Shown here: positions 1 to 48,978 of the stretch, piece after piece
Position numbering within the stretch: the stretch's first letter is position 1
Layout of the letters: the number at the start of each line of letters is the position of its first letter
From: Roseibaca sp. Y0-43
GTDB taxonomy: Bacteria; Pseudomonadota; Alphaproteobacteria; Rhodobacterales; Rhodobacteraceae
Assembly (NCBI RefSeq): GCF_020667835.1
Contig: NZ_JAFMPR010000012.1
Location: 1-48,978, forward strand
DNA: 48,978 nucleotides
Reading direction: 5' to 3'
Notes under the pieces: generated by a model
What the model was told of the DNA's origin: nothing
Databases searched by the model: none
Seen by the model: only the letters and a program-made list of their open reading frames with translations
Made by a program: the position numbers and the translations under genes

Positions 1-115
1 AACCAAACCTCAGCTCAGCCAGCTAACCAACCGCGTCCCCGCCGCCGGTGAAGCGCTATCTAGGGAATCTAAATTTCCAGCGCAAGAAAGAAATGACGAT
101 TCAACCGAGGTTTTC

Positions 116-124
116 TGTGGATAA
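116..124 (-). promoter_or_regulatory. Single perfect DnaA-box-like nonamer
   Basis: The minus strand reads TTATCCACA, identical to the consensus DnaA box. Only one copy is visible and no AT-rich unwinding region or cluster of boxes surrounds it, so it may be chance or an isolated regulatory or titration site rather than an origin. Confidence 0.3.
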
Positions 125-145
125 CCTGTAACAGGTTGTTTTTAT
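123..145 (+). terminator. Small terminator-like hairpin
   Basis: AACCTG-TAA-CAGGTT is a perfect six-base inverted repeat followed by a GTTTTTATT tract on the plus strand. The geometry fits a weak intrinsic terminator for a rightward transcript that would converge with the extensin-like gene. The stem is short and the loop only three bases, so confidence is limited. Confidence 0.35.
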
Positions 146-168
146 TGAAGACAATCGGCGAGGCAGCG

Positions 169-852
169 CTAACGGCAATAGGGACCGCCGCGATGTTGCG
201 CTGTGTCGTAGTGGAAATGATTCTCGTGCATCCCGTCGGACCCCGGCCCCAGCGTGGTCCCGAAGATGCCACAAGCGTTCCGGTGCATTTCGCGCAAGGC
301 CCGGCTATGGCGCGACAGGCGCGACCAATCATCGCTGACGGTTATGACCTCGCCATCGTCGAGCAGGATCGCGCTGATGTCGATGGCCTTGCCCTTGCCA
401 TGCTCTGAGATTCGCGCGCCGGGGCGGTGATTGCGCGTGCGGCAGACGTAATGCGCGGGCACGCGCAGACCGACCACACGGCTGCTGTTGCGCCCCAAGG
501 CGGGCCGCATGGCTTGCGTGACCCAAGTGTGCAGCGCCGTTGCCGTCTGGCAATCGAGGGTCGCGGGCTGCGACAGCTTGATGCCGTCCACATGCGTGAC
601 CTGCACCGGCGCAGCCACACCGCAGCCGGGCGTGCTGGAGGTGATCGGCGCGATTGGCTGGCCTTCAAGACCCGCAACCCCGCACAGGTTGCCCGAGGCC
701 CCGCGGCTGGCCTGCGCCGGACCATCGCCCATGAAAGGCACGACCCGACCGATCAGGCGCCCGACCCCGTCGGCCACCGGCACCCGTGGCCCGCCCGAAC
801 AAGCGGTCAGAACGGTCAGCGCGACAAGCGAGGCGGCGAGGGGTTTGAACAT
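169..852 (-). CDS. Extensin-like domain lipoprotein
   Basis: Protein of 227 residues starting at the ATG at 852, chosen because it places a hydrophobic signal with a lipobox (L-T-A-C around residue 17) right at the N-terminus; an upstream in-frame extension would bury it. The C-terminal half carries the extensin-like family pattern: a conserved S-E-H-G-K-G-K-A-I-D-I segment, then a H-E-N-H-F-H-Y-D motif near the end and several cysteines. These proteins are exported to the periplasm or outer membrane, and the fold resembles D-Ala-D-Ala carboxypeptidase/M15-type peptidases, but their substrate is not established. The gene follows tyrA by ten bases and is probably the last gene of the hisC-tyrA operon. 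The family assignment is solid, the function inferred. Confidence 0.85.
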   Translation of the reverse strand: MFKPLAASLVALTVLTACSGGPRVPVADGVGRLIGRVVPFMGDGPAQASRGASGNLCGVAGLEGQPIAPITSSTPGCGVAAPVQVTHVDGIKLSQPATLDCQTATALHTWVTQAMRPALGRNSSRVVGLRVPAHYVCRTRNHRPGARISEHGKGKAIDISAILLDDGEVITVSDDWSRLSRHSRALREMHRNACGIFGTTLGPGSDGMHENHFHYDTAQHRGGPYCR

Positions 853-862
853 GGGCTTTTCC

Positions 863-1777
863 TTATTTCTTGTTGCGTCCGAAGTTTGGCGCATCGGTAT
901 CCTGCCCCGCGTCGATGATGCCGCGCCGAATGGCGCGGGTGCGGGTGAAATAGGCGTGCAGATGATCGCCATCGCCGCGGCGGATGGCACGTTGCAGGGC
1001 AAAGAGTTCTTCTGTGAAGCGGCCCAGAATTTCCAGTGTCGCCTCTTTGTTGCTCAGGAACACATCGCGCCACATGGTCGGGTCGCTCGCGGCGATCCGG
1101 GTGAAGTCGCGGAACCCGGCGGCGGAATACTTGATGACCTCGCTATCGGTCACGCGGCGCAGATCATCGGCCACACCGACCATGGTATAGGCAATCAGGT
1201 GGGGCGTGTGGCTGGTCACGGCCAGCACAAGGTCATGATGGGGCGGGTCCATCAGGTCGACCTGCGCGCCCATGCCCTGCCACAGGCGGGTCAGACGGTC
1301 GGTCGCGGCAGCATCCGTGCCGTCGAGTGGCGTCAGGATGGTCCAGCGATTGTCGAAGAGTTCGGCAAAGCCCGAACGCGGGCCGGAATGTTCGGTCCCG
1401 GCCAGCGGGTGGCCGGGGATGAAATGCACATGCGCGGGCATATGCGGGCCGACCGCGTCGATCACGGCTTGCTTGACCGACCCGACATCGGTGACGGTCG
1501 CACCCTTTGCCAGATGCGGCGCGATCTCTTGCGCGACGGCGGCCATGGCGCCCACGGGCACGCACAGGACCACCAGATCCGCGCCCTTGACGGCGTCGGC
1601 GGCGGTGTCGGTCACGCGATCGACCAGCCCGATTTCGGCGGCGATGGCACGCGTCTCGGCAGAGCGGGCTGTGCCGACAATCTCGGCCACCAGATCGCCC
1701 CGGCGCATGGCCAGCGCCATCGACCCCGCGATCAGCCCCAGCCCGATAAAGGCCACGCGCTGGTAGAGGTGGCTCAT
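863..1777 (-). CDS. tyrA: Prephenate/arogenate dehydrogenase
   Basis: A 304-residue NAD(P)-dependent dehydrogenase of the TyrA family, converting prephenate (or arogenate) towards tyrosine in the cytoplasm. The N-terminus has the Rossmann pattern G-L-G-L-I-A-G-S (residues 10-17) and the middle contains the family motif [10 protein letters not shown]. There is no chorismate mutase or ACT domain, so this is the monofunctional form usual in alphaproteobacteria. The ATG at 1777 is preferred because it overlaps the hisC stop as ATGA, implying translational coupling; a start 16 codons earlier would run into hisC. Pairing with hisC fits aromatic and histidine amino acid synthesis, since HisC-type aminotransferases can also transaminate aromatic keto acids. 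Whether it prefers prephenate or arogenate is not visible. Confidence 0.9.
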
Positions 1778-2862
1778 CCCTGCCCCTCCATGAAACCGGC
1801 GATGACATGGGCCACGCGGCGGCAAGCGGATTCGTCACCCACCGTGATGCGTAGGGCTTCGGGCAGGCCATAGCTGGACACTTGCCGCACGATCAGCCCG
1901 TCTGCCAGAAGCGCGGCGTTGCAGGCCTCGGCCTGTTCGGCGCTGGCAAAACGGGCCAGAACGAAATTCGCAAAAGAGGTATCGGTCGCCACGCCACAGG
2001 CGTTCAGCCGCTCGGCCAGCCAGTCCCGCAGGCGGGCATTCTCCGTCAGTGATCGACTGATATGGGCGGCATCGCCCAGCGCAGCTTCGGCCACGTCCAG
2101 CTGCGTGTTCGACAGGTTGAACGGCCCACGCAGGCGGTTCAGCACTTGCAGCACATGGGCTGGGCCATAGCCCCAGCCAATGCGCAAGCCGCCCAAGCCG
2201 TAAAGCTTCGAGAAGGTGCGCGTCATCACCACGTTCTCGCGGCTGTCGACCAGCGCCGCGCCGCCGTCATAGCCGTCGACATATTCGGCATAGGCACCAT
2301 CCAGCACCAGCAGGGTTTGCGGCGGCAGGTTGTCGGCCAAGCGTTCAAGTTCCGACACGGGCACCATGGTGCCCGTAGGGTTGTTGGGGTTGGCCACAAA
2401 GACCAGCTTGGTGCGTTCCGTCGCAGCGGCCAGAAGCGCATCGACATCGGTCGTGCGCTCACGCTCCGGTGCTTTCACGGGGGTCGCCCCGGCGGCCATG
2501 GCGCTGATCGGATACATCAGGAAGCCGTGCTGAGAATACAGCACTTCATCGCCCGGCCCGGCATAGCCCTGACACAGGAAGGTGATGATCTCGTCCGAGC
2601 CGGCCCCGCAGATGATGCGCTCTGCATCCAACCCGTGATGTGCCGCGATCGCCGCGCGCAAGGAGGCGTGGTCGGTCGAGGGGTAGCGATGCAGATCCAG
2701 CCCCGCGCGCTGATACGCGGTGCGCGCCAATTCGCCCGCGCCAAACGGGTTTTCGTTGGAAGACAGTTTCACGACATCGTCGCGACCCGCGATCTTGGAG
2801 GTGCCGCCTTGGTAAAGGGCAATATCCATGATGCCGGGCTGGGGGCGGATCTGGTTGGGCAT
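1774..2862 (-). CDS. hisC: Histidinol-phosphate aminotransferase
   Basis: A class I/II PLP-dependent aminotransferase of 362 residues, the normal HisC length. It shows the S-S-N-E-N-P-F motif (residues 34-40), N-P-N-N-P-T-G (158-164) and the PLP lysine in [12 protein letters not shown] (Lys219). It catalyses histidinol-phosphate/2-oxoglutarate transamination in histidine synthesis and, in this gene context directly upstream of tyrA, may also act on aromatic precursors. The start is supported by an AGGA eight bases upstream of the ATG. It is the first gene of a probable hisC-tyrA-extensin operon, with a roughly 120-base upstream gap that must hold the promoter. Confidence 0.93.
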
Positions 2863-2983
2863 GTCTGGTCCTATGGAACGTGTGCCCCACGTCTTAGCGC
2901 CGCACAGGGGGCAGGGCCAGAACCCTTTGCGCCCGCCATGCGTCAGCCCGGCCGCCGCGTTGCACTTGTGCCGCGCGGACGGG

Positions 2984-3952
2984 CTATTCGGCGGCCTCTA
3001 TCGCCTCGCCCAGACGGCTGGCGCGCGGATAGGTGCCCGTATCCGTGCGCGTGCGGGTTTCCAGAACCGGGCGATTGTCGGACACGTTGCCGGTTTCCTC
3101 GCGCACAAGGATGAAGATACCGCTTGCGATGATGATCGCGGCCCCCAGAATCGTATACAGATCCACCGCCTCGCCGAAGAACAGCGCGCCGAACAGAACC
3201 GCCCAGATGATCTGCGAATATTGCATCGGCGCAATCTGGAAAGCCGGGGCGCGCTTATAGGCTGCGATCACGCACAGGCTGGCCAGCAGCGCAAGAACCG
3301 ACATCGCGGCCATCGCCCCGAAATCGGCGAGGGGCATGGGCCGATAGACGAAGGGCAATGCCGCCCCCATGACCAGAAAATTCGCCATCATGGGATACAG
3401 CAGCAAGACGACATTGCGCTCTTCCGCGCCAATCTTGCGCACGATGATCGACGCGGTCGCCCCGCCCAGTGCCCCCAAGAGCGCGGCCAAATGGCCAAGG
3501 CCAAGCTCTGTTTCCTGACCCGGACGCAGCACCACCAAAACGCCGGCCAGACCGACAAGCACCGCCCCGGCACGCCGCCAGCCGACCCGTTCGCCCAGAA
3601 CCGGCACCGACAGAAGCGTAATCAAAAGCGGGGTGGCGAACAGGATCGCGTAGGTCTGCGCCAGCGGCAAAACCGAAAAGGCGTAGAACACGCTGACCCC
3701 GGTTACGACCGCGGCGACCGTGCGCAGCGCGGTCCAGCCCGGATAGCGCGGCAACAGGTTGCCGTCGGTGCGGTCGCGCATCAGCATAAGCATCGCCAGG
3801 GGCAGGCCCAGCAAAACGCTGAAAAACACGATCTGGAACGGGCTGTAATCGCCGCCCAGCGATTTGACGATCACGTCATGGGACGAGAACAGCGCGAAAG
3901 CCAGAAGCGCAAGCCCCGGACCCAATAGCCGTGACGAAGAGAGCTGCGACAT
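2984..3952 (-). CDS. DMT-superfamily (EamA) transporter
   Basis: An integral inner-membrane protein of 322 residues with about ten hydrophobic segments arranged as two EamA repeats, the typical layout of drug/metabolite exporters. The N-terminal repeat begins with a long hydrophobic segment followed by [10 protein letters not shown], and the second repeat ends with a helix just before a charged cytoplasmic tail rich in Thr and Arg. The ATG at 3952 is favoured over one seven codons earlier because it puts M-S-Q-L just before the first helix. It stands alone between hisC and ygfZ. Substrates of this family (amino acids, nucleotides or drugs) cannot be read from sequence. Confidence 0.8.
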
Positions 3953-4007
3953 GACAAACCTCTGTGCCTGCAATCATGGTACCGCTACCACGCCGCCACA
4001 GCCCGGT

Positions 4008-4760
4008 TCAACCGCTGGCGACCACGCTCGGCGGATAAACGGTGGCATTGCCTGCCTGCATGGCACCCTCTGCCCGGTCAAACCGCAAATAGGCAATCGC
4101 CAGATTGCCCGATTGCGTGAACAGTGTGCCGACGGGCTTGCCATCGGTCTCTATAGTGGTGCCAACGGGGGCCTGCCCCGATAGGCGCACGGTCGCAAAG
4201 CCTTTGCGCAGTTCGGTCTTGTGGTGCATCCGCGCCGTCACTTCTTGGCCGACATAGCAGCCTTTGCGGAAATCGACCCCGTTCAGGCGGGCAAACCCGG
4301 CCTCCAGGATAAAGGTGTCGTTGGGCTGCAATTCGATCCCGGTTTCGGACACGCAATGCGCCACGCGCAGCGCGTCCCAATCTGTGCCATCCTCGGGCAG
4401 GGCCACCCCATAGGCGCGCCAGCCCAGATCGGGGTGGCGCGGATCGCGCAGCGCACCCGCCGGCGCTGGCCCCGTGCCGCGGCTGACAGGCATATCTTCG
4501 CGGGCCAAGGTGACGGGCGCACGCAGCTTGTACATGCTCAGACGTTTGAACAGGTCATCGACCAAAGGGGTCGCGACATCGACAAGGATATCCGGCCCCT
4601 CGGCGACCAGAAAGAAGTCTGCAAGATATTTGCCCTGCGGCGTCAGCATGGCCGCGTAAACGATGCCATCGCTCGCCAGCTTGCGCGTGTCATTGCTGAC
4701 CAAGCCTTGCAGAAACTTGGCAGGATCCTCGCCCGAAACGCGGATGATCGCCCTGTCCAT
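4008..4760 (-). CDS. ygfZ: YgfZ/CAF17-type folate-binding protein
   Basis: A 250-residue member of the GcvT-related YgfZ family, which helps maintain or insert 4Fe-4S clusters and binds tetrahydrofolate. The diagnostic K-G-C-Y-V-G-Q-E-V-T-A-R motif is present with its conserved cysteine at residue 168. The protein is shorter than glycine-cleavage T-protein and lacks its C-terminal domain. The ATG at 4760 is chosen because AGAGGTGACGGAG lies just in front; a start nine codons upstream lacks a site. A TATATA box-like stretch some 35 bases upstream may be part of its promoter. It is not obviously in an operon with the neighbouring genes. Confidence 0.88.
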   Translation of the reverse strand: MDRAIIRVSGEDPAKFLQGLVSNDTRKLASDGIVYAAMLTPQGKYLADFFLVAEGPDILVDVATPLVDDLFKRLSMYKLRAPVTLAREDMPVSRGTGPAPAGALRDPRHPDLGWRAYGVALPEDGTDWDALRVAHCVSETGIELQPNDTFILEAGFARLNGVDFRKGCYVGQEVTARMHHKTELRKGFATVRLSGQAPVGTTIETDGKPVGTLFTQSGNLAIAYLRFDRAEGAMQAGNATVYPPSVVASG

Positions 4761-4877
4761 CTCCGTCACCTCTTTCAACCCTTGCACCTATATAGGCACC
4801 GATACCCTGTCCGAACAGCGTTGCCTTGTCTTGCGTTTGAAACCACGGCGCGGGGGCGAAATGCCCCCGCGACCTTG

Positions 4878-5789
4878 TCAATGCGCGGGCCGGATGAAGG
4901 TGCCGTTGCGCAAATCGCGCATCGCTTGCCGAATTTCTTCGGGCGTGTTCATCACGATCGGGCCGTGCCATGCCACCGGTTCTTGAATGGGTGCGCCAGA
5001 GATGAGCAGGAAGCGAATGCCCTCTTCCCCCGCCTGCACCGTAACCTCGTCGCCGGTGCCAAAGCGGATAAGCGTCCGGTCGCCCGACATGTCGCGAATA
5101 TTCACCTCTTCGCCCATGACCTCTTTCTCGAGCAGAACGCCAGAGGGGGCCGAGGCATCCGCAAACGCGCCGGACCCGGCAAAGACATAGGCGAATGCGC
5201 GGCGATAGGTGTCGACCTTGAAGGTCTTGCGCACCCCCGGCGGCACCGAGATATCCAGATATTGCGGGTCCGCTGCAATCCCGTCGACCAGGCCGCGCTT
5301 GCCCCAGAAATCGCCCACGATCACCCGCACCTTGGTGCCGTCATCGTCGATGACTTCCGGAATATCGGCCGATTTCACGTCTTGGTAACGCGGGGCCGTC
5401 ATCTTCAGCGCGCCGGGCAGGTTGGCCCAAAGCTGGAAGCCGTGCATCTGCCCCTTGGCATTCCCGCGCGGCATTTCCTGATGCAGAATGCCAGAGCCTG
5501 CGGTCATCCATTGCACATCGCCCGCGCCGAGCGTGCCGGTATTGCCAAGGCTGTCGCCATGGTCGACCTCGCCCGCCAGAACGTAGGTGATGGTTTCAAT
5601 GCCGCGATGCGGGTGCCACGGGAAGCCGCGCAGGTAATGCTCGGGGATCTCGTTGCGGAAATCGTCGAACAGCAGGAACGGGTCAAGCTCTGACGGGTCA
5701 TGAAAGCCGAAGGCGCGGTGCAGGTGCACGCCTGCGCCCTCCATGGTGGGAACGGCCTTGCGGATGTCGAGTGTGGGGCGGATGGACAT
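4878..5789 (-). CDS. Pirin family protein
   Basis: A 303-residue two-cupin pirin. The metal ligands line up exactly with the family: His59 and His61 in W-H-P-H-R-G-I-E-T-I, then His103 and Glu105 in G-I-L-H-Q-E-M. The motif G-E-V-D-H-G-D-S-L-G follows. Bacterial pirins are iron-binding cytosolic proteins; some have quercetin dioxygenase activity and others modulate pyruvate metabolism, so a precise role cannot be assigned. It appears monocistronic. An imperfect inverted repeat sits just upstream of the start and may be an operator. Confidence 0.88.
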   Translation of the reverse strand: MSIRPTLDIRKAVPTMEGAGVHLHRAFGFHDPSELDPFLLFDDFRNEIPEHYLRGFPWHPHRGIETITYVLAGEVDHGDSLGNTGTLGAGDVQWMTAGSGILHQEMPRGNAKGQMHGFQLWANLPGALKMTAPRYQDVKSADIPEVIDDDGTKVRVIVGDFWGKRGLVDGIAADPQYLDISVPPGVRKTFKVDTYRRAFAYVFAGSGAFADASAPSGVLLEKEVMGEEVNIRDMSGDRTLIRFGTGDEVTVQAGEEGIRFLLISGAPIQEPVAWHGPIVMNTPEEIRQAMRDLRNGTFIRPAH

Positions 5790-5803
5790 GGCATTTCCTT
5801 TCG

Positions 5804-5820
5804 CTGATGCGTTGCGTCAG
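5804..5820. promoter_or_regulatory. Inverted repeat upstream of the pirin gene
   Basis: CTGATGC-GTT-GCGTCAG is a seven-base inverted repeat with one mismatch, 15 bases ahead of the pirin start codon. The size and spacing fit a dimeric repressor operator, but no regulator gene is adjacent. The remaining bases up to 6072 hold no recognisable gene or repeat. Confidence 0.3.
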
Positions 5821-6072
5821 AAAATGCCCCGCCTGATGCAAGAAACAAGGTGTGATGACCGCGCCAAGGCTGTTCGTTTTTGCACAAGGCACCTGTTATG
5901 GAACCGCCGTTTGCAGGTGGTCGTGCAAGGGATGCGCAGTGTCGAGGGTAGTGGCGGGAGGGTTCACCTCCGCTGGCGCGGGCAGTGCGTGGGCCGCTTA
6001 CCTGCAAGGGCCAATGCCGCACCCGCGCTCCGGATGCACAAAGGCCACGGCACAAACGCGCCGCCCCAAACC

Positions 6073-6462
6073 CTATAGGTTTCGCGCCACCGTGGCGAAA
6101 AGATAAACCGCCGCGCCACAGGTGAGTGCGCCGAGCATGACTATGAGCAGACGTCGGCTGATCGGTATGGCCACAAAGCCCGCGCCGTCTGGCACCCCGG
6201 AGAGCGGCGCGTTCTGGCCGCGCACGCTGCGCACGAAATCGGCCAGCGGGTCGGGGTCGGACAGATGCACCCCCATGCTCTGCGGCCTGTTCTTGCGCCG
6301 ATGCGCCGAGCGCAGGTCCGGCCAACGCGTCCAGACATCGCGCGGAACGGGCGCTTGCAGCGGCACACGGTTGGGGTTGGCAACGATCCCCACCCGCGCC
6401 TGCCGGTCGGCAAGTGTTTCGCTGCGCCGTCGTTCCGCCAGTTTCGCTTTTGACAAGGTCAT
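6073..6462 (-). CDS. Hypothetical protein with one C-terminal membrane helix
   Basis: A 129-residue protein I do not recognise. The first hundred residues are rich in Arg and Pro and look soluble. The last 27 contain one strongly hydrophobic segment (starting R-R-L-L-I-V-M-L-G-A-L) typical of a tail-anchored inner-membrane protein with a cytoplasmic N-terminus. The ATG at 6462 is selected because a GGGGGAGG ribosome-binding site sits just ahead of it; the longer frame lacks one. It lies between the pirin and HNH genes on the same strand with 49 bases to the latter. Confidence 0.65.
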   Translation of the reverse strand: MTLSKAKLAERRRSETLADRQARVGIVANPNRVPLQAPVPRDVWTRWPDLRSAHRRKNRPQSMGVHLSDPDPLADFVRSVRGQNAPLSGVPDGAGFVAIPISRRLLIVMLGALTCGAAVYLFATVARNL

Positions 6463-6511
6463 CCCGAACCTCCCCCATGCCCTACCAGCCACAAGACTAC
6501 CGGCAAGGGGT

Positions 6512-6826
6512 TTACAAACGATTACCGCGCCTGCGCCGCGCGCCGGGCACCTTGGAGCTGAACTCGGGCGGGCGCTTGCGCACCCATGCCAGAAACTTCG
6601 CCAGCCGCGGATGCGCGCGCAATGCCTCTACCGTGTTGAAATCGCGCGCCAATTCCGACTCGCTGAGTGTGGCATGGATTTCCTTGTGGCAGATATGGTG
6701 CAGCAACACGACCGGCCCGCCCTTGCCGCCGCGCAGCTTGGGGACAAGATGGTGCAGGCTTTGCGGCACCCCCAGCGGAATCGGGCGGTCGCAAAGCGGG
6801 CAGATCGGGTCTTGCATATCGGGCAT
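6512..6826 (-). CDS. HNH endonuclease family protein
   Basis: A small (104 residue) stand-alone HNH-fold protein. It has a zinc-type knuckle C-P-L-C (Cys9, Cys12) and the core S-L-H-H-L-V-P-K (His25/His26), followed by H-H-I-C-H-K-E-I-H (His43 to His51), which fits the beta-beta-alpha metal fold. The C-terminus is very basic, consistent with nucleic-acid binding. Solo HNH proteins of this size occur as nicking or repair-type nucleases, phage-derived enzymes or proteins of unknown role. The neighbours give no phage or restriction context. Fold confident, biological role open. Confidence 0.75.
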   Translation of the reverse strand: MPDMQDPICPLCDRPIPLGVPQSLHHLVPKLRGGKGGPVVLLHHICHKEIHATLSESELARDFNTVEALRAHPRLAKFLAWVRKRPPEFSSKVPGARRRRGNRL

Positions 6827-6905
6827 GGTGCTGGCGGCGCTTTCGTTTTATCAGGAAGGTATCTAGATCGGGGTGCACCCCGGAACCACCTTGCAAGGCA
6901 AACCC

Positions 6906-7289
6906 ATGCCGACCGAAAAGATTGCCGCCCTGCTGGATGACTGGAGCGCCGCGCTCGCATCCGGCGACCCGTCCATTATCGCGGACCTTTATGCCCCCGA
7001 CGCGGTTTTGCTGCCGACAGTCTCGCATCAGATCCGGCTGGATCGCGGCCAGATCCGCCGCTACTTCCGCGATATCATGATGCGCCGCGCGACCTCTCGC
7101 TTCGTGGAGGTGCATTCGCGGCTGTTCGACACGATCGGCATCAATTCCGGCATCTACATCTTCAAGATGCACCGCGACGACGGCACCCCGTTCGACCTGA
7201 TTTGCCGCTTCACCTTTGTCTACATGCTTCTCGACGGCGCGTGGAAGATCATCGAGCACCACTCGTCGGTCATGCCCGATCAGGTCTGA
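6906..7289 (+). CDS. SnoaL/CaMKII-association-domain-like protein
   Basis: A 127-residue NTF2-like fold protein. The pattern of an N-terminal helix (D-D-W-S-A-A-L), a Y-A-P-D-A-V-L-L-P strand, and a terminal D-G-A-W-K-I-I-E-H-H-S-S segment matches the SgcJ/EcaC or CaMKII-association-domain group of small cytosolic proteins, whose bacterial roles are mostly unknown. The ATG at 6906 starts directly before the first helix; an in-frame ATG 11 codons upstream is less likely. Its last ten bases overlap the 3' end of the convergent SulP gene, so the two transcripts run into one another. Confidence 0.75.
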   Translation: MPTEKIAALLDDWSAALASGDPSIIADLYAPDAVLLPTVSHQIRLDRGQIRRYFRDIMMRRATSRFVEVHSRLFDTIGINSGIYIFKMHRDDGTPFDLICRFTFVYMLLDGAWKIIEHHSSVMPDQV

Positions 7290-8929
7290 CGGCGGGCGCA
7301 ACTTTCCTGCAAAGCATCTTCCAGCCGGTCGAAGAATTTCGGGCTGGTGCCGTGGCCCATCTGGCTGCGCAACACCTTGGCCACTTCCGGCGTGGCGGCG
7401 ACAAGTGCAAGGCATCCGCCCTGACGTTCCAGCCTGCGGGCCAGCCCGGCCATGGATTGCGCGCCAGAGGTGTCGACGAAGGGCACGCGCGACAGATCGA
7501 GGATCAGCATACGCGGCAATTCGGAAATGCGGTCCAGCACGCGGCCCATCGTGGCAGCGGCACCGAAGAAATACGCGCCGCGCAGGCTGTAGATGACGAC
7601 ATTTTCCGTCTGCTCGCGCGGGGCGGCGTCGGGCGGGGTGATGGGTTCCAGCTTGGCCGCTTCCGACATGCGCCGGATGAACACCGCACCGCCCAGCGCG
7701 GTGCCCGCGATAATTCCTTCGGTCAGGTCGCGGAACACCACCAGCAAGAAGGTTATCAACAACACCGCCGCATCCGCGCGGCTGACGCGCAGCAGGGTCA
7801 GGAATTCTTCCTTCTCGAACATGTTCCACGCGACCACGATCAGCACGCCCGCAAGTGCGGCCAGAGGGATATGCACCGCGAGGGGGGCCGCGACCAGCAG
7901 CACCAGCGCAACGAAAACGGCGTGCAACATGCCAGAGACCGGCCCACGGCTGCCCGCGCGCACATTGGTGGCGGTGCGCGCGATCGTGCCCGTCACGCAG
8001 AAGCCGCCGAACAGCGCAGAGCCGATATTGGCCACCCCCTGCCCCAACAGTTCGGCATTCGAGCGGTGGCGCTGCCCGCTCATGCCATCGGCCACCACCG
8101 CCGACAGAAGCGACTCAATCGCGCCCAGAAGCGTGAAGGCCACGGCGAAGGGCAAGGCTTCCAGAATGGCAGCAAGAGCAAAATCGGGCAGGTGCGGCGC
8201 GGGCAGGCTGCGCGGCAGATCGCCGAACCGGTCGCCAATGGTTTCCAGTGGCACGCCGGCATAGGCCAGCACGCCCCCAAGCGCGATCGCGATCAACATG
8301 CCCGGCCAGCCGGGGCGATAGCGCCGCAACAGCTGGATCAGCGCGACCGTCCCCGCCGCGACCATCAGGGTCGTCAGGTCGACCGTGCCGCGCGCGTCCC
8401 AGAGCACGGCCAGCTTGTGCAGGAACTCTGGCGGGGCTGCCTGATCCAGCCGCAAGCCGAAGAAATCCGCGATCTGGCTGGTGGCGATGATGATCGCAAT
8501 GCCAGAGGTAAACCCTACCGTGACCGGGAACGGTATGAACTTGATGTAATCGCCCAGCCGCAACAGGCCGATCAGCATCAGCATGATCCCCGACAGGAAG
8601 GTGGCGAGGATCAACCCTTCCAGTCCGATTTGCATGACCGTTCCCGCAACCAGCACGATGAACGCCCCCGCCGGACCGCCGATCTGGTAGCGCGACCCAC
8701 CCATCAGCGACACAAGGAACCCGCCCACAATCGCGGTATACAGCCCGCGCTCGGGGCCAACGCCCGATGCAATCGCGATCGCCATCGACAGCGGCAAGGC
8801 AACGATGGCAACCGTCAGGCCCGCAATCGCGTCCGCACGCAGGTCTGCCAGGCTGTATCCATTGGCCAAGGCCGTCACGCTCATCGGGCGCAAATCGTCA
8901 ATCAGGGTCGAGGTGTCTTGGCTGGCCAT
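7280..8929 (-). CDS. SulP family inorganic anion transporter
   Basis: A 549-residue inner-membrane permease: an N-terminal transmembrane domain with the SulP signature near the start (G-L-T-V-A-I-V-A-L-P-L-S-M-A), then about ten to twelve helices, then a cytosolic STAS domain in the last 110 residues (I-L-D-L-S-R-V-P-F-V-D-T-S-G-A). SulP proteins move sulfate, bicarbonate, or dicarboxylates. No carbonic anhydrase or cys gene sits beside it, so the substrate cannot be told. The start follows a standard-looking leader, and the 3' end overlaps the convergent SnoaL-like gene by ten bases. Confidence 0.9.
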   Translation of the reverse strand: MASQDTSTLIDDLRPMSVTALANGYSLADLRADAIAGLTVAIVALPLSMAIAIASGVGPERGLYTAIVGGFLVSLMGGSRYQIGGPAGAFIVLVAGTVMQIGLEGLILATFLSGIMLMLIGLLRLGDYIKFIPFPVTVGFTSGIAIIIATSQIADFFGLRLDQAAPPEFLHKLAVLWDARGTVDLTTLMVAAGTVALIQLLRRYRPGWPGMLIAIALGGVLAYAGVPLETIGDRFGDLPRSLPAPHLPDFALAAILEALPFAVAFTLLGAIESLLSAVVADGMSGQRHRSNAELLGQGVANIGSALFGGFCVTGTIARTATNVRAGSRGPVSGMLHAVFVALVLLVAAPLAVHIPLAALAGVLIVVAWNMFEKEEFLTLLRVSRADAAVLLITFLLVVFRDLTEGIIAGTALGGAVFIRRMSEAAKLEPITPPDAAPREQTENVVIYSLRGAYFFGAAATMGRVLDRISELPRMLILDLSRVPFVDTSGAQSMAGLARRLERQGGCLALVAATPEVAKVLRSQMGHGTSPKFFDRLEDALQESCARRQT

Positions 8930-9169
8930 GGTCGCTCCGCAGGTTTGCAGGCGTTTTTTGCCTCGTGCCGCGCATTGTCAAGGCGGCGCAACTGCGCATC
9001 TTTTCCGAAGCGTGATGTCCTTGGGCCCGCATTTGCCTTAAAATCACTGCAATCACCCCCTAAACACCCCGTGCTTGACCGGCCAAAACACGCCGGTGGC
9101 GGCTTGCGGTGTAAATGGCTTGTTAAACAAATGCTGCGATGGTCCCGCCAGTGTAATAGGATAAAGGTT

Positions 9170-9568
9170 ATGCCCATGGTTGCGATCACCCGTCTCAGAC
9201 CTGCCGAAGCGATTGACGTGGATTGCTCGGTCGTCGCGGCATTGTTCTGCGCGCACGGCCCGCTGAAGGCAGAAGACATGCTGATGGACCATGTCGCGGA
9301 CCTGACAGACCGCATCGGTTTTCTGGACGATTCCGTGCAAAACCTTGGGTTGGGTCCGACGCTTGTGCGGGCCTCGGCGGAATTGCAGGATCTGGCCTTG
9401 CTGGCCAGCGGCATCGGGCTGACATCGCTGGCGACTGCGCTTCAGGCAAGCTCTGACGCGGCGCGCGCCGATAATCGGACCGCCCTGCCCGCACTGTGGG
9501 ATCGGGTAAAGCGCATTGGCGATCAATCGCTTGTCCTGCTGTGGGACATTCCGCAATTGCGCATGTGA
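9170..9568 (+). CDS. Hypothetical protein, helical
   Basis: A 132-residue protein with no family I recognise. It begins with alternating hydrophobic residues, then contains D-H-V-A-D-L-T-D-R-I-G-F-L-D-D-S and long alanine- and leucine-rich amphipathic stretches, suggesting a mostly helical cytosolic protein. Two in-frame ATG codons, at 9170 and 9176, share an upstream GGATAAAGG and both are plausible. Codon use matches the neighbouring chromosome. It lies between the SulP gene, transcribed away from it, and the aminopeptidase downstream on the same strand, with a 90-base gap, so it may have its own promoter in the 240 bases upstream, where I see no other feature. Confidence 0.6.
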   Translation: MPMVAITRLRPAEAIDVDCSVVAALFCAHGPLKAEDMLMDHVADLTDRIGFLDDSVQNLGLGPTLVRASAELQDLALLASGIGLTSLATALQASSDAARADNRTALPALWDRVKRIGDQSLVLLWDIPQLRM

Positions 9569-9658
9569 CCGGTCCCCTCTGCCAGGCCGAAAAAGCCGCT
9601 GCACTTCCCGCTTTCGCTGCGCTAGTCTTTGTCCGACACAACGGAAGGACAATCCCGC

Positions 9659-11059
9659 ATGAGCAGCTTGCCCCCCTACAGCTTTGCCCCGGACACGGAC
9701 AGCGCGATCGACCTTTACCTGGTCGCCTCCGAAGCACTTGACGCATGGCTGGCCGGGCAACCCGACCGGCTGCAATCCTGGCTGCGGGCCACGGGCTTTG
9801 CCGCGAAACCGGCAGAGATTGCCCTTGTCCCCGACGGGAACGGTGCTGTCGCCTGCGCCATTGTGGGGCATGGATCAGAGCGTGACCGCCAGCGCGGGCG
9901 CTTCCTGCTGGGCGCGGCGCGGGCGCGCCTGCCACTCGCGACCTACCGCCTGCGTCACAGCCTGCCCCCGGAAGAGCTGGCCGAAAGCGCCCTTGGATGG
10001 TTGCTTGCGGCCTATTCCTACAGGTCCGGCACATCTGCACTCAAGGACAAGCTGCCAAGCCTTGTTGCGCCAGACGACGTGGATGCCGCGCAGCTTCAGA
10101 TCATCGCGCAGGCAGAGGCGCTGACCCGCGATCTTATCAACACGCCCGCCAACCAGATGGGCCCGCAAGAGCTGGAAGAGGCGACCCGCGCCCTGGCCGC
10201 CAGATTCGGCGCTGATCTGACCGTCATCGCGGGCGACACGCTTCTGGCCCAGAACCTGCCGTTGATCCACACGGTCGGGCGCGCATCTGACCGCCCGCCA
10301 CGGCTGCTGGACCTGCGCTGGGGCGAAACCGGGCCGAAGCTGACTCTGGTGGGCAAGGGCGTCTGCTTCGACACGGGCGGGCTGAACCTGAAACCCGGTG
10401 CCTCGATGGGGTTGATGAAGAAAGACATGGGCGGCGCGGCCACGGTTCTGGGGCTGGCGCAGATGGTCATGGCCTCTGGCTGGGACGTGCGGTTGCGTGT
10501 GCTGATCCCGGCGGTGGAAAACGCGGTCGCGGGCAACGCCATGCGCCCCGGCGACGTGCTGACCTCGCGCAAGGGGCTGACGGTCGAGGTGAACAACACT
10601 GACGCCGAGGGCCGCCTTGTTCTGGCCGACGCGCTGGCGCTTGCCTGCGAAGAGACGCCCGACGCGCTGATCTGCATGGCCACCCTGACCGGGGCCGCGC
10701 GGGTTGCCCTTGGGGCCGATATCGCGCCCTTCTACACCCATGATGACGCGCTGGCGGATGCGCTGGCCCAAGCCAGCCGCCGCGTGCGCGACCCGCTCTG
10801 GCGGATGCCGCTACATCCGGCGTATCAGTCCCAGATCGAACCGGGCATTGCCGATCTGGACAATGCGCCCTCTGGCGGGATGGCAGGGTCCATCACGGCC
10901 GCGCTGTTTCTGGACCGTTTCGTCGAGGGCGTGCCGCGCTTTGCCCATTTCGACATCTACGGCCACCAGCCCAGCGCCGCGCCCGCCCGCCCCAAGGGCG
11001 GCGTCGGCCAAGGCGCGCGCGCGCTGTTCGCGGCGCTGCCGGGCGTGTTGTCCCTGTGA
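9659..11059 (+). CDS. Leucyl aminopeptidase family (M17) protein
   Basis: A cytosolic metallo-aminopeptidase of 466 residues. The C-terminal catalytic domain shows the two-metal M17 signatures: G-K-G-V-C-F-D-T-G-G-L-N-L-K-P near residue 232, K-K-D-M-G-G-A-A, and N-T-D-A-E-G-R-L-V-L-A-D-A-L near residue 313. The N-terminal domain is shorter and more divergent than in PepA, as in the PepB-like/alphaproteobacterial subgroup. It releases N-terminal residues from peptides during turnover. The stop codon overlaps the GTG start of the NlpC/P60 gene, so the two are translationally coupled, linking cytosolic peptide turnover with cell-wall peptide cleavage. Confidence 0.9.
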   Translation: MSSLPPYSFAPDTDSAIDLYLVASEALDAWLAGQPDRLQSWLRATGFAAKPAEIALVPDGNGAVACAIVGHGSERDRQRGRFLLGAARARLPLATYRLRHSLPPEELAESALGWLLAAYSYRSGTSALKDKLPSLVAPDDVDAAQLQIIAQAEALTRDLINTPANQMGPQELEEATRALAARFGADLTVIAGDTLLAQNLPLIHTVGRASDRPPRLLDLRWGETGPKLTLVGKGVCFDTGGLNLKPGASMGLMKKDMGGAATVLGLAQMVMASGWDVRLRVLIPAVENAVAGNAMRPGDVLTSRKGLTVEVNNTDAEGRLVLADALALACEETPDALICMATLTGAARVALGADIAPFYTHDDALADALAQASRRVRDPLWRMPLHPAYQSQIEPGIADLDNAPSGGMAGSITAALFLDRFVEGVPRFAHFDIYGHQPSAAPARPKGGVGQGARALFAALPGVLSL

Positions 11060-11883
11060 GCGACCCGCGCATCACGCCTTTCTCGGGCCGGGTGGCGCAT
11101 GACAGCCTGAGCGGCCAGGTCGACGCGCCTGCCTTCACATCCGGGCAGGCGGCAAGCATTACGGCACCCATCGTAGATCTGTTGCGCCGCCCCGGCGGAC
11201 CACGCGACCGCCAGCTTTTGCGCGGCGCGCAGGTGCTGGAACTTGATCGCGCGGGGGCCATGTCCTTTGTGCTGTGGGACGGCTACTGCGGCTGGGTGGA
11301 CCAGCACGCGCTTGGCGCGGCACAAAAGCCGACGCATTGGGTGCACGCGCCGGCCACGCATCTCTACACCGCGCCAGACCTGAAAAGCCCGGAAACCGCC
11401 AGCCTGTCGCTTGGTGCGCGGCTGCGAATCAGCGGCGAAACCGGTGCTTTCCTGCACACCGATTGCGGCCATTTCGTGCCGCGCCAGCATGTCGCCCCCT
11501 GCACGGATCACGCCCCGGACCCGGTGAGCGTTGCCGAATCCCTGCTGGGCACACCCTATCTGTGGGGCGGCAACAGCCGTGCCGGGATAGACTGCTCGGG
11601 GCTTGTGCAGATCGCGCTTCACGCGGCGGGGCGGGCCTGCCCTGCCGATAGCGACCTGCAAGAACACGCCTTCGCGCCCCATGGCTTGCCCCCCGGCAGC
11701 GCGGCCAAGCGGGGCGATCTGTTGTTCTGGCGCGGTCATGTGGCCTGGGTGACGGACCCCGAAACCATTCTGCACGCGAATGCCTTCACCATGTCCGTGG
11801 CCTATGAGGGGCGAGAGGAGGCCATCGCCCGCATCGCGCCCGAAAGCCCCGTAACATCACATATCCGCTTGCCTGCCCCATAG
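11056..11883 (+). CDS. NlpC/P60 family C40 peptidase with SH3-like domains
   Basis: A 275-residue peptidase. The first 150 residues form two bacterial SH3-like segments, and the C-terminal domain is NlpC/P60 with its catalytic triad: Cys180 in G-I-D-C-S-G-L-V, His228 in W-R-G-H-V-A-W-V and His240 in I-L-H-A-N. Members cut gamma-D-Glu-diaminopimelate bonds in peptidoglycan peptides. No signal peptide is visible, which with the coupling to a cytosolic aminopeptidase suggests recycling of muropeptides in the cytoplasm, in the manner of YkfABC-type systems. The start is a GTG overlapping the preceding TGA (GTGA), chosen because no better start exists before the conserved region. Confidence 0.87.
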   Translation: MSDPRITPFSGRVAHDSLSGQVDAPAFTSGQAASITAPIVDLLRRPGGPRDRQLLRGAQVLELDRAGAMSFVLWDGYCGWVDQHALGAAQKPTHWVHAPATHLYTAPDLKSPETASLSLGARLRISGETGAFLHTDCGHFVPRQHVAPCTDHAPDPVSVAESLLGTPYLWGGNSRAGIDCSGLVQIALHAAGRACPADSDLQEHAFAPHGLPPGSAAKRGDLLFWRGHVAWVTDPETILHANAFTMSVAYEGREEAIARIAPESPVTSHIRLPAP

Positions 11884-11922
11884 CGTGCTCCTGCACCATA
11901 TGAGCATGGCAAGTCTGCGCCA

Positions 11923-14355
11923 TCAGCCCTTGCGCGGCTTAGCCCGCAAGGTGGGATCGGCTTGCAGCGGGTCTTCGGGCCAAGGGTGCTTTGGGTATTG
12001 GCCGCGCATATCCTTGCGCACATCGGCATAGCTGGTGGCCCAGAAACCGGGCAGATCGGTCGTGACCTGCACAGGTCGGCGCGCGGGTGACAGCAGCACC
12101 AACCGCAAGGGCAGCCGCTTTGGCCCGACGGTCGGGTGCACAGCCTGCCCGAACAGTTCCTGCAACCGAAGCTGCACCTCTGGCGCGTCGCCCGAGTAGT
12201 CGATGGGCACACGGTTGCCCAAGGGGGTGACGAAGTGCGCAGGCGCTTGGGTGTCGAGCATCTGCATCTGTTCCCAGTCCAGCCGCGCGCGCAGCGCGGG
12301 CAACAGGTCGAGCGCGCGCAAATCCTCGGCGCTGCGCACGCCGTTCAGATGAGGGCCAAGCCAGTCTTCCAGCCCGTCCAGCAGCGCCGCGTCGCGCATA
12401 TCGGGCAAATCCGCCCCCTGCGCGCGCAACAGTTCCACCCGCGCGATGAAGCGGCGCACGGCATCACTCAGCGGCAGGCCAAGATCGCGCAACCCGTCGC
12501 AGGCGGCACCGATCAGCGCGGTCGCATCCGGGTCACGCCAATGCCGTTCGGCCAGCACCAGCGCGCCAAAACACTCGCGTTCACGCGCCAGAATGCGGCG
12601 TTCGCGCTTTGACCATTCGCAGATGCGCTGCCAATGAAACCGGTCGCCATACAGGCCGCGCAACGCGCTTTCCGAAATCGGGACCGCTTGACGAATGCGT
12701 GCCTCGCGCGGGTCGCCGTCCGTGTCGGTCACGACCAGCAGACGGGTCTGCGCCAGCGGGTCGCCCTCTGGCAGCACAGCACCCTTGCCGCCTGACAGAA
12801 CGAAGCGGGGCGCATCGCCCTTGCGGCGCAGCCCGATGCGGTCGGGATAGGCCAGCGCCGCCATCTCGGCCGCCGACACCCCCGTGCCACCCTCCGCCTG
12901 CCGGGCGATCCGGCGCTGGACATCGCGCGCACGCTCCAGCGTGGGGCGGTGCAGGTCATAAGGGTGGCGCGCCTGAAATGCCTTCGGGTCGCGCACCGCC
13001 TCCAGCCGCATGGTCAGGTCCACGGGCGCGCCGCGCAGCACATCGCCTTCGGACAAAAGCGCGGCCAAGGGGGCGGCATCGCGCCCTGCAAGCAGCACCA
13101 TATGGGCAAGGCGCGGGTGCAGCGGATAGGCCACCATCGCGCGGCCATGCGCGGTGATGCGGCCCGCCGCATCAAGCGCACCCAGATCGACTAGTAGCGC
13201 GCGGGCCTCTGCCAGGGCGGCGTCGGGCGGCGGGGTCAGGAAGCGCAAGTCTTCGTCCCCGCCCCAAGCCGCCAATTCCAGCGCCAGCCCGGCCAGATCG
13301 GCGCGCTCCATCTCTGGCGGGGCGAAGGCGGCGAGCGCGCCCTCTTCCGCGCGCGCCCACAGACGGAAACAGACACCTTCGGCCACACGGCCCGCTCGGC
13401 CCGCCCTTTGTGTTGCTTCGGCGCGGGTCACACGCTCTGTGACAAGCCGCGACATGCCTGTGCCCGGATCGAACCGCGCGCGCCGCGCCAGCCCGCAATC
13501 GACCACGACCCGCACATCTTCGATGGTCAGCGAGGTTTCCGCGATCGCCGTGGCCAGCACGATCTTGCGCGCGGTCCGGTCGGGCGCGATGGCCGCACGC
13601 TGCGCCGCCAAGGGCAAAGCGCCGTATAATGGGCGGATCACGGCCCCCGGCACTTTTCCATCCAGCAGGGCCGCCACGCGACGGATTTCCCCTTCACCGG
13701 GCAGAAAAACCAGCATCGCCCCCTCGGTCTGCGCGGCAGCGTCCATGACCAGCGCGGCGGCGGCATTTTCGAACCGCTCTTCCTTGCGGCGGGGGCGGTC
13801 CAGCCAGCGGGTTTCGACGGCGAATGCACGCCCTTCGGCGGTCAGGATGGGTGCATTGTCCAGAAGCTGCGCGACCGGGGCGGCATCCAGCGTGGCCGAC
13901 ATGACGACCAGTGCCAGATCGGGGCGCAGGGCCGCGCGCACCTCGTAGGCTAGCGCCAAGCCCAGATCAGCATTCAGCGAGCGTTCGTGAAATTCGTCGA
14001 AGATCACCGCGCCTATGCCCGCCAGTTCCGGGTCCGATTGCAGCATCCGCGTCAGGATGCCTTCGGTCACGACCTCTATCCGGGTGCGTTTGGATACGAC
14101 CGCTTCGCCCCGGATACGGTAGCCCACGGTCGCGCCCACGTCTTCGCCCATCAGCCGCGCCATTTGCTCGGCGGCGGCGCGCGCGGCGAGGCGGCGCGGC
14201 TCTAGCATGACGATGCGGCCCGCGATCTGGTCAAGTAGCGCCAAGGGCACGCGCGTGGTCTTGCCCGCGCCCGGCGGCGCTTGCAGCACCGCACGGCCAT
14301 GGGTGGCAAGCGCAGTTTTCAGCTCTGTCAGAATATCGTCGATGGGCAGGCGCAT
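11923..14355 (-). CDS. hrpB: ATP-dependent helicase HrpB
   Basis: An 810-residue DExH-box helicase. Motif I is A-P-P-G-A-G-K-T-T (Lys32), motif II reads D-E-F-H in D-E-F-H-E-R-S-L-N-A-D-L, motif III is S-A-T-L-D, and motif VI is Q-R-A-G-R-A-G-R. The remaining C-terminal half carries the HA2 and HrpB-specific domain. HrpB proteins are RNA-helicase-like and non-essential, with poorly defined substrates. The ATG at 14355 is preferred because M-R-L-P-I-D-D-I-L is the usual start of the family; longer frames run across the divergent promoter region towards the FAD monooxygenase gene. Confidence 0.92.
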   Translation of the reverse strand: MRLPIDDILTELKTALATHGRAVLQAPPGAGKTTRVPLALLDQIAGRIVMLEPRRLAARAAAEQMARLMGEDVGATVGYRIRGEAVVSKRTRIEVVTEGILTRMLQSDPELAGIGAVIFDEFHERSLNADLGLALAYEVRAALRPDLALVVMSATLDAAPVAQLLDNAPILTAEGRAFAVETRWLDRPRRKEERFENAAAALVMDAAAQTEGAMLVFLPGEGEIRRVAALLDGKVPGAVIRPLYGALPLAAQRAAIAPDRTARKIVLATAIAETSLTIEDVRVVVDCGLARRARFDPGTGMSRLVTERVTRAEATQRAGRAGRVAEGVCFRLWARAEEGALAAFAPPEMERADLAGLALELAAWGGDEDLRFLTPPPDAALAEARALLVDLGALDAAGRITAHGRAMVAYPLHPRLAHMVLLAGRDAAPLAALLSEGDVLRGAPVDLTMRLEAVRDPKAFQARHPYDLHRPTLERARDVQRRIARQAEGGTGVSAAEMAALAYPDRIGLRRKGDAPRFVLSGGKGAVLPEGDPLAQTRLLVVTDTDGDPREARIRQAVPISESALRGLYGDRFHWQRICEWSKRERRILARERECFGALVLAERHWRDPDATALIGAACDGLRDLGLPLSDAVRRFIARVELLRAQGADLPDMRDAALLDGLEDWLGPHLNGVRSAEDLRALDLLPALRARLDWEQMQMLDTQAPAHFVTPLGNRVPIDYSGDAPEVQLRLQELFGQAVHPTVGPKRLPLRLVLLSPARRPVQVTTDLPGFWATSYADVRKDMRGQYPKHPWPEDPLQADPTLRAKPRKG

Positions 14356-14501
14356 GGGCGCGGTTATGCCCGCGCCGCGCAGCGCAATCAATGAGGCTAA
14401 GGCCCGTGGCGGCCCCGGCGCGTCTTGATCTGGATCATCGCATAGCGGGGAAACCCGCACTTTTCTTGCGGCCAACGGTATAGCGCAGGGGGAAATGGCA
14501 G

Positions 14502-16124
14502 ATGAGCAAGAGTTTTGACCTGCCGCTTTACCCCTATGCGCGCCATGCCGACCAGGACCAGGATCAGGACAGACCGGCACGCCACCCCGTGGTGATTGTC
14601 GGCGCTGGGCCGGTCGGGCTGGCAGCGGCGATAGACCTTGCCCTGCACGAGGTGCCCGTGCTGGTGCTGGATGACAATGACCGCGTCAGCACAGGATCGC
14701 GCGCGATCTGCTTTTCCCAGCGCACGTTGCAGATTCTGGACCGACTGGGCTGCGGGCAGGCGGCCGACATGGGCGTGACATGGAACACGGGCCGCGTGTT
14801 TCATGGCGCGGGTGAAGTCTGCGGCTTTACCGTTCTGGACGAAGACAGCCACAAGCACCCAGCCTTCGTGAACCTGCAACAATACCAGTTGGAACATATC
14901 CTTGTGCAACGCGCGCAGGCGCTGGCGGCGCAAGGGGGACCCCTGCAAATTCGGGGGCGCAACCGGGTCGAAGCCATCGGCACCCATGATGACCATGTGC
15001 GGCTCAGCGTCTCGACGCCCGAGGGCGATTACGAGGTGCACGCGGATTGGCTGCTGGCCTGTGACGGGGCGAATTCGCCCACCCGTCGGATGATGGGTCT
15101 GGATTTCGTGGGCCGCGCGTTTGAGGACAACTTCCTAATCGCCGATGTCGTCATGCAGGCCGATTTCCCGACCGAGCGGCATTTCTGGTTCGACCCGCCT
15201 TTCAACCCCGGCCAATCGGCCATGCTGCACCGGCAACCGGGCGACCTGTGGCGCATCGACCTGCAACTGGGCCGCGACATTGATCCGGAGGTCGAGAAAC
15301 GCCCCGAGCGCGTGATCCCGCGCCTGAAAGCAATGCTGGGGCCGGACAAGGATTTCGCGCTGGAATGGGTGTCGATCTACAAGTTCCAGTGCCGCCGGAT
15401 GGAACGGTTCCGCAGCGGCCGGGTGATCTTTGCAGGCGACAGCGCGCATCAGGTCAGCCCGTTCGGCGCTCGTGGGGCCAATTCGGGCATTCAGGATGCC
15501 GATAACCTTTGCTGGAAACTGGCCGCTGTTGTGAAGGGCCACGCACCAGAGGCGCTTCTGGACAGTTACGAATTCGAACGCGTCTATGCAGCGGATGAGA
15601 ATATCCTGAGCGCGACGCGGGAAACCGAGTTCATCACGCCCTCGACACAGGCCAGCAAACTGTTTCGCGACGCGGTTCTGGCATTGGCCGAAACGCAGGA
15701 TTTCGCGCGCCCTATGGTCAATTCAGGCCGTCTGTCACGGCCCACCAGCTATGACGAATCCACGCTGACCAGCCCAGACGCCGACGGGCTGCCCGACATC
15801 ACCCGCCCCGGTGCGCCCATACCGGATGCACCTGTGCCGGGTGGCTGGCTGTTGGATCAGACCGGCGGCGATTTTTGTCTGCTGTGGGTGAATGGCGCGC
15901 CGCCGCCGGACCTGCCGCAGCTCGCCCTGCCGCTGCGCGTGGTGCATATTGACCCGGTTCAGGCCCCGCTCGTGGCGCAGCGCTATCTGGGCGACGCAGC
16001 CCGCGCGGCCTATCTGCTGCGGCCCGATCAACATGTCGCCGCCCGCTGGCGCGCCCCCGAAACCAAGCCGCTGATCGCCGCGCTTGCGCGTGCGCTGTCC
16101 CAGCCAGAGGCCGCCCATGTCTGA
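14502..16124 (+). CDS. FAD-dependent aromatic-type monooxygenase
   Basis: A 540-residue group A flavoprotein monooxygenase (PheA/TfdB/MhpA type). It has the FAD-binding G-A-G-P-V-G-L (residues 34-40) and the second FAD motif G-D-S-A-H-Q-V-S-P-F-G-A-R-G (near residue 313), while the last 110 residues form the thioredoxin-like C-terminal domain typical of phenol hydroxylase relatives. It hydroxylates an aromatic ring using NAD(P)H and O2; the substrate is not known. GGGGGA ahead of the ATG supports the start. The stop is overlapped by the DUF2783 gene, a pairing I know from other Rhodobacteraceae, which suggests the small protein assists this enzyme. Confidence 0.85.
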   Translation: MSKSFDLPLYPYARHADQDQDQDRPARHPVVIVGAGPVGLAAAIDLALHEVPVLVLDDNDRVSTGSRAICFSQRTLQILDRLGCGQAADMGVTWNTGRVFHGAGEVCGFTVLDEDSHKHPAFVNLQQYQLEHILVQRAQALAAQGGPLQIRGRNRVEAIGTHDDHVRLSVSTPEGDYEVHADWLLACDGANSPTRRMMGLDFVGRAFEDNFLIADVVMQADFPTERHFWFDPPFNPGQSAMLHRQPGDLWRIDLQLGRDIDPEVEKRPERVIPRLKAMLGPDKDFALEWVSIYKFQCRRMERFRSGRVIFAGDSAHQVSPFGARGANSGIQDADNLCWKLAAVVKGHAPEALLDSYEFERVYAADENILSATRETEFITPSTQASKLFRDAVLALAETQDFARPMVNSGRLSRPTSYDESTLTSPDADGLPDITRPGAPIPDAPVPGGWLLDQTGGDFCLLWVNGAPPPDLPQLALPLRVVHIDPVQAPLVAQRYLGDAARAAYLLRPDQHVAARWRAPETKPLIAALARALSQPEAAHV

Positions 16125-16320
16125 GCTTATCCTGCATCGCAACCTGGACGATCCCGACGGGGTCTATGCCGATCTTGTCGCCGCGCATGATGGGCTAAGC
16201 AAGGCCGAGAGCGACGCGCTGACCGCGCGGCTGGTCTTGATCCTGGTGAACCATATCGGGTCACGTGATGTGCTGAATGCAGCACTTCAGGCTGCCAACA
16301 AAGCAGGCACGCTGGAGTGA
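16117..16320 (+). CDS. DUF2783 domain protein
   Basis: A 67-residue soluble protein beginning M-S-E-L-I-L-H-R-N-L and ending in N-K-A-G-T-L-E, the DUF2783 pattern. The ATG at 16117 is inside the end of the monooxygenase gene, so expression is probably coupled. Function is unknown; the steady pairing with this class of FAD monooxygenase suggests a small accessory or subunit. Nothing marks it as exported. Confidence 0.8.
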   Translation: MSELILHRNLDDPDGVYADLVAAHDGLSKAESDALTARLVLILVNHIGSRDVLNAALQAANKAGTLE

Positions 16321-16473
16321 TCCTTGCGACGGCGCGCCTGAAATGCCCAATCGTGATGGGACCACGCCACGCTTTTGCCTTAATGTCGTCGTCAAACCGC
16401 TTGAATAGCTGTTAATAAGTTCTCAAAACGGAAACAATGCTCCGTTCTGGCAGACAGCGAGGCGCGCACCGGC
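16321..16473. promoter_or_regulatory. Probable promoter region of the polysaccharide/PKS/NRPS operon
   Basis: This 153-base gap is the only sizeable non-coding space before eight tightly linked genes, so the operon promoter must lie here or further upstream. It contains an AT-rich island (about 16395-16435, including TGTTAATAAG) that stands out from the GC-rich surroundings. I see no convincing -35/-10 pair and no clear operator, so only the region is called. Confidence 0.35.
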
Positions 16474-17364
16474 ATGGTGGACACGACACGGCTAGAAAAA
16501 CTGTTGGGCCGCGCGCCCGATCCGGTCGCGAAGCGGCCCGGCTCTGCGTCGGTTCCGGCCACGCGCAGCATGGCGCTGTCGGGCCATCGGGACATGCGCC
16601 GCGAAGGGGCCGCGCGTGCCCTGTCGCCGCAACGCTTGGTGCAGGTCGAAGCGCAATGGGACAGCCTGCCGGGCTTTCGGCGCAACCCCAAGCCCGACGC
16701 CGCGATCAGCCAGTTCAACAAGCAAGCCCGCGCGCCCGAGATCATCGCGATGTTCGACGTGTTGCGCACGCAACTGGCACAGACCTTCGCCGAGCGCCGC
16801 GTGCGGACCTTGGCGATCACCGCGCCGCTTGGCGGCTGTGGCACCAGCTTCGTGACCGCGGGGCTGCTGGCCAGCTTTGCCCGGCGCAACGAACAGCGTG
16901 TGCTAGCGCTGGACCTGAACCTGGCCGCCCCGGCGCTGCACCGGTATTTCGAGCTTGAGACCCCCGGCCCGATGGATCGCCTGATCTCTGGCGCGGCCAG
17001 CCCGCATGAGCATCTGGTCAAGATCACCAGCCGCGTGGCCGTGGGCCTTGGCGCCGCAAGCACCACGCCGGACCTGCTGACCCAATCCATCTCGGCCCAT
17101 GAACTGGCAGAAATGCTGGATGAGCTGACCGTCGAATTCGCGCCCGAACTTGTCATCTGCGACCTGCCGCCCTTGCTGGAAGGGGACGCCGCCATGACGA
17201 TCCTGCCGCAAATGGGGGCAACGCTTCTGGTGGCCGACAGCACCAGCACGACCGCCGCCGAGATCACGCAATGCGAGCGGCTCTTGGCCGAAAAGAGCGA
17301 TTTTCTGGGTGTGATCCTGAACCAGACCACCGGGGCCGTGCGCGGCTTCGGCAAGCGCAGTTAG
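16474..17364 (+). CDS. BY-kinase/CpsD-like ATPase with altered Walker A
   Basis: A 296-residue protein of the CpsD/CapB/MinD-like P-loop family that regulates polysaccharide assembly in partnership with Wzz proteins. The fold is clear: R-T-Q-L-A-Q-T-F before strand 1, a P-loop region (residues 117-126), Walker A' aspartate Asp147 in L-A-L-D-L-N and Walker B Asp230 in L-V-I-C-D-L-P-P. However the P-loop reads L-G-G-C-G-T-S, with Thr124 where the catalytic lysine should be, and the C-terminus lacks the tyrosine cluster of autophosphorylating kinases. It is therefore likely a nucleotide-binding or structural partner rather than a classical tyrosine kinase. It heads the operon with 15 bases to wzz. 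GAGG lies some 13 bases before the start. Confidence 0.75.
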   Translation: MVDTTRLEKLLGRAPDPVAKRPGSASVPATRSMALSGHRDMRREGAARALSPQRLVQVEAQWDSLPGFRRNPKPDAAISQFNKQARAPEIIAMFDVLRTQLAQTFAERRVRTLAITAPLGGCGTSFVTAGLLASFARRNEQRVLALDLNLAAPALHRYFELETPGPMDRLISGAASPHEHLVKITSRVAVGLGAASTTPDLLTQSISAHELAEMLDELTVEFAPELVICDLPPLLEGDAAMTILPQMGATLLVADSTSTTAAEITQCERLLAEKSDFLGVILNQTTGAVRGFGKRS

Positions 17365-17379
17365 CGAGCGGAGCAAGCG

Positions 17380-18744
17380 ATGGGCCCCATCCAGACATTA
17401 GACGAGCTGTTCAGCTTCCTGTCGCGCCGCGCCGCCCTGATCGCGGCGGTTGCCTTTGTCGCAATGATCGGCGCGATCTTCGTGGCCCTGACGACAGAGC
17501 ACACCTATCAAAGCCAGGCCGTCATCCAGGTCGAAGGCCCAAGCGTGGGCAGCGACGTGACGGCGGCGGCCGTGCCGTCCAGTGCCGCGCGGCGTCTGGC
17601 CTCGGTCGAGCAGCGGCTGATGTCGCGCGACAACCTGCTGGATCTGGCCGTGAAATACGACATGTTCACCGGCATGACCCCGCAAGAGCGTGTGGCCGGA
17701 ATGCGGGAATCGATCCGTTTCGAGGTGGTCGCCGCAATCCGTGAACGCGCGGCCCTTGGCACCGATGTCACCAGCGAAAACCGTGCGCGCACCCTGACCG
17801 TCAGCGTGACCGAGGCCTTTGCGACCGATGCCATCGTCTCGCTCGTGCGGGTGATGACCGAAGCGGGCGATCCACAGGTCGCCGCCGATCTGGCCAATGA
17901 ACTGGCGCAAGCGATCGTGCAGGAAAACGCTTCTGCCGTGGCTGGAAACGTGCGCGAGGCGGTGGATTTCTTCGCCCGTCAAGAAGAGCGGCTGAAGCAG
18001 GAAATCGACAGCGTTGCGGCTGAAATCGTGGCCTTCAAGGCCGAGAATTTCGAGCTTCTGCCCGAAGCCATGGAAGACCGCCGCACAGAGCAGGCGATCA
18101 TCCGCGAAGAGCTTTTGCGCGCGACCCGCGACATTGCCGCGCTGGAAAGCGAGATCGCCGCGCTGGAAGAGCGCCGCACCCTGCGCGCGACCGAGCAGCG
18201 CCGGCTGAACGCCGCGCAGGAAGAACTGCTGACCGCCCAGCGCGAGTTGGACCAGTTGCGCCAGCAATCCGACGCCTTGGACCGGCTGGCCCGCGCCGCG
18301 CCGCAAGTGGCGTTCCAGTTGGATTCGCTTGAACGCCGCGAATTCCAGTTGCGCGAACAGTTGAACGAAATCGCCGACCGCCGACTGACCGCTGCCTTGG
18401 GCGAGCAGTTGGACGACGACCAGAATTTCGAACGGTTCGAGATGCTCGAAGCCGCCCTGCCCGCCGATTACCCGTCATCGCGGTCACGCGCGTCGATGGT
18501 TGTGATGGGTCTGGCCGCTGGCCTGTTTCTGGGCCTGATGCTGTCCTATGCCGCCGAATGGCTGAAACCCGCCTTGCGCAGCGCCGCACAGGTCGAGCGC
18601 GAACTGGGAATGCAGCCGGTGCTGGTGCTGCCCCGCATAGAGCTGCCCTCTGAGAAACGCCGCCGTACCATCGCGTGGAGCGCGGGCGGCGCGCTTGTGC
18701 TGCTGACGGGCCTTGCCCTTGTCGCCATGCGCATGAGCGGCTGA
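17380..18744 (+). CDS. Wzz/GumC-type polysaccharide chain-length determinant
   Basis: A 454-residue inner-membrane co-polymerase. A first membrane helix follows L-S-R-R-A-A-L-I-A-A (about residues 20-42), and the periplasmic part has the Wzz-type strand Y-Q-S-Q-A-V-I-Q-V-E. A long coiled coil (about residues 195-340, rich in E-L-E-R-A heptads) leads to two closing helices (about residues 370-395 and 430-450). Such proteins set the chain length of exported polysaccharides. No kinase domain is fused, and the separate ATPase upstream is its natural partner. Fifteen bases upstream and ten downstream separate it from its neighbours. Confidence 0.82.
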   Translation: MGPIQTLDELFSFLSRRAALIAAVAFVAMIGAIFVALTTEHTYQSQAVIQVEGPSVGSDVTAAAVPSSAARRLASVEQRLMSRDNLLDLAVKYDMFTGMTPQERVAGMRESIRFEVVAAIRERAALGTDVTSENRARTLTVSVTEAFATDAIVSLVRVMTEAGDPQVAADLANELAQAIVQENASAVAGNVREAVDFFARQEERLKQEIDSVAAEIVAFKAENFELLPEAMEDRRTEQAIIREELLRATRDIAALESEIAALEERRTLRATEQRRLNAAQEELLTAQRELDQLRQQSDALDRLARAAPQVAFQLDSLERREFQLREQLNEIADRRLTAALGEQLDDDQNFERFEMLEAALPADYPSSRSRASMVVMGLAAGLFLGLMLSYAAEWLKPALRSAAQVERELGMQPVLVLPRIELPSEKRRRTIAWSAGGALVLLTGLALVAMRMSG

Positions 18745-18754
18745 GAGGCACGGC

Positions 18755-20263
18755 ATGGGCAACGCGATCGCATATCTCGTGCTGCTGACATGGCCCTTGG
18801 CCATTCTGGTCATGTTCAAGCGCATGTCGCCCGAGCGGGCCTTTATCTGGTCCATCCTGGGCGGCTACATGTTGCTGCCGCAACTGACGCGCGTGGGCCT
18901 GCCGCTATTGCCCGACCTCGACAAGGTGCTGATCCCGAACGTGACCGCCTTCATCCTGTGCCTTGCGCTGGTGCGCGAGCGCGTGGCGGTAGTGCCGCAG
19001 AATCCGCTTGTTCGGGTGCTGTTGGTTCTGTTCATCCTGTCACCCGCCTTCACGGTGTTCACCAACACCGAAGCGCTGCAATTCGGCATCGTCACATCCG
19101 ACTACACCACGTGGATGGGCATTTTCACGCCCGCGAATGCCATGATCCCCGGCTTGCGCGTCTACGACTCGCTTTCCGTCGTGGTGGCGCAGATCATTTT
19201 CATGCTGCCCTTCTTCCTTGCGCGCAGCCTGCTCGCGCATGAGCGCGCTTTGGCCGAACTGCCGCGCGCGCTGGTGGTGGCCGGGCTGATCTATTCGGCC
19301 CCCATCCTGATCGAGAACGCCATCGGGCCGGAAATGCACCGCATGGTCTACGGCTATATCCAGCACGATTACGGCCAGTCCATCCGCTTTGGCGGCTTCC
19401 GTCCCTATGTGTTCATGCCCCACGGGTTGTGGGTCGCGTTCTTTGCCATGATGTGCTTTGCCTCGGCACTGCTGCAAGCGCGGCAGGCAAGCCCGGCAGA
19501 GCGCACGCGCGCGGTGATGATCGCGGTCTGGCTGGGGTTGATGCTGGTTCTGTGTCGGTCGGTCGGGCCTTGGGCGCTGACGCTCGTGGTGGCCCCGCTG
19601 GTGCTGTTCTTCGGCCCGAAAATGCAGCTGCGCGTCGCGTCCATGATGGCGGTGACGGCGCTGGCCTACCCGCTTTTGCGCGGCTCTGGCATCGTGCCCG
19701 CCGATGCAATGGTGCGTTTCGTCGCGGGTATTTCCGAGGATCGCGCCGAATCCCTTGGCTACCGCTTTACCAACGAAGACCTGCTTCTGGAGCGCGCCGC
19801 CGACAAGCCATGGTTCGGCTGGGGCGCATGGGGCCGCAACCTTGTTTATGACCCCGAAACGGGCGAGGCGATCACCATTTCCGACGGTCAATGGATCATC
19901 ACCATCGGGCAAGCGGGTTGGCTGGGCTATATCGCAACCTTCGGCTTGCTGTGTGTCCCCATCTTCGCGGTCTGGTGGCGGTATCGGCAAATGCCGAATG
20001 CCGATATTCCCAAGGTGGTCGGCCTGCTTGCACTTCTGCTGGGCGCGAACCTTGTCGACCTGTTGCCCAACGCAACGCTTATCCCTTTCACATGGCTGCT
20101 GGCGGGCGCGCTTTTGGGCCATGCCGAATTGCAGGCCAACCGCGTGCAGGCCGCGCGCCTGAGCAAACTGCAAGCCGCGCCCACCCGACGCACGCTTTTG
20201 GCCACCGCGCAGCCCAAACGCACAGCCGCCCAATTTCGTTCCGAACAGGACCAGATGTCATGA
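18755..20263 (+). CDS. O-antigen ligase/Wzy-type polytopic membrane protein
   Basis: A 502-residue integral membrane protein with about eleven hydrophobic helices. The periplasmic loop contains R-F-T-N-E-D-L-L-L-E-R-A-A-D-K-P followed by W-F-G-W-G-A-W-G-R-N, matching the loop preceding the last helices in the O-antigen ligase/Wzy superfamily. Such enzymes polymerise or transfer lipid-linked glycan in the periplasm. The tail after the last helix is a basic cytoplasmic stretch of about 60 residues. Its stop overlaps the PKS start (ATGA). Whether it polymerises or ligates, and what acceptor it uses, is not readable; the PKS/NRPS product or a glycan are both possible. Confidence 0.75.
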   Translation: MGNAIAYLVLLTWPLAILVMFKRMSPERAFIWSILGGYMLLPQLTRVGLPLLPDLDKVLIPNVTAFILCLALVRERVAVVPQNPLVRVLLVLFILSPAFTVFTNTEALQFGIVTSDYTTWMGIFTPANAMIPGLRVYDSLSVVVAQIIFMLPFFLARSLLAHERALAELPRALVVAGLIYSAPILIENAIGPEMHRMVYGYIQHDYGQSIRFGGFRPYVFMPHGLWVAFFAMMCFASALLQARQASPAERTRAVMIAVWLGLMLVLCRSVGPWALTLVVAPLVLFFGPKMQLRVASMMAVTALAYPLLRGSGIVPADAMVRFVAGISEDRAESLGYRFTNEDLLLERAADKPWFGWGAWGRNLVYDPETGEAITISDGQWIITIGQAGWLGYIATFGLLCVPIFAVWWRYRQMPNADIPKVVGLLALLLGANLVDLLPNATLIPFTWLLAGALLGHAELQANRVQAARLSKLQAAPTRRTLLATAQPKRTAAQFRSEQDQMS

Positions 20264-23200
20264 GTACCGAGCAGAATTTCAACGAAAACGACATTGCCAT
20301 CATCGGCATGGCCGCGCATTTGCCCGGTGCTGCATCCGTGTCCGAATTCTGGGACAACCTGCGCGCGGGCCGCTCCTCTATCCGCAAGCTGTCGGAACAG
20401 GAATTGCTGGACGCGGGCGAAAGCGCCGCGATGCTGCGCAAGCCCAATTACGTGCCCTATGCTGCCCCGTTGGACGGGTTTGCAGAATTCGACCCTGACC
20501 TCTTCGGCTTTTCCCCGAAAGAGGCCGCGATCCTTGACCCCCAACATCGCCAGTTTCTGGAAGTGGCGTGGGAAGCGTTCGAGAATGCAGGCCACCCGCC
20601 GCGCGGCGAAAAGGGCACCGTGGGCGTGTTTTCCGGCTGTGGCATGGGCAGCTATTTCTACTTCAACATCTGCTCGAACCCGCATCTGGTCGATGATGTG
20701 GGCATGTTCCTGTTGCGCCATACGGGCAATGACAAGGATTTCCTGACAACCCGCGTCAGCCATATCCTGGACCTGCACGGGCCTTCGGTAAACGTGCAGA
20801 CGGCGTGCTCGACCTCGCTTGTGGCCGTGCATTACGCGGTGAACGCGCTGCTGACGGGTGAGTGTGACATGGCGCTTGCGGGCGGCGTGACAATCGAGCT
20901 GCCTCAGGGGCGCGGCTATCTTTACAAGGAAAACGAGATCCTTTCGCCCGACGGCGCGTGCCATGCGTTCGATCATCGCGCCCAAGGCACCGTGTTCGGC
21001 TCTGGCGCGGGCGCGGTCGTGCTGCGCCGGCTGGCCGATGCCGTGGCCGATGGCGACCGGATCATCGCGGTCATAAAGGGGACCGCCATCAACAACGATG
21101 GCGCACAAAAGGCGGGCTATCTGGCCCCGTCTGTCGAGGGGCAGGCACAGGCGATTGCCGAAGCCCATCAAATCGCAAGCGTGCCGTCGGACAGCATCTC
21201 TTACGTCGAATGCCACGGCACGGGCACCTATCTGGGCGACCCGATAGAGGTCGCGGCCCTGACGCAAGCCTTCAACAGCGACAAGACCGGGTTTTGCCGG
21301 ATCGGGTCGGTGAAAACAAATATCGGCCATCTGGACACGGCTGCGGGCGTGGCCAGCCTGATCAAGGTCGCCAGCGCGCTTCAGCACCGCGAATTGCCGC
21401 CATCGCTGGGGTATGAGGCCCCGAACCCCGCGATTGATTTCGAACATTCGCCCTTTGTCGTGAACGACACTCTGACGCCGTGGCAGGCCTATGGCCCCTT
21501 GCGCGCGGGCGTCAATAGCCTTGGCGTAGGCGGCACCAACGCGCATATCGTGCTGGAAGAAGCACCTGCGCGCGCGCCGTCAGACGAAAGCGACTGGCCG
21601 TTCCAGATCCTGACGCTTTCGGCCAAATCCAAGGCCGCGCTTGGGGCGAATGCCCAGCGCTTGGCCGCGCATCTGCGCACGCACCCCGAGCAGCCCTTGG
21701 CCGATGTGGCCTTTACCCTGAAAGAAGGGCGCACAGAGCTGGACCAGCGCCGCGTTGTCGTGGCCGAAACCCATGCAGAGGCCGCCGACCTGCTGGAGCA
21801 GGACCACCCCCGCCGCGTGTTTACCCATACAGCACTCGACCGCCCCGACATGGTCTTCATGTTCCCCGGCGGCGGCGCGCAATACGCGGGCATGGCGCGC
21901 GAGCTTTATGAGACGGAACCGGTCTTTGCCGAATGGATGGACCGCGGTTTGGACCATCTGCAACCCAAGCTCGACTATGACATCCGCGCTTTGTGGCTGC
22001 CCGAAAAGGGGGCCGAGGCAGCGGCAAATGCCGCGCTGACCCGTCCTTCGGTGCAGCTTCCGCTCATCATGATTACCGAATACGCGCTGGCGCAGATGTT
22101 CATGGGCTGGGGGGTAGAGCCGCAGGTTCTGGTCGGCCATTCCATGGGCGAGAACACCGCCGCCTGCCTGGCCGGTGTCATGTCGTTCGAGGATTGCATC
22201 GGCCTTGTCCATTTGCGCGGGCAGTTGTTCGACACGGTGCCCGCGGGCGGCATGTTGTCGGTGCCCTTGTCGCTGGATGCGTTGCAGCCCTATCTGGATG
22301 ACGACCACGATATCGCCTCTGTCAATGCACCCGAACTGACGGTGATTTCAGGCCCGCAAGCGGCGCTGGACCGTTTGCAGGCCAAGCTGGCAGCGGACGA
22401 GATCGACGCCACCCGCGTCGCTATCGACATTGCCGCGCATAGCCGGATGCTGGACCCGATCCTGGGCGCGTTCGGCGATTACCTGCGGTCGATCCCGTTG
22501 CACGCGCCGCGCTTGCCCATCATCTCTAACCGGACCGGCGAAGTGCTGAGCGACGCGGACGCAACCAACCCGGATTACTGGGTGCAGCACCTACGCAACA
22601 CGGTCCGATTTGCCGATTGCATTGGCACGCTCAGCCAGACCCCGAACCGGATTTATATCGAAATGGGTCCGGGCAAGGCGCTGTCGTCGCTTGCGCGGAT
22701 GCATGGCGCGGTGCCGGGCCAGCAGGTGCTGGCTGCCCTGCGCCACCCGGATGAAGAGATCGCGGATGACCTGTATCATCTGGGCGTTCTGGCGCGCATC
22801 TGGGCCTTGGGCGGCACGTTCGACTGGGCGCAAATCTGGGGTGATGCCAAGCGCCACCGGGTCGAGTTGCCGACCTATGCCTTCCAGCGCGCGCGCTATT
22901 TCATCGAACCCGGCCAAAGCACCGCCACGGCCGCGCCGCAGCTGGAGCGGATCGACGATATCTCCAACTGGGGCACCAAGATCGCGTGGAAGCCCGCCTA
23001 TGCCGATTGCGACATCGACATCGCGACCGAACTTGGGCGCGATCCGCAGACATGGCTGGTCTTCGCGGACGAGGACGGCACCGCCGCCCCGGTCATCGAC
23101 CGCTTGCGCCGCGCAGGCCACAAGGTGGTCGAGGTGCGCGCGGGCGATACCTATGCGCGCAAGTCCGACACCCTTTTCACCCTTGCCCCCGAACATGGGC

Positions 23201-26200
23201 GCGAGGCCTATGCGCGGCTGCTGGCCGATCTGATCGCCAGCGGCACCGCGCCCACGCGGATCGCGCATTTCTGGCTGGTTACGGGCAAAGAGCGGTTCCG
23301 CCCCGGTTCCAGCTTCCTGCACCGCAATATAGAGCAGGGTTTTTACGCGCTGATGTTCCTGGCGCAGGCCATGCAAAGCGAAACCCTTCCGCAGCCGGTG
23401 CATATGGTCGTCTTCACCAATGGCGCGCAGGCGCTGGAGGGCGAGGCGCTGCGCTACCCGGAAAAGGCCATGATCGCCGGTCCCGCCCGCGTGGCCCCGC
23501 ATGAAATCGCTGGCCTGACCTGCGCGACGCTGGATATTGATGCCAGCGCCACGCCCGAAATGCTTCTGGAAGAGATGTGCGCGGCCCCCGCCAGCACCAC
23601 CGCGCTGTTGCGCGCCGGCAAGCGCTACGGGCAGGTTTTGCGCCCCGTCACCCTGCCCAACGCCGTGCCGGACATTCCCGAAGGCGCGCATTGGGTCATC
23701 ACCGGGGGGTTTGGCGGTATTGGCCTTAGCTTGGCCGAAGACCTGATCGCACGGTTCAAGGCCAAGATCACGCTTGTTGCCCGCACACCCCTGCCCGACC
23801 GCGCCGATTGGCTGGCTTGGCAAGCAAACCACAGCCCCGCCGACCCGACCACGCGCCGCATTCTGGCGGTCGAGCGGCTGGAAGCCTTGGGCGGGCAGGT
23901 GCATGTCGCGGGCGCCGATGTCTGCAACATTGACCAGATGCGCGACGCACTTGCGGCAGCCACGCAGGCCCATGGCGCGCCTTATGGTCTGATCCATGCC
24001 GCGGGCCACATGGCCGATGCACCGTTGCTGGCAAAATCCACGGGCGACGTGGAAGAGGTTTTCGCCCCCAAGCTGCACGGCCTGCGCGTGCTTGACAGCC
24101 TGTTGCCCGATGGCTCCTTGGACGTGATGGTGCTGTTTTCGTCCAGCTCCACCTTGACCGCGCCGATCGGGCAGGTCGATTACGTCGCCGCGAATGAATA
24201 CCTGAACGCCTTTGCCCGCGCGCGGGTGGGCGGAAAAACCCGCGTGATCGCGCTGGATTGGGGCATCTGGGCCGAAGCGGGCATGGCTGCCGACGCGATG
24301 GCAACGCGGCTGGGCCAGACGCCCAGCACGCCCGCCAGCCCTTGCGCCCAACCGCTTTATGCCGAGATGGGGTTCGACTCGGCAGGCAATCGCCGCCTGA
24401 CCACGACACTGGACAGCACCCATTGGATTGTCGACCAGCACCGCACCCGCGACGGTGCGGCCATCCTGCCCGGCACCGGTTATCTGGACTTGGCCGCACA
24501 AGCGCTGCGTGCCCAGGGCGAAACCGCCGCGTTCGAGCTGCGCGACCTCTATTTTTTCCGCGCGCTGGCCGTGGCCGATGGCGGCGCGCGCAAGCTGCGC
24601 GCCACGCTTGCCCGCACGCCCGAAGGCTATGATTTCAGCCTGCGTTCGGATGTCATGCAGGGCGGGTCAGAGGGGTATGTGCTGAATGCGCAGGCGCAGA
24701 TCGCGCTGCTGCCCGCAGGCAGCCGTCCCGCCCCCATCGACCTTGCCGCCATTGCCGCGCGCTGCCCGGACGTGACCGAAGGGCAAGGGCTGGCCAGCCC
24801 GCAAGAGGCGCATCTGGCCTTCGGGCCGCGCTGGCGGGTGCTGAACCGCACGGCTTACGGCACGGGCGAGGGGCTGGCGCATCTGGCGCTGCCCGACGCG
24901 TTCACGGACGACCTGCGCGCGGGCCACATCCTGCACCCCGCGCTGATGGATCTAGCGACCGGTTGGGCCATGGGGCTGATCCCCGGCTATAACGGCGCGC
25001 ATCTGTGGGTGCCCTTGTCCTATGGCAGCCTGCGCGTCTGGTCCGATCTGCCGCAGCAGATCCTCAGCCATGCCCGCTTGCGCAGCGACAGCGATCCGGG
25101 CTTCGCCAGTTTCGACATCACGCTCGCCACGCCCGAGGGCGCGGTGGTGGCAGAGATCACGCGCTTCACCATCAAACGGCTGGAGCAAGGCAGCTTCGCC
25201 GATGCACCGCCGATCCGTGCCACAGAGGTGGAACGCGACCAACAGGTCAACGCCACGCTCTCGCCCGCCGAGGAACGGCTGCGCGACATGCTGGCGCTGG
25301 GGATCAAACCGTCCGAAGGGGCCGAGGCCTTCTTGCGCGCGCTGACCCTTGGGGTCTCGCCGCTTGTGGTGTCGTCCATCGACCCCAAGGCCCTGATCGC
25401 GCAGGTCGCGGCAGAAGCCAGCGCCCCCGCGCCCGAAGGCGGGTTCGAGCGGCCCGATCTGGGCACCGACTACATCGCCCCGCGCAATGACGTGGAACGC
25501 ACCCTGACCGGCCTGTGGCAAAGCCTGCTGGGCATTGACCAGATCGGGGTCGAGGACAATTTCTTCGACTTGGGCGGTCATTCGCTGATCGCGGTGCGCC
25601 TGTTTGCACAGGTCAAGAAAGCCTATGGCGTGGATTTCCCCATTTCCGTGCTGTTCGAAGCGCCCACAATCGCCGCCTGCGCCGCGATGATCGCAGAACA
25701 GACCGGTGCCAGCCTGGGCGATAACGGCGCATCCTCTGGCGACAACGTGGTGCAACTGCCCAAGCGCCGCCGCTTCAAGCACCTTGTGCCCATGCATGAC
25801 GGCGAGGGGGGCGCGAAGCCGCCCTTCTTCCTGGTCGCGGGCATGTTCGGCAATGTGCTGAACCTGCGCCATCTGGCCACGCTCGCAGGCCGCGATCGCC
25901 CCTTCTACGGGCTGCAAGCGCGCGGGCTGTTCGGCGGCGAAGCCCCGCATGACCGCATAGAGGACGCCGCCGCCGACTACATTGCCGAAATCCGGCAGGT
26001 GCAGCCACATGGCCCCTACAGCCTTGGCGGGTTCTCTGGCGGCGGGATCACCGCCTACGAGATGGCCCGCCAGCTCGAAGCCGCCGGAGAGGTGGTCGAG
26101 ATCGTGGTCATGCTGGACACTCCCCTGCCCAAACGCCCGACGCTCAGCGCGCCCGACAAGGCCATGATGAAGCTGGCCGAGCTGAAACGCAAAGGCCCGG

Positions 26201-26601
26201 CCTACCTGACGGAATGGTGGCAGGCGCGCAGCCGCTGGAAACGCAAGCTGGCCGATGGTCCGGCAACCGACAATGACGGCGCGTTCCACAATGCCGCGAT
26301 CGAAGCCGCGTTCCGCAAGGCGGTGGCAGAGTATGACGTGCAACCATGGGATGGACGACTGGTCCTGTTCCGCCCACCGCTCGACCGGCATTGGAAGGTG
26401 ACAGGCGGCAACTGGGTCAGCCGAGAGCGCGAATACGTGTTCCATGACAACCAATGGACCCAGTTCGCCCCGGCGCTGGAAGTGCACGAGGTGCCCGGCG
26501 ACCATGACAGCATGGTGCTGGAGCCGAATGTCCGTGTGCTGGCCGCCAAGCTGCAAACCCTGCTGCCTGACCTGCCCTGCTGCAAGGAGGCCGCGGAATG
26601 A
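20260..26601 (+). CDS. Type I polyketide synthase, KS-AT-KR-DH-ACP-TE
   Basis: A 2113-residue single-module PKS. Ketosynthase: Cys183 in T-A-C-S-T-S, His319 in E-C-H-G-T-G and His357 in N-I-G-H-L. Acyltransferase: Ser628 in G-H-S-M-G-E and His727. Ketoreductase: nucleotide loop G-G-F-G-G-I-G (about 1149-1155), with Ser1295, Tyr1308 and Asn1312. Dehydratase-like hot-dog domain: His1394, then Asp1564 in H-P-A-L-M-D. Carrier: Ser1775 in D-L-G-G-H-S-L. Thioesterase: Ser1926 in G-F-S-G-G-G, Asp1953, His2082. The KR lies before the DH, the reverse of the usual order. There is no loading or enoylreductase domain, and AT specificity is not clear from G-H-S-M-G-E. Start and stop overlap the neighbouring genes as ATGA. 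The terminal thioesterase marks this as a releasing module. Confidence 0.92.
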   Translation: MSTEQNFNENDIAIIGMAAHLPGAASVSEFWDNLRAGRSSIRKLSEQELLDAGESAAMLRKPNYVPYAAPLDGFAEFDPDLFGFSPKEAAILDPQHRQFLEVAWEAFENAGHPPRGEKGTVGVFSGCGMGSYFYFNICSNPHLVDDVGMFLLRHTGNDKDFLTTRVSHILDLHGPSVNVQTACSTSLVAVHYAVNALLTGECDMALAGGVTIELPQGRGYLYKENEILSPDGACHAFDHRAQGTVFGSGAGAVVLRRLADAVADGDRIIAVIKGTAINNDGAQKAGYLAPSVEGQAQAIAEAHQIASVPSDSISYVECHGTGTYLGDPIEVAALTQAFNSDKTGFCRIGSVKTNIGHLDTAAGVASLIKVASALQHRELPPSLGYEAPNPAIDFEHSPFVVNDTLTPWQAYGPLRAGVNSLGVGGTNAHIVLEEAPARAPSDESDWPFQILTLSAKSKAALGANAQRLAAHLRTHPEQPLADVAFTLKEGRTELDQRRVVVAETHAEAADLLEQDHPRRVFTHTALDRPDMVFMFPGGGAQYAGMARELYETEPVFAEWMDRGLDHLQPKLDYDIRALWLPEKGAEAAANAALTRPSVQLPLIMITEYALAQMFMGWGVEPQVLVGHSMGENTAACLAGVMSFEDCIGLVHLRGQLFDTVPAGGMLSVPLSLDALQPYLDDDHDIASVNAPELTVISGPQAALDRLQAKLAADEIDATRVAIDIAAHSRMLDPILGAFGDYLRSIPLHAPRLPIISNRTGEVLSDADATNPDYWVQHLRNTVRFADCIGTLSQTPNRIYIEMGPGKALSSLARMHGAVPGQQVLAALRHPDEEIADDLYHLGVLARIWALGGTFDWAQIWGDAKRHRVELPTYAFQRARYFIEPGQSTATAAPQLERIDDISNWGTKIAWKPAYADCDIDIATELGRDPQTWLVFADEDGTAAPVIDRLRRAGHKVVEVRAGDTYARKSDTLFTLAPEHGREAYARLLADLIASGTAPTRIAHFWLVTGKERFRPGSSFLHRNIEQGFYALMFLAQAMQSETLPQPVHMVVFTNGAQALEGEALRYPEKAMIAGPARVAPHEIAGLTCATLDIDASATPEMLLEEMCAAPASTTALLRAGKRYGQVLRPVTLPNAVPDIPEGAHWVITGGFGGIGLSLAEDLIARFKAKITLVARTPLPDRADWLAWQANHSPADPTTRRILAVERLEALGGQVHVAGADVCNIDQMRDALAAATQAHGAPYGLIHAAGHMADAPLLAKSTGDVEEVFAPKLHGLRVLDSLLPDGSLDVMVLFSSSSTLTAPIGQVDYVAANEYLNAFARARVGGKTRVIALDWGIWAEAGMAADAMATRLGQTPSTPASPCAQPLYAEMGFDSAGNRRLTTTLDSTHWIVDQHRTRDGAAILPGTGYLDLAAQALRAQGETAAFELRDLYFFRALAVADGGARKLRATLARTPEGYDFSLRSDVMQGGSEGYVLNAQAQIALLPAGSRPAPIDLAAIAARCPDVTEGQGLASPQEAHLAFGPRWRVLNRTAYGTGEGLAHLALPDAFTDDLRAGHILHPALMDLATGWAMGLIPGYNGAHLWVPLSYGSLRVWSDLPQQILSHARLRSDSDPGFASFDITLATPEGAVVAEITRFTIKRLEQGSFADAPPIRATEVERDQQVNATLSPAEERLRDMLALGIKPSEGAEAFLRALTLGVSPLVVSSIDPKALIAQVAAEASAPAPEGGFERPDLGTDYIAPRNDVERTLTGLWQSLLGIDQIGVEDNFFDLGGHSLIAVRLFAQVKKAYGVDFPISVLFEAPTIAACAAMIAEQTGASLGDNGASSGDNVVQLPKRRRFKHLVPMHDGEGGAKPPFFLVAGMFGNVLNLRHLATLAGRDRPFYGLQARGLFGGEAPHDRIEDAAADYIAEIRQVQPHGPYSLGGFSGGGITAYEMARQLEAAGEVVEIVVMLDTPLPKRPTLSAPDKAMMKLAELKRKGPAYLTEWWQARSRWKRKLADGPATDNDGAFHNAAIEAAFRKAVAEYDVQPWDGRLVLFRPPLDRHWKVTGGNWVSREREYVFHDNQWTQFAPALEVHEVPGDHDSMVLEPNVRVLAAKLQTLLPDLPCCKEAAE

Positions 26602-26602
26602 G
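26585..26602 (+). repeat. 18-bp direct repeat, left copy
   Basis: AGGAGGCCGCGGAATGAG, covering the PKS 3' end (E-A-A-E stop), a perfect Shine-Dalgarno and the first codons of the GIY-YIG gene. An identical copy lies exactly 920 bases downstream at 27505-27522, at the junction between the GIY-YIG gene and the glycosyltransferase gene. Confidence 0.9.
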
Positions 26603-27521
26603 CGAGACGGGATTCGGCCGCACAATCCAGCTTTTCCTTGTGGACGGGAAACCGACCGGATTGCGCAAAGCAAGTATTCACGGGTGGACAGGGCTTTTGT
26701 TCGTCAGCGGCGCATCCGCCTTCGGGGAGCTGACTGCGCGGACCGAAGTAGACCGCACAGGCGTTTACATCTTGGCCGGTCCTGACCCCGACCGCGCTGG
26801 CGCCACACGGGCCTATATAGGGTCTGGAAATTCGGTTTCGGAACGCATTAGGCAAAGCGCGTTGAAACGGGATTTCTGGGAAACCGCCGTCACCGTCACC
26901 ACCAGCGACGATGACCTGTCGAAAGGTCATGCCGAATACCTAGAGGCCCGCTTGATAGAGCTTGCAGGGCAAGCCGGCCGGGTCGCGCTGGACAATGGCA
27001 CAAAGCCCGCCATCACGCGCCGCCGTCTGCCCGAAGCGGACATCGCCAACATGGAACAGTTTCTAGCGAATTTGCGCATCATTTTGCCCGTGATCGGCCT
27101 CGACATGCTCAAGCCGCAACCGCGTGCTGTCAGCCAAACCTCGACGCCCGTGTCGGAACGCACACGCGGCGAGGTTCAGTTCGAAATCCGCCACAAGAGC
27201 GGCGTTCAAGCCACGGCGGTGGAAGAGGATGGCGAGTTTGTTGTTCTGGAAGGTTCGCAAGCTTTGGTTGCAACCGGATATGTTCAACAAAGCTACGGCG
27301 CGCTCAAGGAAAGGCTGATCGCGGATGGCGTGCTGATAAGCGATGCAGAGGGCAGGCTGAAATTCTCGAAACCGTGGTCTTTCAGCAGCCCTTCGGCAGC
27401 GGCGGCGGTCGTTCTGGACCGCAATAGCAACGGGCGGCTGGAGTGGAAGGTGAAAGACTCGAAGCAGACCTACCACGATTGGCAACAAGCCCGATCCAAG
27501 GAACAGGAGGCCGCGGAATGA
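26598..27521 (+). CDS. GIY-YIG nuclease family protein with DUF4357
   Basis: A 307-residue protein. The N-terminal half is a GIY-YIG domain: G-V-Y-I-L (residues 55-59), A-Y-I-G-S-G (72-77), the arginine of S-E-R-I-R (Arg83) and H-A-E-Y-L-E (His111, Glu113, Glu116). The C-terminal half contains the DUF4357 pattern, with S-S-P-S-A-A-A-A-V-V-L near residue 275, then N-G-R-L-E-W-K and a final W. Codon choice is visibly less GC-biased (frequent AAA, ATT, TTG, TTT) than in the genes around it, suggesting acquisition. It has no obvious part in polyketide or glycan synthesis. The flanking 18-bp repeats mean that removing 920 bases would rejoin the PKS and glycosyltransferase genes perfectly through one ATGA overlap. 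Confidence 0.85.
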   Translation: MSETGFGRTIQLFLVDGKPTGLRKASIHGWTGLLFVSGASAFGELTARTEVDRTGVYILAGPDPDRAGATRAYIGSGNSVSERIRQSALKRDFWETAVTVTTSDDDLSKGHAEYLEARLIELAGQAGRVALDNGTKPAITRRRLPEADIANMEQFLANLRIILPVIGLDMLKPQPRAVSQTSTPVSERTRGEVQFEIRHKSGVQATAVEEDGEFVVLEGSQALVATGYVQQSYGALKERLIADGVLISDAEGRLKFSKPWSFSSPSAAAAVVLDRNSNGRLEWKVKDSKQTYHDWQQARSKEQEAAE

Positions 27522-27522
27522 G
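27505..27522 (+). repeat. 18-bp direct repeat, right copy
   Basis: Identical to the repeat at 26585-26602. This copy encodes the last residues E-A-A-E of the GIY-YIG protein, the ribosome-binding site AGGAGG and the start of the glycosyltransferase. The neighbouring bases differ between the copies, so the identity is limited to this 18-base unit. Confidence 0.9.
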
Positions 27523-28504
27523 TGCGCGTGTTCTGACGGTTATCCTGAATTACCGCACGCCCGAGATGACCCTGCGTGCCGCGCAGGCGGCGCGGGTGGC
27601 CATGGCGAAGCTCGCGGGCGAGATCGTGATCGTCGATAATGACAGCGGCGACGGGTCCGAGCGGATCCTGCGCGAGGGCACGGCGGGCTGGCCCAAGACG
27701 CGGGTCATCCAGTCGGGCCGCAATGGCGGCTATGGCGCGGGCAACAATGTGGGCATCCGCGCAGGGCTGTCGGATGGCACGAAGCCCGATTTCGTCTATC
27801 TGCTGAATTCCGACGCCTTCCCCGACCCCGACGCCATTGCCCGGTTGCGCAACTACCTTGTGGCCAATCCCGATTGTGGCTTTGCCGGCAGCCGGATCGT
27901 GGGCGAGGACGGGGGCGACCACGTCACCGCTTTCCGCTTCCATTCGGTCTGGTCGGAATTCGAACGCGCGGCCCATACCGGCCCGATTTCGAAACTGCTG
28001 CGCAAGCATATCGTTCCCATGGGCGTGCCCCGATCGCCCATGCGGGTCGATTGGTGCGCGGGCGCAAGCGTGATGTTTCGCCAAAGCGTGCTGGACCGTG
28101 TCGGCCTGTTCGACGAACGCTTCTTCCTGTATTTCGAGGAAACCGACCTGTGCCACCGCATCGCCGAGGCAGGCTGGCACGGCATGTTCCTGCCCGACAG
28201 CCGGGTTGTGCATGTGGGCGGTGCTTCTACCGGGGTCACGGAGCATGTGCGCAAACCGCCCTATTGGTTCGACTCGCGGTTTTTGTATTTCACCAAGCGC
28301 GGCGGGCGCGGCTACGCGGCGCTGGCGACGTTGGCCTACCTGGCCGGGGCCGGCATCTGGACGCTTCGGCGCATCATCGAACGCAAAGATGACCGCATTG
28401 CGCCACATTTCCTGCGCGATCTGGTGAAACACTCGGCGCGAAACCTGATGCCGGGCGCGGCGGCCTCTCGGGTCGGTAAAGGGGCACGCGAAGCGGCCCG
28501 TTAG
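27518..28504 (+). CDS. Family 2 glycosyltransferase
   Basis: A 328-residue cytosolic GT-A enzyme of the rhamnosyl/WcaA-like GT2 group. It has the N-terminal V-I-L-N-Y-R-T-P and I-V-I-V-D-N-D-S-G-D-G-S, N-R-x-G-Y-G-like G-R-N-G-G-Y-G-A-G-N-N, the DxD-like N-S-D-A-F-P (Asp99) and the acceptor/catalytic F-E-E-T-D-L-C (Asp210). It transfers a sugar from a nucleotide donor, in this context perhaps to an undecaprenyl-linked glycan or to the PKS/NRPS product. The ATG at 27518 overlaps the previous stop as ATGA, and AGGAGG stands eight bases upstream. The NRPS follows after nine bases. Confidence 0.88.
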   Translation: MSARVLTVILNYRTPEMTLRAAQAARVAMAKLAGEIVIVDNDSGDGSERILREGTAGWPKTRVIQSGRNGGYGAGNNVGIRAGLSDGTKPDFVYLLNSDAFPDPDAIARLRNYLVANPDCGFAGSRIVGEDGGDHVTAFRFHSVWSEFERAAHTGPISKLLRKHIVPMGVPRSPMRVDWCAGASVMFRQSVLDRVGLFDERFFLYFEETDLCHRIAEAGWHGMFLPDSRVVHVGGASTGVTEHVRKPPYWFDSRFLYFTKRGGRGYAALATLAYLAGAGIWTLRRIIERKDDRIAPHFLRDLVKHSARNLMPGAAASRVGKGAREAAR

Positions 28505-28513
28505 AGGTTTGGT

Positions 28514-31500
28514 ATGAATTTTGACAGCATCCTGATTGGCGACGAAACCCTGACCGCAGAATGCGGCGCGCAGATTTTGGCGCGCGGGCATGGCATAAAG
28601 GCTGTCGTGACCGAAAACCCGCGCGTGGCCGATTGGGCCAAGACCGCCGGGCTGAGCGTGTTGGCCCCCGGCGCGGGCCTTTCCGCGCGCCTTGCAGGCC
28701 TGCAAGTGGATTGGCTGTTCAACGTGGCCGGGCTGCGGATGTTGCCGCGCGACGTGTTGGACCTGCCACGACTGGGTGCGATCAATTTCCACGATGGCCC
28801 GTTGCCGCGCCATGCGGGACTGAATGCCCCGGTCTGGGCCTTGCTGGAGGGCGCGCACCAGCATGGTATTGCTTGGCACATCATGGAAGATGGGGTCGAT
28901 ACCGGCGATGTGCTGGTCCGCGCCGATTTCGAGATCTCAGCCGAGGATACCGCGCTGACGCTGAACACCAAATGCTTCAGCGCCGGTCTGGACAGTTTCG
29001 CGCGCGTTCTGGACATGTTGGAGGCGGGACAGCTTGACCGCCAGCCGCAGGACATGGCCGCGCGCACGGTTCACGCCCGCGCCGACCGCCCTGCGCTTGG
29101 CGGGCAGATCGACCCGCGCCAGACGATGGCCGACATCATGCGCCTTGTGCGCGCCATGGACCATGGCCCCTATTGGAACCCGCTGACCACGCCCAAGCTG
29201 CGACTGGGCGATATGGTCGTTTGCGTGGGCCAGGCGGAGGTGGCAGAGGACCACGCCACGCCGGGCACCGTGCTGGATGTGACCGAAGACAGCCTGACCA
29301 TGGCCTGCGCGGATGGCGCGCTGCGCTTCTCGGGCCTGACCTGCCAGCAGGGCCAGCCGCTTTTGCCTGCGGCACTTGTGGCTGCAGGCGACAGTGTCGT
29401 CGCGCCCGATGCACGTCTGCATGACGTCATGGTGCAGGTCGCAAATGCGGAAACCGGCTATCGCAACGCTCTCGGGGCGGGCACGCTCGGCCTTGGCCGG
29501 GGCGTGGCGTCTCAGACGCTGGCGCTGGATGTGGCCACTAGCGACAGCGCGCAGTTGATCGCCGCCTTCGCGGGCGCGCTGGCGGCGCGATTCGGCCGCC
29601 CTGCCCTGTCGCTTGCCTATGCCACGCGTGCGGGCAAGGATCTGGCCGACCATGCGCCCGATTTCATGCTGGGCTGGGTGCCGCTGTCGGTGCAAATGGA
29701 CGAGTCTGGCCCGCTGACCAGCCTTGCCAGCCAGATCAGCCGCGCCAATCGCGCGCCCGCCATGGCGCGCGATCTGCCCGCGCGCGAGCCATCGCTTGGC
29801 CCGATTGCCCCGCCGGAGCTGGCCGTGACAGACGGCACCGCGACCGATGCGGCGCTGGTTCTGGACCTGTCCGGCCCCTGCCTGCGCTTTGACCCGGCTT
29901 GCCTGTCGCAAGATCAGGCCGAAGCGCTCAGGGCGCAGGTCGAACTCATTGCCCCCAAGCTGGCCGATATGCCGCTTGCGGCGCAGATCACCGCGCCGGA
30001 ACCGCAAGCCGATGACAGCGTGCGGCCCTATGACCGCATCTGCATCCACCACGCGTTCGAGGCGCAGGTGGCCAAGACCCCTGAAGCCGAGGCGCTGGCC
30101 TTTGAACAGCAAAGCCTGACCTATGCAGAGCTGAACGCCCGCGCCAACCGCGTGGCGCATATCCTGCGGGGCATGGGGCTGCGCCCTGATACGCCGGTAG
30201 CACTTTGTGCAAAACGCGGGCCAAATCTGCTGATCGGGGCCTTGGGCATTCTGAAAGCGGGCGGGGCGTATGTGCCGCTCGACCCGGCCTATCCGGCGGA
30301 CCGGCTGGCGCATTACCTTGGCGATTCCGGCGCGCCGATTGTCGTGACCGAACACGCGCTTCTGGATATGCTTCCGGACAGCGACGCAGAAGTGCTGCAA
30401 CTGGACACCGACGCCCGTTTGGCACATGCGCCCGACACCAACCCTGAAAGCGCGGTGACGCCCGACAATCTGGCCTATGTCATCTACACATCGGGGTCGA
30501 CCGGCACGCCCAAGGGGGTGATGGTTGAACACGGCAATGTCGCCAATTTCTTTGCCGGCATGGATGATCGCATCCGCCATGACCCGCCCGGCGTGTGGCT
30601 GGCGGTCACGTCGCTCAGCTTCGACATTTCCGTTCTGGAACTGTTCTGGACGCTCGCGCGCGGCTTCAAGGTCGTGCTGATGGGTGATGAGGACCGCGCG
30701 ATGGCGGCCCGCGGCCCGGTGCGCGTGTCCGAGGGGCACATGGATTTCAGCCTCATGTATTGGGGCAATGACGATGGCCAAGGCCCGCAGAAATACCACC
30801 TGCTGCTGGAAGGCGCGAAATTCGCCGACACGCATGGCTTCTGCGCCGTCTGGACGCCCGAGCGGCATTTCCACGCCTTCGGTGGCCCTTTTGCCAACCC
30901 GTCCGTCTCGGGCGCGGCAGTCGCGGCTGTGACCAAGAATATCGCCGTGCGTGCCGGTTCTTGCGTGGCACCGCTGCATTCGCCCATCCGCATTGCCGAA
31001 GAATGGGCGATGATCGACAACCTGACCAACGGGCGCACCGGCATCGGCATCGCATCGGGCTGGCACCCGGTCGATTTCGTCATCCGCCCCGAAAACCGCC
31101 CGCCCCACAACAAGGCGGCGATGTTCGACACGCTCGACACCCTGCGCAAGCTGTGGCGTGGCGAGGCGGTCGAATTCGACAAGGGCGATGGCATGGTGCC
31201 AATCCAGACGCTGCCGCGCCCCGTCTCGTCCGAATTGAACATCTGGCTGACCACGGCGGGCAACCCCGAAACATGGCGCGAGGCCGGGCGCTTGGGCGCG
31301 CATGTGCTGACCCACCTGCTGGGCCAGTCGATTGACGAGGTCGCCGGTAAGATCAAGATCTACCATGAGGCCCTGCGCGAAGCAGGGTATGACCCCGCCA
31401 AGTTCACCGTCACGCTGATGCTGCACACCTTCGTCGCACGCGACCGCGACCATGCGCGCGAAGTGGCGCGCGGGCCGATGAAAAGCTACCTCAAGGCCGC

Positions 31501-33043
31501 CGCCGCGCTGGTAAAGCAATACGCCTGGGCCTTCCCGGCATTCAAACGGCCAGAGGGCGCCAAGAACCCGATGGATATTGACCTGTCCACCCTGTCCGAG
31601 GACGAGGTGGAGGGCATTCTGGACTACGCCTTCAACCGCTATTTCGAGGATTCGGGGCTGTTCGGCACGGTTGACGACTGCATCGAACGGGTCGAGCAAC
31701 TGAAAGCCATCGGCGTGAATGAAGTGGCCTGCCTGATCGACTATGGCATCGCGACCGAGCAGGTTCTGGAAGGGCTTTACCCGCTGGCCGAAGTGGTCAA
31801 GCGCGCGAATGCCGGGCTGCAACTGCCCGATGACGACTTCTCGCTGGCAGCCCAAATCCTGCGCCACAAGGTCACGCATCTGCAATGCACACCGTCCATG
31901 GCCCGTATGCTGTGCCTGAGCGACGAGGCGCGCATGGCGTTGGCCACGGTGCCGAATGTCATGGTGGGTGGCGAAGCACTGCCGTGTGCCTTGGCGCAAG
32001 ACCTTGCGGAATTGACCGGACAGCCCGTGCGCAACATGTATGGCCCGACAGAAACGACCATCTGGTCCTCGACCAACCTGTCACGCGGTGGCGCGGGCGT
32101 GGTGGGCCTTGGCGCGCCGATTGCGAACACAAGCCTGCATGTGCTGGACGACGCCCAGCGCCCGGTCCCGCTTGGGGCCGAGGGCGAGCTGTATATCGGC
32201 GGCGACGGCGTGACGCGCGGCTATTGGAACCGCCCCGAGATGACCGCCGAGCGGTTCATCCCGAACCCGTTCGGACAAGGGCGGCTATACCGCACGGGCG
32301 ATCTGGTGCGCCGCAACCCGGCGGGGGGCATCGACTTCCTTGGGCGGGTGGACAACCAGGTCAAACTGCGCGGCCACCGCATAGAACTGGGCGAGATCGA
32401 AGCCGTGCTGGAAGATCAGCCCGGCATCACCGCCGCCGTGGTCATTGCGCGCGAAGATCAGCCGGGCGATGTGCGGCTGGTGGCCTATTACACCGGCACA
32501 CCAACGGGCGATCTGCGCGCCGCACTGGCCGGGCGTCTGACCGCGCATATGCTGCCCGCGCATTTCGTGCCCATGGCCAGCCTGCCGCTGACGCCGAACA
32601 AGAAGATCGACCGCAAGGCGCTGCCTGCGCCTGCGCAAGCCGCGCCAATGCCAGACGCCCCGCGCGCGACCGCGCAGGCCAGCGCGGGCACCCAGGCCAG
32701 CATCGCGCAAGTCTGGCAAGATGTGTTGGGCGTAGCGCAGGTCTCTGCGTCTGACAATTTCTTCAAGCTGGGTGGGCATTCGCTGCTGGCAGTGCAGGCG
32801 CATCGCGAATTGCGAACGCGCCTGAACATGCCGGGCCTGTCGATTACCGACATTTTCCGCTTCCCGGTGCTGGGCGATCTGGCCCGCCATCTGGACGGCA
32901 AACAACGCCCGCAAGCCGTGGCCAGCGTGCAACCCTTGCACCCGAATCCCGAAACCCCACCGCCCGCGAGCGCTGCGCCAGACCGCATGGATGCCATGGC
33001 GCGCCGCAGAGCGATGCGCGACAGAAGGGCAGGTTCGAAATGA
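28514..33043 (+). CDS. NRPS: formyltransferase - C-like remnant - A domain with embedded monooxygenase - carrier
   Basis: A 1509-residue protein. Residues 1-170 are a methionyl-tRNA formyltransferase-like domain with its catalytic Asn91 and His93 (I-N-F-H-D-G-P-L-P) and the aspartate of G-V-D-T-G-D (129). An OB-like tail follows to about 300. Residues 300-480 resemble the back half of a condensation domain, without a H-H-x-x-x-D-G motif. The adenylation domain then begins: Y-T-S-G-S-T-G-T-P-K-G (658-668) and F-D-I-S (Asp704). A luciferase-like FMN monooxygenase of the MupA/Atu3671 type is inserted (about 743-1095), and the A domain resumes with Y-G-P-T-E-T (about 1176) and the A7-A10 motifs. 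A carrier domain ends it (Ser1423). The conserved Asp704 fits an alpha-amino acid substrate. Formylation and hydroxylation of the bound residue are inferred from the domains. Confidence 0.88.
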   Translation: MNFDSILIGDETLTAECGAQILARGHGIKAVVTENPRVADWAKTAGLSVLAPGAGLSARLAGLQVDWLFNVAGLRMLPRDVLDLPRLGAINFHDGPLPRHAGLNAPVWALLEGAHQHGIAWHIMEDGVDTGDVLVRADFEISAEDTALTLNTKCFSAGLDSFARVLDMLEAGQLDRQPQDMAARTVHARADRPALGGQIDPRQTMADIMRLVRAMDHGPYWNPLTTPKLRLGDMVVCVGQAEVAEDHATPGTVLDVTEDSLTMACADGALRFSGLTCQQGQPLLPAALVAAGDSVVAPDARLHDVMVQVANAETGYRNALGAGTLGLGRGVASQTLALDVATSDSAQLIAAFAGALAARFGRPALSLAYATRAGKDLADHAPDFMLGWVPLSVQMDESGPLTSLASQISRANRAPAMARDLPAREPSLGPIAPPELAVTDGTATDAALVLDLSGPCLRFDPACLSQDQAEALRAQVELIAPKLADMPLAAQITAPEPQADDSVRPYDRICIHHAFEAQVAKTPEAEALAFEQQSLTYAELNARANRVAHILRGMGLRPDTPVALCAKRGPNLLIGALGILKAGGAYVPLDPAYPADRLAHYLGDSGAPIVVTEHALLDMLPDSDAEVLQLDTDARLAHAPDTNPESAVTPDNLAYVIYTSGSTGTPKGVMVEHGNVANFFAGMDDRIRHDPPGVWLAVTSLSFDISVLELFWTLARGFKVVLMGDEDRAMAARGPVRVSEGHMDFSLMYWGNDDGQGPQKYHLLLEGAKFADTHGFCAVWTPERHFHAFGGPFANPSVSGAAVAAVTKNIAVRAGSCVAPLHSPIRIAEEWAMIDNLTNGRTGIGIASGWHPVDFVIRPENRPPHNKAAMFDTLDTLRKLWRGEAVEFDKGDGMVPIQTLPRPVSSELNIWLTTAGNPETWREAGRLGAHVLTHLLGQSIDEVAGKIKIYHEALREAGYDPAKFTVTLMLHTFVARDRDHAREVARGPMKSYLKAAAALVKQYAWAFPAFKRPEGAKNPMDIDLSTLSEDEVEGILDYAFNRYFEDSGLFGTVDDCIERVEQLKAIGVNEVACLIDYGIATEQVLEGLYPLAEVVKRANAGLQLPDDDFSLAAQILRHKVTHLQCTPSMARMLCLSDEARMALATVPNVMVGGEALPCALAQDLAELTGQPVRNMYGPTETTIWSSTNLSRGGAGVVGLGAPIANTSLHVLDDAQRPVPLGAEGELYIGGDGVTRGYWNRPEMTAERFIPNPFGQGRLYRTGDLVRRNPAGGIDFLGRVDNQVKLRGHRIELGEIEAVLEDQPGITAAVVIAREDQPGDVRLVAYYTGTPTGDLRAALAGRLTAHMLPAHFVPMASLPLTPNKKIDRKALPAPAQAAPMPDAPRATAQASAGTQASIAQVWQDVLGVAQVSASDNFFKLGGHSLLAVQAHRELRTRLNMPGLSITDIFRFPVLGDLARHLDGKQRPQAVASVQPLHPNPETPPPASAAPDRMDAMARRRAMRDRRAGSK

Positions 33044-33741
33044 TCCAGCAACGATTTTCCTATTCCGAATTCGCACGACCCTTGTTCAGCGACCTTGTCG
33101 CCATGGCATGGGCCGACCCGACTGCCCCCATGCCCCGCCTGATCGGGGATGAAGTGCTGGCCGTCGAACAGGTGCGCCCCACGCGGGCGCGCGAATTCGG
33201 CGCGGGCCGCGCCGCCGCGCGCGAAGCGATGGGCCTGCTGGGCCATCCTCCGCGCCCCGTTTTGCAAGGCGAGGACCGCGCACCTGTCTGGCCCACAGGG
33301 CTGACCGGGTCCATCAGCCACACCGCCCGCGACTGCATGGCCGTCGTGACCGACGCGCCTGAAATCATCGCGCTGGGGCTGGATCTGGAACCGGCAACGC
33401 CGCTGGAATCGGCGCTATGGCCCGAAACCTGCACGATGCCGGAAATGCACTGGCTGGCCAGCCTTGGCCCGTCGCAACGCGGGCATTTCGCCAAGCTGAT
33501 CTTCAGCGCCAAGGAAGCCGTCTACAAGGCGCAATACCAGGTTAGCCGCCAGATGCTGGAGTTTCACGATGTCGCGCTGGAGATGGACCTTGCGAGTAAC
33601 CGATTCGTCGCCACGCTGAAAACCGATGTCGCGGGCTTCCGGCCCGACGCACAACTGGCTGGCCGATTCGCAATTCTGGGCGCGGCCTTTATCTGCGCGG
33701 TCGAATTGCGGGCAGACAATGCGGGGCTGCTGCCGGGCTGA
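33040..33741 (+). CDS. 4'-phosphopantetheinyl transferase (Sfp type)
   Basis: A 233-residue enzyme that transfers the phosphopantetheine arm of CoA to carrier-domain serines. The motifs are in place: S-I-S-H-T (91-95), G-L-D-L-E-P (Asp115, Glu117) and F-S-A-K-E-A-V-Y-K with Glu159 and Lys163. Length and motifs fit the EntD/Sfp group active on PKS and NRPS carriers. Its start overlaps the NRPS stop (ATGA), so the assembly line brings its own activating enzyme. It is the last gene of the eight-gene unit. Confidence 0.9.
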   Translation: MIQQRFSYSEFARPLFSDLVAMAWADPTAPMPRLIGDEVLAVEQVRPTRAREFGAGRAAAREAMGLLGHPPRPVLQGEDRAPVWPTGLTGSISHTARDCMAVVTDAPEIIALGLDLEPATPLESALWPETCTMPEMHWLASLGPSQRGHFAKLIFSAKEAVYKAQYQVSRQMLEFHDVALEMDLASNRFVATLKTDVAGFRPDAQLAGRFAILGAAFICAVELRADNAGLLPG

Positions 33742-33822
33742 CAGGGCTAGCGCTGGTGGTAGGGGGTTCCCACCCTGCAACATGTGCCAGCCCTTTGCAG
33801 AAGCGCGACAGAATGTACTGAT

Positions 33823-33849
33823 CCCGGCTTTTCCATGGAAAAATCCGGG
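33823..33849 (+). repeat. Long inverted repeat downstream of the PKS/NRPS operon
   Basis: CCCGG-C-TTTTCC-AT-GGAAAA-AT-CCGGG: the centre is a perfect 14-base palindrome and the outer arms pair across one to two unpaired bases. It lies about 80 bases after the last operon gene and could end or stabilise the operon transcript, although no T-tract follows. A second perfect palindrome, GTAAATTTAC, occupies 33891-33900, ahead of the small secreted-protein gene, and may be an operator. Confidence 0.4.
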
Positions 33850-33951
33850 CCATCTGCTATTGTGCATGGGTCAGGCAGTTCGCGTTGTCAGTAAATTTAC
33901 CATCGGTCATCAGTATCGGCGTCAACGCGACACAACATCGGCAGAGGTAAC

Positions 33952-34263
33952 ATGAAGACCACTTTTTTCGCCGCATTGGCGGGGGTAATGCTGTTGGCAC
34001 CACAAGGTGCAATCGCTGGCCCGATCGAGAATGCGTGCCTACGCTCTGATCGTCCGCAGGCGTCGCGCGCCATGTGTCGGTGCATCGACAGTGTCGCCCA
34101 GACCACGCTCACCCGCTCGGAACAGCGCCGCGCCGCCAGCTTTTTCTCGGACCCCGACGAAGCGCAGCGCGTGCGCATGTCGACTTCGGCGCGCGATAAC
34201 GAGTTCTGGGACCGGTATCGCGCCTTCGGTGCCACCGCAGAGCAATATTGCGCCGGGCGCTGA
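33952..34263 (+). CDS. Small periplasmic protein with four cysteines
   Basis: A 103-residue protein with a clear signal peptide (M-K-T-T-F-F-A-A-L-A, cleavage likely after A-I-A at residue 22). The mature part has cysteines at 29, 42, 44 and 100, including C-R-C, which suggests disulfides in the periplasm. I recognise no family. AGAGG ahead of the ATG supports the start. It stands alone after the NRPS operon with its own 210-base upstream gap, and a good terminator follows. Confidence 0.7.
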   Translation: MKTTFFAALAGVMLLAPQGAIAGPIENACLRSDRPQASRAMCRCIDSVAQTTLTRSEQRRAASFFSDPDEAQRVRMSTSARDNEFWDRYRAFGATAEQYCAGR

Positions 34264-34293
34264 TCCCGCCCGCCGCAGCAACCAATTCAGAAC

Positions 34294-34328
34294 GCCCCTT
34301 GCGCATCGGCCAAGGGGCTTTCGCTTTT
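34294..34328 (+). terminator. Intrinsic terminator after the small periplasmic protein
   Basis: GCCCCTTG and CAAGGGGC form a perfect eight-base stem around a nine-base loop, followed by TTTCGCTTTTG. It sits between the small secreted-protein gene and the convergent alpha/beta hydrolase gene. Confidence 0.7.
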
Positions 34329-34329
34329 G

Positions 34330-35823
34330 TCAAAGGGCTTGGAACATCGGGAAACTCACGCCCAGCGACCAGGCCAGCACCAGCCCCAGCCCCAATCCGC
34401 TGGCGGCGGGCAGCCCCGTGCGACGGCCCACCCAGCCCGCCATCGTGCCGAATAGCAGGAAAAACAGCACGATGACCGGGAAGATGATGACGAGGAAGAA
34501 CAGCCCGTCGAAATCGAGCGCCACGGCCAGCGCGAGCGAGCCAAGGAACGCACAGCGCACCACCACGCTGCGCCAGACCGGAGCGCGCCCGCCCTGTGTC
34601 AGCACCGCGTCGCCCAGAAGGAAGGGCACCGCGCCCAGCGCAAGCCCCGCGATGACAACAACGCGCCCGGCATGGGGCACGAAGGACGCCACGTAGCGGT
34701 CCAGCACCCCGCCGAACACGACGATGCCAAAGAACGCCACACCTGCCCCGATCCAGACGGCGCGCATGGGGAACTGCCCCCGCAACCAGCCAAAGCGCCA
34801 GCAGAAACCCAGTGTCAGCAGGCCATAGACGCCAAGATGCACCGCAAGGTAATCGGCGACAAGAACCGGCAGGAAACGCAATTCGAACGGCGCCAACAGC
34901 AGCGGCGTGGCCAGCGCCGGAACAAGCGCCGCCAGCAGAAACCGGCGAGCGTCAAACGGATCGACTCGCCCCGCTTGGCCTTTTGGCAAAGCCCGCGCCA
35001 AGGGCCAACCCAGCGCCACGGTGGCCAGCAGCAGAAGCGCAATCCAGCCGCCGCGTTCCGCTACATCCGCGCTACTCGCGCGTCCGAAGCTGCGATCCAG
35101 CCAGTCGCGCGCCTCGCGCAGCGATGTCGCGGAATAAAGCACGCCGACATGTTCGACCATCGGCGCGGTCACTGCGCGCCGCGCGACGCCGGAATCTGCG
35201 TCGGTCACGGTCTGGCCCAGTTCTGCCATCGGGTCGATCAGGCGCAGGGTGCGCAGCGCTTCTTCGGCCAGCCGCGTTTCCCACGCGCCTGCAATGGCCA
35301 GCAGGTTCGCGGGTTGGGTTGCGGTCACGGCCTGGCTGAACATGGACACGGCGACAACCGCATCGCCCGCAGGCTCTGCCAAGGCCGCGCGGATCACGAT
35401 GTCGGACGCCATGGAATGCCCCAGATAGGCCAACCGCCCGTCCGCGCGCGGATGGGCCAGCGCCGCGCGGGCCACGCGGCCGGTTTCCTCCATCAGCAGG
35501 CGCGTGGTGCCGTCAATGGATGTAACATCGCCCGACATGGGCACCGGGTTGCGCCCATGGCCTTCGAAATCAAAGCTGGCCACGGTGTAGCCCGCTTGGG
35601 CCAGCGTAAGGGCGAACGGCTCCATCAATTGGCGCGACCCGGCGAAACCATGGGCGATGACGACAACCGGCGCAGCGCCGCCCCCGGCTTTCAGGTAAAG
35701 CGTTGCGGGCGTCTGGCCGGTGCCCGCAAGCGGGGTAATGACCAGCCCTGTGCGGTGCTGCTCTAGCTGCCAGATGGACAGGGCCATCAGAATCACGGCC
35801 AGGAAACCGACAAGAACCCGCAT
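34330..35823 (-). CDS. Alpha/beta hydrolase with membrane C-terminal half
   Basis: A 497-residue protein. A single N-terminal helix (residues 3-20) leads to a hydrolase domain with an oxyanion-loop H-G-F-A-G-S, the strand F-D-F-E-G-H-G and the nucleophile elbow G-H-S-M-A (Ser137; the last residue is Ala rather than Gly). From about residue 258 it continues as some seven hydrophobic helices to the C-terminus, ending in P-M-F-Q-A-L. The hydrolase part should face the periplasm if the first helix is a signal anchor. The substrate is unknown; possible targets are lipids, esters or peptides. The start is the first ATG, next to the first helix. Confidence 0.78.
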   Translation of the reverse strand: MRVLVGFLAVILMALSIWQLEQHRTGLVITPLAGTGQTPATLYLKAGGGAAPVVVIAHGFAGSRQLMEPFALTLAQAGYTVASFDFEGHGRNPVPMSGDVTSIDGTTRLLMEETGRVARAALAHPRADGRLAYLGHSMASDIVIRAALAEPAGDAVVAVSMFSQAVTATQPANLLAIAGAWETRLAEEALRTLRLIDPMAELGQTVTDADSGVARRAVTAPMVEHVGVLYSATSLREARDWLDRSFGRASSADVAERGGWIALLLLATVALGWPLARALPKGQAGRVDPFDARRFLLAALVPALATPLLLAPFELRFLPVLVADYLAVHLGVYGLLTLGFCWRFGWLRGQFPMRAVWIGAGVAFFGIVVFGGVLDRYVASFVPHAGRVVVIAGLALGAVPFLLGDAVLTQGGRAPVWRSVVVRCAFLGSLALAVALDFDGLFFLVIIFPVIVLFFLLFGTMAGWVGRRTGLPAASGLGLGLVLAWSLGVSFPMFQAL

Positions 35824-35926
35824 TCATCCCCCAAGACCGGGACTGGCCAACCCGTCCGCCGAATATCGGCCATCCCCTGCCCCACAGTTGCGGCGATTGA
35901 CCCGCGTGACAAGGGCAGAAACGGGC

Positions 35927-35954
35927 TTGATCCCGCGCCAAGCGCCCCTTAGTA
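35927..35954 (+). promoter_or_regulatory. Candidate promoter of tig
   Basis: TTGATC and TTAGTA are separated by 17 bases, a fair match for a housekeeping sigma promoter. A transcript from here would have a leader of about 50 bases holding two hairpins (35942-35960 and 35970-35990) before the tig start. Confidence 0.4.
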
Positions 35955-35969
35955 AGGCGCAAATTCTTC

Positions 35970-35990
35970 AGGCCGCCTGTCGGGCGGCCT
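35970..35990 (+). repeat. Strong hairpin in the tig leader
   Basis: AGGCCGCC and GGCGGCCT form a perfect eight-base stem around TGTCG, followed by TTCATT, just 21 bases before the trigger factor start. It resembles an intrinsic terminator or attenuator lying in the leader rather than at an operon end. Confidence 0.5.
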
Positions 35991-36011
35991 TTCATTCATG
36001 CGAGGATGCCC

Positions 36012-37352
36012 ATGCAAGTCACCGAGACGCTCAACGAAGGCCTGAAGCGCGGCTACACCATCACCGTTACGGCGGCTGAGCTGGCCGCGAAGGTCGATGA
36101 AAAGCTGGTCGAAGCCCAGCCGGAAATCGAGATGAAAGGCTTTCGCAAGGGCAAGGTGCCCATGGCGCTGCTGAAAAAGCAATTCGGCCAGCGCCTGCTG
36201 GGCGAAGCCATGCAGGACGCCGTCGATGGCGCGATGGACAGCCATTTCAAGGAAAGCGGCGACCGCCCGGCCATGCAGCCCGAGGTCAAGATGACCAACG
36301 AGGACTGGAAGGAAGGCGATGATGTGATCGTCTCGCTCAGCTACGAGGCGCTGCCCAAGATCGAACTGCCCGCGCTGGATGGCGTGACGCTGGAGAAGCT
36401 GGTCGTCAAGGCCGAGGATTCGGCGGTGCAGGAAGCGCTGGAGAACCTGGCGAAATCGGCCCAGAATTTCGACGACAAGGACGGCGCTGCCGAGAATGGC
36501 GATCAGGTCACGATGGATTTCGTCGGCAAGATCGACGGCGAGGCATTTGACGGCGGTTCTGCCGAGGATTTCCCGCTGGTGCTTGGCTCTGGTCAGTTCA
36601 TCCCCGGCTTTGAAGAGCAGTTGATCGGCGTGAAAGCCGGTGACACGAAGGACGCGACCGTCAGCTTCCCCGATGATTACGGTGCAGAGCATCTGGCCGG
36701 CAAGGAAGCCGTCTTCACCTGCACCATCAAGGTCGTCAAAGCGCCGGCAGAAGCCGCGATCGACGACGAGCTGGCCAAGCAATTCGGCGCCGAGGATCTG
36801 GCGTCGCTGAAAGCGCAGATCGCCGAGCGTCTGGAAGCCGAATACGGCCAAGCCGCCCGCGCCGTTCTGAAGCGCGGCCTGCTGGATGCGTTGGACAAGG
36901 CGGTCGAATTCGATCTGCCCCCGTCGCTGGTCGATGCCGAGAGCAAGCAGATCGCGCATCAGCTGTGGCATGACGCGAACAAGGACAACACCGACGCGCA
37001 TGACCATTCGCATGGCGCGATCGAGCGCACCGAGGAAAGCGACAAACTGGCCGTGCGCCGCGTGAAGCTGGGCCTGCTGTTGGCCGAAGTCGGTCAGAGC
37101 GCGCAGATCGAAGTGACCGATCAAGAGATGACGCAGGCCGTGATCGCGCAGGCACGTCAGTATCCCGGTCAGGAACGCGCCTTCTTCGAGTTCATCCAGA
37201 AAAACCAGCAGATGCAGCAGCAGCTGCGCGCACCGATCTTCGAAGACAAGGTTGTGGACCACATCCTTGAGAAGGTCAGCGTGACCGAGAAAGAGGTCAG
37301 CAAGGACGAGCTGCAAAAGGCCGTTGAAAGCCTTGAGGACGACGCAGCCTAA
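36012..37352 (+). CDS. tig: Trigger factor
   Basis: A 446-residue ribosome-associated chaperone with peptidyl-prolyl isomerase activity. The ribosome-binding loop G-F-R-K-G-K-V-P (43-50) is intact, the FKBP-like PPIase domain is in the middle (about 150-240), and the long helical C-terminal chaperone arm follows. The ATG at 36012 is chosen over one two codons earlier because it leaves GCGAGG at a proper six-base spacing and gives the usual N-terminus M-Q-V-T-E-T. It stands alone; clpP, clpX and lon are not next to it. A strong terminator follows. Confidence 0.96.
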
Positions 37353-37373
37353 GCCGCGTGCACCATGAATGAC

Positions 37374-37403
37374 AAAACCCCCGCCATGTGCGGGGGTTTT
37401 TTA
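37374..37403 (+). terminator. Intrinsic terminator of tig
   Basis: AAAACCCCCGC and GCGGGGGTTTT form an eleven-base stem around a five-base loop, followed by TTATT. It ends the tig transcript before the convergent RTX-type gene. Confidence 0.9.
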
Positions 37404-37471
37404 TTGGCGCGCGGGTGTCGCTTTGGGTCGGTGCATATGTCCAGCGCCCAATTGCGCCCGGTCGCGACAGC

Positions 37472-38425
37472 CTAAGCTGTCGGGCTTGCCGCCGCCACGA
37501 GGGCAATATCGGTTGCGGTCAGGTTGGCCGCGTTGTTGACGGTCGCCAAGATCTGGTCGTTCAGCCAGATCTGCGCTTGGTCCGGCAGGTCTGGGTCATG
37601 GGTAATGACCACTTCCGGCACCCCGAGCGAAGGGTCGTAGCTTAGCTGGATCACGTCCTCTTCGGCGCTGTAATCCAGAATCTGAACCGGCCCCTGCGCG
37701 TTGTCTGGCGACGCACCCAGAACGAACAGATCATCGCCCGCACCACCGTGCAGATGGTTGCCCGACGCACCATGCAACTGGTCATCGCCATCCCCGCCAT
37801 TCAGGAAACTGCTCCCGGCATCGCCCACCAACGTGTCATCGCCGTCACCGGCCATGACCGTGCTTTGCCCGCTGCCCGAATGGAGAACGTCATTGCCGGT
37901 GCCGCCGATCAGCGTGTCGTCGCCGGCCCCGCCCAGAAGCGTATCACTGCCGTCACCGCCGACCAGACTGTCGTCGCCGGTGCCGCCATCCAGGTAGTCG
38001 TCGCCACCTGCGCCGGTCAGGATGTCATCACCCCCGTCGCCAATCAGCGAATCGTCCAGTTCGGTGCCACGAAACAGATCGCCCTGAGCACCCCCGACCA
38101 GCGTTTCGGCGGCGGGCGGCTCTGGGTCGGGGTATGTGTCAGAGCTGTGCACACGCAACCCCAGATGATCGAACAAGCCCATGCCGGGTGTGGGAACATC
38201 TACCGGGAAATCCGGGGCAACATCGCCGGTATCGCCGCCCACAGGGTCCGCATCCTCGTCCGGGAAGGACGGGCGAAGGAAGCCGGCAAGGTCGGACCAA
38301 CGCTCATCCTCTGCCTCTGGCTGGTCGGGATCGTCCTGCGGGTCATTGTCTTGGCCCTGCGACAGGAACAAATCGCTGGCAGACAGGGCCGTGATACTGC
38401 CCAAAAGTCCCAAAAACAGCCACAT
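37472..38425 (-). CDS. RTX-type calcium-binding repeat protein
   Basis: A 317-residue protein. A hydrophobic N-terminal segment (W-L-F-L-G-L-L-G-S-I-T) precedes an acidic, proline-rich stretch (residues about 24-110). A run of glycine-aspartate nonapeptides (about 115-250, patterns like G-G-x-G-D-D-x-L) follows, and then a C-terminal beta-rich region with D-Y-S-A-E-E-D-V-I-Q-L. RTX repeats bind calcium and fold outside the cell. The ATG at 38425 is used because it starts the hydrophobic segment, with GAGGG ten bases upstream; the longer frame would put 21 odd residues ahead. No catalytic domain and no type I secretion genes are adjacent, so export route and role are unknown. Confidence 0.75.
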   Translation of the reverse strand: MWLFLGLLGSITALSASDLFLSQGQDNDPQDDPDQPEAEDERWSDLAGFLRPSFPDEDADPVGGDTGDVAPDFPVDVPTPGMGLFDHLGLRVHSSDTYPDPEPPAAETLVGGAQGDLFRGTELDDSLIGDGGDDILTGAGGDDYLDGGTGDDSLVGGDGSDTLLGGAGDDTLIGGTGNDVLHSGSGQSTVMAGDGDDTLVGDAGSSFLNGGDGDDQLHGASGNHLHGGAGDDLFVLGASPDNAQGPVQILDYSAEEDVIQLSYDPSLGVPEVVITHDPDLPDQAQIWLNDQILATVNNAANLTATDIALVAAASPTA

Positions 38426-38675
38426 TGCCAGACATCCCTCGATACTCAACCATAGGTTATGCCAGATTCGGCCGCCATGTCGAAGCACTATCCGGCCTGT
38501 GGCCTGCCCAAACTGAGAAACTGGTTAACAAGGCCCGCGGCAATTCCCCCTTTCCATTTCGATTGTCATGGTCTAAGGCAGCGCTTCGTGGCGCCATATG
38601 CCACCGCACTAATTGGCCTTGCTGGACGACATCCCGGCATGTGCCGTATCTGACCACTTACGCAAGGAGATCCCG
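38426..38675. promoter_or_regulatory. Divergent promoter region of the RTX gene and rpsO
   Basis: These 250 bases separate divergent genes and must hold both promoters. A hairpin GTGGC-(7)-GCCAC lies at 38588-38604, about 70 bases before rpsO, where an S15 autoregulatory leader could be, but I see no conserved S15 site. No further gene or repeat is evident. Confidence 0.35.
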
Positions 38676-38945
38676 ATGTCGATTACGGCTGAAGACAAAG
38701 AAGCCCTCATCAAGGAATACGCGCGCGCCGAAGGTGACACCGGCTCGCCCGAAGTGCAGGTTGCCGTGCTGACCAAGCGCATTTCCAACCTGACCGAGCA
38801 TTTCAAGACGCACAAGAAGGACAATCATTCCCGCCGTGGCCTGCTGAAGCTGGTTGCCACCCGCCGGAAGCTGTTGGACTACCTGCGCGGCAAGGATGAG
38901 GCGCGCTACCGCGTGCTGATCGCGAAGCTGGGCATCCGCCGCTAA
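38676..38945 (+). CDS. rpsO: 30S ribosomal protein S15
   Basis: The 89-residue primary 16S rRNA-binding protein of the small-subunit platform. It reads [11 protein letters not shown], then [11 protein letters not shown] and [12 protein letters not shown], the family signature. AAGGAGA sits five bases before the ATG. A terminator follows, and pnp, its usual neighbour, is not downstream here. Confidence 0.97.
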
Positions 38946-38963
38946 ATCGCGCCAATCACCACT

Positions 38964-38994
38964 AAAAGCGCCCGCCCCTCGGCGGGCGTTTTTG
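38964..38994 (+). terminator. Intrinsic terminator of rpsO
   Basis: CGCCCGCC and GGCGGGCG form a perfect eight-base stem around CCTC, preceded by an A-run and followed by TTTTTGCG. Confidence 0.85.
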
Positions 38995-39110
38995 CGTTCA
39001 GGCCTCTGGCCAGCGCGGGGTTTCGCCGCGCCCTACCGCCCCGCAACAGGCTGGACAAGCGCCCCCGACCCAAGGCACAACGGCCCGACGCAAGGGTAAG
39101 AGGATGCGGG

Positions 39111-40133
39111 ATGGAGATTGCAGCACTGGCCGACGCCGTCCTGCGCGGAGAGCGTCGCGCCCTCGCGCGGGCGATCACCCTGGCCGAGAGCGGGCGCACC
39201 GACCACCGGGCACAGGCCACTGACCTTCTGGAACGGCTGACCAAAAGCGGCCGCCAAGCCATTCGCATCGGGCTGTCGGGCACGCCCGGCGTGGGCAAGT
39301 CCACCTTCATCGAATCGTTCGGGCTTATGCTGATCTCGCAGGGGCTGCGCGTGGCGGTGCTGGCCGTGGACCCGTCCAGCAAGCGCACCGGCGGCTCTAT
39401 CCTTGGCGACAAAACCCGGATGGAGCAGCTTTCGCGCGCCCCCGAGGCCTTTATCCGCCCCAGCCCCAGCCAATCGCATCTGGGCGGCGTTGCACGGCGC
39501 ACGCGCGAGGCCGTGGCGCTGTGCGAAGCGGCGGGGTTCGACGTGGTGCTGATCGAAACCGTGGGCGTGGGCCAGTCGGAAGCCGTGGTGGCCGAACTGT
39601 CGGACGTGTTCTTGCTGCTGCTGGCCCCGGCTGGGGGCGACGAATTGCAAGGCGTCAAGCGCGGCATCATGGAAGCCGCGGACATGATTATCGTCAACAA
39701 GGCCGATGGCGACCTGAAGGCCACGGCAACGCGCACCTGCGCCGATTACGCGGGTGCCTTGCGCCTGTTGCGAAAGCGCCCCGCCGACCCAGAAGGCTTT
39801 CCCAAGGCACTGACCGTGTCGGCGCTGGAGAATGACGGCTTGCCGAAGGTCTGGGCCGAAATCGGCGCGCTGGTGGAGTGGCGGCGCGCACACGGGCATT
39901 GGACCGCGCACCGTGCCCGACAGGCCCGCCACTGGTTCGAGGAAGAGCTGCGCGAGATGGTCCTGTCACGCCTGCAAACCCCAGATGCGCGCCGGATGGG
40001 GGCAGAGTTGGGCGCGCGCGTTGAGGCCGGCGACATCGCACCTGCACGCGCGGCGCAGCAGATGCTGGCCGCCATCTGGCCAGAGATCGCGCAGGCACCG
40101 GAATCGCTTGACGCCAGTCGGGATAGCGCCTAA
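39111..40133 (+). CDS. meaB: Methylmalonyl-CoA mutase-associated GTPase MeaB
   Basis: A 340-residue G3E-family GTPase that loads and protects adenosylcobalamin on methylmalonyl-CoA mutase. The P-loop is G-T-P-G-V-G-K-S-T (Lys63), followed by [18 protein letters not shown] and the N-K-A-D-G-D base-specificity motif. The mutase subunits are not in this window, but the use of adenosylcobalamin fits the cobalamin genes nearby. A GC-rich stem follows the stop and forms part of the rpmB leader. Confidence 0.93.
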
Positions 40134-40152
40134 GAGCAGCCATCGAGTTTTC

Positions 40153-40208
40153 GGCCCTGTCTTCAGGGCCAGTTTCATTTGCGCTGGCCGCTGGATCGGC
40201 TGGCCCTG
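40153..40208 (+). promoter_or_regulatory. meaB-rpmB intergenic region with mutually exclusive hairpins
   Basis: GGCCCTG (40153-40159) pairs with CAGGGCC (40164-40170) to make a terminator-like stem followed by AGTTTCATTT. The right arm, as CAGGGCCAG (40164-40172), is also a perfect nine-base complement of CTGGCCCTG (40200-40208), just ahead of the rpmB ribosome-binding site. The two pairings exclude each other, as in attenuation leaders. It may simply be the meaB terminator with a chance complement. Confidence 0.45.
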
Positions 40209-40228
40209 CACCAGACGAGGAAGAACCC

Positions 40229-40516
40229 ATGTCGCGCCGTTGCGAACTGACCGGAAAAGGCCCGATCACGGGCAACAACGTAAGCCACGCCAACAACAAG
40301 ACCAAGCGTCGCTTCCTGCCGAACCTGCAAGACGTGTCGCTTCAGTCGGAAACGCTGGGCCGCAGCTTCAAGCTGCGCGTGTCTTCGGCGGCGCTGCGTT
40401 CGGTGGACCATCGCGGCGGTCTTGACGCTTATCTGGCCCGCGCCAAGGACGAAGAGCTGTCGGCAAACGCGCTGAAGATCAAGCGCGACCTGGCGAAAGC
40501 CGCAAGCGCCGCCTGA
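40229..40516 (+). CDS. rpmB: 50S ribosomal protein L28
   Basis: A 95-residue ribosomal protein, slightly longer than the enterobacterial one as usual in alphaproteobacteria. It starts [12 protein letters not shown] and continues with [14 protein letters not shown], the family signature. A GAGGAAG site precedes the ATG. It is monocistronic, with rpmG not following, and a strong terminator ends it. Confidence 0.97.
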
Positions 40517-40536
40517 TCTGGCTGGACAAGCTATAG

Positions 40537-40567
40537 AAAAGCCCTCGGATCGCTCCGAGGGCTTTTT
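40537..40567 (+). terminator. Intrinsic terminator of rpmB
   Basis: AAAAGCCCTCGGA and TCCGAGGGCTTTTT form a thirteen-base stem around TCGC, running into a T-tract. Confidence 0.92.
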
Positions 40568-40592
40568 GCGTTGGACCGGTGCGTTTGCATCG

Positions 40593-40621
40593 TTGCAATC
40601 CGGTGGCGTCAGTGGCTAAAG
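40593..40621 (+). promoter_or_regulatory. Candidate promoter of tRNA-Arg
   Basis: TTGCAA and CTAAAG lie 17 bases apart and end nine bases before the mature tRNA, the position expected for a stand-alone tRNA promoter. Confidence 0.5.
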
Positions 40622-40630
40622 AACGGCAAC

Positions 40631-40707
40631 GGTCCCGTAGCTCAACTGGATAGAGCAGCCGACTTCTAATCGGCAGGTTGAGGGTTCAAGTCCTTCCGGG
40701 ATCGCCA
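40631..40707 (+). tRNA. tRNA-Arg (anticodon TCT)
   Basis: A 77-base cloverleaf with an encoded CCA end. Acceptor arms GGTCCCG and CGGGATC pair with one G-T; the anticodon loop CTTCTAA sits in the stem GCCGA/TCGGC; the T-arm contains GTTCAAG. The anticodon TCT reads AGA (and AGG) codons, which are rare in this GC-rich genome. Confidence 0.96.
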
Positions 40708-40836
40708 AATCAGCGCTTCGGCTTTCGGCCTGCTGCGCGCATTCGGCAGCATTTCGGAACTGCGCGGACCGCCGATATGCCTTGTCAAAGTTCTTTGCAT
40801 GACCCGCCCGGAAATCGGCTATATGCCAAGGGGCAG

Positions 40837-42303
40837 ATGAACCGGACCGAAAGCCCTATGCCCCGCGCGCTGATGATCCAAGGCACCGGCAGCAATGTCG
40901 GAAAATCCATGCTTGTGGCAGGGCTGTGCCGCGCGGCGCGGCGGCGCGGCATTCGCGTCGCCCCGTTCAAGCCGCAAAACATGTCGAACAATGCAGCTGT
41001 CACGCTGGATGGCGGCGAAATCGGGCGCGCGCAGGCACTTCAGGCTCTGGCTTGCGGGCTGGAGCCGCAAAGCGACATGAACCCGGTGCTGCTGAAACCG
41101 GAAACCGACACCGGCGCGCAGGTCATCGTGCAGGGCAAACGCCTGACCAGCAGCTCGGCCCACGATTACTTTACCCACAAACCGCGCTTGCTGAAGGCCG
41201 TTCTGGACAGCTTTGCCCGGCTGAAAGCCGCGCATGAGCTGATCATCGTCGAAGGGGCCGGCAGCCCCGCAGAGGTCAATCTGCGCCAAAGCGACATTGC
41301 CAATATGGGCTTTGCCCGCGCAGCCGACGTGCCCGTGATCCTTGCGGGCGACATTGACCGGGGCGGCGTGATCGCCCAGATCGTGGGCACGCAGGCCATA
41401 TTGGACCCGGCCGATGCCGCCATGATCGCGGGGTTCCTCATCAACAAGTTCCGCGGCGATCTGCGCCTGTTCGACGATGGCTATACCCTGATCGAGGAAC
41501 GCACGGGCTGGCGTGGCTTCGGCACCCTGCCGTGGTTTGCCGATGCGTGGAAACTGCCTGCCGAGGATGCGCTGGACCTTGACGCCCCCAAACGCGATGG
41601 CGGGCTGCATATTGTTAGCCTCTGCCTGTCGCGGATCGCCAATTTCGATGATCTGGATCCGCTCGCGCAAGAACCCGGCGTGCGGCTGACCATGCTGGGG
41701 CCGGGCCGCGCCGTGCCAGGTGATGCCGATCTGGTCATCCTGCCCGGAACCAAAAGCACGCGCGGCGATCTGGCCTTTCTGCGCGCGCAAGGCTGGGATC
41801 TGGACGTGGCGGCTCATGTGCGGCGCGGCGGTCATGTCTTGGGGATATGCGGCGGATACCAGATGCTTGGCCGCATGGTAGCCGATCCCGACGGTCTGGA
41901 AGGTGCCCCCGGCACCACCGAGGGTTTGGGCCTGCTGGATGTTCACACGGTCATGACAGCGCAGAAGCGGTTAAGCCGCGTCAAGGCCGTCCACGCCAAA
42001 AGCGGGGCCGCGTTCCATGGCTACGAAATCCATATCGGGCAGACCCATGGGCCGGATTGCAGCCGCCCCTTTGCCCATGTCGGCAGCGCGCCCGAAGGGG
42101 CCATGTCGCCCGACGGGCGGATCATGGGCAGCTACCTGCATGGCATGTTCGCCGATGACGGGTTCCGCGCCGCGATCCTGTCAGGGTTCGGGCAGAGTTC
42201 TGTGGCGGGTTATGACGCGCAAGTGGACCAGACGCTGGACAATCTGGCCGACCATCTGGAGCAGCATCTGGATGTAGCAGGCTTGCTGGCACAGGCGCGT
42301 TAA
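40837..42303 (+). CDS. cobQ: Cobyric acid synthase
   Basis: A 488-residue glutamine-dependent amidotransferase that amidates adenosylcobyrinate a,c-diamide to adenosylcobyric acid. It has an N-terminal ATPase domain ([11 protein letters not shown], Lys23; then P-Q-N-M-S-N-N-A) and a triad glutaminase with Cys338 in [10 protein letters not shown] and His435 in L-H-G-M-F. The ATG at 40837 follows AAGGGG at a short distance; an alternative ATG seven codons later is possible. It converges on the cobD-type decarboxylase gene with a four-base overlap of stop codons. No cobalamin riboswitch is visible in the 129 bases upstream. Confidence 0.94.
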
Positions 42304-43268
42304 ACCGCCGCAAAGGCCTGTTCGACCTGCGCCCAGTCCATGGCCGTGCCGGGCAGGCCAAGGCGCAACCAGCTATCGCTATAGGGAAAGAGGCGCGCCC
42401 AGACATGGTGCCGGGCCAGGCTGTCGCGGGCCTTGGCGGCATCCGGCGTGGCATAGGTGCGAAACAGCGGCGTGCCGCCCACCAGGCGCCAACCGGCTGC
42501 CGCTGCCAGATCGTCCAGCCGCGCCGCATCTTGGCGCAAACGCACGCGCGCGCGGTCTTGCCAGACGGTATCGGCCATGGCGGTCGTGGCAAGGGCGATT
42601 GCCGGGCCATTGACCGCCCAAGGCCCGGCCAACGCGCGCAGCCGCTGGGCCAGCGCATCCCCCGTCAGGGCAAAGCCCAGCCGCAGCCCCGCCAGCCCGA
42701 AGAACTTGCCGAAAGAGCGCAGTACGACCATGCGGGACGTGTCGGGCGTGATCTGCGGGGCCAGCGACAGGCCGCTTTCGGTGTCGGCAAAGCTTTCATC
42801 CACAACCAGCAGGCCGACATGATCTTGCACCGCGCGCAGGCTTTGCGGCGACCACATACGGCCATCGGGGTTGTTGGGGTTCACGACGGTCAGCAGGTCC
42901 GCACCGACGGCATCAGCGGGCTCTGACACCTGCGACACGGTCCAGCCCTGCGCCTGCAAGGCCGCCGCGTGTTCGTTATAGGTCGGCCCGACCACACAGG
43001 CGCGCCCCGGCGCGCGCAGGCGGGGGACAAGCTGGATCGCGGCTTGCGCGCCGCCTAGCACAACAACGGACCCGGCGGTGGCATAAAGCCGCGCCGCCGC
43101 GTCTTCCAGCCCGGCAATATCGGTCGCCGTCGGTAGGCTGGCCCAAGCGCGGGCGGGCACAGGCCCAACCGGATAGGGCTGAGGGTTGATACCGGTCGAC
43201 AGGTCCACCCAAGACCCGCTGCCATAGCGCTGCATCGCGCGATCCAGATCGCCGCCATGGTCGCGCAT
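42300..43268 (-). CDS. cobD: Threonine-phosphate decarboxylase (CobD; CobC/BluC in Rhodobacter nomenclature)
   Basis: A 322-residue PLP enzyme that decarboxylates L-threonine phosphate to (R)-1-aminopropan-2-ol phosphate, the linker of the nucleotide loop of cobalamin. It has [15 protein letters not shown] and the PLP lysine motif [13 protein letters not shown]. It follows cbiB after three bases and is the last gene of the minus-strand bluF-bluE-cbiB-cobD run. Naming is confusing: in alphaproteobacteria it is often called cobC. Confidence 0.92.
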
Positions 43269-43271
43269 GGG

Positions 43272-44213
43272 CTATCCTCCTGCCAAGGCCAAAACGGCCA
43301 GCACGCCGATCATCGCGGCCATGGCCCGCCGATACAAGGCCAGCCCGCGCGCCAGATCTTGCGGGGCCGGGTCCGGGCTGCCCGCGTTCAGCCACGGCTC
43401 TGCGGCGATCTGGTCGCCATAGACGCGCGGCCCCGACAAACGCCTGTTCAGCCCGCCCGCCATCGCGGCCTCGGGCCAGCCGGCATTGGGCGAGCGGTGT
43501 TTGCCCGCGTCCCGCCACATGATGCGAAACGCACGCCCGCGCCCAGCCGACAGCAGGGCGAAAAACAGCCCCGTCAGGCGCGCCGGGACCAGGTTGGCCA
43601 GATCGTCAAGCCGGGCGGCAGCTTTGCCGAAATGCTCATACCGGGCATTGCGATGGCCGATCATCGAATCCATCGTGTTGATCGCCTTATAGGCGGCAAT
43701 TCCGGGCAGACCCGCGACCATGCCCCAGAATACCGGCGCGACAATGCCGTCGGACGTGTTTTCGGCAAGGCTTTCAAGTGCCGCGCGCGCAACGCCCGCG
43801 TCATCCAGCGCACTAGGGTCACGGCCAACGATCATGGACACGGCTTGTCGTGCCTGCGCCAGATCGCCCGCCACAAGCGGCGTGACGACGGCGGCCACAT
43901 GCTGGTGCATCGAGCGCAGCGCAACCAGCGGCCAGGCCAGAACCCCGCCCAGCAGCACCCCCCAAAGGCCGGACGGCAGGGCGGCTTGCAACGCCGCAGC
44001 GATACCGCCAACCAGCAAAACGACGCCCAAGGTCACACCGGCACCCGTCGCCAAACGCCGCGCGGGCTGGCCGGTGTTCAGACGCGCCTCCAGCGCGGAA
44101 ATCAGCGCGCCGATCCATGTCACCGGATGCCCGATCCTGGCATAAAGCCGCTCTGGCCAGCCGATAGCCATATCCAGCAAAGAGGCCACCAGCATCATTG
44201 CCGCAAAGCTCAT
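43272..44213 (-). CDS. cbiB: Adenosylcobinamide-phosphate synthase (CbiB; BluD)
   Basis: A 313-residue inner-membrane enzyme that joins adenosylcobyric acid with aminopropanol phosphate. It shows D-M-A-I-G-W-P-E-R-L-Y near the start, G-H-P-V-T-W-I-G, E-N-T-S-D-G-I-V-A-P and the late motif N-A-G-W-P-E-A-A-M-A-G, with four to five hydrophobic helices. The ATG at 44213 is chosen because it overlaps the bluE stop as ATGA. Confidence 0.93.
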   Translation of the reverse strand: MSFAAMMLVASLLDMAIGWPERLYARIGHPVTWIGALISALEARLNTGQPARRLATGAGVTLGVVLLVGGIAAALQAALPSGLWGVLLGGVLAWPLVALRSMHQHVAAVVTPLVAGDLAQARQAVSMIVGRDPSALDDAGVARAALESLAENTSDGIVAPVFWGMVAGLPGIAAYKAINTMDSMIGHRNARYEHFGKAAARLDDLANLVPARLTGLFFALLSAGRGRAFRIMWRDAGKHRSPNAGWPEAAMAGGLNRRLSGPRVYGDQIAAEPWLNAGSPDPAPQDLARGLALYRRAMAAMIGVLAVLALAGG

Positions 44214-45004
44214 GGTGCACAGCCCCCAGTGCAAAAGCGTATGACCTGCCGGAACCCGGCATGTTGCAACACGCGGTCTGCGACCGCGGGCACCTGCCCC
44301 GGCGCAAAGATCAGCCCGCGCGCAGACCCGGTATGCGCCCGCAAGACGCCAAGCGCTCCAAGCCGGTGCGCCACGCTTTCGGTGGGGTCATCCGACGGGC
44401 CGCGCAGGGCGGTGCAGCGCTGTGCCGAAAGCGTGGCGATGCGGGCAAGCTCTGGCAGGTCTGGTGCTTGCGACAGCCGGGCAACAAGGTCTGCAACGTC
44501 TGGAAAGGCCATGTCGGTCGGGTCGGTCGCCACAGGTGGCCCCCAGAAGCCGCCAATAACCTCGGCCCGAGGCAAAGGCGGCAGCGCAGCCAAAACCTGC
44601 CCCACTCGCGATGCCCAGACCACCCGGTCGGGATGCGGCAACATCAACGGATCGCTCGCCCCCTCGACGGCCAGACAGGCGGCGACCAGCTTGTCCGGGT
44701 CGCCCTGCGCCGCACGGGCCAAGGCCACCAGTGCCGCGGTCGAGGCACCGGCCCCGCCGCCGGGGGGCATGGTGGCGCATAGTCTGTAATGCCCCGCGCG
44801 CCCGCCAATCCGCACCAAGAAGTCGCGCGCGCGCTCCGGCGTCAGAAGATGTGGCGTCTGCTCCAGCGACAGTGCGCCATCGCCCGTTCGTTCGGCCGAC
44901 GCCCACATCGCAGGACAGGCGACCGTCACCAGCGCGACGGGTCCGTCCGACCCAAGCCGCCCTTGCACCCATTCCCCGAAATGCCCGTGAACGCGCAAGC
45001 TCAC
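44210..45004 (-). CDS. bluE: L-threonine kinase BluE/PduX type
   Basis: A 264-residue GHMP-superfamily kinase with the ATP loop M-P-P-G-G-G-A-G-A-S-T-A-A-L (79-92). It phosphorylates L-threonine to give the substrate of CobD, and its position between bluF and cbiB is that of BluE in Rhodobacter capsulatus. Starts and stops overlap the genes on both sides as ATGA, so translation of the operon is coupled. Confidence 0.87.
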   Translation of the reverse strand: MSLRVHGHFGEWVQGRLGSDGPVALVTVACPAMWASAERTGDGALSLEQTPHLLTPERARDFLVRIGGRAGHYRLCATMPPGGGAGASTAALVALARAAQGDPDKLVAACLAVEGASDPLMLPHPDRVVWASRVGQVLAALPPLPRAEVIGGFWGPPVATDPTDMAFPDVADLVARLSQAPDLPELARIATLSAQRCTALRGPSDDPTESVAHRLGALGVLRAHTGSARGLIFAPGQVPAVADRVLQHAGFRQVIRFCTGGCAP

Positions 45005-45609
45005 ACAGCGGCCCCTTCATTGGTGGCGATGATCGACATCCCATCCGGCAAGCATCGCAGCCGGGTCAACGACAAGGGCGCAATCTCGAATTTCAGGCCA
45101 AGCGCGGGCTGACCAAGCGCCAACCCGAGCGCCGCGCGCGCCGTGCCCGCGTGGGCCACCAGCACCAGCGGCCCCGACTGGCGCACCCGCGCCGCCAACT
45201 GGCGCAAGGCGGGATCGACCCGCGCCGCCATATCGGCAAAGCTTTCGCCACCGGGCGCGGTATAGCGGGCAAGCTTTTCCAGCGACAATGTGCCAAGATC
45301 GGGCAAATCGGCAAAGGCACAGCCCTCTGCCGCGCCGAAATCCTGCTCCCACAGGCGCGGGTCCGTGACCAGGTCACGCTTTGGAAACAGGGCTTTGGCC
45401 GTTTCGCGGCAGCGGCGCGCGGGACTGCTGACACTATCGCACCCGGCCAGAAGACTGCGCAACGGGTCAAGCCGCGCCGGCGCGGGCAGACAGGCGGCGA
45501 CATCGGTGCGCCCGCACAACCGTCCGCCATGATCTGCGGGCGCGTGCCGCAGAATAACCAGTTCATCGCGGGCGATCGGCGTCAACGATGTCTTCCCTAT
45601 CTCGATCAT
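45001..45609 (-). CDS. bluF: Histidine phosphatase family protein (BluF/CobC-like)
   Basis: A 202-residue phosphoglycerate-mutase-fold protein. The catalytic histidine lies in L-R-H-A-P-A-D, a variant of the R-H-G motif, and the second is in L-V-A-H-A-G-T-A-R. By analogy with CobC of Salmonella it may remove phosphate from alpha-ribazole phosphate or from the adenosylcobalamin phosphate intermediate. It is first in the minus-strand operon. The 15 residues before the catalytic strand are longer than usual, so an internal start is possible; the ATG used leaves only 20 bases to the divergent cobU. Confidence 0.78.
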   Translation of the reverse strand: MIEIGKTSLTPIARDELVILRHAPADHGGRLCGRTDVAACLPAPARLDPLRSLLAGCDSVSSPARRCRETAKALFPKRDLVTDPRLWEQDFGAAEGCAFADLPDLGTLSLEKLARYTAPGGESFADMAARVDPALRQLAARVRQSGPLVLVAHAGTARAALGLALGQPALGLKFEIAPLSLTRLRCLPDGMSIIATNEGAAV

Positions 45610-45629
45610 TTCTGATTTGTCACGGGATC

Positions 45630-46136
45630 ATGGGAAAGTCGATACTCATCACCGGCGGCGCACGCTCTGGCAAAAGCACCTTCGCAGAGCGGATGACGCT
45701 GGCGCTGGGGTCGTCCGCGATCTACATCGCGACCGCCGAAGCCCATGACGGGGAAATGGCACAGCGGATTGCGCAGCACCAGGCGCGGCGCGGGCCAGAA
45801 TGGCGCACCATCGCCGAACCGCTGGACCTGTGCCGCGCGCTGACGGAGAGCGACGGACAAGCACCCAGGCTGGTCGATTGCCTGACCTTGTGGCTGTCGA
45901 ACCTCATGCTGTCCGGCCGCGACCCACAGGCAGAGACCGACCGCCTTGTGACCACCCTTGCCCGGCAAAGCGCGCCCGTCATCTTCGTGACCAACGAGGT
46001 GGGCGCGGGCATCGTGCCCGACAACAAGCTTGCCCGCGATTATCGCGATGCGTCGGGCATTCTGAACCAGCGGGTCGCCACGGCCTGCGACGAATTATGG
46101 CTCTGTGTAGCGGGCCACCCGCTGAAAGTGAAATGA
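45630..46136 (+). CDS. cobU: Bifunctional adenosylcobinamide kinase/guanylyltransferase (CobU/CobP)
   Basis: A 168-residue cytosolic enzyme that phosphorylates adenosylcobinamide and activates it with GTP. Walker A is G-G-A-R-S-G-K-S-T-F (Lys15), and the guanylylated histidine lies in R-I-A-Q-H-Q-A-R-R (His50). The internal V-T-N-E-V-G-x-G-I-V-P matches the family. The ATG at 45630 is chosen because M-G-K-S-I-L-I-T-G-G starts directly at strand 1. Its stop overlaps the cobT start. Confidence 0.93.
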   Translation: MGKSILITGGARSGKSTFAERMTLALGSSAIYIATAEAHDGEMAQRIAQHQARRGPEWRTIAEPLDLCRALTESDGQAPRLVDCLTLWLSNLMLSGRDPQAETDRLVTTLARQSAPVIFVTNEVGAGIVPDNKLARDYRDASGILNQRVATACDELWLCVAGHPLKVK

Positions 46137-47155
46137 CCATGACCAATGAATTTTCCCCAACCTCTTTTGACCAGATCGCCGCGCTGGCAAGCCGATTGCC
46201 CAGCCCCGATGCCCCCGCCACGCAGGCCGCTGCCGCGCGCCAGTTGCAGCTGACAAAGCCGCCCGGATCGTTGGGGCGGCTGGAAGAGCTGGCGCTGTTC
46301 ATGGCCGGTTGGCAGGCCGCAGAAAAGCCGCGCATCGACAAGGCCCAAGCCTTGGTCTTTGCCGGCAATCACGGGATCTGCGCCCAAGGCGTGAACCCCT
46401 TCCCGCAAGAAGTGACGGCGCAGATGGTCGCTAATTTCAAGGCCGGGGGCGCGGCGATCAACCAGCTTTGCGCGGTGTCGGGGGCCGACCTGTCGGTGAT
46501 CGCACTGGATCTGGACCAACCCACCGCCGATTTCACCGAAGCGCCTGCGATGAGCGAGGCCGCTTGCCTAGAGGCCATTCGCACAGGGGCCGCCGCCGTC
46601 GACCAGACCGCTGATGTGTTGATCCTTGGCGAAATGGGCATCGGCAATTCGACCGTTGCCGCCGCGCTTGCCCATGCCGCCTTTGGTGGCGCTGCCGCCG
46701 ATTGGGTCGGCGCGGGCACCGGCGCGGATGTGCAGGGCATCGCGCACAAGGCGGGCGTCGTCGCGCGCGGCGTGGCCCGTCATGCCGGGGCCACGGGGCT
46801 AGCCAGCCTTGCAGCCCTTGGCGGGCGCGAGCAGGCCGCAATCTGTGGCGCGGTTCTGGCCGCGCGCATGGCCCGCATCCCGGTATTGCTGGACGGGTTC
46901 ATCTGCACCGCCGCCACGGCACCGCTTTTCGCGGCAAACCCCGCGTTTCTGGATCATTGCCTGATCGGCCATGCCAGCCGGGAACCTGGCCACCGCCGCC
47001 TGTGCGCCGCGATGGGCAAAGCGCCGATCCTGTCGCTGGACATGGCGCTTGGCGAGGGGTCGGGCGCGGCATTGGCACTTTCGGTGCTGCGCGGGGCCGT
47101 CGCCTGCCATAGCGGCATGGCAACCTTTGCCGAAGCGGGCGTGGCGGGCGGCTAA
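46133..47155 (+). CDS. cobT: Nicotinate-nucleotide--dimethylbenzimidazole phosphoribosyltransferase
   Basis: A 340-residue enzyme that makes alpha-ribazole phosphate from dimethylbenzimidazole and nicotinate mononucleotide. Family motifs are K-P-P-G-S-L-G-R-L-E, G-N-H-G-I-C-A-Q-G-V, G-E-M-G-I-G-N-S-T and the C-terminal L-G-E-G-S-G-A-A-L with the E-A-G-V end carrying the catalytic glutamate. The ATG at 46133 overlaps the cobU stop (ATGA); a second ATG two codons later is equally possible. It uses dimethylbenzimidazole, whose synthase bluB is not in the window. Confidence 0.94.
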   Translation: MTMTNEFSPTSFDQIAALASRLPSPDAPATQAAAARQLQLTKPPGSLGRLEELALFMAGWQAAEKPRIDKAQALVFAGNHGICAQGVNPFPQEVTAQMVANFKAGGAAINQLCAVSGADLSVIALDLDQPTADFTEAPAMSEAACLEAIRTGAAAVDQTADVLILGEMGIGNSTVAAALAHAAFGGAAADWVGAGTGADVQGIAHKAGVVARGVARHAGATGLASLAALGGREQAAICGAVLAARMARIPVLLDGFICTAATAPLFAANPAFLDHCLIGHASREPGHRRLCAAMGKAPILSLDMALGEGSGAALALSVLRGAVACHSGMATFAEAGVAGG

Positions 47156-47160
47156 CCCCG

Positions 47161-47904
47161 ATGCAGCGGCTGCACCAAATCCGGCTGGCCATGATGATGC
47201 TGACCCGGTTGCCCATGGGCCACCTGTCAGAGCCTGCGCCGACGCTTGGCGTATCGGCTTGGGCCTTTCCCCTGGTCGGGATCGTGACAGGCAGCCTGGC
47301 TTGGGCGGTGCTGCAAGGGGCGCTGGCGCTTGGGGCAAGCACCACCATCGCCGCGCTGCTGGCTCTGGCTGCACTGGCATGGGCCACGGGCGCGCTGCAC
47401 GAAGATGGGCTGGCCGATTGCGCCGATGGGCTTGGTGGCGGGCGCGATCGGGCGCATTGTCTGGACATCATGCGCGACAGTCGCATCGGCAGCTACGGGG
47501 TCGTGGCGCTTGTGCTTGTGCTGGGGCTGAAAGCTGCGGCTTTGTCCGAACTGGGCGCTCAGGCCACGCTGCTGCTGATGGTCCATGTCGGGGTTACAAG
47601 CCGGTTGATGATGCTGGGGGTTCTGGTCCGCCTTCCCCCGGCCCGCGACACTGGGCTTGGGCGCAACGCAAGCGGCGTCCCTCGCGCGGCCGTCCTGCCC
47701 GGCGTGGTTGTTGCCCTAACCTGCGCGGCCCTACTTGGTGCTGCCGGTGTCGCAGCATTGGCCTGCATGGGTCTGGCAAGTGTCGCCCTTGCCGCGATTG
47801 CCCAACGGCGCATTCAGGGACAGACCGGCGATGTGCTCGGCGCGGTTCAGACCATTTCCGAAGCCGTGGGGCTGACAGCCTTTTCGGTGCTCTTGCAGGC
47901 CTGA
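47161..47904 (+). CDS. cobS: Adenosylcobinamide-GDP ribazoletransferase (CobS/CobV)
   Basis: A 247-residue inner-membrane enzyme for the last nucleotide-loop step, joining adenosylcobinamide-GDP and alpha-ribazole. It has L-T-R-L-P-M-G-H-L near the start, the divalent-metal motif H-E-D-G-L-A-D-C-A-D-G-L-G-G, R-D-S-R-I-G-S-Y-G and several hydrophobic helices. It starts five bases after cobT and ends the plus-strand cobU-cobT-cobS run. Confidence 0.92.
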   Translation: MQRLHQIRLAMMMLTRLPMGHLSEPAPTLGVSAWAFPLVGIVTGSLAWAVLQGALALGASTTIAALLALAALAWATGALHEDGLADCADGLGGGRDRAHCLDIMRDSRIGSYGVVALVLVLGLKAAALSELGAQATLLLMVHVGVTSRLMMLGVLVRLPPARDTGLGRNASGVPRAAVLPGVVVALTCAALLGAAGVAALACMGLASVALAAIAQRRIQGQTGDVLGAVQTISEAVGLTAFSVLLQA

Positions 47905-47988
47905 GACAACGGGCTATCCCCTCGGACTAGGTTGCGCGGTATGCCAGCGCGACGGTTGAGGCGTCTTCAATCACGCCACACGCGACCG

Positions 47989-48725
47989 CTATGCAAGATC
48001 GTAACCCAGTTGCGCCTCCAGCTCTCGGTCAAGCTGCGATCGGATATAGTCCAGATTATACGGCAATCGTTCCTTGGCATGGGCACGCCGTTCTTCCCAA
48101 TCCGTGCGGTGATCGAAAATATAGGCAGGCTTCTTGTAGGGGCGCTTTGCCTGCAACCCGAATGCCGCCCCAAGCGTTGCAAGGCTGGCCTTTGGATCGG
48201 CCAGAAAGGCCTCGTGGCGCAGGATCGCCACATTGACACCGCGTTGCAGCAGCCCCAGCCAGCAGCGCGTCTTTATGGTCCGCATTTCGAACAGGTTTCG
48301 ATAGGGCCGCCCCTCGATCACATGACGGTCGGCCTGCAAGACCTGGTTCAGGTGCAGCTTGCGGTCCAGCCCATGCGGTTTGGGTGCATTCATGACCGAA
48401 AGCCAAGGCGCGCGGATGAAGCCATCGAATTGAGCGCCCGCATATCCGGGACAACATGATAGGGCTTAGCATACATGCTGACACACCAGTCGAACGGATC
48501 GCGTAACGAGACCACGAACAGCGTCCGGGCACCGGCCGACAAAAAACCGGGCGCACCGTGTTTCCAGCCATAATCCGTGCCGAGCGCCAAGCCATAGACC
48601 TGACGAATAACCTTCTTGGTCACGTTCGTACCAGAAGAGCGCTCTCAGAAGACGACAAGTTCCTCTATCGGATCAGAGGTGGTGCGATGGCAAAGGATGC
48701 CATCGGATTTCAAAACACAGGTCAT
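47989..48725 (-). pseudogene. Decayed sulfotransferase-like P-loop gene
   Basis: A single gene can be followed on the minus strand from an ATG at 48725 to a stop at 47989, but it carries two lesions. At 48647-48645 a TGA interrupts the sequence E-L-V-V-F-stop-E-R-S-S-G-T-N, where the P-loop of this sulfotransferase-like group should read F-G-E-R-S-S-G-T-N, so a GGA to TGA change fits. Around 48430-48434 the frame changes: V-V-P-D-M-R-A-L continues in another frame as Q-F-D-G-F-I-R-A-P-W, and one missing C restores it. The middle has S-L-R-D-P-F-D-W-C, the nucleotide-binding strand. The rest is well preserved, so inactivation is recent. Intact relatives are probable sulfotransferases, but substrate and exact family are inferred. 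Confidence 0.7.
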
Positions 48726-48883
48726 TCAATTTACACTGGGGGGATTATAAAATATTTTTAGTGCATGAGCTTTTTAAGCTGCTGTAAGAAGGGCGGCTCC
48801 GCAAGGGTGAACATCATGCAGAAGCCTGGATCGCAATGCGATGCGCGGGCGTTGCGTAATATTTTGTAATGATATGTATAATC

Positions 48884-48960
<77 letters not shown>

Positions 48961-48978
48961 TTGGTTGTTTAGAGTTTT

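Follow-up and report, generated by a model that had tools for sequence, protein, structure and literature searches.

The window, a stretch of 48,978 nucleotides from a Roseibaca sp. Y0-43 contig, carries a GIY-YIG/DUF4357 gene set between a polyketide synthase (PKS) gene and a glycosyltransferase gene, with an 18-bp sequence present at each of its two junctions. The features are as follows.

20260..26601, + strand: type I PKS gene, the upstream target; start codon placed by the ATGA overlap with the preceding gene; Pfam KS, AT, DH, KR, ACP, and thioesterase domains on a longer ORF
26585..26602, + strand: left copy of the 18-mer, formed by the end of the PKS gene itself (EAAE*) together with a ribosome-binding site and the ATGA overlap; the same junction is seen in empty congeners
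26598..27521, + strand: inserted GIY-YIG/DUF4357 gene, 307 aa, PADLOC PDC-S14; based on ORF, Pfam, PADLOC, and alignment; GC3 0.679
27505..27522, + strand: right copy of the 18-mer, formed by the end of the inserted gene itself (EQEAAE*), which supplies the ribosome-binding site of the gene that follows; similar tails in homologues elsewhere
27518..28504, + strand: family 2 glycosyltransferase gene, the downstream target; Pfam Glycos_transf_2 at 5.5e-14; adjoins the PKS gene in 20 empty congeners

The 18-mer AGGAGGCCGCGGAATGAG lies at 26585-26602 and again at 27505-27522, 920 bases on, with no further site at up to three mismatches elsewhere in the window (0.07 expected); none of 100 shuffled windows held two sites. 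The inserted ORF (26598-27521) overlaps the stop of the PKS gene at one end and the start of the glycosyltransferase gene at the other, in each case by ATGA, and its codon usage is less GC-rich than that of its neighbors (GC3 of 0.679 vs 0.798 for the PKS and 0.796 for the glycosyltransferase). The exact repeat and the shift in codon usage had both been claimed in the original prediction and are borne out here. The repeat is real and exceeds any match among the further coupled junctions examined here: across the 1081 pairs formed by 47 other ATGA junctions, taken from 449 kb of this genome (the window and further stretches) with a rough coding filter that the window's own two junctions fail, the longest identity in register across the ATGA was 10 bp. 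In that respect the proposed match beyond chance holds. Its other part, that the CCGCGGA stretch would be free to differ, does not, as the spacer between ribosome-binding site and start codon encodes Glu-Ala-Ala-Glu (EAAE), the C-terminal end of both the PKS and the inserted protein. GAGGCNGCNGAATGA is a recurring junction form, found six times in this genome, including the window's two, vs zero times for the reversed control.

Five PDC-S14 models of PADLOC match the inserted protein, the best at 4.6e-114. DUF4357 (PF14267) scores 58.2 bits against a gathering score of 38.4 and is matched in 41/41 aligned homologues, across which G55, Y57, Y73, G75, R83, H111, E116, and N133 are invariant. These include the GIY-YIG superfamily motif (G55-x-Y57, Y73-x-G75, R83, E116, and N133), whose residues we take to correspond to those of I-TevI; the invariant residues fit a GIY-YIG active site. 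The GIY-YIG profile itself (PF01541) was reached by 5/41 members at a loose threshold, with a best E of 0.0073, and the window protein was not matched; NCBIfam gave no match, and searching solved structures with a profile yielded nothing useful. The dN/dS of 0.038, a rough value because dS is saturated, shows that the gene is under purifying selection.

Of 23 glycosyltransferase loci, one (G008) ended too early to be read; among the 22 readable congeners, the PKS-glycosyltransferase junction was empty in 20 and held the inserted gene in two, this genome and G034. The empty sites that the original prediction had proposed looking for in relatives are therefore present and, with the ATGA overlaps at both ends, show that this foreign-looking gene entered a coupled junction with a seamless fit and neither neighbor broken. 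An assembly artefact was rejected, as a contig of G034, another species, has the same insert with matching boundaries, although that contig (L073) is short, at 3050 bases, and its title gives a coverage of 0.8. The two PKS-site copies are sister proteins in the tree (support 100/96). Between them, pS is 0.734 and dS is 2.88, vs 0.46-0.58 for the flanks, and by distance at synonymous sites the other copy ranks 37th among 79 homologues when measured from the window copy and 21st of 79 when measured from the G034 copy. A single old insertion inherited by both genomes is disfavored because the genes are saturated at synonymous sites and the flanks are not, suggesting repeated arrival or replacement. 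It is possible that the gene arrived once at the PKS site and was then replaced.

Relatives of the inserted gene entered unrelated operons, often at junctions that resemble the inserted gene's own end. Its homologues occupy coupled junctions of ABC-importer, ABC-exporter, formate-dehydrogenase-like, and hsdM-hsdS operons, and many of the upstream genes there end in GAGGCNGCNGA-ATGA, where EAAE* overlaps the next start. After removal of identical proteins and of proteins shorter than 280 aa, 85 homologue rows remained, 38 of which were overlapped on each side by an ORF of 100 codons or more; in these 38, the EAAE motif was on the left in 15, on both sides in 11, and on the right only in none. 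The left motif occurs in five of eight non-defence contexts: the PKS, a zinc-type importer (L086), an ABC exporter pair (L100 and L108), a phosphonate-type importer (L162), and a formate-dehydrogenase-like operon (L068), where the right side is not seamless and the next gene starts ~150 bases on. The contexts without it are L097, L085, and L088. Neighbor gene families are backed by Pfam except for L085, which had no match, and L107, L141, and L159 stand outside the Pfam classification. The binomial p for 5/8, a small and unreplicated count in classes set after the loci were seen, is 9e-9 at a background of 1.1%, itself from a rough ORF filter, and 4e-4 at 10%.

The EAAE motif was already there at some empty sites. 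Among relatives without a close homologue, the gene upstream of the site ends in EAAE at 9/17 loci for fdsB, 5/29 for znuC, 7/29 for the exporter, and 5/19 for phnC (loci read: 18/30 for fdsB and 20/30 for phnC, the most distant left out, and 30/30 for znuC and the exporter, with the occupied locus set apart in each), and the hsdM of another such relative (L311) ends in the same way. Many empty relatives have no EAAE end. Support in the trees is too low to count insertions on them: neither the grouping of the three exporter-site copies (p 0.38) nor that of seven non-defence copies (p 0.116) was rejected. One row was dropped before the first tree, and long-branched and near-identical rows were dropped before the second (56 rows) and third (55).

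Our preferred reading, to which we give a probability of about 0.6, is that of a mobile single-gene cassette that enters matching translational-coupling junctions start to start via short homology. The GIY-YIG/DUF4357 gene would move as one piece that begins at its ATG and runs through its tail, which includes the ribosome-binding site of the next gene. The tail of the upstream gene would serve the inserted gene as ribosome-binding site, and the tail of the inserted gene would give the downstream gene an equivalent one, so that both neighbors would stay coupled. Members of the family would enter EAAE*/ATGA junctions above the rate predicted from the rarity of these junctions. Donor and recipient may recombine via the shared 15-20 bp, with hsdM-gene-hsdS operons in which the motif stands at each end of the gene as possible donors, and the protein's own predicted nuclease may start the event, in line with the GIY-YIG-mediated cassette that the original prediction had suggested. 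Against this reading, the EAAE*/ATGA form is widespread and some matching needs no insertion, many empty relatives lack an EAAE end, the fit in L068 is not seamless on the right, and the same junctions hold other ORFs, with small ORFs after fdsB and two different ORFs after hsdM (L092 and L110), so the site may be open to any gene.

The best surviving alternative, although an unlikely one, is that a defence gene is present for its own function and that its position reflects mere operon tolerance. The PADLOC match to PDC-S14, the purifying selection, and the position of homologues beside methylase, specificity, or helicase genes in a plasmid and many chromosomal loci are all in its favor. However, a defence role alone leaves the excess at EAAE junctions unexplained, and such a role is compatible with the cassette reading.

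Somewhat less probable is homing proper, in which the GIY-YIG protein would cut an unoccupied EAAE*/ATGA junction and the gene would be copied in during break repair, by analogy with the free-standing Seg enzymes of phage T4, with lineages adapted to particular junctions. As is typical of homing endonuclease genes, one and the same site exists in empty and in occupied form (20 vs 2 of 22), and the eight active-site-like residues are invariant in the 41 homologues. The PKS-site copies are sisters as proteins and yet as distant synonymously as unrelated copies, with flank dS at ~0.5; at the exporter site, the inserted genes of L100 and L108 likewise have a dS of 0.87, above the 0.23 and 0.28 of their flanks. 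One copy (G303) has lost its catalytic core in frame and kept both coupled ends, as worn-out homing genes may. However, a restriction-type pair (L109 and L113) also has an inserted gene more divergent than its upstream neighbor (0.29 vs 0.03), and the excess divergence is therefore not confined to non-defence sites. The Pfam GIY-YIG profile reaches few members and those poorly, and most homologues with an identifiable context adjoin restriction-modification or helicase genes, which defence fits equally. The T4 Seg enzymes, moreover, cut far from the insertion site (PMC2988022). We regard it as doubtful that the protein is a chromosomal free-standing homing nuclease with the EAAE*/ATGA coupling junction as its target, in which case embedding among restriction-modification genes would reflect targeting and not defence. 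Such a nuclease could enter unrelated operons at almost no cost because its target would be fixed by coding and ribosome binding. With so short and well-defined a proposed target, cutting and homing are open to direct tests.

We give the same low standing to selection alone, in which the gene lands at random, survivors fall exactly between coupled genes whose ribosome-binding site is strong and carry such a site of their own, and the tails are convergent. The motif is indeed a common coupling form: EAAE*/ATGA was found in 369 of 394 genomes, and a ribosome-binding-like 4-mer is present at 28/55 coupled junctions of this genome. Two ordinary genes (L326 and L327) have it at each end, which means that some matching comes about with no insertion at all. 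The insertions at other tails (L097, L085, and L088) also fit this view. Against selection alone, the EAAE form makes up ~1% of the coupled junctions of this genome, by a rough estimate, vs five of the eight non-defence sites, and the motif belonged separately to the tail of the PKS gene and to that of the inserted gene.

As to the repeat itself, it is probably homology older than the insertion, two EAAE*/ATGA junctions with no copied target. Empty sites already carry the left copy as the tail of their PKS gene, with 17 of its 18 bases in the empty congener G015, and a tail like that of the right copy, KQEAAE, ends 11 of the 85 distinct homologue rows. The two copies differ in G034. The original prediction, which our results support in part, held that the element duplicates its target and that other copies would be flanked by repeats of their local junction; EAAE does flank 11 of 38 homologues on both sides, but within loci the two copies agree at 8/22 third codon positions, vs a shuffled mean of 8.18 (p 0.64). 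A target-site duplication, transposon-like or otherwise, is thus very improbable, even with a perfect 18-bp repeat in the window and repeats of 17 bp (L099) and 20 bp (L100) elsewhere, as the copies do not stem from one target, the right one resembles homologue tails at unrelated sites, synonymous codons are unpaired within loci, and the matched run ranges from 2 to 20 bp across the 11 double-EAAE rows.

Among known systems, the inserted protein resembles PDC-S14 over its whole length (4.6e-114), and restriction-modification operons house many of the homologues studied here; it differs in that the operons around this gene and several relatives are not defence operons, although the coupled junction is of the same kind. 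PADLOC candidates of the PDC-S14 series derive from 'guilt-by-embedding' (PMC10855318), and entry into non-defence operons affects that inference: the junctions at which this listed defence candidate enters transporter, formate-dehydrogenase-like, and polyketide operons are like the one it uses in hsdM-hsdS, so embedding in a defence operon may mark the entry site and not the function. Among the matches listed from the open-access literature on DUF4357, PDC-S14, guilt-by-embedding, embedded or hsd genes, free-standing homing enzymes, and overlapping codons, the portions seen contained no report of junction targeting. Like the genes of the T4 Seg enzymes, which are free-standing GIY-YIG homing endonucleases (PMC2988022), the inserted gene is a lone GIY-YIG gene that sits between conserved neighbors and occurs in some relatives but not in others; unlike them, it is chromosomal and bacterial, lies start to start in ATGA overlaps, and carries DUF4357. 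Finally, both junctions of the insert are of the coupling kind treated in PMC6728339, with the difference that the coupling junction here appears to double as a gene entry site. Entry start to start at a matching coupling junction would be a concrete route for a single gene into a working operon that is left unbroken.

At the PKS-glycosyltransferase junction, the GIY-YIG/DUF4357 gene is an insertion. The glycosyltransferase was found in 23 of the 37 genomes searched in the genus, and among the 22 congeners with a readable junction 20 are empty and two, Y0-43 and G034, are occupied, an outcome of the kind that the original note named as support for insertion. The repeat and the seamless junctions in the window were also confirmed, as was the less GC-rich codon use of the inserted gene (GC3 of 0.679 versus 0.798 for the PKS and 0.796 for the glycosyltransferase). 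The two flanking genes overlap as ATGA in 15 of the 20 empty genomes, where the PKS ends in EAAE in 12 and in KAAE in three; the other five have a scripted gap of 5 or 8 bases, and one of them (G029) still has the motif. The empty genome G015 matches 17 of the 18 bases of the 18-mer, in a single occurrence. The same cluster encodes a 1509-aa protein (window 28514-33043) with formyl transferase, AMP-binding, luciferase-like monooxygenase, and carrier domains (Pfam).

The 307-aa inserted protein carries DUF4357 at its C-terminus (Pfam, E 8e-16), matches RAMA only at 0.006, below the RAMA cut-off, and is covered over nearly its full length by PADLOC PDC-S14 (4.6e-114). Even with a loose threshold, no more than five of the 41 homologues in the alignment reached Pfam GIY-YIG (best E 0.0073). 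G55, Y57, Y73, G75, R83, H111, E116, and N133 are invariant across these 41, an alignment that excludes broken copies, and fit the GIY-YIG active site. A broken copy in G303 (L309) is a 161-aa in-frame remnant lying 5′ of a 329-aa ORF; it lacks residues ~80-225, the catalytic core, but still has its start, its tail, and a coupled junction on each side. Coupling is therefore retained in this copy even without the nuclease core.

In the family, 14 of 394 genomes have a homologue at 1e-60, and in the order 18 of 390 (Y0-43 counted); 73 loci were obtained from named genomes. Among plasmid records, 29 of 72,556 match at 1e-30 (five were read). Homologues were also found on two viral contigs and in two of 50,697 phage records, the latter both below 40% identity. 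In 38 of 85 distinct rows, the gene is overlapped on both sides by ORFs of 100 codons or more; the EAAE motif is on the left in 15 of these 38, on both sides in 11, and on the right side only in none. The downstream ORFs include 21 in one cluster, and the two members checked (L089 and L121) have a type I specificity domain, with an N6-methylase upstream. Eight contexts were classed as non-defence.

Contexts classed as non-defence (by Pfam for all but the last), with the state of the left-hand motif
PKS-glycosyltransferase; window and L073 (the G034 contig); motif present
ABC exporter pair; L100, L108, and L144 (shorter EAE tail); motif present (L100 and L108)
ABC importer with ABC-3 permease (zinc type in our reading); L086; motif present
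ABC importer (phosphonate type in our reading); L162; motif present
Iron-sulfur/molybdopterin pair (formate dehydrogenase in our reading); L068 and L140, same protein; motif present
Aminotransferase with phosphatase; L097; motif absent
Gene before an MFS transporter; L088; motif absent
Unclassified pair; L085; motif absent

The left-hand motif is thus found in 5 of 8 contexts (p 9e-9; p 4e-4 at a 10% background), a small count for which the contexts were classed after the loci were seen and the background is rough. In L068, the seamless fit is absent on the right side.

The proposal that the element duplicates its target is rejected, as the left copy of the repeat is the PKS tail, already in empty sites, and its counterpart on the right is the tail of the nuclease gene itself. 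At other sites, 11 of the 85 distinct homologues terminate in KQEAAE, and close variants such as QEAAQ and QEAVE are seen in further ones. The 11 rows with EAAE at both ends show no pairing within a locus: third positions agree at 8 of 22, with a shuffled-pair mean of 8.18 (p 0.64). The in-register match between the two ends ranges from 2 to 20 bp across them. In G034, a single Ala codon distinguishes the two copies. The perfect 18-bp identity in the window therefore owes something to chance at a synonymous position.

The junction form itself is widespread. EAAE* with an overlapping ATGA occurs in 369 of 394 family genomes, with counts up to 15 per genome (by eye), and the reversed control gave a single match in each of four genomes. 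In Y0-43, GAGGCNGCNGAATGA occurs six times, including the two repeat copies, and its reversed control does not occur. We counted 55 coupled junctions in 449 kb of this genome, some stretches of which were chosen because the motif was present; ~370 are expected genome-wide, and the four other EAAE sites therefore represent roughly 1%. No EAAE end was seen among 88 candidate junctions in 340 kb not chosen for the motif. The DUF4357 gene is absent from all four sites, which in our reading include fdsB-fdsA, a metal importer, and a nitrate-reductase-like pair; the fourth has only a 24-codon frame 3′.

At loci without a close homologue, the upstream gene ends in EAAE in 9 of 17 cases for fdsB, 5 of 29 for znuC (two with a TAA stop), 7 of 29 for the exporter, and 5 of 19 for phnC. 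Among 15 hsdM loci without a DUF4357 gene, the sole case is L311 (~60% identical), which is joined to the next 454-aa ORF via GAGGCAGCAGA-ATGA. Three congeners of G161 were read at the exporter site: two end in EAA uncoupled, and G706 ends in EAAE/ATGA. The EAAE junction state therefore exists before insertion, yet it is far from universal. At one of these fdsB loci, in G078 (L171/L148), the operon also carries a DUF4357 gene of 41% identity, preceded by a small ORF; this gene lies in the same fdsB-fdsA gap as the closer homologue in L068 and ends EVAE*/ATGA before the next gene.

Between Y0-43 and G034, dS is 2.88 (saturated) for the inserted gene, 0.46-0.47 for the PKS end, and 0.58 for the glycosyltransferase. 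The two proteins are sisters in the tree (support 100/96), yet synonymous-site distance from the window copy puts that of G034 only 37th among 79. The PKS site is consistent with related lineages arriving separately or with a single arrival followed by replacement. The exporter-site copies in L100 and L108 give a dS of 0.87, versus 0.23 and 0.28 in the flanks, with L108 ranking 5th of 79 from L100. In three pairs, the gene does not diverge faster than hsdM (0.37/0.60, 0.30/0.39, and 0.88/1.47), and in two helicase-type pairs it is close to its neighbour (0.40/0.32 and 0.45/0.52); it gave 0.31 versus 0.17 for L141/L164 and 0.29 versus 0.03 for L109/L113. Other pairs are saturated, and the tree is compatible with one insertion event or several.

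The unit that moved extends from its own start codon to that of the following gene, bringing a ribosome-binding site for the 3′ gene and borrowing one within the 5′ gene. As a methylase-type gene lies upstream (by cluster) in 7 of 11 double-motif rows, exchange via 15-20 bp on either side could yield the observed pattern; alternatively, excision and re-entry via one repeat could do so. The nuclease itself may make the break. Against this reading, EAAE/ATGA also bounds both ends of ordinary genes without a DUF4357 gene: in L326 an 80-aa ORF (2787-3026), and in L327 a member of an ABC exporter pair (minus strand). Small ORFs after fdsB in L174, L175, L179, and G078, which we take to be DUF4287, likewise count against it; those in the first three are 68-72 aa and lie between an fdsB-like gene ending in EAAE and the next start. 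So do two dissimilar ORFs, of 189 and 190 aa, which in L092 (from 5349) and L110 (from 5411) separate the DUF4357 gene from the EAAE end of the methylase-type gene, hsdM.

A gene entering coupling junctions was unreported among the matches listed in open-literature searches on DUF4357, PDC-S14, guilt-by-embedding, hsd embedding, free-standing homing enzymes, and overlapping codons. ATGA coupling is a known phenomenon (PMC6728339), and free-standing GIY-YIG homing genes have been described in phage T4 (PMC2988022). The family of the inserted protein is itself a listed defence candidate, PADLOC PDC-S14, and candidates of this kind derive from guilt-by-embedding (PMC10855318).
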